The notes under the pieces are model-generated. The model made no database searches. It was given only the letters and a program-made list of their open reading frames with translations, and was not told the DNA's origin. The translations under genes were made by a program, and so were the position numbers. From Cyanobacteria bacterium REEB67 (lineage in GTDB: Bacteria > Cyanobacteriota > Vampirovibrionia > Obscuribacterales > Obscuribacteraceae), in contig JAGXAB010000023.1 in the NCBI GenBank assembly GCA_018971775.1, forward strand, positions 1 through 64,000: DNA of 64,000 nucleotides, in the 5' to 3' direction. Positions 1-64,000 of the stretch are shown here, in pieces. The first letter of the stretch is position 1; each line of letters starts with the position of its first letter.

Positions 1-7
1 ATCGTCT

Positions 8-37
8 GAAACGTGACCCGATATCGGTTCACGTTTC
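8..37. repeat. 30-bp near-perfect palindrome, copy 1 of a dispersed family
   Basis: The two halves are complementary over 30 bp except for one pair (17/28). The core reads CCGATATCGG, with outer arms AAACGTGA / TTCACGTTT. A related sequence lies at 1676-1697, on the other side of the gene at 158-1456, and two more lie at 60878-60938. It sits about 120 bp upstream of that gene's start, so it could be an operator or an element end. Which one is not decided by the sequence. Confidence 0.75.
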
Positions 38-157
38 GCGCTCACGTTTATAAGCCAGAATATCCATCCTCAGCCTGGCTTCCCAAGACAAATTCGGAGA
101 ATTTTTGAACTTTGTCGCAGAATTGTCCGTTTCTCCTGTAAAAGGGAGGCGAACACT

Positions 158-1456
158 ATGCATTTTAGTTTTGGAGATGAGTCGGAATTTGAGCAGTACA
201 TTTTGGGCTTCAAGCCGGCCAAGCATCTTAAAGAGTCGCTCTGGAAGCATACTCTTGGCCATTTGAAACAATTTAACCTCGAGCATCCTACCGATGCTTA
301 CTGCGTTGAATCAATCTATAGACGCATGGAGAGTGTCTCCCCCTTCACCTGTAGTTACTGCGGTAGCCAGGAGTTCAGAAGAGAATTCGGGGCACGCAAA
401 GGGCGTTGTGCAAAGTGCAATAAACCCAAAAATTTCACTGCTCAGTCGGAGTTCTTCAATGGAATGAAGGCGCCGCGCGCTTATTGTGGAATGCTCTATT
501 TGCTCGAAAAAGGCTGTTTTTTCAATGCCCATCAGGTAGCCAGCGAATTAAAAATTTCGCGGGGGTCTAGCTGGGAGCTGCAGCGTGAGATAGACATGGC
601 GATTGATCACGCTATAACCTTAGGTGAAGTGAGTAATCTTGATTCGGCTCTATTTCGTGATTTATATATGAGGCGTAGCAGCGTTACTCCGGCCTACGAA
701 GATGCCTGCTCGGAGCAAGAAGCAATGGAAAAGCTCGCCAATCAAAATGTTGGTGCCGACGCGGCTGGAACAAGCTCGCAAGCTGATTTTGATCCACTGA
801 CGAATTCCTATCATTTCTCTGATTTTGAGCCGTATTCGGATTCGTTTGAATCCAATTCACCGGCGGAGAATGTTCTCCCCTTGACACCAAGCAGATCTGA
901 TGGCGCTGATCATTCTGAGATCGCACCAGATCACCTCACTGAATTACAGAAAAAGCTTTATGCCGCAATCGGGCCTGAACCTGTGTCTTTCGACACACTT
1001 TTCGAGATAATGAACGTAGACCTGAGTGAGCTCTTATCAGCACTTACGATGCTTGAACTCGACGAACTAATCGTCGGTCTGGCCGGGCAAAAGTTTCAAA
1101 GGCAGAAAGCAACGCCTGGAAATGCGCTAGTTGTTTCAAAGGCCTCTTCGGACGTGAGTTCGCGCCTCCATCCACCAGGACTGAATCCATATATTTCCTC
1201 TGCTGAGAGCGAACAACTTGACGCTCTAGCCATCAGTTTTCGGGCCTTTATTCGAGTTCTCTCGCAAGGTATATCGAGAAAATATATTCAGTTGTATTTT
1301 GCCAGATTCTGCTTTTTGCTCTTATCAAAAAATGAGACCAATCCGTTCTCTTTATTTGGTGCTTGTTTTGAATTCGGCGAGGTCAGCCGAATCCAGGTTA
1401 AGATATTCGTGTCCGCTTTGAAAATCAAATTTGCTTCAGCCATATTCTGCGTGTAA
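158..1456 (+). CDS. Transposase-derived DNA-binding protein: IS1595-like zinc ribbon, DprA-like winged helix, IS1595-like C-terminus
   Basis: 432 residues. Residues about 64-90 hold a CxxC...CxxC zinc ribbon (CSYCGSQEF / CAKCNK), followed by FTAQSEFFNGMKAP and a helix-turn-helix-like stretch (HQVASELKISRGSSWELQREI). This is the N-terminal arrangement of IS1595/ISXO2 transposases. The DDE core is absent. It is replaced by an acidic, Ser-rich linker (about 175-260) and a segment beginning LTELQKKLYAAIGPEPVSFD (about 262-320) that matches the C-terminal winged helix of DprA. The last 80 residues (ISRKYIQLYFARFCF) resemble the conserved C-terminus of the same transposases. No catalytic triad is visible, so I infer a domesticated DNA-binding protein rather than an active transposase. 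The ATG at 158 follows AAAGGGAGG at a normal distance. It is monocistronic. Confidence 0.85.
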   Translation: MHFSFGDESEFEQYILGFKPAKHLKESLWKHTLGHLKQFNLEHPTDAYCVESIYRRMESVSPFTCSYCGSQEFRREFGARKGRCAKCNKPKNFTAQSEFFNGMKAPRAYCGMLYLLEKGCFFNAHQVASELKISRGSSWELQREIDMAIDHAITLGEVSNLDSALFRDLYMRRSSVTPAYEDACSEQEAMEKLANQNVGADAAGTSSQADFDPLTNSYHFSDFEPYSDSFESNSPAENVLPLTPSRSDGADHSEIAPDHLTELQKKLYAAIGPEPVSFDTLFEIMNVDLSELLSALTMLELDELIVGLAGQKFQRQKATPGNALVVSKASSDVSSRLHPPGLNPYISSAESEQLDALAISFRAFIRVLSQGISRKYIQLYFARFCFLLLSKNETNPFSLFGACFEFGEVSRIQVKIFVSALKIKFASAIFCV

Positions 1457-1515
1457 TTTGTTGATTTCAATTTCCGTGCATAATCAGTTGTGAATGGGAG
1501 CTCTGCCCTACCCTG

Positions 1516-1545
1516 CTTTGCTTTGCTTTGTTTTGTTTTGATTTG
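1516..1545. repeat. (NTTTG)6 pentanucleotide microsatellite
   Basis: Three CTTTG, two TTTTG and one ATTTG unit in tandem, located after the stop of the transposase-derived gene. It is non-coding. Slippage could change its length, but no gene is placed to be phase-shifted by it. Confidence 0.8.
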
Positions 1546-1675
1546 TTGAAGATAATTTCAGTTTTTCTTGGTTACAGCTTGTCTTCATGATCGTTGCATT
1601 GTAACCGTTGTCTCGCGGCGTTTTTTTCCTGCTGACTAGGGGGTATTGTGACGCCGTTGGTTAATACAAATCGTC

Positions 1676-1697
1676 AACCGATATCGGTTCGCGTTTT
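1676..1697. repeat. Palindrome AACCGATATCGGTT plus GCGTTTT tail, copy 2 of the family
   Basis: A perfect 14-bp palindrome followed by CGCGTTTTC. Read on the same strand it is a direct copy of CCGATATCGGTTC(A)CGTTT at 18-36. The pair therefore brackets the transposase-derived gene at 158-1456. Confidence 0.7.
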
Positions 1698-1918
1698 CGA
1701 CGACAGGTCTAAGGAAAATCCCCGCAAAATTCTACTCAGTTCCGTAAACTACTGCCCACCAAGCGTTTGCGCGGCTCTGCCCGTTGAGGGCCGACAGTGT
1801 GAGGAGAGGTCAGCCTTTCCAAGCTCCGCCCTGAATACTAAAAAACTTAAATCAACGCTCCCTCCGACAATGCTAAGCTTGTCAGGAAGTTTGCAAAGCC
1901 CATTATTAGCGCGGTCTC

Positions 1919-3403
1919 ATGCTCTTTACAAGTTTGGCCTATTTGTTCTTCTTTCCGGTGGTTTTCGCCGCATACTGGTGTGCGCCGAAGAGCTGGCGTC
2001 GCGAATTACTGCTTTTTGCCAGCTATGTTTTTTATATGTCATGGATACCAGCCTACGGATTGCTGCTGTTTTTCCTGACCGTTTGCAATTATTTTCTCGG
2101 CTTGATCATTGATAAATATCGCAATCACGGAAAGACAATCGTGACGCTTGGTCTGATCGCAAATATCGGTGCTCTTGCCTATTTTAAATACACCAATTTT
2201 ATTCTCGACTCAATCAAAAGCGCTTTAGTTGGTCTGGCACCGTGGTTGAAATTGCCGTTCGGACCGGCGGATCTGCCCGTCGTGAACGTTATTCTGCCGC
2301 TCGGTATTTCTTTTTTCGTTTTCGAATTCATTCACTACATCGTCGATATTTATCGCGGTCACAAGCCGATCAAAAATCCGATCGATTTTGCCCTTTTCGC
2401 TGCATTTTTTCCGTCCCAGATTGCCGGTCCGATCAAGCGCTTTCAGGATTTCGAAAAGCAACTAGGCGAGCTTAAGCCACTCAATCAGACTCTTGTCCAC
2501 GACGGTATTACGCTCATTTTGCAAGGACTGTTTAAAAAGGTTGCTCTCAGTGACAATTTATCCGGTCTTGTCAGTGCCGGGTACAGTCATTGTGCCAGCG
2601 TCGGCACTGTGGATGCTTGGATCATGTCTATTGCTTTCAGCATCCAGGTCTATCTCGATTTTTCCGGATATACGGATATGGGCCGGGGCTCTGCTTTGTT
2701 GCTTGGTTTCAAATTGCCAGATAACTTCGACCTGCCCTACTTCGCCACCAGCTTGTCCAGCTACTGGCGCCGCTGGCACATTTCGCTGTCGACCTGGCTG
2801 CGTGACTATCTCTATATCCCGATGGGCGGTAAGTATGTCAGTCGCGCCCGCAAGCACATCAATCTATTTATTACTATGCTCCTTGGCGGACTATGGCATG
2901 GCGCCGCCTGGCACTATGTTCTCTGGGGGGCGATGCAAGGTTTAATGCTGGCCACCAATCATGAATACGACGCGCGCATAAAAAACAATTCCGCTCTGCT
3001 GAAATTTCATGCCTCCTTAATGGGCCAGTTCCTCGGCTTCCTTTTGACTTTTGTAAGTATGAATTTTAGTCTGGTGGTTTTTCGGGCCACGAATCTAAAC
3101 GACGCCATGACAGTTTATGCTCGCATGTTCTGGCCGCATGCTTCGCTTAGTCGGCCCCTATTCGATGACTTTTCCGATTCGACATTACCTGTCGCTCTTG
3201 GGGCCTATATCGTCTATTTCATTCTCAGTTGCGGAGACAGATTGCCTGTGATTAGCAAGGCCCGCGCATATGTTTCGAGCCGAGCTGCGCTGGCTCGCGC
3301 CTGCGGTTGGCCCACCCGCATCGCTATTTATGCAGGCTCTTTCCTGGCTGCGGTAGGATTTTCACCATCCAATGCCTCGCCCTTTATTTACTTTCAGTTT
3401 TAG
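1919..3403 (+). CDS. MBOAT family O-acyltransferase (AlgI/DltB-like)
   Basis: 494 residues, polytopic inner-membrane protein. It begins MLFTSLAYLFFFPVV, the usual AlgI start, and carries the family signatures YLDFSGYTDMGRG (about 244), SYWRRWHISLSTWLRDYLYIP (about 280-300) and GGLWHGAAWHYVLWG, with the presumed catalytic His at residue 327. Family members move acyl groups, usually acetyl, across the membrane onto exopolysaccharide, peptidoglycan or teichoic acid. The next gene encodes an SGNH protein on the same strand 118 bp downstream, the typical partner that finishes the transfer in the periplasm. The acceptor polymer cannot be told from here: no polysaccharide synthase gene is nearby. 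The upstream ribosome site is weak. Confidence 0.93.
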   Translation: MLFTSLAYLFFFPVVFAAYWCAPKSWRRELLLFASYVFYMSWIPAYGLLLFFLTVCNYFLGLIIDKYRNHGKTIVTLGLIANIGALAYFKYTNFILDSIKSALVGLAPWLKLPFGPADLPVVNVILPLGISFFVFEFIHYIVDIYRGHKPIKNPIDFALFAAFFPSQIAGPIKRFQDFEKQLGELKPLNQTLVHDGITLILQGLFKKVALSDNLSGLVSAGYSHCASVGTVDAWIMSIAFSIQVYLDFSGYTDMGRGSALLLGFKLPDNFDLPYFATSLSSYWRRWHISLSTWLRDYLYIPMGGKYVSRARKHINLFITMLLGGLWHGAAWHYVLWGAMQGLMLATNHEYDARIKNNSALLKFHASLMGQFLGFLLTFVSMNFSLVVFRATNLNDAMTVYARMFWPHASLSRPLFDDFSDSTLPVALGAYIVYFILSCGDRLPVISKARAYVSSRAALARACGWPTRIAIYAGSFLAAVGFSPSNASPFIYFQF

Positions 3404-3521
3404 CGCTTAATGCGAACCATTCACTCTGTCTTCTCCGCCCGATCTGTCCAAATCGCCCAAACTGCCCACAAAGCCCAAGCCGCCCACAAAGCCTAATCCG
3501 TTCCGTCGACCTCAGGTAAAA

Positions 3522-4895
3522 ATGCCAACAGCAGCGCCGATAATCGAAAATGAAAAGCAGGCCGTCGCCGCAGCGTCATCGCCGCGCCGTGGTATTAAGC
3601 ACATTGTTCTCGAAGCCGTGATCGCGTCTGCTGCCGCTATTTTGATACTGGAAATCCTATTTACACTGGCTGGCGTTGGTGAGCATGAATATCTGCGCGT
3701 CGATAAATCCCTTGGTTTCGTGGCCATGGAAAATCGTCACGTTACCTGGCGCAAAGAGGGCTTTGGCCGGATTCAGTTCAACAGTCAGGGCATGAACGAT
3801 ATCGAAAGACCTTTCGCCAAGCCGGCGAATACCTTTCGCATTGCCATCGTCGGCGACTCATTCGTCGAATCACTGCAAGTAGATCGCAGTCAGAATTTCC
3901 TCTCTCTGCTCGAGCGCGACTTGAACGCCAAATACGGCAAAAGTGGCCGGCGCATAGAGGTTCTCAATTTCGGATGCAGTGCCAATAGCCTGGGGCAGTT
4001 CTATAAAAAAATTCGCACTAAGGTGATGGGCTATGAGCCGGATGTCGTATTGATAGGCGTTTCTGTCGATGCCACGAAGCTTCTTGCACCCCTGCAGGGT
4101 GGTTTTGCATTCGCCAATGCCAGACCGACCTTCCTTCTGGACAAGCAAGGCAAGCTGGTTGAGGATTGGCAGATTTTCAATTGGTGGAACCATTCACCTG
4201 ACGGTAAACGCTTCGCCAACACTGAGTTTTTACGTCGCCACAGTCATATCTGGGGAGCGATTGGCACGATGATGGGTAGCTATTCTGCCTGGTGCGCCGA
4301 TCTGCAAGCGGGTAAAGTCTGGGGCTGGGGAAGCGTTAATCTCGGCGCGGCGAAATCCACTGCTCCAGCTCTGGCCAAGCTCGCCACCAGCCCGAACACC
4401 GCCGGCGCCACCAGCCCGAACACCGCCGGCGCCACCAGCCAAGACACCGCCGGCAATGCGCGGGCACGCGCCGAGAAAAACGCCAAATATACGGGCCCCG
4501 TATCCGCGCCATTTATGGAGCAATCCAGCTCCTCCGTCAACGCCATTCCCCAGGCCCAGGGAGATGTCGACGCTGCTACAAGGCAGTACTGGCCCATTGC
4601 CGATCGGCTGATTCGTGCCATGAACGAAGATTGTATCGCTCATCATTGTCGCTTTGCAATCGTGCGTTTGCCGGCTCGTCCTGAGATTGGTTATGACAAT
4701 CCGCCCGAAACAAAAAATCTTGAAGCGTTAAGCAGCCAGTTGAAAATTCCCTACTGCAACCTCACGCCGGCTTTTCTGAATGCGCCAAAACAAACAGCGC
4801 TCATCTTTAGCGTTCACATGACTGCGGCCGGTCATCAATTGACCTACAAGGAGCTCGAGCCCTTCATCGAGCGCAATAAATTGGCCGGCAATTGA
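3522..4895 (+). CDS. Membrane-anchored SGNH/GDSL-like protein, partner of the MBOAT acyltransferase
   Basis: 457 residues. A short cytoplasmic N-terminus is followed by one membrane helix (about residues 27-47) and then a periplasmic SGNH fold: IAIVGDSFVES with nucleophile Ser113, NFGCSANS (Gly/Asn block) and GYEPDVVLIGVSVD. Near the C-terminus, SVHMTAAGH aligns with the DxH block of the family. The His is present but the usual Asp position reads Ser, so catalysis may be altered. Residues 288-311 are three copies of an 8-residue Ala/Thr/Pro-rich repeat. Position behind the MBOAT gene suggests the AlgX/AlgJ or PatB type of job, final O-acylation of a surface polymer. AGG lies 6 nt before the ATG. 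Confidence 0.85.
   Translation: MPTAAPIIENEKQAVAAASSPRRGIKHIVLEAVIASAAAILILEILFTLAGVGEHEYLRVDKSLGFVAMENRHVTWRKEGFGRIQFNSQGMNDIERPFAKPANTFRIAIVGDSFVESLQVDRSQNFLSLLERDLNAKYGKSGRRIEVLNFGCSANSLGQFYKKIRTKVMGYEPDVVLIGVSVDATKLLAPLQGGFAFANARPTFLLDKQGKLVEDWQIFNWWNHSPDGKRFANTEFLRRHSHIWGAIGTMMGSYSAWCADLQAGKVWGWGSVNLGAAKSTAPALAKLATSPNTAGATSPNTAGATSQDTAGNARARAEKNAKYTGPVSAPFMEQSSSSVNAIPQAQGDVDAATRQYWPIADRLIRAMNEDCIAHHCRFAIVRLPARPEIGYDNPPETKNLEALSSQLKIPYCNLTPAFLNAPKQTALIFSVHMTAAGHQLTYKELEPFIERNKLAGN
4383..4454 (+). repeat. 24-bp coding minisatellite, three units
   Basis: Units at 4383-4406, 4407-4430 and 4431-4454. The first two are identical, and the third differs in a few bases at one end. The unit length is a multiple of three, so copy-number change would lengthen or shorten a Pro/Ala/Thr linker in the SGNH protein without breaking the frame. 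Confidence 0.95.
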
Positions 4896-4913
4896 GGCTA
4901 TAAATCTGAGCTT

Positions 4914-6254
4914 TTACAGTCCGGCTTTGCCCAGTTCGAGATCGAGCTTTTCGGCAAACTGGCGGAAGAAGCTCGGTCGCACCAGATACCCGCCGTGCGC
5001 GTCTGCGAGAAACATGCCCGAATTATAAGTGGCATCTTCGACATCATCGAAAATGTTTTTGGCGCTATAGCTGATGAAGTCGTTGTAGTCCCAGACATTC
5101 CACCAGTAGCCGAGATAGCGCCTGTCCGGCCGCGGCACTCTCTGTCCGCTCCGGGCTGAGTATTGCTCGTCGCTGGCAATAAAAAGTTTGAGCTCTTCGA
5201 AAAAGCCGACCTGCGATGCACTGGCGCACCAGAAATCAATGTAAATATCTTTGTATTTCTCATGCTCTTCTAGATTCGGCAAGAAATGCGTCACCAGGTC
5301 GTAGGTGATCTGCCCGCCCATGCTGTGACTGAGCACCACCAGTGGTTCTTTTTTCGTTACCTTTTCTGCCCTGCCGGCTTCGTCCTCAATTTTGCGACGG
5401 GCTTGCAGGTCGGCTTCCTGCCAGATCTTGGCGGCGAGCAGCGCGTCCAGTGCCCGCTGGGGGATAGGGCCGGGGTGTTGCCAGTCGCCGCGTTCTCTGA
5501 TGTACGTGAACACGTCGCCAATAAATGCAGTTACCATCGTATTTAGCGGCGAGCGCACTTCTGCGGCCGCTCGCGTCATAATAAAACCAGGCACATCGGC
5601 ATAACGGTCCATGCCCTCAAGCAAGCGTGTGCCCAGGCTGTTCATCCATTCGGGCTTCTGTGTGAGCTCTGGGAGACCATGCAATTTCCGCAGGTGATTG
5701 TACTTGGCCTTGAGCAAGCTCTGATACAGATTGACCTCTTCGGCGACGGTGATACATTCGGCCAGCTGCGGCGTATCGGCAAGATCGGCGGCGGCTTCGT
5801 CGGCTGCTTGCAACGCTATGGTCTTCTCTCTATGCGAGAGCAACTTTGAAGCTGATATCACCTGCAGTGACAGGTCACTTAAACCATCCGACTTGAGCCG
5901 GTCGAGCAATTGCCCGGACCGATAGGCTATTAATCGGTCCTTGCGCTTTTCAATTGTCGTCTTGATCTGTTTCAGAGTGATGCGTCCCTTCTTTAAATCG
6001 CTACGTACCGTCTCGAAATCGGCCTTGACGCGCCCTTTGACGGTCTTTCCCCAGTCGCTGAGCGGACTGAGTGGCATACTCGCTCCCTGGAAGCGGAAAT
6101 AGGCCCCGACATCTCCCCAGTAGCATTGACTGATCAAAACATTTTCGGGATTTTTGGAGATAACCGGCGCTATGTAGTGCCGCATCATGGCTTCCAGCGG
6201 TGCCCAGTATTCGTCGTCGCGCACATTTACGCCGTGGATATAGACGATGGGCAA
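4914..6254 (-). CDS. Alpha/beta hydrolase fold protein
   Basis: 446 residues, no signal peptide. The first strand reads MPIVYIHGVNVRDDEYW, with the HG of the oxyanion region. The nucleophile elbow is PLVVLSHSMGGQITYD with Ser at about residue 312, in the usual GxSxG position but with Ser for the first Gly. Between them is a roughly 200-residue, mostly helical, charged insertion (about 75-280) not seen in ordinary lipases. A candidate catalytic His lies in the C-terminal DAHGGYLVRPSF stretch. The substrate is unknown: serine esterase/lipase-like is as far as the sequence allows. It is monocistronic, convergent with the SGNH gene and divergent from the small gene at 6519. Confidence 0.85.
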   Translation of the reverse strand: MPIVYIHGVNVRDDEYWAPLEAMMRHYIAPVISKNPENVLISQCYWGDVGAYFRFQGASMPLSPLSDWGKTVKGRVKADFETVRSDLKKGRITLKQIKTTIEKRKDRLIAYRSGQLLDRLKSDGLSDLSLQVISASKLLSHREKTIALQAADEAAADLADTPQLAECITVAEEVNLYQSLLKAKYNHLRKLHGLPELTQKPEWMNSLGTRLLEGMDRYADVPGFIMTRAAAEVRSPLNTMVTAFIGDVFTYIRERGDWQHPGPIPQRALDALLAAKIWQEADLQARRKIEDEAGRAEKVTKKEPLVVLSHSMGGQITYDLVTHFLPNLEEHEKYKDIYIDFWCASASQVGFFEELKLFIASDEQYSARSGQRVPRPDRRYLGYWWNVWDYNDFISYSAKNIFDDVEDATYNSGMFLADAHGGYLVRPSFFRQFAEKLDLELGKAGL

Positions 6255-6518
6255 AAGATTCTATCCTTTGTACTTTGCTTCTTTATTAGATGTACCCCGC
6301 TCCCGGCCCTCCCTCGACCTGCCTTGTGGCTCGGCTGCCAACGTCGTGTCAATGGCCGTGCCTGTGGCTCTCTCACCACTTTATATAGCGAAATCTATAC
6401 AACTCTATTGGTCTGGGTGTAACCGGAAATAGGCTGGATGGTTTAGCCTGGGAAAGCAGGCAAGTCAATTTCTTGCCCATATTGAAACGAGCGGTCGTTG
6501 CTGAGGAGTGCGTGAGCG

Positions 6519-6905
6519 ATGGATAAAAAGGCGCAACTTAAGCAAATGACCCAACTGACCCAACTGACCCAACTGAATCAACTGAATCAGTTCTGGGGGC
6601 AACTCAAGGCTGCTCTATCGGTCCATGAGACCGTCGCCCATCATCAGCACCTGCCACAGGCGCGTTTGCGCCAGATGGAAAGCCGCTCCAACGCGGCCAT
6701 TTTAGAGGCCGAGGCTGTGCCCAGGGGCGCCGTTCGTCCGGAAGCCGAGCTGATCGACTCTCTAGCCTCCCAGCGGGCGACAGTCTGCGACAATCAACTG
6801 CGCTGGTCTTGCAATCCGGACAAAGGGATCAAGCAGGAAATCAGAAAAGGCCATCAACTGAGTGGCGTGGCTCGCGGCTTCTCGATTGACCCCCTAGTTG
6901 ATTGA
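6519..6905 (+). CDS. Hypothetical 128-residue protein with Gln/Leu repeat N-terminus
   Basis: No family recognised. The N-terminus contains 9-nt tandem units giving QLTQLTQLTQLNQLNQF. The remainder has mixed charge with no signal peptide and no membrane segment. A GAGGAG sequence lies about 11 nt before the ATG. The C-terminus overlaps a 16-bp direct repeat. Coding status is plausible but not certain, because low-complexity repeats can keep a frame open by chance. Confidence 0.45.
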   Translation: MDKKAQLKQMTQLTQLTQLNQLNQFWGQLKAALSVHETVAHHQHLPQARLRQMESRSNAAILEAEAVPRGAVRPEAELIDSLASQRATVCDNQLRWSCNPDKGIKQEIRKGHQLSGVARGFSIDPLVD

Positions 6906-6915
6906 CCCCCTAGTC
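6884..6915. repeat. 16-bp tandem duplication
   Basis: GATTGACCCCCTAGTT at 6884-6899 is followed directly by the same sequence with a single last-base change at 6900-6915. It spans the stop codon of the 6519 gene, so one unit is coding and one is mostly not. Confidence 0.9.
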
Positions 6916-7039
6916 GATATGGATAAGTAGACATAAATTTAGCTACCAAAAACTGACATTGACATCCGCCTGAAAGTATGACAATTTACCGATGGCGTTG
7001 CAGTACAGGTCTTATATGACCTCCTGTTAAGGATTGATT

Positions 7040-7609
7040 TTGACAGTTCACCTGGAAGAAAAAAGGACCATCTTGTCCGACGAGACAGCGGACAAAGCGA
7101 GAGGCGTTGGCGGCACGACTTTGTCTGCACCGGCGCAGGCTGACAGTACAATCGAACAAGAGCAAGACGAGGCCTTCGACAGTCGCGACGGCTTGCGTAT
7201 CGCCGGTCAATTTCTACTGCGCGAAGTAGTTCGCTATGGCGGACAGGCAGCTCTAGTTTTAGCCCTTCTAGCGGTCATCGCCGGAGCCGGTTACTGGAGT
7301 CTTGGTGAAATGCGCAGTCTGCCGCAGTTTATCAATCAAATCGCCCGACCTTTCCTGCCTCCACCGACTGCGAAAGCGCCGAGCCCGTCGGCCGAGAGTA
7401 AAGCTCTTGCTGAAAAAGCCGAAAAGGCGCGAGTCGAGAAAGCTCGCCTTGCTGCTCTGCCTAAAAAACATCACCGCCATGCGGCCAAAAACAGCGTGCC
7501 TAAATATGTCGAGAGGAGGCCTGCCTATGCGCCTTATTCAAGCGATCCCAGCGGCGGCCGCATTATTTATCAAGATTCGATGATCACCGAATATCGTTGG
7601 AATAAATAG
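7040..7609 (+). CDS. Single-span membrane protein with Ala/Lys-rich periplasmic stalk
   Basis: About 189 residues, function unknown. An acidic cytoplasmic N-terminus (about 65 residues) is followed by one hydrophobic helix (QAALVLALLAVIAGAGYWSL). Then come a Pro-rich segment, a Lys/Ala coiled-coil-like stretch (ALAEKAEKARVEKARLAAL), a basic HHRH patch and a Tyr-rich tail. I prefer the TTG at 7040 over the TTG at 7034: AAGGA at 7029-7033 is 6 nt upstream of the former but touches the latter. No homologous family is recognised. The topology resembles small envelope spanning proteins such as TonB-like or division accessory proteins, but there is no specific motif. Confidence 0.7.
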   Translation: MTVHLEEKRTILSDETADKARGVGGTTLSAPAQADSTIEQEQDEAFDSRDGLRIAGQFLLREVVRYGGQAALVLALLAVIAGAGYWSLGEMRSLPQFINQIARPFLPPPTAKAPSPSAESKALAEKAEKARVEKARLAALPKKHHRHAAKNSVPKYVERRPAYAPYSSDPSGGRIIYQDSMITEYRWNK

Positions 7610-7619
7610 CGGCTTTTTT

Positions 7620-8660
7620 TTAAAGGCCCTGCTGATTTTTAAAGTTCTGCTGGTTTTGAAATTCCTGACGCAAAATTGCTTTGGCGCTGGTCATGATTGC
7701 CGCCATTTTTTCGCGTCCGATTTCTTCAACGCTGGGAGATTGTTCGATTGGCGCGAAGATCTGGTCATACCATGATTGCTGGCGGAAAATCTCGTACCAG
7801 TTACTCAACATGTCCCATTCACCATCATTGATACCAAGTAGGAAGCGCGCTCTAAATGGGTCGACGCCCTCCATCTCGAAGGCCGGCACGCGCAAATCGC
7901 GACCGAGGCCGGTATCGAAATAGTAGCCCGAATTGTCTCCGTCGACATTGCCGTATATGTCGAAACGTTTGATCAAATCTTGTCCTTCCTCGATATAAGA
8001 ATCATGCAGACGTTTGCCTTTGGCTGTGAGTTTGTAGGCCGCTTTTTTGACGTCGATTTCGATAAGTTCGTTTTTCTCGGCCCAGGCTAACACTTCGATC
8101 AATTCCGGATAATCTTTGGTGACGTCGATGGCATAGCCGATGGCGATTTGATGTAAAAACATAACGCGGCTGAGGTCTTCGATTATCTGCTCTTTTGATT
8201 GCGGCGCGCTGGAGTTGGCTCCACTGGCGGTGCTGCTCGCGAGCGTACTGTTGGAGCCGGACGTGATTGCCGCGCCGCCCGCTGCGTCGACGCCGATCGA
8301 AGGAAAAGGCACACCGAGGACGACGAGTTCACAGCGCATATAACGGATGCCGTCGCGCTCAGATTGACGGAAGGCCCGACTCAATTGGCTATCGGGATCA
8401 AGCTCACGACCATTGGCCAAGAAATGCACACCGTCGCGGATGAAAAGGCCGTCTTCATCGCGGTCGAAGATCGCTTCTTGAATGATTTTCAAGTCGTCTA
8501 TTTGACCTTCCGAGAGAAGTCCATCTTCCACCGTTTTTTCCGGATCGGCGCCGAGCACGTCGAAGATGACGTCGACTGCCGAATGTAGAACCGTTTGCTC
8601 TGGTAAGGTAAGAACGACAAGGTGCTGTTTTCGATCATCGGTGATGGTCAATTGATACAT
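7620..8660 (-). CDS. Conserved-looking cytoplasmic protein of unknown function
   Basis: 346 residues. Three parts can be seen: an N-terminal alpha/beta region (MYQLTITDDRKQHLVV to about 130), a Ser/Ala/Gly-rich linker (about 130-155), and a C-terminal half that starts with a winged-helix-like segment (IEVLAWAEKNELIEIDVKKAAYKLTAKGKRL) and ends in a helical region with FRARFLLGINDGEWDMLSNWYEIFR. No signal peptide. TAAGGGC upstream of the ATG fits a ribosome site. The gene follows the lipoprotein gene 8710-9576 on the same strand by 49 bp, so the two may be cotranscribed. No function is proposed. Confidence 0.8.
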   Translation of the reverse strand: MYQLTITDDRKQHLVVLTLPEQTVLHSAVDVIFDVLGADPEKTVEDGLLSEGQIDDLKIIQEAIFDRDEDGLFIRDGVHFLANGRELDPDSQLSRAFRQSERDGIRYMRCELVVLGVPFPSIGVDAAGGAAITSGSNSTLASSTASGANSSAPQSKEQIIEDLSRVMFLHQIAIGYAIDVTKDYPELIEVLAWAEKNELIEIDVKKAAYKLTAKGKRLHDSYIEEGQDLIKRFDIYGNVDGDNSGYYFDTGLGRDLRVPAFEMEGVDPFRARFLLGINDGEWDMLSNWYEIFRQQSWYDQIFAPIEQSPSVEEIGREKMAAIMTSAKAILRQEFQNQQNFKNQQGL

Positions 8661-8709
8661 TGCAAATTGCCCTTATCTTGCTCTGGATTTCATGCTCGTC
8701 GCCGTCTGT

Positions 8710-9576
8710 CTAACGACCCCGTCTGCCGCCCCAGCCGCGCGAGCCGCCCATGCTGAAACCGGATGACCGTCTACCGCCCCAGCCGAAAGATGATCCGCTT
8801 GGTGAACCGGTGCTAAGGCCACCGGTCGAACTTGCTCCGCCGCCCAGTCCTCCCCATGATCTTCTCGTGCTGCCGCTATCGGAAGAAAATGTGCCGCCAC
8901 CAAATTTGGTGCTGCTCTGCAGGCCGCCGCCCGGATTGGATTTGAAGCGAGAGAAGAAGCTTGTGTTGGTTGCTTTCTGCTGGCTGAATTGCGGGCTCTG
9001 GCGCCAGGTGTTGCGATAACCCATCAAGCCGCCATAGTTTGAATAGGGCGTGTAATAGCGACCACCCCATCCACCACCTCCGCCCATCAGGTGAGAGAGG
9101 ACCATGAATTGCACGAGTGGACTGTCGAGAAGGCTGTGATGGCCTTCGTAATACGATCGGCCGTCCGAGCCGGCCATGCGGTAGGGCATATCGTTGTTGA
9201 CCACATCGCCGGTTTGCTCGATTGTAAAGAGCTTGTCGTCACCTGGCTGGAAGCCTGGTTTGGCGTCTTTGCTTTTGGAGATGAAACCGGTGACGACGAG
9301 CCGGTTATTGTTGCGGGTGGCGTCGAGGGCGACCACACCTTCACCGTCATAGATTTCGTTGACACGCTTTTCAAAAGCGGCCATCTGCTCGTTGAAGTCT
9401 TTGCCCTTGGTTTCAAAGAAGGCTTTCTGGACGGCTTCCAGATTGATTTTTTGAGATTCGCCCTGGATGGCGCCTGAGACATAATGCTGGCTAGGGCCAG
9501 CACCGGTCGAGCAGCCTGATAGGCAGGTAATCACCGCCAGGCAAGCGATAGCGGTCAGATTATGCCAACGTACCAT
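8710..9576 (-). CDS. Lipoprotein with Gly/Ser/Trp-rich C-terminus
   Basis: 288 residues. The signal ends in a clear lipobox (VITCLSGC, Cys about residue 22), so it is a lipid-anchored envelope protein. Residues 30-150 form an ordinary folded region with no recognised family (EKRVNEIYDGEGVVALDATRNNNR...). From about 160 to the end the protein is Gly, Ser, Arg, Tyr and Trp rich (GGGGWGGRYYTPYSNYGG; SRGWGGRRGR), typical of disordered or adhesive surface tails. GGGAG lies 8 nt before the ATG. Probably cotranscribed with the downstream 7620-8660 gene. Confidence 0.85.
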   Translation of the reverse strand: MVRWHNLTAIACLAVITCLSGCSTGAGPSQHYVSGAIQGESQKINLEAVQKAFFETKGKDFNEQMAAFEKRVNEIYDGEGVVALDATRNNNRLVVTGFISKSKDAKPGFQPGDDKLFTIEQTGDVVNNDMPYRMAGSDGRSYYEGHHSLLDSPLVQFMVLSHLMGGGGGWGGRYYTPYSNYGGLMGYRNTWRQSPQFSQQKATNTSFFSRFKSNPGGGLQSSTKFGGGTFSSDSGSTRRSWGGLGGGASSTGGLSTGSPSGSSFGWGGRRSSGFSMGGSRGWGGRRGR

Positions 9577-9767
9577 GTCAAAATCTCCCTGGTTGTATCA
9601 GTACTATAACAACATTTCGCACAAAATTTGGCTGTAACACGGCCTTGAGGCTATCTTGAGATGTAATACAATAGTTAATTCGAAGCGGTTCCTGGCTGTT
9701 TCTTGTCCAAACTATCCCTGCTGGCCACATTGCGGGCTGCGCGCAAAATCTTGGAAAAATTGGTGAA

Positions 9768-10820
9768 ATGGAAAGTAAAAAGAATGAAGAGCAGGAGCGC
9801 GCCAAGCTCGACGCCGGTGAGAATGCCTATGATGGTTCCTCGCATAAATCTGAAAGTATCATGGCCGGCCATATTCAACAGTCGATTCAAACCTGGATTC
9901 ATCCCTGGAGCAAATTGCATCGCATTCCGGTTTTCAAACGGGTCTGGTTCTATCTCGCCATTATGGGCTTCTATACGACGATAGTTCATTTTATAGTCAC
10001 CGGTCAGCTCACTTCCCAGATTTTCAAAGACGCGAGCAACATCGCCTATACATCGCTTGTCCTTGGTCTTCTTCTAGTTTTCCGCACCAATTCTGCCTAT
10101 GAGCGCTGGTGGGAGGGTCGCAAACTCTGGGGACAGCTCGTTAATGAGTCGCGCAATCTCTGTTTGAAGGTGAAAAATCTATCCAGTGTGCCGGAAAGCG
10201 AAAAGGTGCGCTTGAGCGAGTATGTGGTCTCCTTTGCTTATACTCTCAAGAATCATCTGCGCGATGCCAAGCCGGCCAAACGCCTTCCGGGCATCAAAGC
10301 CAAGGCCGAAAACGACGAATACCATTTGCCCGTTCAGGTCACTGACTCCATCTATCACCTCATTCAAGGATGGTATCAGAGTGGGCACATCGATGGTTTC
10401 CTGCTTCTGCAGATGGATCGCCATATGCTCAGCTTCATGGACATTTGTGGAGCCTGCGAGCGAATTCGCAGCTCGCCGCTAGTACTCTCCTATCGCGCCT
10501 TCATCCGTCAAGGGATTGCCATCAACCTGGCCGCTCTGCCCTGGTATTCGGCGACAACCCTGCCTCTGCATTGGGGTTTGCCGATTATTATTTTCGCCTC
10601 TTACTTCCTGATCGGTCTCGAATTAATCGCCGAAGATATCGAAGACCCCTTTGGTTACGACGGTGATGACCTGCCACTCGATACGATCTGCGATAAGATC
10701 CGCATCGTTATTACGCAAATCATGCACGATCGTGACGGCAAGGCCAAAGATGAAAGACTGAAATACACGATGAGCAGCCAGCAGGTAATCCTCAGCGATC
10801 CGCTCTACGAGCACAAATAA
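9768..10820 (+). CDS. Bestrophin-family membrane protein (YneE/RFP-TM type)
   Basis: 350 residues. After a charged leader the protein shows the bestrophin layout: WSKLHRIPVFKRVWFYLAIMGFYTTIVHF (helix 1), then YTSLVLGLLLVFRTNSAYERWWEGRKLWGQLVNESRN, the most conserved family block, then two C-terminal hydrophobic helices (PLHWGLPIIIFASYFLIGLELIAEDIEDPFG). Family members are anion or cation channels. Bacterial ones are pentameric, and cyanobacterial/plastid relatives affect ion balance across membranes. A second start at ATG 9861 (residue 32, MAGHIQQ) is possible, since the first 31 residues are highly charged and lie outside the conserved fold. It is monocistronic. Confidence 0.9.
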   Translation: MESKKNEEQERAKLDAGENAYDGSSHKSESIMAGHIQQSIQTWIHPWSKLHRIPVFKRVWFYLAIMGFYTTIVHFIVTGQLTSQIFKDASNIAYTSLVLGLLLVFRTNSAYERWWEGRKLWGQLVNESRNLCLKVKNLSSVPESEKVRLSEYVVSFAYTLKNHLRDAKPAKRLPGIKAKAENDEYHLPVQVTDSIYHLIQGWYQSGHIDGFLLLQMDRHMLSFMDICGACERIRSSPLVLSYRAFIRQGIAINLAALPWYSATTLPLHWGLPIIIFASYFLIGLELIAEDIEDPFGYDGDDLPLDTICDKIRIVITQIMHDRDGKAKDERLKYTMSSQQVILSDPLYEHK

Positions 10821-10862
10821 ATATTGGTCATTTTGACCTTCTGTTCCTTTTGGCCATGGCCC

Positions 10863-12551
10863 TTAAACCAGGTTTGCCTCTCTGGCCTGGTTGCGTTCTG
10901 TTTCGGCCTTGCTCACCATGGCACCGAGTTTGATACCATCTTCGGGGATGCAGCCGATGCCGACTGACCAGACGAAGCGCACGCCATTTCCGGTTTGGGC
11001 GAGCTCAGCATCGAAGTCGGCGATGAATTTACTGGCGTATTGGCGTGCCTGAGCTGACGGTCGATGCGGTAACAATACGCCGATATCGAGGATTTCATAA
11101 TGGCCGATATGATCATAGGGTTCGAGATAGAGTCGCAAGCGCTCCGCGACCAGTTTCAGATCCTCGCTCGACAATTGTTCGATCACACCTGCACCTTCTT
11201 TGTGCACTTTGATGATCAGCAAGCTGAAAGGCAGGCGCAAGCGTAAGGCCCGTTGAAATTCAACCTCCATGAAGTGCATAAAAAGCGGATAGCTCAAAAG
11301 TCCCGTATCCGGGCGCAGCAATTCCTGAAAGGCTTCATGCACAGCTTCTTTTATCAAAGGAGATTGTGCTGTTTCAGCGCTGTTTGCCGTTACCGGTGCT
11401 CTATTCGGCAGTCCGATCATGCCGCACTTGTGCAGATTGAAAACCAGGGGCAACCATGCTGATTTCGGCAGGCCGGCTGCTCTGACGATGTCGCCCAGTG
11501 AAGTTTTTCCGTCGAAAGCGATATAAAACATCTTTTGATCTTGCATATTGACCGCGATACCTTCGCTCAATGCTTTTTCGAAATCAGCCTCGCTCAGTTG
11601 AGCGGTGCGAACTGGTTTGGCTTCAGCTTCCAGTCCGGCTTTGCCAAGGGCGTCGGTGTAGTCGCTCAGAGCGGCGCCTTCGAGCAGGAGCAGATCGAGC
11701 CTGCGCATCGGCGAGCGTTCGGTTGATTTCATCGCTGAATGAAATTGGAAAAAACCGTTGCGCCAGGTCATGCCCTCGAGCAAAACTTCTTCGCCGGTGA
11801 TGTCGCGTACCGGTCCGGTCATCGAATCGCTTCGGAAAGAGGCACGTCTGGGGACTCCGTCTTCGAAAAATACCTCGAGCGATTCGAGACCACTGGTGAT
11901 ATCAAGGCGGCCGGTCATTTTCGTCACGCTGATCGATTGGAACAGATCGCAAACGCTAAGCTCGTTTAAATTGCCGGACGATGGCATGCCCGTCTGCGAG
12001 CTGCGTCGATCTTCGGCGCGCATTTCTGGAGCGCTCGTTGCTCTGCTGAATTGCTCTGAGCCGCCCGAATTAAATTGTTCACTTTCGTGTCCAAATTGCG
12101 GCGCCTCACGCGATGCATACAAGACGTCATCGCCCGGTCCAGCCATCTGCTGACTGATCGCTTGTGGTTCTGCCGCCACCTCGTCCAGGGTGGCCAGAGC
12201 CGTAGCCGATGTGCCACCGACCGGCGGTGCCTGGCCTGAGGCGTAAACAGCCTCCTCGATCAAATTGAAAATTAATTCGACGTCTGCGGTGTTGTATTCC
12301 CAGATTGTGTTCAGTCCCTCACATAGGGCCCATAGGGGCGATTCGTTCGTGCCGCGGCTGCGACCGAGACCGGCGGCGCTGCGAGGCTGCTGGACCTTGA
12401 GAATGAATTTTCGGCCGCGGTCTAAATTGAGTGGTTGCTGAATTGGTGCCGGGCCGGATTGGACTGCTCTGAGTAGCTTTTGCAGGTCTTCGGGCCTGGG
12501 GATGCGGTCGAGAGCTGGATGGATGACTGAATTTCTGCCTTGCATGATCAC
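10863..12551 (-). CDS. DUF4388 (PATAN) protein with degenerate GGDEF-like C-terminus
   Basis: 562 residues, cytoplasmic. The first 190 residues are variable, with an acidic linker. Residues about 195-300 (NLNELSVCDLFQSISVTKMTGRLDI...) are a DUF4388/PATAN domain, found in cyanobacterial PatA-type and myxobacterial signalling proteins. A middle winged-helix-like region (SLGDIVRAAGLPKSAWLPLVFNLHKCGMIGLPN) follows. The C-terminal 150 residues have the GGDEF fold pattern (LFMHFMEVEFQRALRLRLPFSLLIIKV ... VWSVGIGCIPEDG), but the GGDEF signature is replaced by YEILDIGVLL. It should therefore not make cyclic-di-GMP and may be a binding or partner domain. A second ATG lies two codons in. Confidence 0.87.
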   Translation of the reverse strand: MIMQGRNSVIHPALDRIPRPEDLQKLLRAVQSGPAPIQQPLNLDRGRKFILKVQQPRSAAGLGRSRGTNESPLWALCEGLNTIWEYNTADVELIFNLIEEAVYASGQAPPVGGTSATALATLDEVAAEPQAISQQMAGPGDDVLYASREAPQFGHESEQFNSGGSEQFSRATSAPEMRAEDRRSSQTGMPSSGNLNELSVCDLFQSISVTKMTGRLDITSGLESLEVFFEDGVPRRASFRSDSMTGPVRDITGEEVLLEGMTWRNGFFQFHSAMKSTERSPMRRLDLLLLEGAALSDYTDALGKAGLEAEAKPVRTAQLSEADFEKALSEGIAVNMQDQKMFYIAFDGKTSLGDIVRAAGLPKSAWLPLVFNLHKCGMIGLPNRAPVTANSAETAQSPLIKEAVHEAFQELLRPDTGLLSYPLFMHFMEVEFQRALRLRLPFSLLIIKVHKEGAGVIEQLSSEDLKLVAERLRLYLEPYDHIGHYEILDIGVLLPHRPSAQARQYASKFIADFDAELAQTGNGVRFVWSVGIGCIPEDGIKLGAMVSKAETERNQAREANLV

Positions 12552-12705
12552 CCGATTGTTGATGTATCTCTGTTTTCGGTCGCCTCATATTTAATCTAAT
12601 TACCACAGCCAGGCGTGCTGGAAACAATCGCTACTGCAGCTCTGTCGTTTCATATTGGCAGTGTTAAGGCAATTTGTGCGGCTTTGTGCATCTATTTGAC
12701 ATCTA

Positions 12706-12718
12706 GAGGGTATATTGG
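12706..12718 (+). promoter_or_regulatory. Candidate -10 region shared with 35935-35947
   Basis: GAGGGTATATTGG occurs here and again, exactly, at 35935-35947, each time roughly 75-130 bp before a gene start on the plus strand. TATATT is a good -10 hexamer. A convincing -35 at 17-18 bp is not seen here (TTGACA at 12696-12701 is too close). Offered only as a candidate. Confidence 0.3.
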
Positions 12719-12790
12719 TAAGAGGCGCTGGCGGTCTTTTACCGCAACTACAATTGAACGCTTTAAAAACGTACTTTGCTGTGGCTGAGG

Positions 12791-15028
12791 ATGAATAGGA
12801 CGTTGGCTGATATTGATCAGGCTTTAATCAATTTCTGCGCCAGGCTTGATGATCGGACAAGAGCCAAGCTTCTGGCTTATCTCGCCGCCGCCCCTGCTTC
12901 GGCGGATCGCCTGCAGCCGGAGCGTCATCAGAGCCTTTTATCCGCTGCTGCTAATGTCGCTCCTGTCATGTTGTGGACATCGACGTCCGCTGGCGCTTTG
13001 ACTTTTCTCAATACAGCTTCTGCCGCTTTCGACAATGTCGACTGGAGGAGTATCGAGGTAAAGGGCCTTTCCGGTTTTCTGGAATACTGTGATTTCCCGC
13101 GAGAACTGGAAAGGGATTTTGAGAAAACTCAGGAGATTCTGGTCAAAGTGCCGGATCGAGGTGGTAGTCTCCGTTTTTATCAGGTTAGCGCCCGAGCGCA
13201 GCGAGAAACAGATCAGGACGATAAATACTATTGGTCCGGCGCTCTTCTCGATGTCACCGCGCAGAAGATTGCCGCTGAAAAGCTGATTGAAACTCAAAAG
13301 CAGACTCTGGAAGCGCTGCAAATAAAATCAAATTTTGTCGCCAATGTCAGCCACGAATTGCGCACCCCGCTCAACGGCGTCCTCGGCATGCTCGAGATGG
13401 TTTCGCGCGGAGACCTCAGCCCGAAAATGGCTGGTTATGTTGCTTCAATGAAGGAAGCTGGCTCATCGCTTTTGACCATTATCAATGACTTGCTCGATTT
13501 TTCCAAAATCGAGGCCGGTAAAATTGAGTTGGTTCGCAGTGAATTTGATCTTAGCGGAGTAGTTGAATCCGTCGCCGATATTTTAGCTCCCGCCGCCGGA
13601 GAGAAAAATTTGCTGCTTTTGACCAGCATCGACAGTCGATTGCCGACAAAAGTGATTTCAGATCCTCAGCGCTTGCGGCAGATTCTCCTCAATCTGTGCG
13701 GTAACGCGATCAAATTTACCAGTCGCGGCGAAGTTTCGATCAAAGTAGAACCTTTTATCGAAGCGGATGGGAGCGATCAAATCGCTTTCACCGTGATCGA
13801 TAGCGGCGCAGGTATTTCGCCTGATTTCTTACCGCAGCTCTTTGAGCCATTCGTTCAGGGCCAAAGTTCAGATGCGCCTTTCTCTCGTGGCACGGGCCTG
13901 GGTTTGAGCATTAGTAAACGTCTTGTGGAGCTACTTGGTGGCCAGATTTTCGTCCATAGTGAATTGGGTAATGGCAGCGTGTTTGGATTTACGATACCCT
14001 ACAGCTGCACGTCAAAATCGGTAATTTCAGCCCTCTGGAGAGACGAGCCTGAAGTATTAGTGAGCGATTTGCCCTCCGTTTTAGTGATCGAGCCCCCGGA
14101 AAGTCCTGTCATCAGTCGTATGCTACAAGCAATGGGCATCAACGCCACTGTTGTGCCGACGGTGAAGGCTGCTGTTGCTGCCGCCAATAATGGTGCGACA
14201 AATGCACATAGAGCAATCTTTTTGGATACCATACGCTTTGCCGCAGAGTCGACTGCTTTTCTCGAGACGATTAAGACGATCATGCCGACTAATTGTCTGA
14301 AGATTATTCGGATCATACCGCCGCTCTCTTCCCGTCAGGATGAGCTCGATAACTGGTCGAATCTGGCCATGCTGGATATGGTCAGTTTGCCTCTGCCGGT
14401 CCATCGGCGATCGGTTTTGCAGCAATTGTTGCCGTTGAATCCCCGGGCTGCCACTTCTCAGCTCTCGCGGAAGCTTGCGAGTACGACTTTGGAGTTGCAA
14501 AATGTCCCTGCTGCGCAGCCAGCCGATCGCACTCTTACTCTCAGCCTCCCCAGCGAAAAACGTCGGGCCCTCGTCGCCGACGACAATGACATCAGCCGCC
14601 ATGTTTCGACGCTATTTTTGCAAGACCTCGATTTTGATGTGGAGCTGGCAAATGATGGAGCGGAGGCGGTCAGGCTTTTTCTCACCAGAAAATTTGATCT
14701 TGTTTTATTGGATTGCCAGATGCCTCTCGTAAACGGCTTCGAGGCCGCCTCCATCATCAAGGAAATTCAGCAAAGGCGGCAGCAGGTCGTGCCTATATTT
14801 GCCGTCACCGCTAACGCCACCGAGGGCAGTCGCGAGTTTTGTCTGGAGAGCGGTATGGATGATTATCTGAGCAAGCCTCTCGATTCGGCCGTCCTGGCGA
14901 GACTGGTCGATCAATGGCTCGGTCGCGCTCCTACCTTCCGCACCGCTTCGCCTGTCAAGCCGAGTCTGTCTTCAGCCGTTGTCGATGAGTCGCAAATTGT
15001 GACACGTCAGCATATCAAGCACATTTAG
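12791..15028 (+). CDS. Hybrid sensor histidine kinase with two receiver-type domains
   Basis: About 745 residues, no membrane segment. Order: short helical N-terminus; PAS-like domain (about 40-160); HisKA with NFVANVSHELRTPLNG, phospho-His about 188; HATPase with N box (LLNLCGNAIKFT), VIDSGAGIS and GTGLGLSISKRLVELLGG; a degenerate receiver (about 415-530, VLVIEPPESPVISRMLQ...) lacking the acidic pocket; and a canonical receiver (ALVADDNDISRH ... LVLLDCQMP, Asp about 641, Lys in YLSKPLD). The kinase is probably soluble, so it senses an internal or membrane-associated cue. No response-regulator gene is adjacent, so output presumably passes to a distant partner. The ATG at 12791 is preferred to TTG 12776, but neither has a good ribosome site. 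Confidence 0.92.
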   Translation: MNRTLADIDQALINFCARLDDRTRAKLLAYLAAAPASADRLQPERHQSLLSAAANVAPVMLWTSTSAGALTFLNTASAAFDNVDWRSIEVKGLSGFLEYCDFPRELERDFEKTQEILVKVPDRGGSLRFYQVSARAQRETDQDDKYYWSGALLDVTAQKIAAEKLIETQKQTLEALQIKSNFVANVSHELRTPLNGVLGMLEMVSRGDLSPKMAGYVASMKEAGSSLLTIINDLLDFSKIEAGKIELVRSEFDLSGVVESVADILAPAAGEKNLLLLTSIDSRLPTKVISDPQRLRQILLNLCGNAIKFTSRGEVSIKVEPFIEADGSDQIAFTVIDSGAGISPDFLPQLFEPFVQGQSSDAPFSRGTGLGLSISKRLVELLGGQIFVHSELGNGSVFGFTIPYSCTSKSVISALWRDEPEVLVSDLPSVLVIEPPESPVISRMLQAMGINATVVPTVKAAVAAANNGATNAHRAIFLDTIRFAAESTAFLETIKTIMPTNCLKIIRIIPPLSSRQDELDNWSNLAMLDMVSLPLPVHRRSVLQQLLPLNPRAATSQLSRKLASTTLELQNVPAAQPADRTLTLSLPSEKRRALVADDNDISRHVSTLFLQDLDFDVELANDGAEAVRLFLTRKFDLVLLDCQMPLVNGFEAASIIKEIQQRRQQVVPIFAVTANATEGSREFCLESGMDDYLSKPLDSAVLARLVDQWLGRAPTFRTASPVKPSLSSAVVDESQIVTRQHIKHI

Positions 15029-15029
15029 A

Positions 15030-15075
15030 CAGATTCAGATAGATTTAGATAGATCTAGTTGGACTTAGCTAGATT
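15030..15075. repeat. AGATNNAGAT-type short tandem degeneracy
   Basis: Four imperfect copies of a unit like CAGATAGATTTAG run from the stop of the histidine kinase gene to the stop of the converging permease gene. It looks like simple slippage expansion with no dyad strong enough to call a terminator. Confidence 0.5.
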
Positions 15076-16400
15076 TAAACCGTTTGTCGATTAAATCTAT
15101 TGGCGCTCACGGCAATCAGAAGCAGAGCAAATAAAACAAGTGCACCGATCTCGGGCCAGAGGATGCTCAGACCATCGCCCTTCAAGATTATGGCGCGGGC
15201 GATGAAGACATAATATCGCAGTGGATCGACTATCGATATCGCCTGTAAAAAGGCCGGCATCGTATCTAGTGGCACTACCGAGCCTGACAGGAGTATGAGC
15301 GGAATGTTGATGAAAAACGATGTCAGTTGCGATTGTCTCTGATTGTTGCAGAGCGTGCCGAGCAACATACCAAATCCGATGCCGACAAAAATGTATAGAC
15401 TCGAGGCCAGCAGGAAGAGCAGGAAATTGCCGCGGAAGGGCAGGTGAAAGACAACGGCCGCCGCTCCGATAGCCATGCAGACGTCGGCGAGCAAAAAGGC
15501 GACCAGCGGTACCACCTTGGCTAAAAGAATTTCCCAGGTTTCGGCCGGGGTCATGAGCAATTGTTCCATGGTGCCGCTTTCTCTTTCTCTGAGCACCGCC
15601 GCTGATGCCACCAGCGTCGATGTCAAAGTCAGGCTCGCACCCAGTACGCCTGGTACGAAAAACCAGCTGGCCAGCTGACCGGGATTGTACAGGATATCGA
15701 TGATCGGATCGACGAGCCTGGCCGCGTCAAATTTCATCAGGCCAAAGAAGCCGCTGTCGGAGGCGCCGCTGCTGCCGGGTGATGAAGAGCCACGTGAAAG
15801 CGAGCTGCCTCTGGGCTGCCTGGCTGAGATGCGTACGTTTTCCTTGATTTTTGCTTCGATATTGGCTTTGAATGCCGCTTGAAAGGCGGTCGGTTTATAT
15901 GCGTTTACGGTGCGCAGGACATAAGCGCTGGCGATGCCTGCACTGTAGGCGTTGGCTCCATCGACCAGTACCTGAAGCGGAGCGGAGACACCCTTTTGCA
16001 GATCACGGCTGAATGCTTCTGGTACCACTATCGCCACGTCTACATTGCCTGAAGTGAGCTTCTCCGAAACGGCGCTTTCATCCTTGAAAGTAAGATTTTT
16101 GGTGAAAACACCGCTGTTTGTCAAACTGGATAGTAGATCGCGGCTCTCCCGGCTGTGACAGTGGTCGACGACGCCTAGGGTGAGGTTGCGCACCTGAGGG
16201 TCGAGGGCACCGCCCAGGATGAGGAGCTGGATAGTCGGCGGTACGATAATCAAAAAGAGCAGGTAGGGATTGCGGATGATCTCTCTTGTCTCTTTGAGAA
16301 CAAGCGCCCAGAGGTGGCTGAGCGAGCTTGTCTCAAATGACGAGTTGGCCCGGTCTGAATCTTTTTTGTTTGCGGCTGTGCGCTCTAAAATTTCTGGCAT
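15075..16400 (-). CDS. ABC-2 type exporter permease (YbhR-like)
   Basis: 441 residues. An N-terminal membrane helix after KETREIIRNPYLLFLIIVPPTIQLLILGGAL, a large periplasmic region (about 60-235, with a Ser/Gly-rich insert SSLSRGSSSPGSSGASDSG) and a block of five C-terminal helices with the ABC-2 signature (VPGVLGASLTLTSTLVASAAVLREREsGTMEQLLMTP). Last gene of the minus-strand set 20682 to 15075: adaptor, double ATPase and two permeases, the same order as E. coli ybhG-ybhF-ybhS-ybhR. It pairs with the next permease upstream (gap 9 bp) to form the channel. Confidence 0.92.
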   Translation of the reverse strand: MPEILERTAANKKDSDRANSSFETSSLSHLWALVLKETREIIRNPYLLFLIIVPPTIQLLILGGALDPQVRNLTLGVVDHCHSRESRDLLSSLTNSGVFTKNLTFKDESAVSEKLTSGNVDVAIVVPEAFSRDLQKGVSAPLQVLVDGANAYSAGIASAYVLRTVNAYKPTAFQAAFKANIEAKIKENVRISARQPRGSSLSRGSSSPGSSGASDSGFFGLMKFDAARLVDPIIDILYNPGQLASWFFVPGVLGASLTLTSTLVASAAVLRERESGTMEQLLMTPAETWEILLAKVVPLVAFLLADVCMAIGAAAVVFHLPFRGNFLLFLLASSLYIFVGIGFGMLLGTLCNNQRQSQLTSFFINIPLILLSGSVVPLDTMPAFLQAISIVDPLRYYVFIARAIILKGDGLSILWPEIGALVLFALLLIAVSANRFNRQTV

Positions 16401-16409
16401 CTGATTAGT

Positions 16410-17624
16410 TCAATCCTTCAACTGCATGCGGCGCAGTCCAAGCCATGTAAGAAAGAGGATAACGACGATGAAGGCGCAAAGCGCTAAAGGCACTTGCCAG
16501 ATCGCCGGCCAACCGGCCGCCCGCACATAGGCGTCCCGGGTCAGGAGGATGAAATATCTGGCCGGCACGATTATTGAAAATAGCGACAGCGGAAAGGGGA
16601 TATTATCGATTGGATAGACAAAGCCTGAGAGGAGCAGGCAGGGGAAAAAACCGGCTGTCGATGTCGCCTGCACGGCCGTTGTCTGCGAATTTGAATAAGT
16701 ACCGAGCATCAAGCCGAAGAGGACGGAAGTGAGCACGTATAGAGGAGTTGCCACCAGGAGCGGTGTCGGATCGCCGATTGGATGGATCTGGAAGAGCAGC
16801 GCGCCTACTACCATGACCATCAGGGCGAGTGCCATGCCGACGATGAAGTAGATTAGAGCTTTGCCGAGCAGGAAGGCCATCGGCGCGACTTTAGAGGCAT
16901 AGACTCGGATGATCGTGTCCTGCTCCTTTTCGCGTGAGGCGGCAACCGCAGCTAAAAGGGCCGGATACATCCAGAGAATGATTCCGAAAGCGCCCGGGAC
17001 GATGAAGAGCGGTTCGGCCCGACCGGGGTTAAACCAGATGCGGAGCTGGGGTTTGACCATCTCGACCGAGACTTCCGGCAATCTGCTTTTGACCAGCCGG
17101 GCAATGAAATAGAGATTAGCCGCCTGGACGGTATTGGAGACGATCTGCGTATTGGCGATATCGGTGCCGTCGACGAGCACCCTCAGCGGTGCGCTTTTCT
17201 GCTGGAAAATCGCGGCGCTGAAGCCATGAGGGATGATCAAGCTCATCTTGGCCAGACCTCTATCGATGGCGTCGCGGGGAGACTTGGCCTGCGTCGCTTT
17301 GGTCGGGACGATGATGTTGGTGGCGTAGAGGCGGGCAATATATTCGCGGCTCAGATAGGTATTGTCGTGGTCCTCGACAAACATGGGAATGCTCGAGGAC
17401 TCTAAGCGGATGCCGTAGCCAAATAAAATCAGTGAAAACAGAGGCAGAAGGAAAGCCAGAGCCATGCTCAGTTTGTCACGTTTGAATTCGCTCCATTCTT
17501 TGCTGGCTTGAGCGATCACTTGATTGAGGAAAGCGCCAGGGCCGCCCGGCCTTTGCGGCGAGCGGCTAGCTTTGCCGATTTCGTTGCGGTTCTCGCGGGG
17601 GCCATTTTCGATGGTCGAATGCAT
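16410..17624 (-). CDS. ABC-2 type exporter permease (YbhS-like)
   Basis: 404 residues. Same topology as its neighbour: one N-terminal helix (KLSMALAFLLPLFSLILFGYGI), a periplasmic domain to about 225, then five helices with VPGAFGIILWMYPALLAAVAASREKEQDTIIRVYASK, the ABC-2 permease signature. Its start codon overlaps the stop of the ATPase gene by one base, which supports translational coupling. The two permeases are homologous but clearly diverged, so they likely act as a heterodimer. Confidence 0.92.
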   Translation of the reverse strand: MHSTIENGPRENRNEIGKASRSPQRPGGPGAFLNQVIAQASKEWSEFKRDKLSMALAFLLPLFSLILFGYGIRLESSSIPMFVEDHDNTYLSREYIARLYATNIIVPTKATQAKSPRDAIDRGLAKMSLIIPHGFSAAIFQQKSAPLRVLVDGTDIANTQIVSNTVQAANLYFIARLVKSRLPEVSVEMVKPQLRIWFNPGRAEPLFIVPGAFGIILWMYPALLAAVAASREKEQDTIIRVYASKVAPMAFLLGKALIYFIVGMALALMVMVVGALLFQIHPIGDPTPLLVATPLYVLTSVLFGLMLGTYSNSQTTAVQATSTAGFFPCLLLSGFVYPIDNIPFPLSLFSIIVPARYFILLTRDAYVRAAGWPAIWQVPLALCAFIVVILFLTWLGLRRMQLKD

Positions 17625-19660
17625 TACTTCGCCCCCTTCTCGTTGTTTCCGTCGGCATCTTGGTTGCGGCTCTGTTGCACAACGGCTATGAAGGCATCTT
17701 CCAGCGTAAAGGGAATCGGCTTGATTTGGTCTTTTGGCACGTCCTGCACTTTAGCGAGGTCGGCTTCGCTGTCGACGAGCAGGTGTATGCTGCTGCCAAA
17801 AATTGAAACCCGCCAGGGCTCGAATTCTTTTGATAGTTCGAGAAAGGTCTTTTGCGTATTGTCGCTGCGCACTTCGAATAATTTACCCTGCGTCTGGGCT
17901 TTGATTTCGCGAGGCGATCCCTGGGCCACCACCGACGAATTCGCCATCAGTGACATGCGCGTGCAGTATTCGGCTTCGTCCAGATAGTGCGTGGTGACAA
18001 GCACGGCCGTGCCTTTTTTGGCCAGCTCGCGCACCAGGCTCCAGATTTGTCTTCTGGCAATCGGGTCGACGCCGGCGGTCGGCTCGTCGAGGAATAGTAT
18101 TTCCGGTTCATGAAGCACGGCCGCACCGAAGGCAACACGTTGCTTCCAGCCCCGGGGCAAAGGGCCGACTATCGATTTGCGCATGTCCGCTAAATTGCAG
18201 GCTTCTATTGCCCAGTCCAGCCGTTTTTGACGTTCGGCTTTCGGTATTTCATAAATTGAGGCATAAAATTCCAGATTTTCCTGCACGGTCAGCGCGTCAT
18301 AGAGAGTAAATTTCTGACTCATGTATCCGATTTTCTTGCGCACTTTTCTGCTGCGCAGGTCGCCGGTTTCGCCTGCCAGGCTGACCTGCCCGGCCGTCGG
18401 CGCCAGCAGTCCGCAGAGCATTTTGATCGTAGTCGTTTTGCCGGCGCCGTTGGCGCCGAGCAGTCCATAAATTTCTCCATAAGGCAGCTCCAGATCGAAG
18501 TTTTTGACTGCTTGAAAATTATCGAAGCGCTTTTGCAAGCCTCTGGCGCTGATGGCGGCACCATTGTTTTTAGAGTCGCCGGAAGAATTTTTGCTTTGGC
18601 TCTCCCTGCTCTCGCTCGGAAATGGCTTGGGCGGGACTTCTTTGACGCCGAGCTCGCGCAGGCGCATGACAAAGACATTTTCCATGCTCGGCTCGGTCTG
18701 GCGGGCATGACTTATTTTGAAGCCTTCTTTTTGCAGACCTTCGCTGACTTCTTGTCGGGCGCGCTCGAAGTCTCTGGTCAAGACTTCGACATGGTCGCCA
18801 TAGGTAAATATATCGACCAGATTTTCACTGTCGCTCTTGCGCAGAGCCTCAGTAGCCTGGGCCAGCGAGGCGAAGGTAGCGCTGCTGCTTTCCGTTTTTT
18901 CGCCATTGTTTTCGATGTCGATTTCGATTTCGATATCGAGGCGGCTCAGATTGAGCGCTTTTTTCAATTCTTTTGGACTGCCGCATTCGTGGACTTTGCC
19001 CTCGTACAGCAGGGCTACGCGACTGCAGCGCTCGGCTTCATCGAGAAATGGAGTGGCCACTATCGCCGTCACGCCTGCCTGGGTGAGCTCCGATAAAGTC
19101 TGCCAGAGTTCTCGTCGCGAGATCGGATCGAGGCCATTGGTCGGCTCATCCAACACCAGTAGTTTCGGCTCGCTGATCAGCGCGCAACAAAGGGCCAGCT
19201 TTTGCTTCATGCCGCCTGAGAGTTGGCTGGTCAATCTGTCGGCAAATTTATCCAGGCCCATTTTCTTCAGGTAGAGGTCCCGACGTTGTTCATAGTCTTC
19301 GGCTGAGACGCTGTGCAAGCCGGCTTCGTAGCGCAGGCTCTCTTCGATGGTCAATTCCGGGTAAAGAGCACCATTCTGCGGAACGTAGCCGATTTGTTCC
19401 CGCACCAGATTTGGTGCCTTGCCGTCGATCAGAATCTTACCGCTGGAGCTTTTCATAATTCCGCAGATAATATTGAGGGCCGTGGTCTTGCCCGCTCCAT
19501 CCGGTCCGACGATGCCGAAGAGGTCACCTTTCTCAATCTCGAGATCCAGCCCCTGTAGCGCCTTGTGACCCCCTTTGTAGGTCTTGGTCAGGCCGCTGAG
19601 CGACACCACCGGCTTGCCTTTTGCTTCCGTCCTGTTTTCCTGTGAAGAAAGGACATTCAT
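17624..19660 (-). CDS. Double-NBD ABC exporter ATPase (YbhF/RbbA type)
   Basis: 678 residues, two ATP-binding domains in one chain. NBD1 (about 20-235) has Walker A GPDGAGKTT (Asp where Asn is usual), signature LSGGMKQK and Walker B LLVLDEPTNG. NBD2 (about 370-590) has GANGAGKTT, a divergent signature GPLPRGWKQR as in YbhF, and EILFLDEPTAG. A Lys/Ser-rich linker joins them. It energises the exporter formed with the two permeases and the adaptor. It shares its first base with the stop codon of the adaptor gene (TAATG overlap). The cargo is unknown: family members move drugs, cations or lipids. Confidence 0.94.
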   Translation of the reverse strand: MNVLSSQENRTEAKGKPVVSLSGLTKTYKGGHKALQGLDLEIEKGDLFGIVGPDGAGKTTALNIICGIMKSSSGKILIDGKAPNLVREQIGYVPQNGALYPELTIEESLRYEAGLHSVSAEDYEQRRDLYLKKMGLDKFADRLTSQLSGGMKQKLALCCALISEPKLLVLDEPTNGLDPISRRELWQTLSELTQAGVTAIVATPFLDEAERCSRVALLYEGKVHECGSPKELKKALNLSRLDIEIEIDIENNGEKTESSSATFASLAQATEALRKSDSENLVDIFTYGDHVEVLTRDFERARQEVSEGLQKEGFKISHARQTEPSMENVFVMRLRELGVKEVPPKPFPSESRESQSKNSSGDSKNNGAAISARGLQKRFDNFQAVKNFDLELPYGEIYGLLGANGAGKTTTIKMLCGLLAPTAGQVSLAGETGDLRSRKVRKKIGYMSQKFTLYDALTVQENLEFYASIYEIPKAERQKRLDWAIEACNLADMRKSIVGPLPRGWKQRVAFGAAVLHEPEILFLDEPTAGVDPIARRQIWSLVRELAKKGTAVLVTTHYLDEAEYCTRMSLMANSSVVAQGSPREIKAQTQGKLFEVRSDNTQKTFLELSKEFEPWRVSIFGSSIHLLVDSEADLAKVQDVPKDQIKPIPFTLEDAFIAVVQQSRNQDADGNNEKGAK

Positions 19661-20682
19661 TAGTTTTTGTCCCTGTTCAATAAAATTTGTGCTTCCACCG
19701 GCATGCCTGCCTTGGCTCTGCCGTCCGGTTCGTCGATGTTTAACTTGATACCATAGACTTGTTTGACTCTGTCGTCTTTGAAATAGACATTTTGCGGCGT
19801 AAAAGAAGCCGTGTCATCTATGGCGGTGACGTGTCCGCTCATCGTGTGCCCTTTATCGGCCGGACCTTTGCCGCTTTCATCGTCGAGGAAAATATCGGCT
19901 TTTTGACCGAGTTTGACCTGGCTGAGCTTGCCTTCCTGGATAAAGCCTTTCATATAGATTGCATTTGGATCTGCCACAGAAAAAAGAATCTGACCCGGTG
20001 CCACCGCTTCGCCCGGATCGACACTGCGCGTCACAATCACTCCATCGATCGGACTGGTGATATTGAAATAAGAAATCTTCGATGAGACCTCGCCTTTTTC
20101 GGCTTGTGCTCTGATTACAGCTGCTTTGGCCTGCATCGCTTGGATCTGTGCCGCTTTCATTTGTCCGGTCAATTTTTCTTTTACTTCTTCTTTTTTCTTC
20201 CTACTGGTGAAAATTTTGGCGAAGAAGCCCTTGGATTTTTTCCGTGCCTTCTGGACATCTTCTTGCACGCTCTGCACTTGCTGGCCGGCCTGTCCCTGTG
20301 CCTGTCTGGCCAGAGCCTCCTGCGAGCCGGTGGCCTGCATTTTCACCTTCAGGGCGCGGGCGTCCAGGGTGAGTAGCAATTGCCCTTTGCGCACATGATC
20401 GCCTTCCTGAACGAGGACGCTGTTGACGCGTGAGGCGACACCAGCTGTCACATAAGTTTCGGGCGATTCTATACGACCGCTGAAAGTGATTTTATTTGGA
20501 TCATCATTAGACTGACGAGGCATAAAAGCATACAAAAGCAGCGCCGAAAGTGCCACCACCGCCATGATCATCGCCGTCGGCGCTTTTTTTTGAGCAGGCG
20601 GGTTTTTATCTTTGCCCTTACGGGCCACTTGGCAGTCATTTTTTGATGCTTCCCCTCTGGCGGGGGACAGGTCAGTGCTCAT
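19660..20682 (-). CDS. HlyD-family membrane fusion adaptor (YbhG-like)
   Basis: 340 residues. A basic cytoplasmic N-terminus is followed by one anchor helix (TAMIMAVVALSALLLYAFM), then a biotinyl-lipoyl half (TYVTAGVASRVNSVLVQEGDHVRKGQLLLTLD). A Lys/Gln-rich hairpin coiled coil (about 125-190) follows, and then the second lipoyl half (YFNITSPIDGVIVTRSVDPGEAVAPGQILFSVAD) and a beta-barrel domain. The frame stays open 40 codons further upstream, but ATG 20682 is preceded by AAGGA at 8 nt and the protein then begins MSTDLSPARG. First gene of the exporter operon. It links the inner-membrane pump to an outer-membrane route. Confidence 0.92.
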   Translation of the reverse strand: MSTDLSPARGEASKNDCQVARKGKDKNPPAQKKAPTAMIMAVVALSALLLYAFMPRQSNDDPNKITFSGRIESPETYVTAGVASRVNSVLVQEGDHVRKGQLLLTLDARALKVKMQATGSQEALARQAQGQAGQQVQSVQEDVQKARKKSKGFFAKIFTSRKKKEEVKEKLTGQMKAAQIQAMQAKAAVIRAQAEKGEVSSKISYFNITSPIDGVIVTRSVDPGEAVAPGQILFSVADPNAIYMKGFIQEGKLSQVKLGQKADIFLDDESGKGPADKGHTMSGHVTAIDDTASFTPQNVYFKDDRVKQVYGIKLNIDEPDGRAKAGMPVEAQILLNRDKN

Positions 20683-20963
20683 TGTCCGTTCCTTATATGT
20701 AATGCCATTGCTGGTTCCAGAAGTGATTTTGATTTTTAAATAGAGCGATCGATTCAGGCACTGATGCCCTGGCATTACATGTCGGTAGATGAGTTTTGGC
20801 ATTGCCTGCGGACTGCTCTTAATAAGGACGACGGGGTTGAATAACTGTGGTTCCAGGGCAACAAAGAAAAAAGTCTTCAGGCTGTTGTGGGAACTCTTTG
20901 GGGCTTTTCTCGCTCATTGTATTTATGTCCAGTCAGTCGCCTTAAATTTCACGAGAGAAACAG

Positions 20964-22181
20964 ATGGCCAAGCAAGCGTTAGTAGTTTACAATCCGACTG
21001 CCAAAAGTCAGAATCCGGATGAGTCATGGATAGCCAGACTGGTGGCTGAATTGGGGCATCAGGACAATTACGTCACGACGCTTTTTCCGACCACGCCCGA
21101 GACGACGGTAAAAGACATAATCGCTTTGCTCCGGCCGGATCTCGACCTTGTCGTCGCCGCCGGGGGAGACGGCACGATTCGCTCGGTCCTCGCTGCTTTA
21201 GCCGAGGCGAAATCTGCTATACCCGCCGCCCTCATGCCGCTTGGCACCGGTAACGTGCTGGCCCGCAATCTGGGGATAGTCGACGAGCGATTTTTTGCCG
21301 ATCCCCTCTCCCGCGCCTTTGACCCGATTGCTACTGGTGTACCGGTGCGCATCGACATGGGTATGATGAACGGTCATTATTTTGCCGGCATGGCCGGTGC
21401 CGGTCCTCTTTCCGATGCCTTCATGGTACCGGAACGCGAGGCCAAGACAAATTTCAAAAATCTGGCCTATGCCAAGGCCATGCTGGAAACGATGGCGATG
21501 CCGCCGATTATCTTCAAGGTGACCGCCGCTGGTCGCACCTTCAAGGTGGAAGCGTCAGGTATCTTCGTGGCCAATGTCGAAGACCTCGGTCTGGGCAAGC
21601 CTTGTGATATACGTCTTTTGACCGATGGCTATCTGGATTTGCATGTCCTAAATCCTAAAAACTTTGCCGAATATGTGGCCATCGGCTTCAGATTCGCTGC
21701 CGGTCACGATGATGAAAAAGCGCCGCACTATGTGCTGCGTGTCAAGGACGCGATAATTGAGGTGGTGCCTAAAAAAGGTTTGCGTTCGCGCTTCCAGGAT
21801 GCCGTCAATAAAATCCGATCTATTCTTGAAGGCCGACCGGTGCCAGAGTCGCGCAGTCAATTTATCAAAGCGATGATCGACGGCGAGGAAGTCGGCACTA
21901 CGCCCATGCGTGTCACTGTCATGCCGCATGCCGTTACCGTACTTGTACCTGCAGCTCGCGTCGAAGAGAGCCAGGAGCAAGATAAGCTCGAGCACGAGAA
22001 GGCTCAGGAAGAAAGGAGCAAGCAAAGCGGCGAGCCTGAGCCGGTCAACGCTAAGGCCGCTGCTGTCGAAGGTCAGGTCGTGAGCGATAGCAGAAAATCA
22101 GACTATGAGCCCGGAGAAGTGACTGCTTTTATAAACATTGCTTCTACGCATGACGGGGAGCCGACGATCGCTCCGCGCTAG
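20964..22181 (+). CDS. Diacylglycerol/sphingosine kinase-type lipid kinase (YegS/DgkB-like)
   Basis: 405 residues, cytoplasmic. Opens with the catalytic domain: ALVVYNPTAKSQNPDE, AAGGDGTIRSVLAALAEA (GGDGT nucleotide loop, about 66-70) and MPLGTGNVLARNLGI (substrate/ATP block). The DAGK C-terminal domain runs to about 330 and ends with VTVMPHAVTVLVP. The last 75 residues are a charged Glu/Lys tail absent from usual members (about 300 residues). The family phosphorylates diacylglycerol or related lipids. Divergent from the exporter operon. Its stop overlaps that of the converging cupin gene by 4 bp. Confidence 0.9.
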   Translation: MAKQALVVYNPTAKSQNPDESWIARLVAELGHQDNYVTTLFPTTPETTVKDIIALLRPDLDLVVAAGGDGTIRSVLAALAEAKSAIPAALMPLGTGNVLARNLGIVDERFFADPLSRAFDPIATGVPVRIDMGMMNGHYFAGMAGAGPLSDAFMVPEREAKTNFKNLAYAKAMLETMAMPPIIFKVTAAGRTFKVEASGIFVANVEDLGLGKPCDIRLLTDGYLDLHVLNPKNFAEYVAIGFRFAAGHDDEKAPHYVLRVKDAIIEVVPKKGLRSRFQDAVNKIRSILEGRPVPESRSQFIKAMIDGEEVGTTPMRVTVMPHAVTVLVPAARVEESQEQDKLEHEKAQEERSKQSGEPEPVNAKAAAVEGQVVSDSRKSDYEPGEVTAFINIASTHDGEPTIAPR

Positions 22182-22966
22182 CTATCGGCGGCTACTTCCT
22201 TGTGTTCGGCCGGTTGTGCCTCTCTTTCAGGTGCATTCGATGTGGGCTTGCTATCGGTTCTCGGTAACTGAGCGGCAGCTTCTTGAATTTTTTCAGCCGC
22301 CTTGTCCGACTCTGGTTTGTCTTTTACCGGTGCTTCTTCTTTTGCTTCTTTGCCTTCCTCGCCCGAATTTTGATCCGGTTTGCACTCTTTGGTTTCGGGG
22401 TCGCAGGTCTGACCGCCATTTTGGTCTTTTTTATCTTTGTTATTTTTGGCGTCTTTCTGCTCTTTTTTATCGCCGCCTTTGACATCGCCCATCGCATCTT
22501 CCGGCGATTCGGTGCCTGCCATGGCCGTCATTTCAGGCGAATTGCCCTTGGCTGGTTGAGGTGATTTTAAATTGGCGGCGTCCTTTGCTGTCGCATCGAA
22601 AAATTCCTGGGGACTGTTGCCCGCGTCGGAGCTTGCGCGATCATGCAGTTCCGCCGGCGGTGACGTTGTTTCTACGGCGCTGAATTCTTCCAATATCTTG
22701 TAGTGATGACTGGCCCCTTTGGGCACTACCCAGGAGTCGCCGGCATTGAGCAAAACCATCTGGCCTTCGAGATGCAGTTCGGCTTTGCCTTTGATTGCAT
22801 AGCCAATCGTTTCGTATTCGTGTCTTGTATCTGATTTATTCTTGTCGGTCGATTCATTTTCCCAGAGTCGCATCGACATGGCTTTTCCGCAGGCCAGGTA
22901 TTTTTGACCAGCTGCACCTTTGGGTGAATGAGTCGAATCAATCTTTGTAATCGTTGTATCTGCCAT
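22178..22966 (-). CDS. Cupin-domain protein with long acidic/basic tail
   Basis: About 262 residues. Residues 20-105 form a single cupin barrel: TRHEYETIGYAIKGKAELHLEGQ (motif 1, with His and Glu ligands) and LNAGDSWVVPKGASHHYKI (motif 2). The rest (110-262) is low-complexity, rich in Asp, Lys, Glu, Gln and Pro with a KNNKDKKDQ run, and probably disordered. ATG 22966 has GGTGGATAGG just upstream. The alternative GTG four codons earlier would overlap that site. Small cupins of this kind bind metals or small ligands. No specific substrate can be given. Confidence 0.82.
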   Translation of the reverse strand: MADTTITKIDSTHSPKGAAGQKYLACGKAMSMRLWENESTDKNKSDTRHEYETIGYAIKGKAELHLEGQMVLLNAGDSWVVPKGASHHYKILEEFSAVETTSPPAELHDRASSDAGNSPQEFFDATAKDAANLKSPQPAKGNSPEMTAMAGTESPEDAMGDVKGGDKKEQKDAKNNKDKKDQNGGQTCDPETKECKPDQNSGEEGKEAKEEAPVKDKPESDKAAEKIQEAAAQLPRTDSKPTSNAPEREAQPAEHKEVAADS

Positions 22967-23079
22967 AAACCTATCCACCTTTGCATGGGACCGAAAATTT
23001 AGTCGGCATCGGGCGTCGACCTCTTTGGCATCGACGCGAGCATCGGTGCATAGTTCCAGGGCGATTTCCGGGCCTGTCT

Positions 23080-24078
23080 TCAGCTTGTCTTCGGTTGATG
23101 CGGCTGTTTGCGCAAAACCACCTCGCGCACGATCACATCGATGCGGTCCATAAGTTGTATATCTTTTTCTTTGTCCTTGGGGAAAAGTTCGGCGTTCAGC
23201 TGGTGCAATCTGGCCAGAAGGTGCATCTCGGGGAAGGAATGCCCGAAGATTTGCTGCTCACACCAGGCAACACGCGAAAGGGTTCTTTCTTCTGCGCTGG
23301 GCGGCGTCGACTTTTGTGCGTCTTCCAGTTCCTGCTGGATCGTCTGACGTCTGACGATCGCACCGGGATCATCATCGACGCTGTCGTAATGACGCGCTTG
23401 CTCCGCCAGGCTTTCTTGATGACTATAGGGCGTGAGTTGACCGATTGTCACATCTTTGGGCTTACGTTTGGCGCGTTCATATTGGTCGATGGCGTCGGTG
23501 CGCTCCTCCATGTCATTGCTGGTAGAAGCCTTGCCAAATATTTTTACTTCCATACGTGCCAGGCGCTGGGGCAAGGGCTGTGTTTCGTAGGTAGCGCCCA
23601 GGATTTCGCCCTCGAGAGCGGTTATATGGGGATAATGACCTGGAGATTCGAGCAGGATGTTGGCATCAGTGCCCGGTTCGGTCTTGTCTCTGGTCGCCGC
23701 CGGTCCGCTATGGCCGCCGGCTGCCGTCGCGCCGCTATTTGTCGTGACAGACAAAGGAACGGCAGCCAGGGGGACGATGCGCGCGATTTTGGCGATTCTT
23801 ACCTGCGGGGCGCCCGTGCTGGTTGCTCCAAAAATGAAGTTTTCCAACCTGTCGAGGCGATGATCGTTGTTCTCACCGTCAAAAGAGCGCTCGAAAAATT
23901 TCTTTTCGTAAGTGGAGATTTCATCGGTGATTGCCGCCGTCGAGGCGATCGGTGGTGCGCTTACGGCGGCGGCGACCGGATTTTGCAGGCCGGCTGTCAT
24001 GGTCGTGGTGGCGATGGCGGTGGCTGAGGCAAGTAGTGGCATCGAGATCGAAGTGAGAAGTGAGAACAGCGGCCGCAT
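23080..24078 (-). CDS. Secreted protein with repeated RLxRLExxIFG motifs
   Basis: 332 residues. Signal peptide in the first 38 residues (MRPLFSLLTSISMPLLASATA...). At least three copies of a motif are visible: EKKFFERSF...HRLDRLENFIFGA (about 55-85), LEGEILGATYETQPLPQRLARMEVKIFGKA (about 155-185) and VAWCEQQIFGHSFPEMHLLARLHQLNAELFP (about 280-310). Each has an E-x-x-(I/L)-(F/L)-G turn and an Arg-Leu-x-x-(L/M)-(E/N) helix. I do not know a named family for it. The gene starts 1 bp after the stop of the cystathionine synthase-like gene, so they form an operon, although the functions look unrelated. Confidence 0.82.
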   Translation of the reverse strand: MRPLFSLLTSISMPLLASATAIATTTMTAGLQNPVAAAVSAPPIASTAAITDEISTYEKKFFERSFDGENNDHRLDRLENFIFGATSTGAPQVRIAKIARIVPLAAVPLSVTTNSGATAAGGHSGPAATRDKTEPGTDANILLESPGHYPHITALEGEILGATYETQPLPQRLARMEVKIFGKASTSNDMEERTDAIDQYERAKRKPKDVTIGQLTPYSHQESLAEQARHYDSVDDDPGAIVRRQTIQQELEDAQKSTPPSAEERTLSRVAWCEQQIFGHSFPEMHLLARLHQLNAELFPKDKEKDIQLMDRIDVIVREVVLRKQPHQPKTS

Positions 24079-24079
24079 C

Positions 24080-25087
24080 TTATTGATTTCTCCAAGCTAG
24101 AAGTTTTTCTGGGCTGACATTTTTGCTTTTTAACCATTTGTCATCGTATATGGTGCTCATATAAGCTCGCCCGCCGTCGGGCAGGATGGCCACAATAGTT
24201 TGACGCTCCCCTGACTGCGCCTCCAGTTTGGCGCAGTAGCGCAGAGCTGCCGCGGCGATACAACCGGATGAGCTGCCGACGAAAAGGGCCTCTTTTTTCA
24301 TCAGGGCGTAAGCAGTGCTAATCGCCTCCTCATCGCCGATTGATATGGCATCGTCGAGTATTTGCAAGTTGAGATTTTGGGGAATGATATCGCCGCCGAT
24401 GCCTTCGACGAGATAAGAGGACGATTTGGACTGTAGGCGGTGAAAACGATCGCAGTGCACGCTGCCAATCGGATCGGCCAGAACTACCTTCAGGCTTGCT
24501 TTTTTTTCTTTGAGATATTTGCCGGCACCGCTCAATGTACCGCCCGTGCCCGCTCCGGCAATTAAAACATCGATTGTCCCTTCTGTCTGTTCCCAGATCT
24601 CGGGGCCGGTGAGCTGATAGTGCGCTTCGACATTGTCTTCATTGTTGAATTGATCGGCGAGCCAGGCTCCCCGCTCTTGTGCCAGGGCGTGGGCGGTATT
24701 GACGAAGTTGTCGGGATGATCGGCAGAAAGTCCGATCGGCGTGATCACCACTTGCGAGCCCAGGGCCTTGAGCATATTGACCTTATCCAGGCTCACTTTG
24801 GCCGACATCACGGTGGTCAATTTATAGCCCTTGAGAGCGGCGGCCATGGCCAGTCCGATCCCGGTATTGCCGGCCGTCGCTTCGATGATTTCGCCGCCCG
24901 GCTCGAGCAGTCCTTTTTTTTCGGCCTGTTCTACCATATACCAGGCGATGCGATCCTTGATCGACCCGCCCGGGTTGAGAAACTCACATTTTGCCAGCAG
25001 ATTATGACCGCGGTCGGCTCCAAAGCGCTGCAAGCGGATCATCGGCGTACGGCCGATGGCGTCGGCAATCGACGACATGACTTGCAT
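24080..25087 (-). CDS. PLP-dependent cystathionine beta-synthase / cysteine synthase family enzyme
   Basis: 335 residues. Fold type II PLP enzyme: SIADAIGRTPMIRL, then GGSIKDRIA with the PLP-binding Lys44, EATAGNTGIGLAMAAALKGY (substrate loop) and GAGTGGTLSGAGKYLKEK (phosphate loop). SYLVEGIGGDIIPQNLN and VAILPDGGRAYMSTIYDDKWL look more like cystathionine beta-synthase catalytic domains than CysK. There is no C-terminal CBS regulatory pair. It would make cystathionine from serine and homocysteine, or cysteine from an activated serine. The frame is open 34 codons further, but ATG 25087 has AAGGAGGG at the right distance and marks the start of homology. Confidence 0.9.
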   Translation of the reverse strand: MQVMSSIADAIGRTPMIRLQRFGADRGHNLLAKCEFLNPGGSIKDRIAWYMVEQAEKKGLLEPGGEIIEATAGNTGIGLAMAAALKGYKLTTVMSAKVSLDKVNMLKALGSQVVITPIGLSADHPDNFVNTAHALAQERGAWLADQFNNEDNVEAHYQLTGPEIWEQTEGTIDVLIAGAGTGGTLSGAGKYLKEKKASLKVVLADPIGSVHCDRFHRLQSKSSSYLVEGIGGDIIPQNLNLQILDDAISIGDEEAISTAYALMKKEALFVGSSSGCIAAAALRYCAKLEAQSGERQTIVAILPDGGRAYMSTIYDDKWLKSKNVSPEKLLAWRNQ

Positions 25088-25399
25088 CGAGCCCTCCTTT
25101 TTGAGCCGGCAAACTTTGTGCTTGACGGCCTCTGGCCGCCGCCTTGCACTGAAGCCGATAATCGTGTCAGATTTTGCTTCCCCTTGCAAGCCTGTGGGCC
25201 GAAGCTGAGCTTTTTTGCACCTTTGGACAGCACTGGGCTCGGCGCCGGAGACGATGGCAGTTCATGGTCGTTTCAAATGGGGCCAGGCGGCGGCAATTCT
25301 GGAACCAAAGGCCTGAGAGGCCGTCACTTCACATAAAGCTCCGCCTGGCGGGGTATTATCCTGGAGCTCTTGTCTCATTTCTAATTCAGAGGTCATACG
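25088..25399. other. 312-bp divergent intergenic region
   Basis: Separates two divergent genes (cystathionine synthase-like and patatin). Open frames that cross it extend the enzyme gene upstream or run opposite to it, and none has a ribosome site or recognisable product. AGAGGT lies 7 nt before the patatin ATG. No dyad or riboswitch-like structure stood out. Confidence 0.5.
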
Positions 25400-26581
25400 A
25401 TGCGTCACCAGTCGGTCCACTTAGCCGCTTTATTTGCCGGGCTGACTTTTTCTCTGCAATGCCTGACTCCGACCTGCGAACTCGCCGCCGCTGCGGCTGA
25501 TCCGGTTGTCCTCGCCGATCAGGTGACCAATACCAATGCCGCCCTTGTCACCGCTTCTGCTAATCGGGACGCCAGTGTCCTGGCTCCGCCCGTCACTACC
25601 ACCGTCGACTCTGTGCGTAATTTTGCCGATCGTCAGAAGCAACCGCGGGTGGTGCTGGTTTTGAGCGGTGGCGGCTGTAAGACGGCGGCCCAAATAGGCG
25701 TGATCAGAAGTCTGGAAGCGCACCATGTGCCGATTGACAGCGTCATCGGCACGAGCATGGGCTCGATGATTGGCGCTCTCTATTGCGCCGGTATGCCCCT
25801 CGATAAAATCGAAAGTCTATTTATCGAGAAGAGCCTGCAGAAATCCTTACTTTCCAAGGTTATCATCAATTATCTTCTGCGGCCGGTCAAACCGATTGCC
25901 TATCTGGTGGCCGGCAAGCCTTATGCCGGGCTGTCATCCGGCGAGGGCTATCTCAAGTTTTTGCGTAAAAATCTGCCGGATAAATTCTCCGACTTGAAAA
26001 CACCTTTTGCCGCGGTCGTGACCAATATCACCGATGGTCAGACCACTGTGCTTGCCGATGGCGACCTGCCCCAGGCCGTACTGGCCAGCTCCGCCGTGCC
26101 CACTTTGATCCAGCCTGTTTTGATCAAGGGCAAGCTTTATGTGGATGGCGGGCTGCGTGCCAATCTTCCGACCAATATCGCCCAGAGTCTTTCTTCGGGA
26201 CTAATCATCTCGGTGCTTGTCGATAGCGCTATCAAGCCGGAACCGAATAAAAAATTCAAATCGAAAAACAATCTCGTTATGCGTGTTGCCGATATCGTCA
26301 TGGCCGCTTCCGACAAACAGCAAGCTAAGAGTACCGACATTTTGATTTATCCCGACGTCGATTTCTGCCCGGGCTTTACTAAGGACACGGCTATCTTGAA
26401 AAGAACGGTCCTGGCCGGAGAACGAGCCGCAGACGCTATATTGCCTAAGATCGATCAGGCCCTGGCCGGACGTGAGCAGGACAGAGCCAGTCAGGTCGTT
26501 GAGGCCGTCAAAGTGGTGCCGAACACAAACGCCAACGGCTCCGCCGCTGACCTGACCAGAAGCGAGGAGAAAAAGCAATGA
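25400..26581 (+). CDS. Secreted patatin-like phospholipase
   Basis: 393 residues. Signal peptide (HLAALFAGLTFSLQCLTPTCELAAA), then the patatin domain: oxyanion loop VLVLSGGGCKTAAQIG (about 84-99), nucleophile GTSMGS with Ser119, and the second dyad residue in YVDGGLRANLPT, Asp249. The oxyanion loop has Cys-Lys where GGGxRG is common. It should cleave acyl chains from phospholipids in the envelope. The stop overlaps the start of the acyl-ACP synthetase/acyltransferase gene by 4 bp (ATGA), so deacylation and reacylation enzymes are made together. The last 60 residues are outside the catalytic domain and look flexible. Confidence 0.92.
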   Translation: MRHQSVHLAALFAGLTFSLQCLTPTCELAAAAADPVVLADQVTNTNAALVTASANRDASVLAPPVTTTVDSVRNFADRQKQPRVVLVLSGGGCKTAAQIGVIRSLEAHHVPIDSVIGTSMGSMIGALYCAGMPLDKIESLFIEKSLQKSLLSKVIINYLLRPVKPIAYLVAGKPYAGLSSGEGYLKFLRKNLPDKFSDLKTPFAAVVTNITDGQTTVLADGDLPQAVLASSAVPTLIQPVLIKGKLYVDGGLRANLPTNIAQSLSSGLIISVLVDSAIKPEPNKKFKSKNNLVMRVADIVMAASDKQQAKSTDILIYPDVDFCPGFTKDTAILKRTVLAGERAADAILPKIDQALAGREQDRASQVVEAVKVVPNTNANGSAADLTRSEEKKQ

Positions 26582-29430
26582 GCCTCGAAATTCAACCGAA
26601 GGAACAAAAGGCGTCGACGGAAAATTCGCGCACTCTGCGCTCATTGATCGACGACTTCGACAGCCGCGGCGCTCATCCGGCCTTAATCAGCTTTTCGGCG
26701 CGCTCGTCCGATACTGTCAGCTATGGTGCCTTTTACCAGGCCATTAAAAATATGGCCCGGGGCTTTGCCGGGCGCGGTTTGATAAAAGGCGACAGTGTTG
26801 TCTTTTTTGCGCCCAACTCACCGGCCTGGGTGATCAGTTGTCTTTCGGTCATCTATTATGGTGGTCTGGCTGTGCCGATGGATTCCCAGCAAAGCGATGA
26901 AGTGCTCGAGCATATCGTCAAAGATTGCCAGGCAAAGTTTATCTGTACCGATGCCAAAGGGGCTGAGCGTGTCGCCAGGGTCTGCAAGAAAAAAGATCTG
27001 AAGATCATTTTGCTCGATAAAGACGATGAACACGCCGAGGACAGCTGGAAAAATCTGGCTGTCACTCATGGAGCGCACACGCACAAATCAGACGTCGCCG
27101 CTGCTTCCAGTGGAGCCTATGTCGAGCCTTTACCCTGGCCCGAGATCGGGCCCGGTGATTTTACCCTGCTTTTTTACACCTCCGGCACCACCGGCATGCC
27201 TAAGGGCGCGCCTCTCACCCATGCCAATATTTTGATGCAGCTAGAATCGGTAATAGCCAAGCTCGACCTCTTGCGGCCGGCTGATCGAGTACTTCTGCCA
27301 CTGCCGCTTTTTCACGTTTATCCGCTCAATATCGGACTCTTTGCTCCGCTCGTCATGGGCCTGCCGGTGGTCATGCCCAGATCGCTCACCGGCCCGGAGA
27401 TCAAGCGAGCGATCAATCAAGGCCAGGTGACCGTGATCATCGCTGTGCCGCGCTTGATCCGCTCTTTGTATCAGGCGATCGAGAAAAAGTTTTATGCCAA
27501 TAAAGTCGTCGGTGTGCTTTTCGATGGCTTGCTTGCCGGCTGCGGTTTTATCGATAACAATTGCCATACCAAGCTTGGCAAATTTGTCTTCAGCCCGGTG
27601 CACAAACAACTGGGGCCGACCCTGCGCATGTTCACCTCCGGCGGTGCGCCGATAGAACCAGCGCTCGCTGCAAAAATCCGCGCCCTTGGCTTTGATCTCG
27701 CTTGTGGTTATGGTCTGACTGAGACCTCTCCCCTGCTCGCACTGCGCATGCCTGCCGATAATAATATCGATTCTGCTGGCGAGCCCATTCCCGGTGTGGA
27801 AGTGCGCATCGTGCCCCTCGAAGATAAGGAAGCCCAGGGCAAGTCCAAGAACGGTGAAGGCGAAGTGCAGGCCCGCGGACCCAATGTCTTCAGCGGTTAC
27901 CTCAATTTGCCCGATAAGACGAAGGAAGCTTTCAGCGCCGACGGCTGGTTTCGCACCGGCGACCTCGGTTATCTCAAGGGTAAAAGACTGTACATCGTCG
28001 GCCGCGCTTCATCGACTATCGTCATGGAAGGGGGCGAGAAGATCCAGCCCGATGATATCGAAGAAAGACTTTCAAAATTGGACGGCATCGAAGAGGTCGC
28101 CCTACTCCAAAGGGATCATAAGCTGGTGGCGCTCGTGGTGCCTGACGGCAAAGTGCCCGCCGACAAGGGTGGCCGCGACGCCATCGCCAATCATCTCAAG
28201 GAAGCGGCAAAGGGAGCCGCTTCCTACCTCGCCGTCACCGATTTTGCCATCACCGAAGGAGCTCTACCTCGGACCAATCTCGGCAAAGTCAAACGCTTCG
28301 AATTGCAGGAGATTTACGACAAGGCCAAGGCGGCGGAAAAATCCGCTAATGCGGACGCTAATCGCGGCGAAAAGTCGGCTGGCGGAGAAGGCGGATCTTC
28401 CCTTTCCAGCGCAGATCAGGCTCTCATGCAGGAGCCGAGTGCCCAAAAATGCATGGAATGGCTCAAGGGTCGCTATCTCGATCACGACATCACTTTAGAG
28501 ACAAATCCGACTCTGGATCTTGGCATTGATTCGCTCGAATGGATGAATCTGACCATGGAATTGCTCGAGCAAACCGGCGCCGAATTGACCGAGGATGCCA
28601 TCGCCCGCGTGACGACGGTGCGCGATCTTCTCAATGAAGTCAATCAAGCCGGAGAAGGCGGTGGCGGTGAAGGCAAACTTTCACCGCTGGAAGATCCAGA
28701 CGATTATATCGACGCCAAGCAAAGACAGTTCGTCGAGCCGCTCAGCCCCGGGCAGATGAAACAGTCGCGCTTGCTCTACGACTTTTGCATGAGGCTGATG
28801 CAGCCTTTTGAGGTCGAGGCTATTGGCCGGGAAAATTTGCCGGCCGGGCAATTTGTCCTCACACCCAATCATGCCAGTTATATAGATGCTTTTGCCATTG
28901 TCGCCGCCCTCCCTTATGCTCGTTTGCAAAAGACGCAGTGGGCCGGTTGGGTCGGTATTGCCTATGCCAATCCACTATTTGCCTATCTGAGCCGGCTCGG
29001 CCAGGTCATCCCCATCGATGCTAAAAATTCGCTCCTGACCAGCCTGGCTATGGCAGCCATGGCTCTCAAAAACGGTAAAAATCTGGTCTGGTTTCCAGAG
29101 GGTGAGCGCACCCTGGACGGCAATCTCTTGCCTTTCAAAGCGGGCATCGGCAAGCTTTTGCAAAAGAGCGAAGTACCGATTGTGCCGTGCTATTTGAAAG
29201 ACACTGCCAGGGCTCTACCGCCAGGTCGTTACTTTCCCGTGCGGCACAAAATCAAAGTCTATTTTGGCCAGCCGGTGACGGCAGCGGTGCTCGCCGCCGA
29301 GGGCAAGAAAAATGCCGGGGCTAAGGAAAAAGATAAGAGTGTCCCCGAGCTGACCGCCCTGGCCCTGCATGATCGCGTTGAAGCGCTGGCTAAAATTGCC
29401 CATGGCGAAGCGGAAATAGTCCAGAAATAG
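26578..29430 (+). CDS. Three-domain fusion: acyl-activating enzyme, acyl carrier protein, PlsC-type acyltransferase
   Basis: 950 residues. AMP-binding enzyme (about 20-580): LLFYTSGTTGMPKGAPLTHAN, GYGLTETSPLLALR, GWFRTGDLGYL and a C-terminal LGKVKRFEL. Carrier domain (about 615-690): LDLGIDSLEWMNL, with Ser652 as phosphopantetheine site. PlsC domain (about 735-930): TPNHASYIDAF (His765, Asp770 of the HX4D motif) and WFPEGERTLDGNLLPFKAG. The protein can therefore activate a fatty acid, hold it on its own carrier and pass it to a lysophospholipid. E. coli Aas has the same two enzymes in reverse order and no built-in carrier. Translationally coupled to the patatin gene by ATGA. Confidence 0.94.
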   Translation: MSLEIQPKEQKASTENSRTLRSLIDDFDSRGAHPALISFSARSSDTVSYGAFYQAIKNMARGFAGRGLIKGDSVVFFAPNSPAWVISCLSVIYYGGLAVPMDSQQSDEVLEHIVKDCQAKFICTDAKGAERVARVCKKKDLKIILLDKDDEHAEDSWKNLAVTHGAHTHKSDVAAASSGAYVEPLPWPEIGPGDFTLLFYTSGTTGMPKGAPLTHANILMQLESVIAKLDLLRPADRVLLPLPLFHVYPLNIGLFAPLVMGLPVVMPRSLTGPEIKRAINQGQVTVIIAVPRLIRSLYQAIEKKFYANKVVGVLFDGLLAGCGFIDNNCHTKLGKFVFSPVHKQLGPTLRMFTSGGAPIEPALAAKIRALGFDLACGYGLTETSPLLALRMPADNNIDSAGEPIPGVEVRIVPLEDKEAQGKSKNGEGEVQARGPNVFSGYLNLPDKTKEAFSADGWFRTGDLGYLKGKRLYIVGRASSTIVMEGGEKIQPDDIEERLSKLDGIEEVALLQRDHKLVALVVPDGKVPADKGGRDAIANHLKEAAKGAASYLAVTDFAITEGALPRTNLGKVKRFELQEIYDKAKAAEKSANADANRGEKSAGGEGGSSLSSADQALMQEPSAQKCMEWLKGRYLDHDITLETNPTLDLGIDSLEWMNLTMELLEQTGAELTEDAIARVTTVRDLLNEVNQAGEGGGGEGKLSPLEDPDDYIDAKQRQFVEPLSPGQMKQSRLLYDFCMRLMQPFEVEAIGRENLPAGQFVLTPNHASYIDAFAIVAALPYARLQKTQWAGWVGIAYANPLFAYLSRLGQVIPIDAKNSLLTSLAMAAMALKNGKNLVWFPEGERTLDGNLLPFKAGIGKLLQKSEVPIVPCYLKDTARALPPGRYFPVRHKIKVYFGQPVTAAVLAAEGKKNAGAKEKDKSVPELTALALHDRVEALAKIAHGEAEIVQK

Positions 29431-29442
29431 TCGTTTATAGAG

Positions 29443-30141
29443 TCAGGCGAAGGCTGTATTGCCGCCACCGCGGTCGGTGACGAATTCGCAGGCGAGGTCG
29501 GCTCTGGCGATCAGTTCGGTGGGATCATTGGCATGACCGGGGTAGTAGCTGACACCAAAGCTCAAGGTGACCGGTAAAACCGTCCAGTTGTGCTTGAACT
29601 CCATTGTCGAAAGCTTCTTCTGCAGACGATCGCATAAAACCGCCGCGCCACGTCCCGGCGTCTCGGGCAAAAGCAAGACATAGCGGTCGGCAGAGAGTTT
29701 GCCTATCGTGTCCAGATCGCTGCGGGCGCCGTCGAGGAGTAATTTGACGACAGCTCCGCTGATCTGGTCGGCGGTGGCCGGGCCATATTGTCTGAGCACA
29801 TTTTGATAGCCGTCTATCTGGGCGACGACCACCGATGTCGTACGGTTGAAGCGCTTGGAGCGCTTCAATTCACGGAAGAGTGTCTGCATGAAGTAGCGAA
29901 GTTTATATATGCCCTTGACACCATCGTAAAAAGTGAGCATTTCCAGCTCCTCTTCGGTGATGTAAAAGTCCGCTTCTTTCTTTTCTTCGTTGAAGGCTGT
30001 GGCGGGCTGAGCATAAGGCGCGCCTGCTCCGCGGTCGCCCTGCTCTTCGAACACCCGGTCGCGGATATTGCGTAAGCTGTCGTTGAAAGAACCTGTGGTA
30101 AAGGATGCCTTATCTGGTTGCTGACTGTTGGGATCGGACAT
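29443..30141 (-). CDS. Degenerate GGDEF-domain protein
   Basis: 232 residues, cytoplasmic. After a flexible N-terminus (about 60 residues) comes a full-length GGDEF fold: FYDGVKGIYKLRYFMQTLFRELKRSKRFN, VVVAQIDGYQNVLRQYG, then TLSFGVSYYPGHANDPTELIARAD. The signature position reads LSADRYVLLLP instead of GGDEF, and the metal-binding Asp of the first strand (QIDGY) remains. No RxxD inhibitory site is evident. It probably does not synthesise cyclic-di-GMP and may bind GTP or act as a receptor. Converges on the fusion gene with a 12-bp gap. Confidence 0.87.
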   Translation of the reverse strand: MSDPNSQQPDKASFTTGSFNDSLRNIRDRVFEEQGDRGAGAPYAQPATAFNEEKKEADFYITEEELEMLTFYDGVKGIYKLRYFMQTLFRELKRSKRFNRTTSVVVAQIDGYQNVLRQYGPATADQISGAVVKLLLDGARSDLDTIGKLSADRYVLLLPETPGRGAAVLCDRLQKKLSTMEFKHNWTVLPVTLSFGVSYYPGHANDPTELIARADLACEFVTDRGGGNTAFA

Positions 30142-30260
30142 GCAGGAATCGCCTCGCCATTTCCTTTTATTCTAGTCAAACTGAGAGCCGCTGACTAGGT
30201 GGCAGGGGAACATTGCAGCGAGACTTGTAGTCTTTAGATCCACCAAGCGGGGAATCGACA

Positions 30261-30989
30261 ATGTCCAGTCTATGCAAGCGCTCTGTACTCAGCCTGTCGG
30301 CTATTGCCACTCTTTCTCTGGCTATTCTTGCCATCTTTACCGAGCCGGCAAACGCCTGGGGAAGTCTTGACGTCAAGCTCGGCAAAGGGGAGGAAGTGCA
30401 GGCCAAGAGCGGTTTTTTCGGTAATAAAAAATTCAAGGCACAGGATCGGCTCGGTGACAAATTAGAGGAAAGTCGAGGCATTCTCGGCAATGAGCATGAG
30501 GCAGTGCAGATGCTGGGCAATGGCTTCGCTTATAATCGCGGCATTTTCGGTAATAAGTCGCTTTCGGGCGGTACGATGCTTGGTGATAAATTTGAGACGC
30601 ATCGCATGCTGTTTGGTATAGGCCCACGTATCACCAAGGTCGACTTGAGCGGTACAACCGGTCTGGCCGAGCAGTTTCTCGGCGGCGGTCGGATCAATCC
30701 GGCCGGTCTGAGCGGTGGTCTGCCTGGGGCAGTCGGCGGAGCGGCACCGATCGACTATCAAAAATATTCGCCCCTGCACCGTTTGCACAATGGTACAGTG
30801 CAACCCCAGGGCGGCTTCAGCTCGGACGGGAAACCTCTGCCGGCCGATGCCGGAGCCCAGTCGCAGTTTGGCGGCGCCCCGGCTCAGGCGAATCCTTCCG
30901 GGTCTTCTGATCTCTCAGGTGGTCTCTCCGGTCAGTTTCCCGATCCGCCAAAAAACGCGCCGTTCACCCCAGAAAACAGCCCCAACTAA
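30261..30989 (+). CDS. Secreted protein with FGNK/LGDK repeats
   Basis: 242 residues. Signal peptide with cleavage near EPANAWG (about residue 32). Residues 45-125 carry a repeated pattern of about 20-24 residues built from (F/L)GNK...(D/M)LGDK: FFGNKKFKAQDRLGDKLEE, GILGNEHEAVQMLGNGF, IFGNKSLSGGTMLGDKFET. The C-terminal half is Gly/Pro/Ser/Gln rich and probably disordered. GGGGA is 7 nt before the ATG. No family recognised. Likely a secreted or surface structural protein. Confidence 0.8.
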   Translation: MSSLCKRSVLSLSAIATLSLAILAIFTEPANAWGSLDVKLGKGEEVQAKSGFFGNKKFKAQDRLGDKLEESRGILGNEHEAVQMLGNGFAYNRGIFGNKSLSGGTMLGDKFETHRMLFGIGPRITKVDLSGTTGLAEQFLGGGRINPAGLSGGLPGAVGGAAPIDYQKYSPLHRLHNGTVQPQGGFSSDGKPLPADAGAQSQFGGAPAQANPSGSSDLSGGLSGQFPDPPKNAPFTPENSPN

Positions 30990-31021
30990 ACTGAGTTAGC
31001 GCGTCAGGGTAGCAGCGCTGG

Positions 31022-31816
31022 TTAGTCCATATCTTTGGGTGTACTGGCGTCGATTTCCATTTTGAAAGTCTGGAGATCGGTCTCGAAGGCTGTGGGCGCC
31101 ACCATGACGTCCCCGGAAAAAGGATCGTCATAGGACGCGAGCAGGAAAATATTGAGACAGATGACTAGGCTGACCATGGAGACCATGATCAGTTGTATCT
31201 TCAATCTATTAGCGGCAAAAAAATAGGTGAAGACGATGGTAGCGACGCCGCCGATGACCAGCACCACCCACAGTACCGTCGGCAAGCCGTTGTGCAGAGC
31301 CTCGACACGCAAGCGGTGATTGTCGGCCAGCGTTACCATGCAGTTGAGCAAGGTCTGGTGGACATTGCTTTCTCCCTGACCTTCGGGGACCAGATGCACG
31401 CACTCCGCCCAGAGTTTGCGATAGGTTTGCCAGGCGGCATTGCTTGTTTTATGGGCGGCCAATTTTGGCCATTCGTCATTTATCGTCTGCTCGGCATAGG
31501 TAACGCAAAGAGCGCGGATGCGATCTCGATCTGCTGTCGGAAAGCCGTCGGCCAGGCGGAAGACATCGCCCAGGGAAGCCGCTTCCTGCTGGACAATCGC
31601 TCTGGCCTGGGCAAATCTTTGCATGGCGTCGCCGACCATGAAGCCGAGCAAAACGGCAAACATCATGCCGACCACCTGAGAGAGCGGATCGGTGACGTCG
31701 TGTTGGGTCTTCAGGTCTTCGGCGAGGATCCAGCGACGCACCAGGACCAGGCCACCAAGGGATAAGGCTACGACAATTAGGGTGAAAAATAAACTGACTG
31801 CCAAGGTTATCTGCAC
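31022..31816 (-). CDS. DUF4239 membrane protein
   Basis: 264 residues. Two hydrophobic segments near the N-terminus (ITLAVSLFFTLIVVALSLGGLVLVRRW; VVGMMFAVLLGFMVGDAMQRF) and two near the C-terminus (VLWVVLVIGGVATIVFTYFF; IQLIMVSMVSLVICLNIFLLASY) flank a helical soluble part. The motifs AVLLGFMVGDAMQRFAQAR and QQEAASLGDVFRLAD are characteristic of DUF4239. The family is distantly bestrophin-like and of unknown function. Lies 14 bp after the Ser/Thr kinase gene on the same strand and is probably cotranscribed. It might be a target of that kinase, which is inference only. Confidence 0.88.
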   Translation of the reverse strand: MQITLAVSLFFTLIVVALSLGGLVLVRRWILAEDLKTQHDVTDPLSQVVGMMFAVLLGFMVGDAMQRFAQARAIVQQEAASLGDVFRLADGFPTADRDRIRALCVTYAEQTINDEWPKLAAHKTSNAAWQTYRKLWAECVHLVPEGQGESNVHQTLLNCMVTLADNHRLRVEALHNGLPTVLWVVLVIGGVATIVFTYFFAANRLKIQLIMVSMVSLVICLNIFLLASYDDPFSGDVMVAPTAFETDLQTFKMEIDASTPKDMD

Positions 31817-31830
31817 TCCAAAATCTCCGG

Positions 31831-34119
31831 CTATCTGTGTCGTTTACCGCTGAGGCGACTGGTCAGCGATTCCAATTGTTTTCGGGTCTGGGCCAGTCTG
31901 GGACTGGCACTGTCCAGTGATTTGCTTTCAATGGCGAGGGCTTGTTGGAAGCAGTCCTTGGCCTGGACGAGATTGTTGTTGTGGATGTAGAGCGAGCCCA
32001 GGCTCTCATAACTGTCGGCGATCAGGGGACTGTCGGCGTCCAGTTTTTTCTTGCGTATGGCTAAAGCCTGCTTGTACAGCGCTTCTGCTTGTGGACTGTT
32101 ATCGGCAAGCTGATAGGCCTGACCGAGATTGCAAAGTGCCGTGGCCACTTCCGGACTGTCGCCGCCTTTGTCGTCCTGGATCATGCGCAGGGCCGAAGTG
32201 AGCTCGCTAATAGCCTTCTGGTAGCTGTGCTCGCGCATGTGCAGATAGCCCAGTCCGGCCAGAGAATCCGCCACCAGGGGTGAGCTGTCACCGTCGATCT
32301 TGCGTCTGGTCTGATAGGACGCCTGCAAGACCGTTTCCGCTTGGTTATATTGACCGAGCGCGGTCAGGTCCTTGCCCAGGGATGATTGCACTTCCGCCGT
32401 TTCTTTCGAGGCGGCGCCGTGCTTGGTCGTCTTGATGCGAAGCGCTGATTCCAGGCTGCTTTTTGCATTGTTATAGTCGCCTTCGGCATACTGGATCATG
32501 CCGAGCAAGAAGGGTGAATTTTCGTTTTCAGGCAAACCTTTGATGCGTTCTTCATTTACGGCTGATCTGATCATCTGCTCGGCTTCGCCATATTTACCTT
32601 TGTTATAGGCGTCCATCGCCTGTTTTTGCAGTTTTTCGATTTTGGCATTGCCCTGGGGGGCCATCATGCCGAGCAAGACTGTGACTGCGATCAAGCCGAT
32701 GACGACAACGGCGATGATGATCAATTTTGGCGAATTGCGCGGTATCTTAATATACGGACCGGTGACGAGTTGACCGCGCGCCACCGGGGATGGTGCATCA
32801 GCAGTACGCTCGTTCGGGCCTGGCACCCCGGTCGGGGTTGCCTTGATTTGTGTATGACTGGCGGCCGTACTCGCATCCTCTTCAGAGGCCGAAATCGAGC
32901 CGGAGGCATTGCCTTCGGCTATTTGGTTCATGGCCGGCAAGTCACCGGTCTGGCTCGGCTTTTTGGCAACTTCGTCGCCGGCGGCTCTGCTTGCAGTAGT
33001 GGCTTCGTTGTCCGCCGCCTGGATATCGGTACCGGTGACATTTATGTTCAGCACCGCCGCTGGTGGCAAGTTGACACTGGTCAGGGCCGCCGACGGCTTA
33101 ATACCGGCTAGCGATCCATATGTCTTTGTGGCAATTTCCCTTTGATAGGCGTCGACCGATTCCAGGGCTGTTTTCAATTCGGCCATGTTCTGGTAACGGT
33201 CTTCAGGCTTTTTCGCCAGGGCTTTGAAGACGACCGCTTCCAGATCTTCGGGTAGATTGTACTCGGGGCACACTTCCGAAAACGGTGCCGGCATTTCGTT
33301 GACGTGCTTGTAGAGGCATTCGACGAGATCGCCGCCCATCAGCGGTGGTCTGCCCGTCAGGACTCGATACATGACGCAACCGAGGGCATAGATGTCGGAG
33401 CGGGCGTCGACCGGCTGAGCGCGGCATTGTTCCGGGCTCATATAGTGCGGACTGCCGAAGACTTCACCAGTGCGCGTCAGGCTGTCCGAGGCAGTCTCGG
33501 AGGTCAATTGCTTGGCTATGCCGAAGTCGAGAATCTGCACGAAGTCGGGATCTTGATCAAGGGTGACGAGCATGATGTTGCTCGGCTTCAGATCCCGGTG
33601 GATCACCCCTTTTTCGTGGGCGTGACCAAGGCCCTGGCAGAGCTGGCGAAAAATATGCAGGGCTCTGTCGACCGGCAGGTGGCCGTTATTTTCGATCAAG
33701 TCGGTGAGACTTTTTCCTTCCAGAAAATTCATCACAAGATACGGGCTGCCGTCGTCGCTGACACCGAAGTCATGGACGGTTAAAATGTTTGGATGATTGA
33801 GAGCGCTGGCCATTTCAGCTTCTTTCTGGAAGCGCTTCAAAGCGCTGGCGCCGGAAATCGTCTGAGGATGCATCATCTTGATTGCCACTTGACGTTTCAT
33901 CAGGCGATGTTTGGCTTTGTAGACCTCACCCATGGCGCCGCCGCCGATTTTTTCTTCGATTTCATAGCGGCCGCCGAGGAGATGGCCGATCAGGCCGTCG
34001 AGCTGGATCGGTGTGAGCGCTGTGCCGTCGTGGGGGCAGGTTTGTTCGCCGTGGCTGTACTCAGTTTTGCAGGCCACACATATTTTTTTTGATATTTCGC
34101 CGCTGCCGTCTGCTGCCAA
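31831..34119 (-). CDS. Membrane Ser/Thr protein kinase with zinc ribbon and TPR sensor domain
   Basis: 762 residues. An N-terminal zinc ribbon (CVACKTEYSHGEQTCPHDG) precedes a Hanks-type kinase (about 53-325): GGGAMGEVYKAKH, VAIKMM Lys, VIHRDLKPSNIML, ILDFGIAKQL and MSPEQCRAQPVDARSDIYALGC. A Ser/Thr/Ala-rich juxtamembrane linker (about 340-455) follows, then one membrane helix (about 462-485, KLIIIAVVVIGLIAVTVLLGMM). An external region of about 270 residues made of tetratricopeptide repeats (NSPQAEALYKQALAIRKKKL and similar) completes it. PASTA domains are absent. The TPR region would be the extracytoplasmic sensor or docking platform. First gene of a two-gene unit with the DUF4239 protein. 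Confidence 0.94.
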   Translation of the reverse strand: MAADGSGEISKKICVACKTEYSHGEQTCPHDGTALTPIQLDGLIGHLLGGRYEIEEKIGGGAMGEVYKAKHRLMKRQVAIKMMHPQTISGASALKRFQKEAEMASALNHPNILTVHDFGVSDDGSPYLVMNFLEGKSLTDLIENNGHLPVDRALHIFRQLCQGLGHAHEKGVIHRDLKPSNIMLVTLDQDPDFVQILDFGIAKQLTSETASDSLTRTGEVFGSPHYMSPEQCRAQPVDARSDIYALGCVMYRVLTGRPPLMGGDLVECLYKHVNEMPAPFSEVCPEYNLPEDLEAVVFKALAKKPEDRYQNMAELKTALESVDAYQREIATKTYGSLAGIKPSAALTSVNLPPAAVLNINVTGTDIQAADNEATTASRAAGDEVAKKPSQTGDLPAMNQIAEGNASGSISASEEDASTAASHTQIKATPTGVPGPNERTADAPSPVARGQLVTGPYIKIPRNSPKLIIIAVVVIGLIAVTVLLGMMAPQGNAKIEKLQKQAMDAYNKGKYGEAEQMIRSAVNEERIKGLPENENSPFLLGMIQYAEGDYNNAKSSLESALRIKTTKHGAASKETAEVQSSLGKDLTALGQYNQAETVLQASYQTRRKIDGDSSPLVADSLAGLGYLHMREHSYQKAISELTSALRMIQDDKGGDSPEVATALCNLGQAYQLADNSPQAEALYKQALAIRKKKLDADSPLIADSYESLGSLYIHNNNLVQAKDCFQQALAIESKSLDSASPRLAQTRKQLESLTSRLSGKRHR

Positions 34120-34384
34120 GATGGTCCCCTTTGATTGGCGGTGCGGCCAGTTACAATAGCTATTGAGATATTAATCCGATACTATCCGGTTACTAAATTC
34201 TTGCACCGGCACCGAGCATTATGATTATAGCCCCTTGCCGGGTCAGAACCGCCGATGGGCGGGCGATATGGCAGGCGTGTTAATGTGTGAGCTGAGTGCC
34301 TGAGGGGCATATGTCCATTAGTACAAAAGTTCAAAGAATAGAAATTTTCAGGTTATAAAAAAGTCGAGCAAGCAGGAGTTATTC

Positions 34385-35809
34385 GTGTCTGAGTCAGATT
34401 CGTCGAAAAATACCGGTACAGAATTGGCCGCGCTTCATGACAATACGATGTCGCCCCGCGATGACAGGAGGGCCCGCGGTCAGATCATGCACGAGGCTAT
34501 CCCGCACCGCTCTCATGCTGTCTGGAAGCCCGCCGACAATAGGCCCGACCCCGTCGACCTCTTGCTCAAATCTGGTGAAGGTCGGATGCAGGAGCTTCTA
34601 CCTCTGCGTTATGGGCGCATGCTCGTTTCGCCCTTTACTTTCTACAGGGGTACCGCTGGTCTGATGGCCTTTGATCTGGCCAACACGCCAAATTCGACAG
34701 TGCGCGTGCAGACCTGCGGTGATGCGCATTTGATGAATTTCGGTGCTTTCGCCACGCCCGAGCGTAACATCGTTTTTGATCTGAATGATTTTGACGAAAC
34801 CCTTCCCGCTCCCTGGGAATGGGATTTGAAACGCCTGGCGGTAAGTTTCGTCCTCGCTGCTCGGGACAACGATCTCAAGGATAAACATGCGCGCAATGCG
34901 GCCCTGGCTATTGCCAAGTCCTATCGTAAAAAGACCCTGGAATATTCCAGGAAGAGTATTCTTGATATCTGGTATGACCGCATCGACTGGAGTGTCGTCC
35001 AGGAGAGCACTTCGGACAAGGAATTGAAGAAGCATCGACGCGAGCGCACCGAAAAAGCTCTGAAGCGCACCATTGCTTCCTACTATTTCCCAAAAATGAC
35101 CGAAGCGGTGGATGGTAAACACACGATCAAGGATAATCCGCCCACCATCTATCACATGGCCGGTGCCGAGGGCGATAAATTTCGCGATCATGCCGCCCGG
35201 GCTCTGCCTATGTACCGCGAAACCTTGCAGGAAGACAGACGCAGGCTTTTCGACCGTTATAAGCTGGAGGACATCGCCATCAAAGTAGTCGGTATCGGCA
35301 GCGTCGGTACTGTTTGCGCGGTCGCCCTCATGCTCGCCCCCGATGACGAGCCGATGTTCCTGCAGTTCAAGCAGGCAACGAATTCTGTCCTTGAGGCCTA
35401 TGCCGGACGAAGCGAATTTGAAAATCATGGTCAACGTGTAGTGGCCGGGCAGCGCATCATTCAATCGGCCAGCGACATTTTCCTGGGCTGGACACAGTTC
35501 GAGGACGGCAAGCATTTTTATATCAGACAGCTTCGTGACGGTAAGGTAAAGCTCGAACCCGAACTCTGGGACGGCGATCGCATGGCAGAAGCGGCCGAAC
35601 TGATGGGGGCGGCGCTGGCCAGAGCGCATGCTCGTTCCGGCGATTCGACCGTAATTAGCGGCTACATGGGCGAGGAAAGTACCTTCGACGAGGCGATCGC
35701 TGATTTTGCCATGGCCTATGCCGATCAGGCTCTTGATGATTACGAGCGTTTCGCCGCCGCGGCAAAGCTTGGCAAGTTCAAGGTCGCCGACGACCTCGGT
35801 CTCGATTGA
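34385..35809 (+). CDS. DUF2252 family protein
   Basis: 474 residues. Signature blocks of DUF2252 are clear: RMLVSPFTFYRGTAGLMAFDLA, VQTCGDAHLMNFGAFATPERNIVFDLNDFDET, WEWDLKRLAVSFVLAARDN, VVGIGSVGT and QRIIQSASDIFLGWTQ. The GDAHLxNFG and DxNDFDE elements are kinase-like (aminoglycoside phosphotransferase/HipA fold) nucleotide-binding features, but the family's substrate is unknown. Start is GTG with GGAG 7 nt upstream. Divergent from the kinase gene and monocistronic. Confidence 0.93.
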   Translation: MSESDSSKNTGTELAALHDNTMSPRDDRRARGQIMHEAIPHRSHAVWKPADNRPDPVDLLLKSGEGRMQELLPLRYGRMLVSPFTFYRGTAGLMAFDLANTPNSTVRVQTCGDAHLMNFGAFATPERNIVFDLNDFDETLPAPWEWDLKRLAVSFVLAARDNDLKDKHARNAALAIAKSYRKKTLEYSRKSILDIWYDRIDWSVVQESTSDKELKKHRRERTEKALKRTIASYYFPKMTEAVDGKHTIKDNPPTIYHMAGAEGDKFRDHAARALPMYRETLQEDRRRLFDRYKLEDIAIKVVGIGSVGTVCAVALMLAPDDEPMFLQFKQATNSVLEAYAGRSEFENHGQRVVAGQRIIQSASDIFLGWTQFEDGKHFYIRQLRDGKVKLEPELWDGDRMAEAAELMGAALARAHARSGDSTVISGYMGEESTFDEAIADFAMAYADQALDDYERFAAAAKLGKFKVADDLGLD

Positions 35810-35915
35810 GCGCGGCGCGACTTGGACTGCGGTGCAATCATTTACAGACCCGGCGGATAAAAATACCAATTTATCGGACTTTGCGGAACTTAAATGTGTA
35901 ATGTTTAGTCGATAA

Positions 35916-35945
35916 TTGCGTACGGAGGCCGCATGAGGGTATATT
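35916..35945 (+). promoter_or_regulatory. Possible sigma70-type promoter for the 36076 TPR gene
   Basis: TTGCGT at 35916-35921 and TATATT at 35940-35945 are 18 bp apart. The -10 lies inside GAGGGTATATTGG, the 13-mer also found at 12706-12718. The gene begins about 120 bp downstream, after two T-rich tracts. Confidence 0.35.
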
Positions 35946-36075
35946 GGAACATAGGGACGGCTGGCGCGCCTTTTTTTTATTGATTGGCGCCTCTTTTTTT
36001 GATTAGAAAAGAGGTTGTTTCTGGTTTCATCTCACATCTGTATCCGCGTTTTCTTTATTAATCAACGGAATCTCC

Positions 36076-36915
36076 ATGGACGAAGACTGGCACAAATATA
36101 GACTGCTTGGAGAACAGGCCGCGGCGAGCGGCAACTACGCACAGGCTGAAGCGATGTGGGCCATGGCTGCCTTGATCGCTCAAGGCTTCGCCCAGAAAGA
36201 CCCCCGTTTTGCCTTCAGTCTCGATAATCTCGGGCAGGTACTGGCTCGTCAAGGTAAGTTTCCCCTGGCTGAAAATATTCTCGGCCGCTCCTGGCAGACC
36301 AAGACGCAGCTCAATGTCTCTCAGGTGGAAGCGGCCCGCACGCTCAATATCGTCTCCGAATTGTATTTTTATCAAAAACGCTTTGAAGAATCGGAGCAGT
36401 TGATTGCCCGGGTCCTCAATGTCTACCAGACCATTTACGGACGCGAACATTCGCACACACAGGAAGTGGCGCGCAATTTGACGATGATCCAGCAGGCCCG
36501 CGCCGCCGCCTCCGGCCCGACTGCTTCTTCGGTCGTGCTATCCGCCGTTTCTGCTCAGGGGCAACAAGCTCAAGCGACCCAGCAGCAGCAATTGCAGCAA
36601 CTTCAACAGCAGCAGCTCCAACAGCAACAAGCGCAGGCCGCCACTGTGCAAGCTCCTCCGGCGGCGCCGCCAGTCTATCGCTCGATACCGATGCCCCAGC
36701 CGGCTCCGGTGCAGGCCGCTGCGCAAGCGAGCGCTCCTGCCATTCCTCCGCCCAATCCAAATCCAGGCAAACCGCCAACCATCACTCTGCCCAGGCGCGC
36801 CTCCTCTTTCCGAAACAAGTGCGAACTTTGCGGTTTCGAAATCGACGGCGAATGGTGCGGTCGTTGCACCGGCACCAGTCTTAAAGCGATCAGTCCGGAA
36901 AACAGACTGAAATAG
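36076..36915 (+). CDS. TPR protein with Gln-rich linker and C-terminal zinc ribbon
   Basis: 279 residues, no signal peptide. Residues 5-130 are three tetratricopeptide-type repeats (DEDWHKYRLLGEQAAASGNYAQAEAMWAMAAL...). Residues about 155-240 are Gln, Ala and Pro rich, with QQLQQLQQQQLQQQQ runs. The C-terminus has a treble-clef/zinc-ribbon CELCGFEIDGEWCGRC (about 251-266). A scaffold or adaptor is likely. A role in binding the kinase TPRs nearby would be speculation. Confidence 0.85.
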   Translation: MDEDWHKYRLLGEQAAASGNYAQAEAMWAMAALIAQGFAQKDPRFAFSLDNLGQVLARQGKFPLAENILGRSWQTKTQLNVSQVEAARTLNIVSELYFYQKRFEESEQLIARVLNVYQTIYGREHSHTQEVARNLTMIQQARAAASGPTASSVVLSAVSAQGQQAQATQQQQLQQLQQQQLQQQQAQAATVQAPPAAPPVYRSIPMPQPAPVQAAAQASAPAIPPPNPNPGKPPTITLPRRASSFRNKCELCGFEIDGEWCGRCTGTSLKAISPENRLK

Positions 36916-37063
36916 TCTCGCCGCTGCACCACCAGTAGTGATTTTTTAGTGTTGCAGAGCATTAGCGACGATAAATATGTGCTGCCAATCTCGGGCCAGA
37001 TATTTTTTTGTTGAGGTCCAATTTATCCGCCGGCTAGCTCTCTTTGCTGCGATTAACTTACAG

Positions 37064-37099
37064 CAAAAAAATGCGACGGATTTTATTTGTCCGTCGCAT
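37064..37099 (-). terminator. Intrinsic terminator of the DUF1269 gene
   Basis: Perfect 10-bp stem (ATGCGACGGA / TCCGTCGCAT) with a 9-nt loop. On the minus strand it is followed by seven T. It lies 27 bp past the stop of the gene ending at 37126. Confidence 0.92.
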
Positions 37100-37125
37100 C
37101 TTGATTTAATTGCGGTCGAAAGAGC

Positions 37126-37653
37126 TTAAGCGTTGGCACCAACGGTGGTGGCGGCTGCGTGTTCTTTTTGAGCGTGATCAAGAGCTTCCTGCAACTTTGC
37201 TTCTTGATCCATCGTCAGATTGGATTTGAGCACTTTGCCGCCACTACCGGCGATGTGCTCAAGCACCTTGTCCGCCGTCATCTGGCGGATCAAAACGCAG
37301 AGAGCCGAAGTACCCGGCTTGAGAGTTTCGCCGAGTTCTTTCATAAAGTTGTCATTGATGCCGACATCGGCGAGTGCGCCGCTCATCGCGCCGGTAGCGG
37401 CTCCCAGAGCCATGCCGAAGATCGGGCTGAAAAACAGGCAACCAATCAAAGTACCCCAGAAGCCTCCTTCCATCGCACCGAGTGCCGGTAAGCTGACGAC
37501 TTGATGCAGCTTTACTTTGCCTTTCAAATCTCTGACGACGACAACGGCGTCTTCCATGTCGACCAGGTACTCTTTTTCGAGCATAACCATGTCATGTCTC
37601 ATTTGCTGAGCCTTGGTCATGTCATCGTAGCCGACTACTATTAAAGTGCTCAT
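37126..37653 (-). CDS. DUF1269 membrane protein
   Basis: 175 residues. TLIVVGYDDMTKAQQMRHDMVMLEKEYLVDMEDAVVVVRD, then a glycine-zipper hydrophobic hairpin (GGFWGTLIGCLFFSPIFGMALGAATGAMSGAL) and FMKELGETLKPGTSALCVLIRQMT, as in DUF1269. GGAG stands 7 nt before the ATG and the gene has its own terminator. The family is widespread, often stress-linked, and without a known activity. Confidence 0.92.
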   Translation of the reverse strand: MSTLIVVGYDDMTKAQQMRHDMVMLEKEYLVDMEDAVVVVRDLKGKVKLHQVVSLPALGAMEGGFWGTLIGCLFFSPIFGMALGAATGAMSGALADVGINDNFMKELGETLKPGTSALCVLIRQMTADKVLEHIAGSGGKVLKSNLTMDQEAKLQEALDHAQKEHAAATTVGANA

Positions 37654-37788
37654 CTACAACTCCTATAAAAATGCTATTGCTTTTACACCGTGAAAGACTG
37701 TCTCTCGGGCAAAAGGTTGCCCCGAGTCAGTAACATTAGCAGCTTTATGTAATCAAGCTGTGGCCTCTGTTTTGGCCGGGAGCAGATT

Positions 37789-39282
37789 TTAGGTTTCTCT
37801 CGTGTCGTAGGTATTATCGAAACTCAGACCCGCCGAATTCATCTTGCCGATATCGGCCAGATAGCGGCCACCGTATTGGGTGTGATTGTTGACGGCGCGG
37901 GCAATCGCTCTGGCTTTGCCTTCCTGATCCGAAGGCGGTATGGAATCGGCCGCTCCGAGAAATCGATTCGCTCCGGCCGCCCCGAACTGATTGGTCAGGT
38001 CGGCAACGAGAGCTACACCGGCTTCCGATGTGATGCCGTGCTGCTGAGCTACGGGAGCTGCTTCTTGAATCTTGGCCCGTACCTGGTCGAGTTGCAATTG
38101 TTGAAAAGCGGGATTTTGTACAAGTTGCTCGAGTTCTTTGCCGAGCTGGTTGTGCGGATTGAAATTGAGGCCTCTGATCATCTCCGGATTGGCTTTCATC
38201 TTGGCCGCCATTTCCGCTCCGAACAGTTCCACCAGGATTTCATAGCCGTCTGGTGTATTGGCAAAGTCTGAGAAGAGTTTTGGCAGTTCGCCTTTTCTCT
38301 GATTGGCCTGGAACATGCCGACCGATACACCGGCGCCATTATCGTTCCAGTTAATCGATGTCGGTTTGCCTTCGTTCGAGCTGATCAAAGCAGCGATGCG
38401 GTCAGTTGGATTGTTGCGATCGAGGCCGTGGGGCAATTTATTCCAGTCGACGGGAGCTGAAAAGGGCACTTCCTCTCCGCGTGCTCTCGCTTCGGCTGCA
38501 GTCGGCACGAGGCCGCCGTTGCCGCCCCGGTTGCCGGCACGGCTGCCCCAGTCCTTGGGCCCATGGGGCATGCCCACGTCACCACCGCGCTCTTTGGGCG
38601 GCACTGGACGAATGCTCGGACCGGCGTTGGTGCGGTCGATTACATCTTGCATGTCGGGCGATATCTGCTCTTGTTTGGTGTCCGGATAGTCTTTTTTGAC
38701 CGCTTTGACCAGACCATCGAGAGCGGCCTGCTGATCTTTGTTTAGCTTGGCACCGGCTTCCACTTCGATGGTGACGGCGTCATCGCCTTTGTGCAGCCGT
38801 GTATCGGGAGACCGTTGCTCTTTGATGCGGCCTTCGGCGTCGATCACATAGTTGGCGGGCGGGTCGTCTTTTTTGTGGCCGAGGCGCACTTCTACCTTAT
38901 TTACTTGGCTTTTTGCACGGGGCTCGAGGGTCGCGCTGCCTTCATGTGCCGTTTCTTTGGCGTCTACAGCTTTGTGCTTGGCATTTACATCGGCGGGATT
39001 GTCGGTATGCGAGACTGCGTGCTTGACTGGGACTTTTTCAATACGTGGGTCATCGAGACCGGTGAGCGGTTTGTCCGGGGTAATTCTGTGACTCTCTTTT
39101 TTCTTGCCCGTATGCTCGGCACTGTAGGCCGGCGCGGCGTCAGAGAGGCTGGCGACGTTTTTGCCTTCGTGGTGATAGGCTTCATGGCTGGCGGCTTTGA
39201 TGCCGTGCGGTACCGCTTCTTGGTGATGATGCGGTTTGATAGGCTCATCGGCGCCGGCTGGGATGTGATGGTCACTTGTCAT
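37789..39282 (-). CDS. Large protein with possible lysozyme-fold C-terminal domain
   Basis: About 497 residues. The first 250 are charged and disordered, rich in His, Lys, Asp and Pro (MTSDHHIPAGADEPIKPHHH...). From about 285 on a folded domain appears: RIAALISSNEGKPTSINWND, NGAGVSVGMFQANQRKGELP, then helical segments and AARAVNNHTQYGGRYLAD-like sequence. The E...TSINWND...GVSVGMFQ pattern resembles peptidoglycan or chitosan hydrolases of the lysozyme superfamily, which is a tentative call. No signal peptide is seen, so export would need another route. The frame extends to 39375, but a terminator for the preceding gene lies at 39385-39424 and the upstream part has no ribosome site. ATG 39282 is therefore preferred, with moderate certainty. 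Confidence 0.75.
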   Translation of the reverse strand: MTSDHHIPAGADEPIKPHHHQEAVPHGIKAASHEAYHHEGKNVASLSDAAPAYSAEHTGKKKESHRITPDKPLTGLDDPRIEKVPVKHAVSHTDNPADVNAKHKAVDAKETAHEGSATLEPRAKSQVNKVEVRLGHKKDDPPANYVIDAEGRIKEQRSPDTRLHKGDDAVTIEVEAGAKLNKDQQAALDGLVKAVKKDYPDTKQEQISPDMQDVIDRTNAGPSIRPVPPKERGGDVGMPHGPKDWGSRAGNRGGNGGLVPTAAEARARGEEVPFSAPVDWNKLPHGLDRNNPTDRIAALISSNEGKPTSINWNDNGAGVSVGMFQANQRKGELPKLFSDFANTPDGYEILVELFGAEMAAKMKANPEMIRGLNFNPHNQLGKELEQLVQNPAFQQLQLDQVRAKIQEAAPVAQQHGITSEAGVALVADLTNQFGAAGANRFLGAADSIPPSDQEGKARAIARAVNNHTQYGGRYLADIGKMNSAGLSFDNTYDTRET

Positions 39283-39384
39283 AGAGGTCACCGGAAGACT
39301 GGGGCTGACTAATAGGCTCAACTTCGATTTTAGGGACTTTGGCCGCATATTCAATGTGGTAATTACGAAGCACAAATTTCAGGC

Positions 39385-39424
39385 AAAAAAAGAGGAGTCG
39401 GCTTTTACCGACTCCTCTTTTTTT
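39385..39424 (-). terminator. Strong intrinsic terminator after the 39454 gene
   Basis: A 13-bp perfect stem (AAAGAGGAGTCGG / CCGACTCCTCTTT) with a 6-nt loop and T/A tracts on both sides, so it can act in either direction. On the minus strand it closes the gene ending at 39454 and separates it from the 37789 gene. Confidence 0.95.
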
Positions 39425-39453
39425 GCTGGTACTGTCTATGGTGCGGAAAATGC

Positions 39454-39798
39454 TTAGAGCAAGGTACGTTCGACGTCTCTGATTGCAGTCTGGGTTTGGC
39501 GCAGGTCGCTGTAGGTCCGGTCGAGACGTCTCGAGACATCGCTTATCGAGCCGGAGAGGACATTGCCATCATTGCGTCTTCTCAAATCGTCAAGCTGTCT
39601 TTTCAGGTCGTCTTGATCCCGGAGCAATTGGCTTTCTTTTCTGATCAACTGGACGCGGGTCGTCTGCAGCTGGTCGATGATATAAGGGTCGGTCATGCCT
39701 GCGTGGGCGGCACCAGCCAGGCAGAGCGGATTGAGGGCGAGGATGGCCGCTGCGGTCAATATTGTTTTGGATGCCAGGTTTTTGATTGTCTTGTTCAT
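39454..39798 (-). CDS. Small secreted coiled-coil protein
   Basis: 114 residues. Signal peptide (KTILTAAAILALNPLCLAGAAHA, cleavage about residue 33), then an almost continuous charged helix with heptad character (RKESQLLRDQDDLKRQLDDLRRR ... SRRLDRTYSDLRQTQTAIRDVERTLL). No family recognised. Followed by its own strong terminator, so it is a single-gene unit. Divergent from the MocR regulator gene. Confidence 0.82.
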   Translation of the reverse strand: MNKTIKNLASKTILTAAAILALNPLCLAGAAHAGMTDPYIIDQLQTTRVQLIRKESQLLRDQDDLKRQLDDLRRRNDGNVLSGSISDVSRRLDRTYSDLRQTQTAIRDVERTLL

Positions 39799-39931
39799 GG
39801 TCTTGATTTTTGTCTTTCTGTGGCAGGCCTACCCGATAAATTTGAATTGAGACCTGCGCTTTCGATGCAGATAGAATAGCCGCCGAATTGGCCTTGTAAA
39901 ATAGCCACTTTTGTGATTTTATAGCAGTCCA

Positions 39932-39949
39932 CTTAAGGAGATCCTTAAG
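39932..39949. promoter_or_regulatory. Inverted repeat CTTAAGG-AGAT-CCTTAAG, possible operator
   Basis: Perfect 7-bp arms with a 4-nt spacer, placed 52 bp before the MocR start and in the region divergent from the secreted coiled-coil gene. A regulator binding site for one or both genes is plausible. Alone the dyad does not identify the protein. Confidence 0.45.
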
Positions 39950-40000
39950 GGCTGTCGCGGTCGTATCCAATTACGAGCATTCTGGATATCAGGTATATAT

Positions 40001-41758
40001 ATGGATTTTCAATTCAGCTTTGACCCCGAATCCTCCGCCCCGCTGCATCGCCAGCTCTATGAGGCGATCCGCCGCGGTATTTTGCGGCGGGAGTTGGGCG
40101 CCGGCCAACGCGTCCCTTCCAGTCGTGCTCTTGCCGCTACACTGGGCGTTTCGCGGGCTACGGTGACAACCAGTTTTGAACTCTTATTAAGTGAAGGCTA
40201 TCTGGAAGCGACGACCGGTTCGGGCACCTTCGTCTGTCGGCAACTCCCCGAAGACATGCTCAGAATGCAGGATTCCGAACTTTTCGACGACGAAATAGCC
40301 AATGCCGCCCCAGTCGCGGTGCCTCCAGTGCCGGCCAGTCAAGTGGTCCGGTCCGCTGTCGGGTGGATCGGGCTATCGGCCCAGTCCACTTATGGAAGGT
40401 CTCCGGCCTCAACCGATGCAATTATCGACGGGGCGGCGATTGCCGCCACTCCCTCCCCGGACCTTGTGACCGCTCTCAATCCTGTTTCCTCCGTATCGGC
40501 GGATCCTTCACCTCAAAATGTGACCAATTTAAGAAATGCGGCCAAACTTTCGTCCCGATTGTCCTGGTACGGCAATTCTTTACTCGAGCGTAAGTGGCTA
40601 GACTTTGCCGCCGACGAACCGGAAATTCAATTTATATTCGGGCGACCTGACCTGGAGCATTTCCCTATCCGTCAGTGGAATCAGCTTTATTTACAGCACG
40701 CAAAACGCCGACATTTCACCCTGCTCGATGCGCCGGGTAATGCCCGGGGCCTTTTAACTTTGCGCAGCGCCCTGGCCGATTATTTGACCCGGTCAAGAGG
40801 ATTGCATTGCAGCGCCGAGCAAGTGATCATCGTCAACGGCTCGCAGCAGGGCATCGATCTGGTAACGAGAGTGCTGATCGATCGCGGCGATCTGGTCGGC
40901 ATCGAAGAGCCTGGCTACATCGGCGCCCAGAAGGCCCTGCTGGCACAGGGGGCCAGGCTCGAGCCGATTGCTGTCGATCTGAACGGCTTGAGAGTTGATG
41001 ATCTCAAACGTCGCTTCGATCCAGTCTCTTCTTCTTCTTCTTCTTCTTCTTCTTCTGGCGGGCGCTTAAAGATGCTCTATTTGACGCCGTCGCATCAGTA
41101 TCCGACCGGCGTCGTCCTCGCCCTGCCCCGTCGCCTCGAGCTACTTGCCTGGGCGCAGCGTACCGGCACCTTTTTAATCGAAGATGATTACGACAGCGAA
41201 TATCGCTATAAAGGCAGGCCTATCCCGGCCCTGGCCGGTCTGGATAAGGGCGATTCGGTGATCTATATAGGTACTTTTTCGAAAGTGCTGCTGCCTTCTT
41301 TGCGCCTTGGTTATCTGGTCGTGCCAAAGCCACTGGTCGAAATTTTTTCGCGGGCCAAATGGCTCAGCGACCGCCATTCGCCTCTGCTCGAACAGCAGGT
41401 CCTCGCCGACTTTATCAAGCTCGGCCATATGGAGCGGCACACGAGGCGCATGCGCAGTCTTTACGAGCTCAAGCGCAAGCTGGTCATCTCCACCATCCAA
41501 TCACTTTTTGGCGAGCGTGCCTCCATCCTTGGTGACAATGCCGGCATCAACGTGCTCGTCCGCTTCCAGTCCAGCTTAAGCGACGATCAGATTGTCGAGG
41601 CCTGCCGCAAACGAGGTGTCGGTATCAAAAGCACGCGCGACTATTATCTGCAAACCCCGCAACAGGGCGAATTTGTGCTCAATTATGGTGGCCTGACCGA
41701 TGGCGAGATCGTCGACGGCCTCGGCCGCCTCTCGGAAGTAATTCATATGCTCGGCTGA
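40001..41758 (+). CDS. MocR/PdxR-type regulator: GntR winged helix plus aminotransferase domain
   Basis: 585 residues. Winged helix (1-75): LHRQLYEAIRRGILRRELGAGQRVPSSRALAATLGVSRATVTTSFELL. Aminotransferase-like domain (about 205-585) with IEDDYDSEYRYKGRPIPAL and YIGTFSKVLLPSLRLGY, PLP Lys428. The linker (about 80-205) is much longer than usual for the family (roughly 100 extra residues). A run of ten Ser (residues 343-352) is encoded by ten TCT codons. MocR proteins sense PLP or amino compounds and often control a neighbouring gene. The nearest same-strand genes encode a secreted protein and a nuclease, so the target is not obvious. Confidence 0.92.
   Translation: MDFQFSFDPESSAPLHRQLYEAIRRGILRRELGAGQRVPSSRALAATLGVSRATVTTSFELLLSEGYLEATTGSGTFVCRQLPEDMLRMQDSELFDDEIANAAPVAVPPVPASQVVRSAVGWIGLSAQSTYGRSPASTDAIIDGAAIAATPSPDLVTALNPVSSVSADPSPQNVTNLRNAAKLSSRLSWYGNSLLERKWLDFAADEPEIQFIFGRPDLEHFPIRQWNQLYLQHAKRRHFTLLDAPGNARGLLTLRSALADYLTRSRGLHCSAEQVIIVNGSQQGIDLVTRVLIDRGDLVGIEEPGYIGAQKALLAQGARLEPIAVDLNGLRVDDLKRRFDPVSSSSSSSSSSGGRLKMLYLTPSHQYPTGVVLALPRRLELLAWAQRTGTFLIEDDYDSEYRYKGRPIPALAGLDKGDSVIYIGTFSKVLLPSLRLGYLVVPKPLVEIFSRAKWLSDRHSPLLEQQVLADFIKLGHMERHTRRMRSLYELKRKLVISTIQSLFGERASILGDNAGINVLVRFQSSLSDDQIVEACRKRGVGIKSTRDYYLQTPQQGEFVLNYGGLTDGEIVDGLGRLSEVIHMLG
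41027..41056 (+). repeat. (TCT)10 coding microsatellite
   Basis: Ten identical TCT codons giving ten Ser inside the aminotransferase part of the MocR regulator. Slippage would change the Ser number without frameshift. Confidence 0.97.
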
Positions 41759-41856
41759 TATATCCGCCGCTCATTTTCAGGCATAAAACTGCCGGTAGGC
41801 GGGGAACAATGAGTACAGCTACGAACGGACAATCTTGGCTAATTGTGAGGATGATT

Positions 41857-42462
41857 ATGAAGCGCTGGAGCCGAAACTTTTCCTTTTCTCTGCTCGCCCT
41901 GGCTACAGCCAGCTCTACTCTTTCCGGTCTGGCTTCTGAACCGAAAGCCGCGGTTACTCTTTCCAAAGCGGAGACGGTGAAAAAGCTGCCCTCGGATACG
42001 AGCCGCGCCAAAACAGCGGCCAATCAGCCCAAGCTCTTTCAAAACGCGGTCGTGCCCACCGATATGATGGCCGCCATCGATGACTTCGTCAAGCACGAGG
42101 CGAAGGCCCTCGGTGGGGACGAATACACGCCCCAGCGCGAAATCGGCCGCGGCAATCTGAGCAGCTGTCCGGGCGGATGCTTCGTCGCAGTCTATCTGCT
42201 CGAAGGCGTACCGTTTCGGGGCAGCAACAATAACACTCAATTTCTCGCCGCTTTTACCTACAGCGAGGGCAAGCCTATGCTCCTTGCCAGCTGTCAGTGC
42301 GGAGGACGTGGCCTGCGCTATCTCAAGTGCAAGTCGCTCGGCGGCGATGATTTGAAATTCGACACCGAATTTTATCTGCCGAAAGATCCAATGAGTACGC
42401 CTTCCGGCCGCGGTCTGGCCACATACGTTATCGCCGACAAACATCTGATTGAAATGCCCTGA
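41857..42462 (+). CDS. Secreted Cys-containing protein, unknown function
   Basis: About 201 residues. Signal peptide (MKRWSRNFSFSLLALATASSTLSGLA). The mature part holds a conserved-looking core with NLSSCPGGCFVAVYLLEGVPF, LLASCQCGGRGLRYLKC and a C-terminal ATYVIADKHLIEMP. Five Cys could form disulphides in the periplasm. ATG 41857 has GTGAGG at good spacing. The frame opens 16 codons earlier at 41809 but that would spoil the signal peptide. Fifteen bp before the nuclease gene, hence cotranscribed. Confidence 0.8.
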   Translation: MKRWSRNFSFSLLALATASSTLSGLASEPKAAVTLSKAETVKKLPSDTSRAKTAANQPKLFQNAVVPTDMMAAIDDFVKHEAKALGGDEYTPQREIGRGNLSSCPGGCFVAVYLLEGVPFRGSNNNTQFLAAFTYSEGKPMLLASCQCGGRGLRYLKCKSLGGDDLKFDTEFYLPKDPMSTPSGRGLATYVIADKHLIEMP

Positions 42463-42477
42463 TCGTGGAGGTCGACA

Positions 42478-43005
42478 GTGTCTGAAAAAATTCTTCGTGC
42501 CTGCCTCGCTACCGCACTGAGCGTTGCTCTCGCCCAGGCGGCTCAGGCTGATAGTTTCAAAGCTCGCGTCGTCTCCGTCGTCGATGGAGACACGATCAAT
42601 GTGGTCGGCCTTGGCGGCGGCCCCGGTGCGCCCCGCGAAAAAGTAATTTTATACGGTATCGATTGTCCCGAACCAACGCAGGATTTTGGTGCTCAGGCTA
42701 AACAATTTACCGATCAGGCTTGCTTCCGTAAGGAAGTAACCGTCGATGTAAAAAGTAAAGATTCGCATGGGCGGCTGGTTGCCACTATAGTTTTAGCCGA
42801 TGGCAGTAATTTGAATGAGGCTCTTCTGGCAAACGGTCTGGCCTGGTGGAGCGACAAATTTGCCCCGAACGAATTTTTGCTCAAGCAAATGCATGAAAGC
42901 GCCAGGACCGCTCATAAAGGTCTCTGGTCCGCACCAAATCCGGTGCCTCCCTGGGTATTCAGGAACGGCGATAAAAACGTGCAGGCCGAAATAAAAACAA
43001 AATAG
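42478..43005 (+). CDS. Secreted thermonuclease-family (SNase-like) nuclease
   Basis: 175 residues. Signal peptide (MSEKILRACLATALSVALAQAAQA) and OB-fold nuclease domain: VVDGDTINVVG, VILYGIDCPEPTQDFG, DSHGRLVATIV and LNEALLANGLAWW. Compared with staphylococcal nuclease, the Asp21, Asp40, Glu43 and Arg87 equivalents are present. The Arg35 equivalent, just before the LYGID strand, reads Ile. Activity may thus be reduced or differ. Start is GTG with GGAGG 6 nt upstream. Second gene of a pair with the Cys-containing secreted protein, so both act outside the cytoplasm. Confidence 0.92.
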   Translation: MSEKILRACLATALSVALAQAAQADSFKARVVSVVDGDTINVVGLGGGPGAPREKVILYGIDCPEPTQDFGAQAKQFTDQACFRKEVTVDVKSKDSHGRLVATIVLADGSNLNEALLANGLAWWSDKFAPNEFLLKQMHESARTAHKGLWSAPNPVPPWVFRNGDKNVQAEIKTK

Positions 43006-43042
43006 TCTGTCTGTTTTCTTTTTTGTTCGTTCGTTCGTTTGA

Positions 43043-43417
43043 TTATTTATGGGAGAACATGGCCAGGACGAGCTTGAAATAAGCATCGAGATCCAGTCTC
43101 GAGATGCCGCTTTTGGGGGCGGTGGCACCTTCGAGCACTGACTGCGAAATCGCCTCTTGATTGCTCAATAAAAAGGTGATGAAGGATTTTTCGCGACCGG
43201 GTGTTTCTGGATTGTTCAAAAAACTCTGCAACTCGTCGGTCTCGATATAGCCATTGCCGTTTTGATCGAGTTGGTCAAAAGCCTTATAAGCGTAGGCTTT
43301 GATTTCCTGGATGGCATCAGCAGCGGTGCCCGTCGGCACATAATCATTGACCCAGGCGCTCTGGAAGTCGTCTTTTTCGGTTTCTGCATTGGTTCCTGAT
43401 TCGCTCATGGTGGCCAC
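43043..43417 (-). CDS. EF-hand calcium-binding protein
   Basis: 124 residues, cytoplasmic. One canonical EF-hand loop, FDQLDQNGNGYIETDELQSFL (about 50-70), with Asp, Asn, Asn, Tyr(backbone), Thr and Glu at the ligand positions. A second, degenerate hand lies near ISRLDLDAYFKLVL at the C-terminus. Unpaired single hands usually dimerise. GGGAG precedes the ATG by 8 nt. Function is probably calcium sensing or buffering. No partner is evident. Confidence 0.87.
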   Translation of the reverse strand: MATMSESGTNAETEKDDFQSAWVNDYVPTGTAADAIQEIKAYAYKAFDQLDQNGNGYIETDELQSFLNNPETPGREKSFITFLLSNQEAISQSVLEGATAPKSGISRLDLDAYFKLVLAMFSHK

Positions 43418-43480
43418 TCCCAGGGGCTGGTGATTTGAAATTGCAAAAGCTATAGTAGCGTTTTTTTTTGCGGTAAGGGG

Positions 43481-44233
43481 TTAAAAGGGTCGCTTGACTA
43501 TAGCTACGGCCTGCGAACCGCGGAAAAGCTGGGCTGTGCCGGCCGGTGTCACGACTTCGCCCAGGCGTTCCAGGCCGAGGCCGAGTAATTGGGTGCCGGC
43601 GGCAAAGGTGTCGGCTACACCGAGCACGGGCAGAGGGGTAGGCAGGTCGGTGTCGCGTTTGTCTTCGACGAGGATAATCTGCGGGTCTCGAGCCAGCTTC
43701 AAGGCGACGATGCGGCCCTGGCTTTCTACTTTATCCCAGGTGATTTTGGCTTCCAGTATGTGCTGGTAAAAATCCAGGTCGCGGTCGAAGTGGGCGGTGA
43801 AATACATCAGATAGACGATGCCGTCGTAAAGGGCCGGTTTTACAGGGGCGAGCGCCGGTATGCCGGTGAGCGTACTACCCTTACCCCGCCTCCGCTCCAT
43901 GCTGTGGATAAGCATTATGGCCGTGGTTCGCTGTTTGAATTCCATCGCCTTTTCGCTACGACCGCTCGCCTCGATCTGCTTGGCGATGCTCTGCAGACTG
44001 GATGCTACTTCCTTCTGGTTGTCCCCGTAACGCTCTTCGAAGGCCGTGACGATTTTAGCCAGGTCTCTGTCGGCTTGCTCCTGACTGGAATTATCCAGGG
44101 CCGAGATTGCCAGATCGAATAAAGCGTCGCGAGCTTCGGACATTGTTGCTATTGTTTCTACCAGGGGGATCGAGTCATTAATTCTAGCCTGTAAAAAGCT
44201 CAGTTGGATTTGTCTGAGTAACCAGCTATTCAT
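43481..44233 (-). CDS. Helical-repeat plus VOC (glyoxalase-like) protein
   Basis: 250 residues. The N-terminal 110 residues are helical, TPR-like (KIVTAFEERYGDNQKEVASSLQSIAKQIEASGRSEKAMEFKQRT). Residues 130-250 show the VOC pattern: GIVYLMYFTAHFDRDLDFYQHIL, GRIVALKLARDPQIILVED, then GTAQLFRGSQAVAIVKRPF. Metal ligands cannot be assigned with confidence. The start may be ATG 44143 (residue 31) rather than 44233, since neither has a clear ribosome site. Its 5' end faces the promoter of the aromatic leader. Confidence 0.78.
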   Translation of the reverse strand: MNSWLLRQIQLSFLQARINDSIPLVETIATMSEARDALFDLAISALDNSSQEQADRDLAKIVTAFEERYGDNQKEVASSLQSIAKQIEASGRSEKAMEFKQRTTAIMLIHSMERRRGKGSTLTGIPALAPVKPALYDGIVYLMYFTAHFDRDLDFYQHILEAKITWDKVESQGRIVALKLARDPQIILVEDKRDTDLPTPLPVLGVADTFAAGTQLLGLGLERLGEVVTPAGTAQLFRGSQAVAIVKRPF

Positions 44234-44283
44234 ATATTAGATGCCGCTTCGGAGGGCTTTGTAAACAAGTCGTATATGATCCC

Positions 44284-44312
44284 TTGACTTGATCTTTGGC
44301 CTGACATACTAT
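44284..44312 (+). promoter_or_regulatory. Sigma70-type promoter for the aromatic attenuator and DAHP synthase gene
   Basis: TTGACT (44284-44289) and TACTAT (44307-44312) are separated by exactly 17 bp. Transcription would begin near 44319-44321 and read about 400 nt of leader before the DAHP synthase gene at 44722. This is the only well-formed promoter seen between the divergent genes. Confidence 0.7.
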
Positions 44313-44396
44313 GGCACTCTGTACTCGAGGGCCACCAGTTGCGGCCCAAGCACTGACAAGTGGTTTAGTTAGCGGTCTATTTACCGGTCTATTTAT

Positions 44397-44447
44397 ATGA
44401 ACAGTTTCTGGTTTTATTTTGGCTTTGCGCAGGTTCACTTGGGGTGA
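44397..44447 (+). CDS. Aromatic leader peptide 1 (16 residues)
   Basis: ATG to TGA, encoding MNSFWFYFGFAQVHLG. Six of the seven residues 4-10 are aromatic: three kinds (Phe, Trp, Tyr) are covered. Scarcity of any charged aromatic tRNA would stall the ribosome at 44406-44426. The stop codon lies 27 nt before the terminator stem. The Shine-Dalgarno region is weak. It sits in an 11-bp tandem repeat (CGGTCTATTTA twice, 44373-44395), and no longer in-frame start exists because TAG occurs at 44370. Structure downstream (44432-44509) supports a regulatory peptide rather than a protein gene. Confidence 0.85.
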   Translation: MNSFWFYFGFAQVHLG

Positions 44448-44477
44448 GTTTAGGCTCGTTCGAAACCTGAGTGAACC
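44432..44477 (+). promoter_or_regulatory. Antiterminator of attenuator 1
   Basis: GGTTCACT (44432-44439) is perfectly complementary to AGTGAACC (44470-44477). The second arm overlaps the first four bases of the terminator stem, so the two structures exclude each other. A ribosome stalled on the aromatic codons leaves the first arm free. One that reaches the TGA at 44445 covers it and lets the terminator form. This is the classical trp/phe attenuation logic. Confidence 0.75.
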
Positions 44478-44509
44478 GCAGATTTCAAAGTCTGCGGTTT
44501 TTGTTTTTT
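44474..44509 (+). terminator. Intrinsic terminator of attenuator 1
   Basis: Nine-bp perfect stem AACCGCAGA / TCTGCGGTT with an 8-nt loop, followed by TTTTTGTTTTTT. It lies between leader peptide 1 and leader peptide 2. Confidence 0.93.
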
Positions 44510-44555
44510 CAAGCACCCGATAGAAAATTTTTGAAATTTAGCGAGGAATTATTCA

Positions 44556-44651
44556 GTGAAAAAGGCAGCACAGTGGTTTGGCTATTTCTCTTTTTATTTT
44601 TTCTGGTACCGACCCCGGGCTGGTGAACAACTACACGCAGTTGTGATCTGA
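44556..44651 (+). CDS. Aromatic leader peptide 2 (31 residues)
   Basis: GTG start with GAGGA (44543-44547) 8 nt upstream, TGA at 44649. Residues 7-18 are WFGYFSFYFFWY: ten of twelve are aromatic (two Trp, five Phe, three Tyr). The peptide begins MKKAAQ and ends in an ordinary mixed tail. Such a density is not expected by chance and matches leader peptides of phe and trp attenuators. It lies directly after terminator 1, so it is only transcribed when attenuator 1 is open. Confidence 0.88.
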   Translation: MKKAAQWFGYFSFYFFWYRPRAGEQLHAVVI

Positions 44652-44660
44652 CGGCCCGGG
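44614..44660 (+). promoter_or_regulatory. Alternative (antiterminator) pairing of attenuator 2
   Basis: CCCGGGCTG (44614-44622) pairs with CGGCCCGGG (44652-44660), nine bp with one G-T pair. It encloses a small hairpin ACAACT / AGTTGT (44627-44644). The 3' arm overlaps the 5' arm of terminator 2, so they are exclusive. Ribosomes stalled on the first aromatic codons leave 44614-44622 free. A ribosome on the last ones, or at the TGA, would mask part of the pairing, so the geometry is less standard than in attenuator 1. Confidence 0.65.
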
Positions 44661-44696
44661 ACCTCGCAGGAAGCGAAGGACCGGGTTTTTTATTTT
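44655..44696 (+). terminator. Intrinsic terminator of attenuator 2
   Basis: CCCGG (44655-44659) pairs with CCGGG (44681-44685), continued by CCT/AGG and CGC/GCG with small bulges and an AGGAA loop. It is followed by six T, A and five T. It ends 25 bp before the DAHP synthase start. Confidence 0.88.
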
Positions 44697-44721
44697 TCCC
44701 ATATTGGAGCATCGACTAATC

Positions 44722-45999
44722 GTGAAAGAAGCAAAACTTACCTTGAAGCAACAATCGGATCAACAAACTGTTGTCTCGATCAGCGATACCGTCAGATGTG
44801 GAGGGCGTGAGCTCCTCATCGTTGGCGGACCTTGTACGGTGGAAAGTGCCGAACAAATCGAAGCGGTGGCCAGCCGTCTCAGTCAACACCCCATTCAAGC
44901 GCTGCGCGGCGGCGTTTACAAACCCCGCACTTCCCCTTACGCCTTCCAGGGCATGGGCAAGGCCGGTCTAGATATCCTGGAAAGGGCCCGCAATAAGTAC
45001 GGTATGCCGGTAATCACCGAAGTAATGAGTGTCGAACAATTGCCGGAAGTAGCAGCGCAGGCCGATGTTTTGCAAGTGGGCAGCCGCAACATGCAAAATT
45101 TCGAATTGCTCAAGGCACTGGGCACTACGACCAAACCGATTTTGCTCAAGCGCGGTCTGTGCGCCACCATCGAAGAATTGATCATGGCCGCCGAATACGT
45201 CATGGCCTCCGGCAATCCCAATGTCATTCTTTGCGAGCGCGGTATCCGCAGCTATGACAGCTTCACTCGCAATGTCCTAGACCTAGGCGCTGTCGTCGCT
45301 CTCAAACAACTCACCCACTTGCCGGTAATCGTCGATCCCAGCCACGCCGCCGGCAAGAGAGAACTGGTCGCCGACCTGGCCCGGGCCGCCATCGCCTGCG
45401 GTGCCGATGGTTTGATCATCGAATGTCATCCGGAGCCGGAAAAATCAGTCTCCGACGCTCGTCAGGCTTTATCTCTTGATGATATGGCCGCGCTTGTCGG
45501 CAGCCTCGAGCTGATTGCTCAGGCCGTTGGTCGCACTCTACCTTTGCCTGTGGCTCGTCGTGCCCAGGCGGCCGCCGTTTGCGCGCCGGCCGAGTCTGAA
45601 ACCGCTCTGGTCCAATTCGACGCAGTGGCCAGACTGGCTGCTGCCAGAGCCAATATCGATGCCATTGATCAAGAAATTTGCGCCCTTCTGCAAAAGCGTA
45701 TGGCCTGCGGCACCGAAATCGCCGAAATCAAGGCAATCGGCGACCTGCCCGTCAAGGATACCGGTCGCGAAGTGATTGTCTTGACCAATGTCCGCGAATC
45801 AGCCAGCGATGTCGAAATCGGCCTTGCTCTGGAGGCAATCTACAAAACAGTGATTGCGGAGAGCGTTAAACTGCAAAAGCGCGTCCTGGCGGAAAGCTTG
45901 AAGCTTCCGCCGCAAATCTCCAAACAAACACTCCACAAACTGTCCCGCGTCCGCGCCCTGCGCCCCAATCGCATCGCCAGCAGCACTACAGTTATTTAG
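44722..45999 (+). CDS. aroF: DAHP synthase (class I-beta) fused to a C-terminal AroQ chorismate mutase
   Basis: 425 residues. DAHP synthase part (about 15-270): LLIVGGPCTVESAEQIE, RGGVYKPRTSPYAFQG, ITEVMSVEQLPEVAAQADVLQVGSRNMQNF, ILLKRGLCATIEELIMAAEY, VIVDPSHAAGKR and IIECHPEPEKSVSDA. The metal Cys, His, Glu and Asp positions are all there. AroQ part (about 305-390): RANIDAIDQEICALLQKRMACGTEIAEIKA. It makes the first shikimate intermediate and converts chorismate to prephenate, with the mutase probably serving as the feedback sensor. GTG 44722 has GGAG 12 nt upstream. TTG 44704 has none. It lies behind two tandem aromatic attenuators, and there is no other aromatic gene in the window. Confidence 0.93.
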   Translation: MKEAKLTLKQQSDQQTVVSISDTVRCGGRELLIVGGPCTVESAEQIEAVASRLSQHPIQALRGGVYKPRTSPYAFQGMGKAGLDILERARNKYGMPVITEVMSVEQLPEVAAQADVLQVGSRNMQNFELLKALGTTTKPILLKRGLCATIEELIMAAEYVMASGNPNVILCERGIRSYDSFTRNVLDLGAVVALKQLTHLPVIVDPSHAAGKRELVADLARAAIACGADGLIIECHPEPEKSVSDARQALSLDDMAALVGSLELIAQAVGRTLPLPVARRAQAAAVCAPAESETALVQFDAVARLAAARANIDAIDQEICALLQKRMACGTEIAEIKAIGDLPVKDTGREVIVLTNVRESASDVEIGLALEAIYKTVIAESVKLQKRVLAESLKLPPQISKQTLHKLSRVRALRPNRIASSTTVI

Positions 46000-46005
46000 A
46001 AGAGC

Positions 46006-47577
46006 CTAAAGCCTGGAGCGCCGCTCATCGTGGCGCTTGCCGCCATGCTCGGTGAGTACCGAAATAATGTCGAGATGATTTTGCCTTTCGGCATCGTCCA
46101 GGGGCGTATTGCCCCAGCGGTCCATTGGATTGACCTCGACACCGAGCTCGAGCAGATAGCGCAGGGAAGCCACTTTGCCCTCGCTGGCGGCAAGATGCAG
46201 GGCCGTGCGCCTGTCGTAATCGCAAGCCCCTGGGTCGAGGCCGCGGGCAACGAGCCGGCGCATTTCTCCGACATCGCCTTCGGAGGCGGCGCAGCAAAAA
46301 GCAATTGTGCCGCCAAGGCGCGAATCATAAATATTGCGACGGGGATCGCTGCGATCGTCGCGTAAGCCGAGCATGCTGTCGAATGTGTGAAACTTGAAAC
46401 GCGAAACCAGCTCGAGGCAGACATCGACTCCACGCACGCTATTGCCGAGCTCATCGAGCCGCGGCGACCAGACGGCCATGCCCAGGACATTGGGGACGAC
46501 GAGCATGATCGCGCCCGATACGCCGCTTTTGGCCGGTATGCCTACCCGGAAGGCGAACTCTCCAGAAAAATCGTACATGCCGCAAGATGACATCAAGGAT
46601 AGACAATTTTTTACATGGTCGGGGCGGAAGACCTGGGCTCCGGTAAGTGGGCAGTTGCCGCCATTAGCCAGGGTAGCCGCGATTATCGACATGGCCTGGG
46701 TGGTCACTTCTATCGAGCAGCACTGGAAATAAAATTCGAGCACTTCCTGCAGATTGGCATCTTTCGGAAAAGCTTTTTTCTCACGCATGAAATAACCAAG
46801 GGCAAAATTGCGATCGGCTGTTTGACGCTCAGAGAGGTAGACGGCATTGTCGAAGCCGATTTTCATCGAGCCGGCGCAGTCTTTCCATTTGCTCATCACA
46901 TAGTCGAAGCGATCCGAGGGTGGTGCTCCGGGCTTGATCAGGGCACCGCACATGATGGCACCGGCATTGATCATCGGATTGTGCGGCAGGCCTTTGGCGT
47001 TGAGGGTGAGCTCGTTAAATGTTTTGCCGCTCGGCTCGGTGCCTACATAGCGGTGCAACACTGCTTCGCCCTGTTCTTCCAGGGCCAGGCAATAAGTAAT
47101 TGGCTTCGAGCAAGACTGCACGCAAAAGAAATCTTCGCTGTCGCCGATGTCGAAGCGCTGGCCGTCGATGGAGCATATCGACAGGCCAAATTTATCGGGC
47201 GAGACCCTCTCCAGCTGAGGAATATAATTGGCCAGATGACCTTCGTGATTGGCCTCGACCTTTTCGAAAATTTTGGCTACGGCCTGGGAAAACTCGGCGA
47301 ATTGCGGTATGGCCAGTTGTCCGCTCAAGACATTTTCGAAAAGAGTGGGACTGATTTCTTGCAAGGTGCCAAATTCGGAGGGTGTGATAAAGTCCGGCTC
47401 CAGACCCTGACTGATAGCCAGGGTCTGATTTTTCTTGAGCAGTTTGAAGAGCGAGACTACCCGCGGATCGTCAGATCTGATGCCGCTTTCGCTGAAGACG
47501 TCAATGAGCGCCTGCCGCGATACGCGATTTTCTTTGTCCGCGTAAGCCTGAAATAGTTTGTTAGGCTGTTCGCTCAT
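46006..47577 (-). CDS. glsA: Glutaminase with N-terminal helical domain and C-terminal ankyrin repeats
   Basis: 523 residues, against about 310 for ordinary bacterial glutaminase. N-terminal EF-hand-like helical domain (LFQAYADKENRVSRQALIDVFSESG...), then the serine-dependent glutaminase core: FFCVQSCSKPITYCLAL (Ser-x-x-Lys pair), PHNPMINAGAIM, SERQTADRNFALGYFM and SGVSGAIMLVVPN. Ankyrin repeats at about 435-515 (DYDRRTALHLAASEGKVASLRYLLELGVEVNPMDRWGNTPLDDA). This three-part layout is that of animal kidney/liver glutaminases. It converts glutamine to glutamate and ammonia in the cytoplasm. Convergent with the DAHP synthase gene (6-bp gap). Confidence 0.94.
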   Translation of the reverse strand: MSEQPNKLFQAYADKENRVSRQALIDVFSESGIRSDDPRVVSLFKLLKKNQTLAISQGLEPDFITPSEFGTLQEISPTLFENVLSGQLAIPQFAEFSQAVAKIFEKVEANHEGHLANYIPQLERVSPDKFGLSICSIDGQRFDIGDSEDFFCVQSCSKPITYCLALEEQGEAVLHRYVGTEPSGKTFNELTLNAKGLPHNPMINAGAIMCGALIKPGAPPSDRFDYVMSKWKDCAGSMKIGFDNAVYLSERQTADRNFALGYFMREKKAFPKDANLQEVLEFYFQCCSIEVTTQAMSIIAATLANGGNCPLTGAQVFRPDHVKNCLSLMSSCGMYDFSGEFAFRVGIPAKSGVSGAIMLVVPNVLGMAVWSPRLDELGNSVRGVDVCLELVSRFKFHTFDSMLGLRDDRSDPRRNIYDSRLGGTIAFCCAASEGDVGEMRRLVARGLDPGACDYDRRTALHLAASEGKVASLRYLLELGVEVNPMDRWGNTPLDDAERQNHLDIISVLTEHGGKRHDERRSRL

Positions 47578-47627
47578 TTAGGTCCATTCTTCTAAATCCG
47601 TCTGGTACATCCGTGAATGCAATGACT

Positions 47628-49235
47628 TTACCACTTACCTTTTTTGGCCAGTTCCTTTTGCGGATGAGCTTGCAGATATTCATCATAGGTGCCGTTATAA
47701 TTTATCAGTCCGGTTTTTGTGAACGACAATATGCGGTTGGCTACCTGGGAGATAAGATCGCGGTCATGGGTTACTACAAAAACAGTACCCGGGAAGGCAT
47801 TCAAGCCTTCCGCCAGCGCCGAAACCGATTCCAGATCGAGGTGGTTGGTCGGTTCGTCGAGGATCAGAATCGGATTTTTTTGCATCATCATCCGGGCCAT
47901 GAGCAAACGTGCCGCTTCTCCGCCGGAGAGCGCTCCTGTTGCCTTCAGACTTTCTTCCCCTGAAAAAAGCATTTTGCCGAGCAAGCCGCGTACGTGCTGG
48001 TGGCCTTCATCTTTCATATAGGCCATCAGCCAGTCGAGGGCCGTGCTGCCCGGCTTGATTTCATCGTGGTAGTCCTGCGGATAGTAGCTCCACGAGGCCT
48101 GATCGGTCCATTTGATCGTCCCTTCGTCGGCGGGGATTTCGCCCATCAAGCAGCGCAGCAGTGTCGTTTTACCGACACCGTTAGCGCCGACGATAGCTAC
48201 TTTTTCACCACGGGCAACATCTAAATTGAGACCTTTGAACAGAGTCTTGCCGTCGAAGCCTTTGGTCAGATCGCGCACGACGAGCACTTCACGCCCGGAA
48301 GGCTTTTCCTGTTCGAAGCGGATGAAAGGTCTCTGGATATTGGAGCGTTTCATCTCCTGGGGAGCGAGGCGCTCCATTTCTTTACGCCTGGATTGCACTT
48401 GCGAGGAGCGTTGACCGGCGGCGAAGCGGGCGACGAATTCTTGTAACTGGGCGATTTTCTTGGCCTTGTCGCGGTTGGCCGATTCGACGCTCTGGCGCGC
48501 CTGCATCTTGTGCTCGACCATGTCGTCGTAGCCGCCCGGATAGTTGATGATCGTGTCGTAGTCGATGTCGGCGATGTGAGTGCAGACCGAATTCAGAAAG
48601 TGGCGATCGTGCGAGATGACGATCAAAACGCCTTTGTACTCCCAGAGGAAGTCTTCTAGCCAGTGAATAGATTCGAGGTCGAGGTGGTTGGTCGGTTCGT
48701 CGAGGAGCAAAGCTTCCGGTTCGCCGAAGAGGGCCTGGGCGAGCAAGACACGAAACTTGTAGTCGGTGGCCAGGGTGCTCATCAAATTTTCGTGCTCTTC
48801 ATCGGGTATACCGATGCCGCGCAGGATTTCTGCGGCTTCCAGTTCGGCCGCGTAGCCGTTTTCGTCGGCGATGATCACTTCCAGTTCACCGAGGCGATTC
48901 ATCTGCTCTTCGGTCAGATCGGTTAGTTCGCAAAGAGCATCGCGTTCTTTGAAAGCGGACCAGAGGGCGTCGTTGCCCATGATTACCGTGTCGATGATGC
49001 GTTCGCTGTCGTAGGCAAACTGGTTTTGTTTGAGCACGCCCACTTTGCGCGGTTTTGTCACGGTGCCGCTATTAGAGGGCTCGAGTTCGCCGCTGAGGAT
49101 TTTCATAAAAGTCGATTTGCCGGCACCATTTGGGCCGGTGAGGCCGTAGCGATAACCGGGGCTGAACTTGACCGAGACATTGTCGAACAGTGTCCTGCTG
49201 CCGTATCCCTTTGAAACTTCATTGACAATAATCAT
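47628..49235 (-). CDS. ABC-F family ribosome-associated ATPase (YbiT-like)
   Basis: 535 residues, no membrane part. Two ATP-binding domains: NBD1 with GLTGPNGAGKSTFMKIL and LLLDEPTNHLD, NBD2 with VGANGVGKTTLLRCL, LSGGEAARLLMARMM and LILDEPTNHLD. The inter-domain linker RRKEMERLAPQEMKRSNIQRPFIRFE is typical. The C-terminus NYNGTYDEYLQAHPQKE follows the YbiT type, and there is no C-terminal coiled-coil extension. ABC-F proteins bind the ribosomal E site and relieve stalled or antibiotic-bound ribosomes. Which subtype applies here cannot be settled by eye. Confidence 0.94.
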   Translation of the reverse strand: MIIVNEVSKGYGSRTLFDNVSVKFSPGYRYGLTGPNGAGKSTFMKILSGELEPSNSGTVTKPRKVGVLKQNQFAYDSERIIDTVIMGNDALWSAFKERDALCELTDLTEEQMNRLGELEVIIADENGYAAELEAAEILRGIGIPDEEHENLMSTLATDYKFRVLLAQALFGEPEALLLDEPTNHLDLESIHWLEDFLWEYKGVLIVISHDRHFLNSVCTHIADIDYDTIINYPGGYDDMVEHKMQARQSVESANRDKAKKIAQLQEFVARFAAGQRSSQVQSRRKEMERLAPQEMKRSNIQRPFIRFEQEKPSGREVLVVRDLTKGFDGKTLFKGLNLDVARGEKVAIVGANGVGKTTLLRCLMGEIPADEGTIKWTDQASWSYYPQDYHDEIKPGSTALDWLMAYMKDEGHQHVRGLLGKMLFSGEESLKATGALSGGEAARLLMARMMMQKNPILILDEPTNHLDLESVSALAEGLNAFPGTVFVVTHDRDLISQVANRILSFTKTGLINYNGTYDEYLQAHPQKELAKKGKW

Positions 49236-49478
49236 GCTAGTAAAAAATTCCCCACCAAGAAAGACGCGGCAAGCGCGTCACGACCCCGGTCGATTATAAC
49301 CGCTGGCCTGTTTCGCTCCGTCCACCTTAGTCCTTTAGTCACTTTTTGTGTTGCAAAGTAGCGCTTCGCTTTACATATCAAGTGCTCTGGCCCGTTGGTG
49401 GAGGCCTGGAACCGCGAGCCGTTATCTTTGTCTGAGTGAAAAGGTAGAGGTTTTCGAATATTGTGCGAGGCAAATTAA

Positions 49479-51512
49479 ATGGCTGGCATGCGGATCGTAA
49501 TCATTGGTGGGGGCTTCTCCGGCGTCAAGTGCGCCAAAACCCTGCGCTCGCTTTTGCCCAGAGAGGCAGAGATTACGATGTTTAGTGAAGAAAATCACAT
49601 GGTTTTCCATCCGCTCCTGGCCGAAGTCGCCGCCGCTAAAGTGCAGCCGACCGATATGGCGGCCGTTTTACGCGAATTGCTCAAGGGCGTACGTTGCCGC
49701 ACGGAAGAAGTGTTGGGCATTGATCTGGGAGCAAATGAAATTAGCTACAAGGGTGACGACGATCTGGAACGCCGTACATCTTTTGATCAACTAGTCATCG
49801 CCAGTGGTACTACGGCCAATCTTGGTGTCATCCCCGGTATGGCCGATCATGCCTTTCCGCTAAAAACAGTCGGCGATGCCATGGCTTTGCAAAGTCATGT
49901 GATCAATCAAATGGAAAAGGCCGAGATCTGCGATGACGCTGAGCGCAAGCGGCGCTACCTGTCTTTTATCGTCGTCGGCGGCGGCTTCAGTGGTGTGGAG
50001 ATGGCCGGTGAGCTTAATGATCTGGTCAAAGCCAGCTCTCGCTACTATAAAAATTTCGAAGCGTCTGAAGTTACTGTCACCCTCGTCCATTCGCATGAGC
50101 AGATTTTGCCCGAAGTCGGTCCCAGCCTGCGCGAATTTGCCCGCTCCGAAATGGAGAAGAACGGCGTCAAATTTATTTTGAAAGTGCACGCCAAAAGTTG
50201 CTCCTCCGAGGGCATTCATTTAAGTAACGGCGAATTTTTGAAGGCCGCTACCGTTGTCTGTACGATTGGCTCGCGCATGTTGCCTTTTTTACACAAGCTC
50301 GACGTGCCCAAGGACAAGAGCGGTCGCATCATCGTCGAGGCGGATATGAGTCTGGCTGGTTACGAGCACGTCTGGGCAGTCGGCGACTGTGCCCGCATTA
50401 TCAATGCCGAGGACGGCAAAGAAGCACCGACCACCGCCCAGTTCGCCGAGCGCGAAGGAGTGCAGGTGGCGAAAAATATCGATCAGCGCTTGCAGGGCAA
50501 GCCGACTCGTCCTTTTTCGCATAAGTCGCAGGGTATGCTCTGTTCTATTGGCGGCAGAAATGCGGTGGCCGAGGCGATGGGCTTGAAAATTTCCGGTCGT
50601 ACCGCCTGGTTTGTCTGGCGCGGCGTCTACCTATTCAAATTGCCTTCTTTCACTCAAAGGGTGAGGGTCGGTGCCGCCTGGGCTTTCGACCTCTTTTTTC
50701 CGCCCGCTCTCACATCTTTGCACACCGATCAAACCAGACATATTGGCAAATCTCACTATGGTAAAGGCGATTTGATTTTTAAAAAAGGCGATCCTTCCTC
50801 TGACTTTTATGTGATCGAGGAAGGGGAAGTGGAAGTTTTTCGTGATGGCGCCGATGGTATCACGGCTCTGCTCGGGCCCGGAGACTTTTTTGGCGAAGAA
50901 GCGCTTATCGACGGCGATCACCGTTCGCAATCATGTCGAGCCCGTACCGATGCAGAAATTTTAGTCCTCGGTCGTGAAGTCTTCAGCGAAATTTCCAATC
51001 ACCTGGCACCGGTCAAAAATGCCATCGCCGATGTGATGCGCCGGAAGAGTACTGTCTGGCAATCTTTTGGCGACAATATGGAGGAATTGACCGCTTTTCC
51101 TCTAACCGATGTTGTTGATAAAGTCGATGACAGGATTCTGCAACCCGAGTCTAAATTGCTCGATGCCATACAAAGGATTGCCGACCACAGACTCGAGGTC
51201 TGCTTCGTCGTCGACGAGGCCAGGCGGCTGCTCGGTATTATTTCGCGGGGCGATCTGATGCACGCCCTGGAAATATCGGCCGTTCTGTCCGACAGCGATA
51301 AGCTCAATATTAAGGTGAAAGATGTGATGATGGCGACGCCGCTTTTCGTCACCGAGCAGGACAGTTTGATGTTTGTCATTTCGGCGATGCGTGAACACAA
51401 TTATTCGCGTCTACCAGTCGTTGAATCATCCGACAGCAAGGTCCTTAAAGGCTTTATTCGCATTGAAAACGTCATGAAGGTGCTGGCGCTACGGCTGCTG
51501 ACGATGAGGTGA
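49479..51512 (+). CDS. NDH-2-like flavoprotein fused to a cyclic-nucleotide-binding domain and a CBS pair
   Basis: 677 residues. Oxidoreductase (1-410): FAD loop IVIIGGGFSGVKCAKTL, NAD loop SFIVVGGGFSGVEMAGEL (about 163-180), VWAVGDCARI (about 297) and a C-terminal RTAWFVWRGVYLFKLPSFTQRVRVGAAWAFDLFF membrane-facing segment as in type II NADH dehydrogenases. cNMP domain (about 420-530): YGKGDLIFKKGDPSSDFYVIEEGEVEVF and GPGDFFGEEALIDG. CBS pair (about 545-675): VVDEARRLLGIISRGDLMHAL and YSRLPVVESSDSKVLKGFIR. Quinone reduction by NADH would thus be tied to a nucleotide signal. GAGG is 8 nt before the ATG. Single gene. Confidence 0.93.
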   Translation: MAGMRIVIIGGGFSGVKCAKTLRSLLPREAEITMFSEENHMVFHPLLAEVAAAKVQPTDMAAVLRELLKGVRCRTEEVLGIDLGANEISYKGDDDLERRTSFDQLVIASGTTANLGVIPGMADHAFPLKTVGDAMALQSHVINQMEKAEICDDAERKRRYLSFIVVGGGFSGVEMAGELNDLVKASSRYYKNFEASEVTVTLVHSHEQILPEVGPSLREFARSEMEKNGVKFILKVHAKSCSSEGIHLSNGEFLKAATVVCTIGSRMLPFLHKLDVPKDKSGRIIVEADMSLAGYEHVWAVGDCARIINAEDGKEAPTTAQFAEREGVQVAKNIDQRLQGKPTRPFSHKSQGMLCSIGGRNAVAEAMGLKISGRTAWFVWRGVYLFKLPSFTQRVRVGAAWAFDLFFPPALTSLHTDQTRHIGKSHYGKGDLIFKKGDPSSDFYVIEEGEVEVFRDGADGITALLGPGDFFGEEALIDGDHRSQSCRARTDAEILVLGREVFSEISNHLAPVKNAIADVMRRKSTVWQSFGDNMEELTAFPLTDVVDKVDDRILQPESKLLDAIQRIADHRLEVCFVVDEARRLLGIISRGDLMHALEISAVLSDSDKLNIKVKDVMMATPLFVTEQDSLMFVISAMREHNYSRLPVVESSDSKVLKGFIRIENVMKVLALRLLTMR

Positions 51513-51534
51513 AGTTTAGGCCGGGTGGAGCTGA

Positions 51535-52872
51535 TCAGTCTTTTGAGGTGGTTGGCTTTTGATCCGGCTTGAGCAGGCTTTCGCCGTGTATTTCCTTATC
51601 GATGGCCAGGGCCTGATCGGCTTTTTTATTTGCTTTCAAAATACGCGAATAAGATGTGAGGGCAGTAATGACCAGCGGGCCTGATTTATTGGTCTCGCGC
51701 TCGATTGTTACCCAGCGCAGGCCGTACTTTTCCGCGTCGTCCAGTTTATTTTCCGCTTCCAGAGTTTCGGTCAGGCCCTGGAGCACCGTGCAGGTATAGG
51801 CATGCTTGGCGCCAAAGGCGGCTTCCATCGCCGGCAGGGCCAATAAATAATTGGCTTCGGCCTGGTCGTATTCTCTTTTGCTATTGTGCTCGAGAGCTTC
51901 GTGCTGGTAGCAGATGGCCAGGTTTTTCTTGGAGGCGGCAAAGTCTGGCTGCAACTTGAGCGCCTCTTCGAATTGCTTGATTGCAGTCGGATAATCATTG
52001 GCAATCAATGCCTTGGTGCCCTGCTTGTATAGATTTTGGGCACCATTATTGGTGCTGGCAAAGGTGGCGAGGTCCGTAGCTTTAACGCGGAGGGCATTGG
52101 CTTCGGTAGTCTTGCCCATACGATCGTAAATCGATGCCAGCTTTTCTAATACAGCGGCCTGCTCATGACCCATGTCACCGTATTTGCTGAAAATCTCAAG
52201 GGTGGCGCTATAGTTGCGCTCGGCGTCGGCGAGCTCGTTTTGTTTGGCTTTGATGTCACCGAGCATCTGGTAATTTTGGGCGGTCAGCGCGTGGTTCTGC
52301 GATGCTTCCAGCGAACGTTTGATATGTCCCTCTGCCGCCTCGAGCTGGTTGTCTTTGAGCTCGATGCCGCCCAGTCTGCTCAAGCAGGTGGCGTATTTGT
52401 CGTTTTTCGTACCGGCCTTATCCAATTCACCAATGGCCGCCATGTAAAGTGTGGCGGCTTTGCCCATTTCTTCTTCTTTCAGGGCCTGGGTGTAATAAAT
52501 GTCGGCCAGTGATTCGGCCCGGGCATTAGTCTCGGCCGCCGTAGTCGGCATCGGCACGATCATCGTTTTTTCTACGGTGCGCGGCGCCGGCGCTTTGGCA
52601 GGAAAGGGTGAGGAGAAGTTGGGCGAGCTTGCCGGAGTTTCAGAGGGCGCCGGGACGGCCGGAGCTGCTGGAGCGGCCGGAGCCGTAGAAGTAACAGAAG
52701 TAATAGAAGTAGTATTTGTAGCAGGCGCTGGAGTTTCAGGACTGTCGGCGCAGGCGGCTAACCCTGCCAAACTCTGTAAGGCGAGTGTTGTCGATGTAAG
52801 GGCCGCAAAGATGCTCAGGCGGCTTTTGACGCGGCTCTCTGTAGTGGTCTTTGTAAAAGAACGTGGGCCCAT
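51535..52872 (-). CDS. Exported TPR protein, possible lipoprotein
   Basis: 445 residues. N-terminal export signal with hydrophobic stretch LSIFAALTSTTLALQSLAGLAAC. LAAC fits a lipobox (Cys about residue 41). A Pro/Ala/Thr-rich linker follows (about 45-110), then tetratricopeptide repeats to the end (LYKQGTKALIANDYPTAIKQFEEALKLQPDFAASKKNLAICYQHEALEH among them; also kinesin-light-chain-like pairs such as YDQAEANYLLALPAMEAAFG). The first base of its start overlaps the stop of the glycerol dehydrogenase-like gene (TAATG), so they are coupled. Confidence 0.88.
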   Translation of the reverse strand: MGPRSFTKTTTESRVKSRLSIFAALTSTTLALQSLAGLAACADSPETPAPATNTTSITSVTSTAPAAPAAPAVPAPSETPASSPNFSSPFPAKAPAPRTVEKTMIVPMPTTAAETNARAESLADIYYTQALKEEEMGKAATLYMAAIGELDKAGTKNDKYATCLSRLGGIELKDNQLEAAEGHIKRSLEASQNHALTAQNYQMLGDIKAKQNELADAERNYSATLEIFSKYGDMGHEQAAVLEKLASIYDRMGKTTEANALRVKATDLATFASTNNGAQNLYKQGTKALIANDYPTAIKQFEEALKLQPDFAASKKNLAICYQHEALEHNSKREYDQAEANYLLALPAMEAAFGAKHAYTCTVLQGLTETLEAENKLDDAEKYGLRWVTIERETNKSGPLVITALTSYSRILKANKKADQALAIDKEIHGESLLKPDQKPTTSKD

Positions 52873-54014
52873 TAGCGTGATTTACTCCTGTTATTGTCTA
52901 AGCCGTTTCGATTCAAAAAGCTCTGCCCCAATTTATCCGCCGCGACGATCGCATCTGATACCATTTGCGGTGTCACTATAAACGGTTCATTGTGGGCTGT
53001 TTCACCGGTGGCGCACGTGCGCTCAGCGATTTTGGCCAGAGCCGCGTTGCCTGGCTCAAGTCCGGCCAGCCCTATTTCTGCAAGGGTAAGGGGCAGTCCG
53101 ACGCTGTGCGAGAAAGTCAAAACTTCATCGATCGTTTCAACGCTTTTGCCTTCGGCTACCAGCTGTACCAGCAGACCAAAAGCCACTTTTTCGCCGTGCA
53201 AATACTTGTGAGTGTGGGCAGACGTAGTCAATCCATTGTGTACTGAATGGGCCAGGGCCAGGCCACCGGACTCGAAGCCTAGGCCACTGAGTAAGGTGTT
53301 GGCTTCGACCAGTCGTTCGAGAGACGGTGCTACTACCTGCGCCCGCGCCGCCTCGAGGGCGAGCAGCCCGTCGGCTAGCAGGGTCTCGTAGCATAGCCTG
53401 GCCAGCGCTCCAGCACTGATAGTAGTGGCACCTCCGACTTGATTTTTTGCCCTGGCCTCAATCACAGTTTTGGCTTCAAACCACGTCGCGAGTGCGTCTC
53501 CCATACCGGCGACGAGCAAACGGGGCGGCGCCTTGGCGATTACGGCCGTATCGACGAGGACAAGATCGGGATTGCGTTTGTAAAAAAAATAACTGTCAAA
53601 TTCACCGTCCGCTTTATAGACAACGGATAGGGCGCTGCATGGAGCATCGCTCGACGCCACCGTCGGGCAATTGACCGCTGCTTTATCGAGTTCGGAAGCT
53701 ACTGCCCGCGATGTGTCGAGCACTTTGCCGCCGCCGGCTCCAACAATTACTTGCGCCCCTTGAGCCAGGGCTGCATTTTTTGCTTTTTCGATTTCGGGGC
53801 GCGAGCATTCGCCGCCAAACTCATGGACAAAATATTCGAGCCCGACTTCCTTAAAAGTTTTTTTCCAGGTCGCTTCAAGAAGTTTACGGGCCGATTTGCC
53901 TGTCACGATGAAGACTGGACCGCTCAGGCCTAACTTGACCAGTTCTTTACCGAGCGCTCCGGTTGCATCACGCCCTTGAACATATCTTGCCGGCGCGCAA
54001 AAAATGGAAAGCAT
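52872..54014 (-). CDS. gldA: Iron-containing alcohol dehydrogenase, glycerol dehydrogenase-like
   Basis: 380 residues. NAD-binding half with GPVFIVTGKSARKLLE and VIVGAGGGKVLDTSRAVA, the GldA-type loop. SSDAPCSALSVVY follows. Metal ligands are in GMGDALATWFEA (Asp), ALAHSVHNGLT (His) and YLHGEKVAFGLLVQLV (His). This set matches glycerol dehydrogenase (glycerol to dihydroxyacetone) rather than butanol-type members. The frame is open to 54080, but homology starts at MLSIFCAPARYVQG. ATG 54014 has AAGG about 10 nt upstream. Upstream gene of a two-gene unit with the TPR protein. Confidence 0.92.
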   Translation of the reverse strand: MLSIFCAPARYVQGRDATGALGKELVKLGLSGPVFIVTGKSARKLLEATWKKTFKEVGLEYFVHEFGGECSRPEIEKAKNAALAQGAQVIVGAGGGKVLDTSRAVASELDKAAVNCPTVASSDAPCSALSVVYKADGEFDSYFFYKRNPDLVLVDTAVIAKAPPRLLVAGMGDALATWFEAKTVIEARAKNQVGGATTISAGALARLCYETLLADGLLALEAARAQVVAPSLERLVEANTLLSGLGFESGGLALAHSVHNGLTTSAHTHKYLHGEKVAFGLLVQLVAEGKSVETIDEVLTFSHSVGLPLTLAEIGLAGLEPGNAALAKIAERTCATGETAHNEPFIVTPQMVSDAIVAADKLGQSFLNRNGLDNNRSKSR

Positions 54015-54092
54015 GCAATTTGACCTTGGCCTTTCAAGTGTGTGCGTCAGCAAGTGACTCTTTGGCACAAGAGTCAACAAAGCCTATAAAGA

Positions 54093-54359
54093 TTATCTGG
54101 TTTCGTCAAAAGGATCGACTGGTTCGCCGAAACTCATTAAGACGCAGCTGATGCCGCCGAGCAGGTAGACGAAAATGACCGGTATCCAGTTGTTCTGGCA
54201 AAAGGCTGCGTACCAGGGCAGCAGCAGGGCGGCAAAGGGGAAGAAAAGAAGGGCAATTACCATACCCTCGGTCGAATCGACGTCATAGCCGAGGATGAGA
54301 ATCATTGGAATAGCGCCCACGGCAATGCCCGAAAGGCCCCAGCGGCCTATCTTTTTCAT
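54093..54359 (-). CDS. Small membrane protein with three hydrophobic segments
   Basis: About 88 residues: MKKIGRWGLSGIAVGAIPMI, then IALLFFPFAALLLPWYAAF and WIPVIFVYLLGGISCVLM. No recognised family. ATG 54359 is preferred to the upstream TTG at 54386. A GAAGAG lies nearby. It is followed 78 bp later on the same strand by the glycerol dehydrogenase gene. Confidence 0.65.
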   Translation of the reverse strand: MKKIGRWGLSGIAVGAIPMILILGYDVDSTEGMVIALLFFPFAALLLPWYAAFCQNNWIPVIFVYLLGGISCVLMSFGEPVDPFDETR

Positions 54360-54505
54360 TGTCGGCTCTTCAGGCGGTATATACAAAGGTAGAGCACCTG
54401 CTTTTTGTATCGTTGACCTAGTCTGGTCTTTCTCGTCTTTTCTTGTCTGATATGCGGTCTGGTGGTCGCCTGTAGACAGTTTAGCGCAGAAAGTTTTTTG
54501 CTCGA

Positions 54506-54535
54506 TTGAAATGTCAAGAGGAAAGGCGATATAAA
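54506..54535 (+). promoter_or_regulatory. Sigma70-type promoter for the 54608 gene
   Basis: TTGAAA (54506-54511) and TATAAA (54530-54535) with an 18-bp spacer. Transcription would start near 54542, giving a leader of about 65 nt. Confidence 0.55.
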
Positions 54536-54607
54536 CATTAGCGATGGCTAATTAGTTGGAGTTTACCCGTACTATTATCGGACTACCCGTTCCGGAGAAC
54601 TACTTAA

Positions 54608-55090
54608 ATGACTACCGCTACTCTTTCCAAAATCACCGTCAAACCCACCTGGACCGTCGAAAAATTGCAGCAGAATGTTGCCCGCGCCTATGCCATGCAA
54701 CTGATCGCCGCTATGACCGTTCTCGGCAAGCATGGTGGAGAAAAGGCCCTCGAAGAATTCCAGACAATCATGCGTACCAACAAAGTCGAGCACCTCAAAG
54801 GTCTCGGCGTTAAAACCCCGATCGAACTCGTTCAGCACCTCGCTGAGTTCGAAGCCAATGTATTCGGCAGCGTTGTAGAAATCTGGGGCGACGAGAAAGC
54901 CGCTCACATGACCTACACCACCTGCGGCATGTGGAAGGCTATGGAAGCTTCCGGCAAGCTCTCCCCCGAACAGATCGAAAAAATGGGCGCCGGCATGCAG
55001 AACTGCATGTCTCTCACCGCTAAAGAGTTCGGCTTGAACGCTGAAGTCGTCAAATCCAACGATCTCTGCACCGTAAACTTCAGCAAGTAA
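54608..55090 (+). CDS. Small soluble protein, possibly related to the ATC hydrolase / V4R-type fold
   Basis: 160 residues, no signal peptide. N-terminal helical half (WTVEKLQQNVARAYAMQLIAAMTVLGKHGGEKALEEF), then AHMTYTTCGMWKAME and a C-terminal AGMQNCMSLTAKEFGLNAEVVKSNDLCTVNFSK. The spacing of Cys-containing blocks recalls L-2-amino-thiazoline-4-carboxylate hydrolase-like proteins, but the likeness is weak and the call tentative. The gene favours C-ending codons (ATC, AAC, CTC) more than its neighbours do, has a good promoter and ends in a clean terminator. This suggests strong expression of a monocistronic message. Confidence 0.8.
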   Translation: MTTATLSKITVKPTWTVEKLQQNVARAYAMQLIAAMTVLGKHGGEKALEEFQTIMRTNKVEHLKGLGVKTPIELVQHLAEFEANVFGSVVEIWGDEKAAHMTYTTCGMWKAMEASGKLSPEQIEKMGAGMQNCMSLTAKEFGLNAEVVKSNDLCTVNFSK

Positions 55091-55123
55091 TTGCTGCTGT
55101 TGACCTTGCTGGTTGATTGAATG

Positions 55124-55156
55124 AAAGACGCCGGTCCCTGTGATCGGCGTCTTTTA
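55124..55156. terminator. Bidirectional intrinsic terminator
   Basis: Perfect 10-bp stem AAAGACGCCG / CGGCGTCTTT with an 11-nt loop and short T/A tracts on both sides. It lies between two convergent genes and can serve both. Confidence 0.88.
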
Positions 55157-55163
55157 CTTGCGC

Positions 55164-56588
55164 TCATTTCATCGCGTTCAGGCGTGCTTGAATCTTTGCC
55201 GCTTCGTCTTTTTTGCCCTGCACCGCCAGGATTTTAGTCATATTATTGAGAAGCACTTTTAAATTGCTCTTGTCCGGATTTTTTTCGAGCAAGGGCATTG
55301 CCTTTCTCGAATAGGCCTCGGCTCCAGCGAAGTCGCGCTTTATGAAGGAGAAGCCGGCCATGTTTGTATAGACCGATCCGAGATTTTGCTGAAGCATAAA
55401 ATTGTTCGGATCGAGCTTGAGTGCATCTTCGAATTTTTGCAGGGCCAGGGTGAAGTTGCCGGTTTTCATCGCCTGCGCGCCTTCGGAGTTGAAGCGCACC
55501 ATACGATTGATCGGGCTGGACATGTCGCCCTGGCTGACCGTCTTCGCGGCGTCCGGCGCCTGAATGAGTGAATCGTCACCGCTGTAGAGTGCAAGCATCG
55601 TCGCCTTGTCCCGGGCGGAAAGTTCGCACAAAGTATTGGTCGGCAAAATTGTGCCGTACATCATATCGCCCGGTTTGGGGCTGTGACCGAGAATGCCTAA
55701 AGCGTGCCCGATTTCATGCAGGGCGACATGGCGCAGATATTCTTTGGAAAAAGCGCCGCCGCTAGGGTCGACGGTGAGCAGGGTGATGTCACTGCGGGCG
55801 ATACCTTTTGGTGATTGGACCACCAGCGCGTGGCCACCTTCGGCGGAGCTGATCATTTTGCTTGGATCGTTCGTCCAGACGACTGAAATGTCCGAGTCGT
55901 CATTGCTCGGTACGAAGGCGAAGGTAAGCAATTCAGGCAGAGCCGCTTGCCAGGCGGCAAAGGCTTGTTTTACGACTTCGTCAAACTCTGATTTATAACC
56001 GGGCACCGATTCTGAAGGTTTGAAATAGACTTTGAGCGGCATCTTTTGTTTGGTGAAGCGCATCAGACCGCCCTGTTTGGCGTCTGGCAGGTAGTCTGCT
56101 CCCATGTCGTTGCCGTCGGCGCCTTGTGGTCTCTGTTGTTGTTCTTGCTCGAGTAAAGTAATGCGGCTGCGCATGCGTCCGGCTTCGGCACTTTGCGGCG
56201 CGATTTTAAGATAGCGCTTCATAGATTCAATCGATTCTTTTATTTTGCCGGTCGATTGGTAGCTTGTCGCCAGATTGGCCCAGGCTTCCGCTTCGTCCGG
56301 ATGTTCCTCGGTGCATTGCACTAGAATCGCCTGTGCCTGGTCGAATTTTCCCTGCTTGATCAAGGCCACGCCGAGATTTGTTTCGGCCCACTTGTTTTTG
56401 GGATCACGCTGCAAGACTTCCTGAAACTTGTCCGCTGCCTCGGCGTTTTTGTTTTCATTGAGTAATTTGATCGCCCCTTGCAGGAGGTTGAAAACTTGCG
56501 GATCCGAAATGACGTCTGGATTTTGCGCCAGGGCGCAGCCGCTCGAGGTGGTGAAAAGCAAGGTCATAAGAGTAACAACTCTGCGCAC
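55164..56588 (-). CDS. Secreted matrixin-like zinc metalloprotease flanked by TPRs
   Basis: 474 residues. Signal peptide (RRVVTLMTLLFTTSSGCALAQ). TPRs at about 25-145 (NLGVALIKQGKFDQAQAILVQCTEEHPDEAEAWANLATSYQ). The metzincin domain (about 170-345) has HVALHEIGHALGILGHSPKPGDMMYG: HExxHxxGxxH zinc site plus the downstream Met turn. Further TPRs run from about 365 to the end (ALQKFEDALKLDPNNFMLQQNLGSVYTNMAG). GTG 56588 is chosen because AGGAGAG stands 7 nt before it and the signal peptide starts there. The longer open frame to 56780 overlaps the next gene's upstream region. No pro-domain cysteine switch is seen. Confidence 0.9.
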   Translation of the reverse strand: MRRVVTLMTLLFTTSSGCALAQNPDVISDPQVFNLLQGAIKLLNENKNAEAADKFQEVLQRDPKNKWAETNLGVALIKQGKFDQAQAILVQCTEEHPDEAEAWANLATSYQSTGKIKESIESMKRYLKIAPQSAEAGRMRSRITLLEQEQQQRPQGADGNDMGADYLPDAKQGGLMRFTKQKMPLKVYFKPSESVPGYKSEFDEVVKQAFAAWQAALPELLTFAFVPSNDDSDISVVWTNDPSKMISSAEGGHALVVQSPKGIARSDITLLTVDPSGGAFSKEYLRHVALHEIGHALGILGHSPKPGDMMYGTILPTNTLCELSARDKATMLALYSGDDSLIQAPDAAKTVSQGDMSSPINRMVRFNSEGAQAMKTGNFTLALQKFEDALKLDPNNFMLQQNLGSVYTNMAGFSFIKRDFAGAEAYSRKAMPLLEKNPDKSNLKVLLNNMTKILAVQGKKDEAAKIQARLNAMK

Positions 56589-56661
56589 TTTGATCTCTCC
56601 TGTCTTGACTTCGTTGCTTGTCGGTACGATATGATCTACCCGTTTTGGGCGAGTCCTGTCT

Positions 56662-58713
56662 ATGAACGAGAGTCTATATGAGAGTGGAATGAGTGTGGAA
56701 AGTGTTGAAAACCTCGAAGTAAATACTGGCAAAGGCGGTGAAATAGACGAAAGCCTTGTTCTGCTGCAGTCTCTGGCCACTGGTCAGAAAAAAACAGAGG
56801 CGCTCGATGCGGCTGATAAGATTATTTTTGCTGGTCTCCCTGCCCTGTTCGGTTTGAAACCCGAAGAATTGCCAATCAAGCCTGAACAGTTCGAAAAACT
56901 CTTCTACAGTCTGAGGGCGATGGCGGCGATCGACAATGTCGGCGCCGAGCCCGTCGCCTCGATTGCCTCCCAACTTATGGATACGGACGAGGCTTGCCGC
57001 GTCGTCATCCACAACCGTGCCGTCGCCGAAAAGCTGCAAGGTGACTATGACCTGGCGAGCTTTGATGCTCTCTTTGATCTGGCTAAATCAAAAGGTGTTT
57101 TTTCGCTCAAAATCAGCGAACAAAACGGCCTGGTGACGACTGCCGAAGCTGCCGAAAACTGGGACATGAGCGGTCGTCAGTGGGTGACCGATACAGTGCG
57201 CTGCGGTGACATCGTACGCGAAGCCAATCCGCTTGCCTGGACCAAAGCCCTGCTGACCCTTTGCGATTTTTACAATCAGGATGAAGAAATGGCGGCCATG
57301 CACGCCTCAATCAACGATCCCGCCTACTATCGGCAGGGCGGTTTGCTCAATGGGGTCGCGCATATATTTATCCCCCAGACTTTGAAGCGCGACGCGAGCT
57401 GGTTTAACAATAAGCGTCTGGAATCTCACGGACTGGCTCTCAAAGCTCTTTGCGATACTCTTACCGCAAGCCTGGATGGCGAGACCGGTGCCGGCGACGT
57501 CGGTTTTGGTATCGCCGGCGGTGGTGGTGCCGTGGATTGGGCCTTTAGCGATGCTCAGATTAAAGAGCACGGTCAAAAGATTGCCGAGACAGTTGTCTGC
57601 CTTGCTTCCTATTTAAAATCAATCAACACTGACCAGAACGGTCGCTTTGATTTTGGCGCTCCCTCCGCCGGAGCCTGGGAAGAAATACCTTTTCCCGAAG
57701 GCCTGACCTGGGATACCGAAGCGATTCGCAGCGGCTTCGAAAGTCTACGTAATTTGCTTTTTTCCGCAACAAGGTGCGCACCGCTCAGTGAGATCATCTC
57801 CCATATCCGTGGTCATCGTTATGCAGATTGGCTGCAGCAGCCCCAGACACTCGATTATTTGATCAAACAAGCGCGCGGTAAGGTTATCGATCGTCTCTTC
57901 GGGCAGATGCTGCCTGTGGAAAGCCCGCATCGTCCCCTCGATTGTTCGCTCGCTTTTATAAGCACTTCTACGGTAGTGCTCGGTTCGGATGTGATCAGCG
58001 ATGTTGTTTTGCAATATCAACTCTTGCAGGTCCTCGAAACAAATCTTGTCCGGGCGCATGGCATCGTGCGCTATGCTCCTTTTGACTTGACCATGGAAGA
58101 CGGCCGTAAGGAGCCGGTCTTTGATAGCTATCTCGCAGATAACTATTGGCTTGTTCCTTCACTGCGCGCCGCCCTTAGCAGAGCGGCAAGTAATCGAAGC
58201 AATGAAGAGACGGCAGATGAAAAGCACTACGGCTCCAGTGACTGCAGCACCAGTGAAGAATACCTTGCCCGGGTGAAATTGGCTCGCGCCGGCAGCGAAG
58301 CTCAATGGTGCTTCGTTTCTGTGATCGCCGAAGGCTATGCCCGCCAGGTTTTGAAACTGCAGAAACTGCTCGACAGCCAGATCGCGCTGCAGGGCAAAGC
58401 GGCCGTCGGCAGTCAGGATCTCGTAGACGGGCTCGATACCACAGAAATCGAGAAGTTAATTGTTTATGGCTTGAATAAGGCGGGTGAATTTCTCAGCCGC
58501 TCCTATGCCCGCATCACCTCAGAAGGCGCAGTCAAAGCCAACGGTCATGATTGTCCGGCCTGGGCTATTCCGGAAGCTTATGAATTTGTCAGTCCGCTTG
58601 GTGGCCAGAGCAAGACTCACATCGGCGCTCTGCCCGGAGCAAACACTCCGCTCGCCTGGGGACAGGCATCGCTCTACCGTGCCTCGGTGCTGTTTCGCCG
58701 CTGCTTAAGCTGA
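56662..58713 (+). CDS. (Alpha/alpha)6 glucoamylase / phosphorylase-kinase-alpha-like protein
   Basis: 683 residues, no signal peptide. Helical repeats with GH15-type elements: GRQWVTDTVRCGDIVREANPLAWTKALLTLCDFY, YYRQGGLLNGVAHIFIPQTLKRDASWFNNKRLESHGLAL, RFDFGAPSAGAWEEIPF, HGIVRYAPFDLTMEDGRKEP and a final NTPLAWGQASLYRASVLFRR. These are the landmarks of glucoamylases and of the related phosphorylase kinase alpha family. GAWEEIPF would hold one acidic residue of the active site. A distinct general base is not assigned. Function is probably alpha-glucan hydrolysis or binding in the cytoplasm. The family call is by pattern only, so moderate. It is followed by its own terminator. Confidence 0.82.
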   Translation: MNESLYESGMSVESVENLEVNTGKGGEIDESLVLLQSLATGQKKTEALDAADKIIFAGLPALFGLKPEELPIKPEQFEKLFYSLRAMAAIDNVGAEPVASIASQLMDTDEACRVVIHNRAVAEKLQGDYDLASFDALFDLAKSKGVFSLKISEQNGLVTTAEAAENWDMSGRQWVTDTVRCGDIVREANPLAWTKALLTLCDFYNQDEEMAAMHASINDPAYYRQGGLLNGVAHIFIPQTLKRDASWFNNKRLESHGLALKALCDTLTASLDGETGAGDVGFGIAGGGGAVDWAFSDAQIKEHGQKIAETVVCLASYLKSINTDQNGRFDFGAPSAGAWEEIPFPEGLTWDTEAIRSGFESLRNLLFSATRCAPLSEIISHIRGHRYADWLQQPQTLDYLIKQARGKVIDRLFGQMLPVESPHRPLDCSLAFISTSTVVLGSDVISDVVLQYQLLQVLETNLVRAHGIVRYAPFDLTMEDGRKEPVFDSYLADNYWLVPSLRAALSRAASNRSNEETADEKHYGSSDCSTSEEYLARVKLARAGSEAQWCFVSVIAEGYARQVLKLQKLLDSQIALQGKAAVGSQDLVDGLDTTEIEKLIVYGLNKAGEFLSRSYARITSEGAVKANGHDCPAWAIPEAYEFVSPLGGQSKTHIGALPGANTPLAWGQASLYRASVLFRRCLS

Positions 58714-58773
58714 GCGACCGAGACCTTTGAGATAAGTGTCTAACTAAGCGAAGCTATTAGTCGAATTTATACG

Positions 58774-58803
58774 AGGGCGAGGAAAACCGGTAGCGCCCTT
58801 TTC
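58774..58803 (+). terminator. Intrinsic terminator of the 56662 gene
   Basis: AGGGCG / CGCCCT, a 6-bp stem with a 14-nt loop, followed by TTTT. It lies 60 bp after the stop. Confidence 0.65.
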
Positions 58804-60110
58804 TAGCGCACCGAAAATTTGTAGATCGTCACTTGATTGTATTTTTCGCCCGCATGCAAAATGATGCTCGGAAAATTTGGCTGGTGAACGGCGTCCGGAT
58901 AGTGTTGCGCTTCGAATGTAAATCCGGCATGCTTGACATAGATGCCACCGATACCGGATATGGTGCCATCTAAAAAGTTGCCGGTGTAGAATTGTACGCC
59001 TGGTTCGGTCGTCAGCATCTTGAGAATCCTACCGCTCTCTGGATCTCGGGCTACTGCTGCCAGATTGGGTGCTAGGCTGCCAACGCCTTGAACTTTTCGA
59101 ACGCTTTGAACGCTTTGAACTTCTTGAACGCTTTCGGGGACTACTGCGCCTTGATGCTCGGCGACATTTTTGACCGGTTCGATACAAAAATTGTGGTCAT
59201 AGCCGCCGGCCACTTCGGCGATGCGCGCTCCGATCGTGTGTGGTGCTGTAAAGTCGAAGGGAGAGCCGGAAACGTCTGCAATTTCACCGGTGGGAATGAG
59301 GTCTTGGTCGACCGGTGTATATTTCGAGCAATTCAATTTTAAGATGTGGTCGAGTATCGTTCCACGACCCGCTCCGGCCAGGTTGAAATAGGCGTGATTA
59401 GTAAGGTTGAGCGGTGTACTCTTGTCGGTCTTTGCCGCATAGGTTATTTTAAGCGCATTGTCTTCGGCCAGGCTGTAGCAAACTTCGACATCGACATCGC
59501 CGGGAAAGCCTTCGTCCATGTTTTTGCTGTGCAGTTTGAAAGTAACGGATGGCGGCGACTGTTCCAGTTTTTCTATGGTCCAGACTTTTTTATCGAAGGC
59601 TTTTAGCCCGCCGTGCAGAGTGTTTGGTCCATTATTGATGGCGAGCTTGTAAGTCGTGCCGTCCAGGTCGAAGGTCCCCCGGGCAATGCGGTTAGCGACA
59701 CGACCCACCGTCGCCCCGAAATAAGGAGACTTCGTTTCGTAGTCGCCGATATTGTCGAAGCCCAATACGACGTTATCTGCCTTCCCTGATTTGTCCGGTA
59801 CGTCCATGCCGGTCAGTGTCGCACCGTAGGTGATTACTCGCGCCTCACAGCCGGATGAATTTTTCAAAGTAATTAAATCGACGATCTCGCCGTCCCTGGT
59901 TTTGCCAAATAACTTTTTGCTGCACGCGGCATCTGTTTTTTGCATATTTCCTCGACTAAGTTTGAGATTTGTTTTGTGAGCGTGAATGGTTGAGTCCGGA
60001 ATCTGTACATCAGGCGGCTGTGCAAGGGTTCGCAAAGGAAGGGGTGTTGCTACTGTGGTAGTTGTGAAAATGGCTGACAGTAAAAAGACCGTGCGTATTT
60101 CCGGATTCAT
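58803..60110 (-). CDS. galM: Exported aldose 1-epimerase (mutarotase)
   Basis: 435 residues. A signal peptide (MNPEIRTVFLLSAIFTTTTVATPLPLRTLAQ) precedes the epimerase fold: VITYGATLTGMDVPD, FGATVGRVANRIARGTF, NNGPNTLHGGLKAFDKKVW, LTNHAYFNLAGAG (catalytic-region His), GGYDHNFCIE and PGVQFYTGNFLDG. An insertion of about 30 residues after DHNFCIEP contains Val/Gln repeats (VQEVQSVQSVRKVQ) from short tandem DNA repeats. It interconverts alpha and beta anomers of hexoses in the periplasm or outside. Start ATG 60110 avoids overlap with the marR gene, as the longer frame to 60164 would run into it. Confidence 0.92.
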   Translation of the reverse strand: MNPEIRTVFLLSAIFTTTTVATPLPLRTLAQPPDVQIPDSTIHAHKTNLKLSRGNMQKTDAACSKKLFGKTRDGEIVDLITLKNSSGCEARVITYGATLTGMDVPDKSGKADNVVLGFDNIGDYETKSPYFGATVGRVANRIARGTFDLDGTTYKLAINNGPNTLHGGLKAFDKKVWTIEKLEQSPPSVTFKLHSKNMDEGFPGDVDVEVCYSLAEDNALKITYAAKTDKSTPLNLTNHAYFNLAGAGRGTILDHILKLNCSKYTPVDQDLIPTGEIADVSGSPFDFTAPHTIGARIAEVAGGYDHNFCIEPVKNVAEHQGAVVPESVQEVQSVQSVRKVQGVGSLAPNLAAVARDPESGRILKMLTTEPGVQFYTGNFLDGTISGIGGIYVKHAGFTFEAQHYPDAVHQPNFPSIILHAGEKYNQVTIYKFSVR

Positions 60111-60129
60111 ATTCAAATTTTTGACATCT

Positions 60130-60645
60130 CTATTGGGTAATGTTGCGATAGGCCGGATGCACATGGGGAATTAATTGCTGTTCGTCGGCGATTTTTTGCA
60201 ACAAGTCGGTCAGTTGCTTTTGTTCGGCGGGAGTGAGGCCGCCAAGCAGCGAGGTTTGATGCTCCTTGCCGATGGCCGTGATTTCTTGCCAGGTGGCTTC
60301 ACCTCGTTTCGTCAAATAAAGAGCGTAACTTCGTCGATCGCTCGGGTGAGGACGGCGCTCGATCAATTCTTTGGATTCCAGATCATCAAGCAAAACGACG
60401 AGGCGACTCGGTAAAGTGCCGAGCGCTGTTGCCAGTGCTTGTTGGGTTAAGGCCGGCGTATTGTGGACGATGCGCAACACGCCGGCATGGGGTGGCGTGA
60501 GATTGACTTTCGCCAGCCTTTCACCAAATTTTGACGCCGCGTGCGCTCCCACCTGCGACAGCAAAAAGGCCGCACTCGGACCTTTCTCTATCGGATATTG
60601 AGGGCTTTTCGCCTGTTTTTTCTCCCTGGTGGGCTTTTTATCCAT
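60130..60645 (-). CDS. MarR family transcription regulator
   Basis: 171 residues. Lys-rich N-terminus, then the MarR winged helix: VNLTPPHAGVLRIVHNTPALTQQALATALGTLPSRLVVLLDDLESKELIERRPHPSDRRSYALYLTKRGE, with the DRRS wing motif. The dimerisation helices follow. ATG 60645 is used, since the in-frame TTG six codons earlier has no ribosome site. It lies 19 bp upstream of the exported epimerase gene on the same strand, probably one transcript. A dyad at 60666-60690 could be its operator. The ligand is unknown. Confidence 0.92.
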   Translation of the reverse strand: MDKKPTREKKQAKSPQYPIEKGPSAAFLLSQVGAHAASKFGERLAKVNLTPPHAGVLRIVHNTPALTQQALATALGTLPSRLVVLLDDLESKELIERRPHPSDRRSYALYLTKRGEATWQEITAIGKEHQTSLLGGLTPAEQKQLTDLLQKIADEQQLIPHVHPAYRNITQ

Positions 60646-60665
60646 TTTGTTATTGTTGCACAATC

Positions 60666-60690
60666 GAATCGTTTCAATATGAAAACATTC
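60666..60690. promoter_or_regulatory. Imperfect dyad upstream of marR, candidate autoregulatory operator
   Basis: GAATCGTTTC-AATAT-GAAAACATTC: 8 of 10 positions in each arm are symmetric. It stands 20 bp before the marR start, where MarR proteins commonly bind to repress their own gene. Confidence 0.5.
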
Positions 60691-61210
60691 GCTTCATGAA
60701 CGACTTTGCAGGTGCGGACCAAGAGTGGCGGAAATGAATCGTAAACGAACGATCTGTTCGGGCTGACCGGTAGCCGGGGCGAAATCTTTGCTCAGTGGTG
60801 TGAAAACTATCGGGCGGAGCTTGAAATTAAAGCGCCGGAGAGTGGACGGATTTAGGTTTATTAGCCTGGCCAAAAAACGCGAAGCGAATTCGGTTCGTGA
60901 ATCTTAGGTCGGAACGCGAACCGAATTCGGTTCGCGTTTTGGGCTACGCCCATCTGCTCCGAAAGTCCGGTTATTGCTACTGGCGCGGCTTTTACGGATG
61001 TTCGCCCGTCACTGGTCCGTCACTGGTCCGCCACCAGTCCGCACTTTCTGGCCTATAAGCTTGAGGGCAGACCTTCGTTAAATCAGGCTGGCTGACCACA
61101 TCAGTGTGGTTTTTCCCATTGTGTAGTTGTCTTCATAAAATTACTCTTCTTTATATAGATCCCCCGCGCCGATATCTGAAGTTTTTGCTTCAAATGTCTG
61201 AGGTTTTGTC
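60691..61210. other. 520-bp non-coding stretch before the beta-amylase gene
   Basis: No gene found. It holds the double palindrome at 60878-60938, an 11-bp tandem repeat CGTCACTGGTC twice around 61007-61028, and a small hairpin ACCACA-TCAG-TGTGGT followed by TTTT at 61095-61114. An AT-rich TATATA at 61152-61157 could be the -10 of the following gene. The pairing with TTGTCT is 19 bp and weak. Confidence 0.5.
60878..60938. repeat. Double palindrome, copies 3 and 4 of the dispersed family
   Basis: Copy at 60878-60899: imperfect palindrome around GCGAATTCGG. Copy at 60913-60938: perfect 26-bp palindrome with core CGAACCGAATTCGGTTCG. The copies are 13 bp apart. They share GGTTC(G/A)CG arms with the palindromes at 8-37 and 1676-1697, the centre being GAATTC here and GATATC there. 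Paired palindromes of this kind look like REP/BIME-type elements. Confidence 0.85.
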
Positions 61211-64000
61211 GTGTCCGGAGAGAAGAGCGAAACACAAGCAGCTCAAGGCAAGGCCGACGACGTCGCTTTCATGGCCGGTCACAATCTGGCTGCGGATTAT
61301 TTCGCCTCTGCCGATGCCCAGGCCGCTAAGGCGGCTAAAGCCGCTGAAACTGGCCATGACGCATCTCCTGCTAAGCCAATCAGTTATCTGGAAGAAGGCA
61401 TCGACAAGGTCGCCTCACTGGCTATCAGTGATAAAGAGACCAGACGAACGGTAGATCATTACGGCAGTGAATTGCTGACTACTGCCGCCCTGTTTGCTGG
61501 AGGTCGGCGAGGGCTGGTTGCGACGGCAGCTCTTTATGGTCTGGCAAATACAAACTCCAGCGAGAGCGCCGTGCATACGGCCGAAGATTTTGCCCTCGGA
61601 GCGGTGAAGGGTGTTGCCACTCGTGGCATTTTCTCGACCGCCGGCTTTTTGCCGACTGCACCACTAAAAGGTGTCGTCACCGGTATCGGCTCAAGAGCAC
61701 TGGATAGTGTTGTCAGCCGCGACAGTTTGAACGATCCCGGTTCTATCGGCAAGAAGCTCGCAGCCAATACTTTCAGCGGCCAGGCTATGCTTGTCGATGC
61801 CGCCACCTGGTCGATTGGCGAAGGTTTGTTCCACGGCGGAAATTATCTCAGTGGCGGACGACTCGGTCAAAATCCGCTAGTGCGCGGTATGACCATGGGA
61901 GCGAGCTTCGGCGCCGTAAACGGCACAAACTCCGAGATAACCAGAGAAAAAGCGGCCGGTGAAAATATCGATGTTCTCAATGTTGCCAAACACGGCTTGA
62001 TTGAGGCGGTGATAGGTGGTATCAGTGCTGGTGCCGGCATGCGAGCTGGTGGTATGCACAGCGGCGTGCAGATCAGCGAAGCGACCGGTAAAGGCGTTGA
62101 CAATAAAGGCCCTGCGGCTGGACCGACTCCCCTGGTCGGTCGCGAAGGTGATGGCGTCTCGTTTAGCCTGGGCACCGCTGGTGGTGTATCCAGCAAACTT
62201 GGCCAGATTTTAGACCTTTCAAAACTGCGAGCCGCCAAAGCGATTCCGACCTTGCCCGAAAGCACGCCTTCCGCCGACAGCGGTCCTGCCAAGCCGGCGC
62301 CTCGCGAATTTGTTATCGACTCAGGCAAAGATCAATTTAAGGCCTTTCGCGATCGCAAATCGGACGGTGCTTTTTTGAACGTTCGCGAACGCCTCTTCGG
62401 CGAAGACGGCCGCAGTGAGCTCGGTCCGAAGAAATTGCTGTTCGTGCAAAAGGTCGGTGCCGGTGACAGTGCCCTGAAAGCAGGCGCCGAAAAAGCCGAT
62501 TTGATCGTTTCTTCTCACCCGGAGTTATTATCGGAAGCCGATCGCGCCAAGCATATCTTCCCTGACGGGGAAGGCAAGGTCTGGCTATCGATGGGCGGCA
62601 AAGGCACCAGCTTGCGACTGGCGACCGGCGATGTCCATGTCGCTGAGTGGCGCAAGGAAGGATTTAACGATCCGATCCGTCTGGATAATGGTAACGTCAC
62701 CCTCAGCGTCATGGCACCACTTCTGGTGGGAGACCCGCACGATATCAACGGCGAGTCGTCCAGAGCGGCCTGGAAGGAAGTGGACCGACAGCTGGGTGAA
62801 GCGAAAAAGCTTGGTATCGACGCGGTGTCGACGGACGTCTGGTGGGGGCTGATCGAGCCCAAGCAAGGGCAATTCGACTGGAGTTATTATGAAAAGTTAG
62901 CCGACCATATCACCGCCGCCGGCCTGAAATGGGTGCCGATTTTGTCCTTCCACCGCTGTGGCGGCAATGTCGGTGATGATGCCAATGTACCTCTGCCTGA
63001 CTGGGTATGGCCCGATGTCGCTTCGCGGGCGTCGAACGGCGATGTTGAGGCGGTCAAATATAAAAGCGAACAAGGACATACCAGTGCCGAGTATGTTTCG
63101 CTTTTTGCGGACCAGGCTGTTATGGACAATTATGCCAGTGTGATGAAGGAGTTCCAGAGTCATTTCGCCTCGCGGGCCAAAGATATAGGCGAAGTGAATA
63201 TTAGCCTCGGTCCAGCCGGTGAGCTGCGTTATCCAAGCTATAATTCGCATGATCAAAATACCGGTTATCCGACCAGAGGCGCTCTCCAGGCTTATTCGCC
63301 TCTGGCTGTCGACTCTTTCCGCAAATATGTAATCGCCAAATACGGCGGACATGACGGTGTCGGTAAGGCCTGGAACATCGAAAATCTAGACGACAATCAC
63401 ATCTTGCCCCCCGGAGACCCGAGCGGTTTCTTCCAGCGTGGTGACCATTTCAACACCAGCTATGGTCGGGACTTTTTCGATTGGTACAATCAGTCTCTGG
63501 TAGACCATGGACAGCGCATGCTCAGTACCGCCGTATCTGTTTTTGGCCAGCGTGGCTCCCCTTTTTATGGTATCGATCTTGGTGCCAAAGTACCGGGTGT
63601 CCACTGGCGTATCGGTGAGCGCCAGGGTGACAATGTTGTTTTGGGCGATCGGCTGGCCGAACTGACTGCCGGATTGATTCGCACCAGTCGCGGTGACTGG
63701 GACCGAGACGTTGACGGTCGCGGCTATCGTCCGATCTTTTCCATGTTCAGAGCGATGCAACCACTTACTCCTGGCTTGGGAAGCCGTATCGTGCCCGGCT
63801 TTACCTGTCTGGAGATGGCCGACGGCGATGGCGGTCCATCCGTGCGCGCCCTGCCCCATACGCTCGCCACCTGGGCCGGTCTGGAAGCCGAGCGCCAGGG
63901 TCTGTGGCTCAAAGGAGAGAATGCCCTGAACGGTAATTTGTACAACGGATCGAGTTGGGATCTGATGCGTTCCTTCCTCACATTGCCCAATCAGCATGGC
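61211..64000 (+). CDS. Beta-amylase (GH14) with long N-terminal extension, partial at the right edge
   Basis: At least 930 residues, running off the window. GTG 61211 has GAGG 8 nt upstream. The first 270 residues are Gly/Ala-rich with weakly hydrophobic helices (ALFAGGRRGLVATAALYGLAN; GLIEAVIGGISAGAGMRAGG). A second region lies to about 490. The GH14 barrel starts near 500: APLLVGDPHDINGESS, STDVWWGLIEPKQGQFDW, ILSFHRCGGNVGDD, NISLGPAGELRYPSYN (catalytic acid Glu671), GVHWRIGE and PGFTCLEMADGD (catalytic base Glu868), then LKGENAL. Both catalytic Glu are present, so it should release maltose from alpha-glucan ends. No classical signal peptide. Several open frames on the other strand and in other frames are shadows of this gene. 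Confidence 0.93.
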   Translation, partial: MSGEKSETQAAQGKADDVAFMAGHNLAADYFASADAQAAKAAKAAETGHDASPAKPISYLEEGIDKVASLAISDKETRRTVDHYGSELLTTAALFAGGRRGLVATAALYGLANTNSSESAVHTAEDFALGAVKGVATRGIFSTAGFLPTAPLKGVVTGIGSRALDSVVSRDSLNDPGSIGKKLAANTFSGQAMLVDAATWSIGEGLFHGGNYLSGGRLGQNPLVRGMTMGASFGAVNGTNSEITREKAAGENIDVLNVAKHGLIEAVIGGISAGAGMRAGGMHSGVQISEATGKGVDNKGPAAGPTPLVGREGDGVSFSLGTAGGVSSKLGQILDLSKLRAAKAIPTLPESTPSADSGPAKPAPREFVIDSGKDQFKAFRDRKSDGAFLNVRERLFGEDGRSELGPKKLLFVQKVGAGDSALKAGAEKADLIVSSHPELLSEADRAKHIFPDGEGKVWLSMGGKGTSLRLATGDVHVAEWRKEGFNDPIRLDNGNVTLSVMAPLLVGDPHDINGESSRAAWKEVDRQLGEAKKLGIDAVSTDVWWGLIEPKQGQFDWSYYEKLADHITAAGLKWVPILSFHRCGGNVGDDANVPLPDWVWPDVASRASNGDVEAVKYKSEQGHTSAEYVSLFADQAVMDNYASVMKEFQSHFASRAKDIGEVNISLGPAGELRYPSYNSHDQNTGYPTRGALQAYSPLAVDSFRKYVIAKYGGHDGVGKAWNIENLDDNHILPPGDPSGFFQRGDHFNTSYGRDFFDWYNQSLVDHGQRMLSTAVSVFGQRGSPFYGIDLGAKVPGVHWRIGERQGDNVVLGDRLAELTAGLIRTSRGDWDRDVDGRGYRPIFSMFRAMQPLTPGLGSRIVPGFTCLEMADGDGGPSVRALPHTLATWAGLEAERQGLWLKGENALNGNLYNGSSWDLMRSFLTLPNQHG

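Follow-up and report, generated by a model that had tools for sequence, protein, structure and literature searches.

A tandem leader upstream of a DAHP synthase gene

Does the gene for the first enzyme of aromatic amino acid synthesis in a non-photosynthetic relative of the photosynthetic cyanobacteria stand behind two leader-peptide attenuators in series, and if so, is this arrangement peculiar to one genome? The locus lies in the window, the whole 64,000-nt stretch of contig JAGXAB010000023.1 (Cyanobacteria bacterium REEB67, order Obscuribacterales) that was analysed. A preliminary description had proposed tandem attenuators that multiply their ratios and together read shortage of any aromatic amino acid. 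We confirmed that all of the described elements are present, and comparison with related loci supports this interpretation, though the starvation response and the multiplication of ratios remain inferences made without transcript, 3'-end or reporter data.

All features are on the forward (+) strand. A sigma-70 type promoter, TTGACT-N17-TACTAT (44284..44312), has its -35 element at 44284-44289 and its -10 element at 44307-44312. It is followed by leader ORF 1 (44397..44447), MNSFWFYFGFAQVHLG, a 16-codon ORF that runs from an ATG at 44397 to a TGA at 44445-44447 and has no evident Shine-Dalgarno. Intrinsic terminator 1 (44473..44509) consists of the GAACCGCAGA/TCTGCGGTTT stem at 44473-44500 and a T-rich tail to about 44509 (-16.3 kcal/mol, z -5.7). 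Leader ORF 2 (44556..44651), VKKAAQWFGYFSFYFFWYRPRAGEQLHAVVI, has 31 codons from a GTG at 44556 to a TGA at 44649-44651, with a Shine-Dalgarno-like GAGGAA (44543..44548) 7 nt before the start. Intrinsic terminator 2 (44654..44697) has its stem at 44654-44686 and a T-rich tail to about 44697 (-20.8 kcal/mol, z -3.3, 1 of 200 shuffles as good). The gene itself (44722..45999), a DAHP synthase-chorismate mutase fusion with a class A DAHP synthase (Pfam DAHP_synth_1 and CM_2), begins with a GTG at 44722 preceded by GGAG at 44706-44709. Each window leader contains Trp, Phe and Tyr (F4 Y1 W1 in leader 1, F5 Y3 W2 in leader 2). Within each module, a helix competes with the terminator. The 5' arm of antiterminator 1 (44432..44443) lies inside the ORF 1 tail, ending just before its stop codon, and pairs with a 3' arm (44466..44477) that overlaps the 5' arm of terminator 1. 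The 5' arm of antiterminator 2 (44614..44622) lies inside ORF 2 and pairs with a 3' arm (44652..44660) that overlaps the 5' arm of terminator 2. A simple promoter and terminator scan alone would not have been convincing, as it found 2 promoters against 0.7 expected and 1 terminator against 0.8 expected, and did not pick up terminator 2. The weight is carried by comparison.

Distribution of the tandem units among DAHP synthase genes

To ask whether the arrangement recurs, we compared 146 loci of closely related (class A) DAHP synthase genes (46 from the order, 72 from named genomes and 28 from a phylum sample) with 44 more distant DAHP synthases (46-58% identity). The class A set excludes 8 contig duplicates and the window copies, L001 and L170 in our locus numbering; two pairs of its loci are identical over 400 nt, 144 being distinct, and seven loci have short upstream sequence. 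The more distant set is 44 of 54 loci, 10 having been dropped because the active-site motif was not found, one of these a 200-nt fragment. Two non-overlapping ORFs with at least 5 F/Y/W in 8 residues occur upstream of 113 of 146 class A genes, against 0 of 146 on the opposite strand (4 have one) and 0 of 44 more distant DAHP synthases (1 has one), and mononucleotide shuffles gave two ORFs in 1 of 730, leading us to reject chance T-rich ORFs as an explanation. Two or more aromatic-ORF-plus-terminator units were found at 115 of 146 class A loci (25 of 46 in the order, 66 of 72 named genomes, 24 of 28 in the phylum sample), against 0 of 44 more distant genes; looser distances gave 117 of 146. The system is not confined to this genome's lineage but recurs in photosynthetic cyanobacteria such as Nostoc. 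The reference sets are rich in Nostoc, relatedness is not corrected for, and these counts are restricted to Cyanobacteriota. The pair is also not universal at class A loci: only module 1 was detected in four loci, no unit in five, and one locus has a leader-2-like ORF without a detected terminator.

The promoter is similarly conserved. TTGACN-N16-18-TAnnnT lies in the 130-nt stretch upstream of leader 1 in 38 of 40 tested non-redundant loci, against a mean of 0.3 and a maximum of 3 in mononucleotide shuffles. A model of module 1 hits 28 of 29 phylum-sample genomes with class A and 1 of 263 without, the latter at a gene remnant.

Covariation of the terminators and competing helices

The preliminary description had proposed that relatives be aligned to look for conserved aromatic codons and covarying stems, and this test comes out positive for both modules. 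We aligned 46 of 48 non-redundant module 1 sequences and 46 of 59 module 2 sequences, picked by us. In antiterminator 1, 93.8% of cells are paired and 8 of 11 pairs are doubly changed; in terminator 1, 95.4% and 4 of 9; in antiterminator 2, 83.2% and 6 of 10; and in terminator 2, 92.5% and 7 of 9. On cells paired, cells with double change and covariation score, no shuffle of 500 reached the observed value in any of the four, although some shuffles reach the count of doubly changed pairs (13 of 500 for terminator 1, 28 of 500 for antiterminator 2). In the full, unselected sets of 48 and 59, counted afterwards, 93.8, 95.1, 81.7 and 89.8% were paired. Native leader-arm/terminator-arm pairs are also stronger on average than partners swapped between loci, with 0 of 2000 permutations as strong; the rank of the native partner was middling for single loci (median 5.5 of 48 and 9 of 59), and the effect is in the mean.

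Conserved RNA structures and terminators upstream of an amino-acid gene could instead suggest a T-box, riboswitch or other ligand- or tRNA-binding RNA in which the aromatic ORFs are incidental. In line with this, we found an unexplained GTCRYG motif in spacer 2 (20 of 57, shuffled mean 1.0) and a sub-threshold hit of the Rfam trpB motif to module 1 (20 bits, gathering 59, E 3.2). However, there was no Rfam match at gathering score in ten loci and there were only sub-threshold hits in the window leader. The conserved paired segments lie at the ORF tails, and the aromatic codons keep their class while exchanging F, Y and W. We consider this alternative very unlikely.

Geometry of the leaders and a model for two gates in series

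The leader stop codon sits at the antiterminator arm in 45 of 48 module 1 and 49 of 59 module 2 sequences, as ribosome-controlled attenuation needs. The tail V-H of leader 1 is conserved (codon GTT in 44 of 48), as the antiterminator arm requires. Codons 1-6 of the leader 1 tail are aromatic in 248 of 288 cases, 51 of these TTC or TAC and 13 one-step neighbours. Conservation by codon position was uninformative as a coding test, because third positions in the ORF tail are fixed by RNA pairing and F/Y exchanges raise position 2.

These features are suggestive of a mechanism, in which we have high confidence, wherein two ribosome-controlled transcription attenuators of the same sensing class stand in series between one promoter and a DAHP synthase gene. 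In each module, a ribosome that stalls early in the aromatic codon cluster, when charged tRNA for Phe, Tyr or Trp is short, would leave the tail of the leader ORF free to pair with the 5' arm of the intrinsic terminator, which then could not form, and RNA polymerase would continue. A ribosome that reads through to the stop codon, which in most members lies at the end of the antiterminator arm, would cover that arm, so that the terminator forms and transcription stops. Full-length mRNA would then need readthrough at both gates. While the ORFs, terminators, alternative helices, promoter and aromatic codon class are conserved, stalling, termination and the multiplication of the two readthrough probabilities are inferred.

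Folding gave mixed results for this model. The folding tests, like the promoter test, used loci with two detected units (40 of 48 for module 1, 57 of 59 for module 2). At equilibrium with a masked ribosome and the whole terminator present, the expected switch appears in only 6 of 40 and 19 of 57 loci, and in neither module of the window, so the model needs kinetic control. We then tried co-transcriptional folding with ribosome masking, which gives the expected switch in 26 of 40 (module 1) and 51 of 57 (module 2), compared with 66 of 200 and 145 of 285 in shuffled controls. This is above the controls, but the controls are high, and a stall at the last aromatic codon of module 1 frees the arm in only 2 of 40.

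Control could alternatively be translational rather than transcriptional, or the leader peptides could act in trans with the terminators a by-product, as leader peptides with trans roles are reported elsewhere (peTrpL, PMC7298713). We think this very unlikely: terminator 2 ends about 24 nt before the gene start and does not include its Shine-Dalgarno, terminators with T tracts are conserved in both positions, and the leader peptide tail follows the RNA arm.

The window itself departs from the conserved geometry, a point that the preliminary description did not note. Here the stop codon of leader 2 lies 26 nt past the antiterminator arm (12 codons or fewer displaced in a same-genus genome too), so a terminating ribosome would cover the terminator arm instead, and the model score of the window's module 2 is low (37 bits, best 70). 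Together with the loci in which only module 1 was detected, this raises the possibility that only one module is a working sensor, the other being a redundant or decaying copy or a simple terminator that lowers basal transcription. This seems unlikely, as both modules keep aromatic codons, covarying alternative helices and, within the order, matched Tyr content.

Leader codons differ between gene copies

Interestingly, leader codons follow gene copy. In four genomes, a second copy of the gene has Tyr-rich clusters in both leaders, while the other leader-bearing copies in those genomes have 0, 0, 1 and 0 Tyr in their leaders. The Tyr fractions of leaders 1 and 2 correlate within the order (rho 0.95, n=24), but over all 117 loci the correlation is only 0.39. 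The window itself (L002) and four further loci (L003, L009, L012 and L169) were left out of the leader 2 codon counts. One genome (66% complete) has no Tyr codons in either leader although no Tyr-type copy was found.

Comparison with known attenuators

In limited literature searches, we found no report of leader-peptide attenuation in cyanobacteria, and one paper says that reliable data on attenuation there are lacking. The classical ribosome-mediated attenuators of the enterobacterial trp, phe and his operons (trp described in PMC3641672) likewise appear to combine a leader ORF with regulatory codons, an intrinsic terminator, a mutually exclusive antiterminator and a target in the cognate pathway. 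The arrangement described here differs in having two complete units in series with the same class of codons, mixed Phe/Tyr/Trp codons before the common pathway's first enzyme, a stop codon at the antiterminator arm itself in most members, and no match to an Rfam family at gathering score, and in belonging to a different phylum. The Corynebacterium glutamicum aroF leader (PMC4046766) also places an aromatic (Phe-Tyr-Phe) leader peptide before a DAHP synthase gene, but is reported as a single putative leader, in a different phylum. The Salmonella mgtCBR leader, with mgtM and mgtP (PMC3641672), has two short ORFs and two attenuator units. There, the ORFs sense different signals (ATP and proline) and the stem-loops do not resemble intrinsic terminators, whereas here both units have intrinsic terminators and, judged by codon content only, the same class of codons. 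The Bacillus clausii metE tandem riboswitches (PMC3641672) also form two intrinsic-terminator gates in series, but through direct sensing of two small molecules rather than leader translation. As the gene stands at the entry to the shikimate pathway, the pair may also bear on engineering aromatic products in cyanobacteria.

Module 1 outside class A loci

Slightly more likely than not, in our view, this is a widespread, probably ancient double gate of two leader-peptide attenuators of the same specificity, whose codons are retuned together when the gene duplicates (Tyr-rich copy and Phe/Trp copy) and which has been carried as a pair onto another gene, in a pvcA-type cluster. Such a gate would imply working transcription-translation coupling at this locus in cyanobacteria and a multiplicative switch sharper than one attenuator can give. 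Within the order, the module 1 model gave 42 hits in 37 of 53 genomes. Those not at a surveyed class A gene are the pvcA-type operon, a locus followed by what looks by eye like a remnant of the chorismate mutase part, and a contig edge with what looks by eye like a DAHP synthase start. Weak module 2 hits were also seen elsewhere.

Organization of the leader region

The window lies in a 6.7 Mb draft genome. Records titled Candidatus Obscuribacterales, Candidatus Melainabacteria and Candidatus Obscuribacter match contigs of the same order by length, and the same-genus contig (12,145 bases) is titled Cyanobacteria bacterium SZAS LIN-3. The gene is a fusion of DAHP synthase and chorismate mutase type II, and it seems to stand alone, as the large flanking ORFs at 43481-44233 and 46006-47577 are on the opposite strand. 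From 5' to 3', we find a promoter (44284-44312), leader ORF 1 (44397-44447), terminator 1 (44473-44509), leader ORF 2 (44556-44651), terminator 2 (44654-44697) and the gene start at 44722. Before each terminator, a helix between the ORF tail and the terminator's 5' arm is predicted. The window genome holds another DAHP_synth_1 protein (316 bits; contig C147, 26386-27258), so the attenuated gene may not be the only DAHP synthase.

Tandem leader-terminator units are common upstream of class A DAHP synthases

We next wanted to assess whether this arrangement is more than chance. We collected 146 regions upstream of closely related (class A) DAHP synthases, 46 from the order, 72 from named genomes and 28 from a phylum sample, of which 144 are distinct. 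A fixed criterion of two non-overlapping ORFs with at least 5 F/Y/W in 8 residues was met in 113 of 146 regions, in 0 of 146 on the opposite strand, and in 0 of 44 more distant DAHP synthases. Two or more terminators, each preceded within 100 nt by an aromatic ORF, were found in 115 of 146 regions (25 of 46 in the order, 66 of 72 in named genomes and 24 of 28 in the phylum sample) against 0 of 44. Some of the misses are contig edges or detection limits, such as leader 2 ORFs whose terminator fell outside the criterion, though loci with one module or none also exist. Among the latter is a clade (100/95) of extra class A DAHP synthase copies (loci L032, L042, L043 and L045) without detected leader-terminator units, where the attenuator was lost or never came with that duplicate.

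Photosynthetic cyanobacteria carry leaders such as MLNTNSYFYFWFRVVHRE and MTYFSSWFYGFYFWPRINSG. Using a covariance model of module 1, we obtained hits in 37 of 53 genomes of the order and in 29 of 292 sampled genomes of the phylum, the latter under strict filters that lose weak matches. Of the 29 phylum-sample genomes with class A DAHP synthase, the window's included, 28 have module 1, the exception being genome G195. Of the other 263, only genome G082 does, and there the module (locus L247, contig C48, 74050-74137) precedes what looks by eye like a remnant of the DAHP synthase gene. Module 1 likewise lies in front of what looks by eye like such a remnant in genome G005 (locus L241, contig C175, 548-649), suggestive of a leader element outliving its gene. 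The pair is thus widespread but goes with one gene class that most sampled genomes lack. In the protein tree, the 41 photosynthetic genes form one clade (99/93) among unresolved Obscuribacterales branches, which is compatible with vertical descent or with old transfer.

Both modules contain two alternative helices that covary

In module 1 the leader tail GGTTCACCTGG pairs with CCAGGTGAACC, whose last bases begin the terminator GAACCGCAGA, while in module 2 AGTTCCGGGT pairs with ACCCGGAACT, which holds the terminator's 5' arm. All four helices keep pairing through double changes. On cells paired, cells with double change and covariation score, no shuffle of 500 reached the observed value, and slid versions of the helices scored lower on cells paired and covariation score. 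On the count of doubly changed pairs, however, some shuffles did reach the observed value (13 of 500 for terminator 1 and 28 of 500 for antiterminator 2). Counts on the unselected sequence sets were close. Left to itself, RNAalifold chose the antiterminator plus the upper part of the terminator in module 1, and the terminator in module 2. Native arm pairs are on average stronger than arms exchanged between loci, with 0 of 2000 permutations as strong. The pairing can also explain the conserved 'VH' and 'SPG/SG' tails of the leader peptides.

Aromatic codon content of the leaders

The aromatic cluster keeps its class but not its identity. In leader 1 tail codons 1-6, 248 of 288 are aromatic and 13 are one-step neighbours, while in leader 2 these numbers are 247 of 324 and 14. 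Interestingly, in one genus (g8) three genomes hold a second gene copy with Tyr-rich clusters in both leaders (loci L033, L041 and L046, forming one clade, 100/98), and their other leader-bearing copies (L025, L020 and L015) have 0, 1 and 0 Tyr codons. Four relatives of that clade without a Tyr copy (L005, L008, L010 and L030) have 2, 3, 3 and 5 Tyr codons, although three of these have only leader 1. Genome G030 shows a similar split, with one Tyr-rich copy (L040) and one with no Tyr (L031), but genome G031, which is 66% complete, also lacks Tyr codons without a Tyr copy having been found. In genome G026, the leader 2 of one copy is Tyr/Trp-rich, its leader 1 lying off the contig, and the other copy's clusters hold Phe only. 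Within the order, the Tyr content of leaders 1 and 2 correlates (rho 0.95, n=24; 0.89 without the Tyr-rich copies, n=19), whereas over all 117 loci rho is 0.39, in each case without correction for relatedness. Within the order the two gates therefore appear tuned together, unlike mgtCBR (PMC3641672).

Stop codon position and predicted switching

The stop codon begins 3 nt after the arm in 45 of 48 aligned module 1 sequences and at the last base of the arm in 49 of 59 module 2 sequences, so a terminating ribosome should mask the arm, while one stalled early in the cluster should not. In a co-transcriptional folding test, the switch appeared in 26 of 40 module 1 loci and 51 of 57 module 2 loci, compared with 66 of 200 and 145 of 285 controls, though stalls at the last aromatic codon of module 1 rarely free the arm (2 of 40). 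At equilibrium the switch appears in only 6 of 40 and 19 of 57 loci, and not in the window, so the model needs kinetic control. For the window, the co-transcriptional test gives the terminator arm paired upstream at 0.80 (module 1) and 0.75 (module 2) with the ribosome at the first aromatic codon, and at 0.46 and 0.15 with the ribosome at the stop. In the window genome, however, the stop of ORF 2 is 26 nt beyond the arm, and gate 2 here may be weaker or work differently. In relatives, we also observed a GTCRYG motif, often GTCATGC, 1-5 nt after the leader 2 stop codon. It occurs in 20 of 57 module 2 spacers and in none of 40 module 1 spacers (shuffled mean 1.0), and is possibly a pause signal.

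Relation to reported attenuators

We found no report of leader-peptide attenuation in cyanobacteria in a partial search of open-access literature, an absence that is not proof given that subscription papers were mostly outside its reach. One paper states that no reliable data exist (PMC4833913), and the portion examined of a review of control systems in cyanobacteria contained no such report (PMC7007895). Leader peptides have been listed in Proteobacteria and Actinobacteria, with Firmicutes added (PMC2965389). 'Two attenuator units' have been mentioned for a Streptococcus pneumoniae aromatic supraoperon, their kind not being stated in the text consulted (PMC1173090). Tandem leader ORFs are known in mgtCBR (PMC3641672), and two leader peptides are reported in ermB (PMC8274638).

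A tandem attenuator upstream of a pvcA-type gene

In genome G022 (locus L240, contig C20), a tandem attenuator with Tyr-rich leaders (SYYYYCFLEVHQG; CYYGYAYQARGEPRVT) lies on the minus strand, with module 1 at 2893-2991 and module 2 at 2718-2818. It precedes a pvcA-type gene (Pfam DIT1_PvcA), a TauD-family gene and an ORF that by eye is FAD-monooxygenase-like. The pair has apparently been carried onto a gene that probably consumes an aromatic amino acid, where induction by starvation is not the obvious logic.
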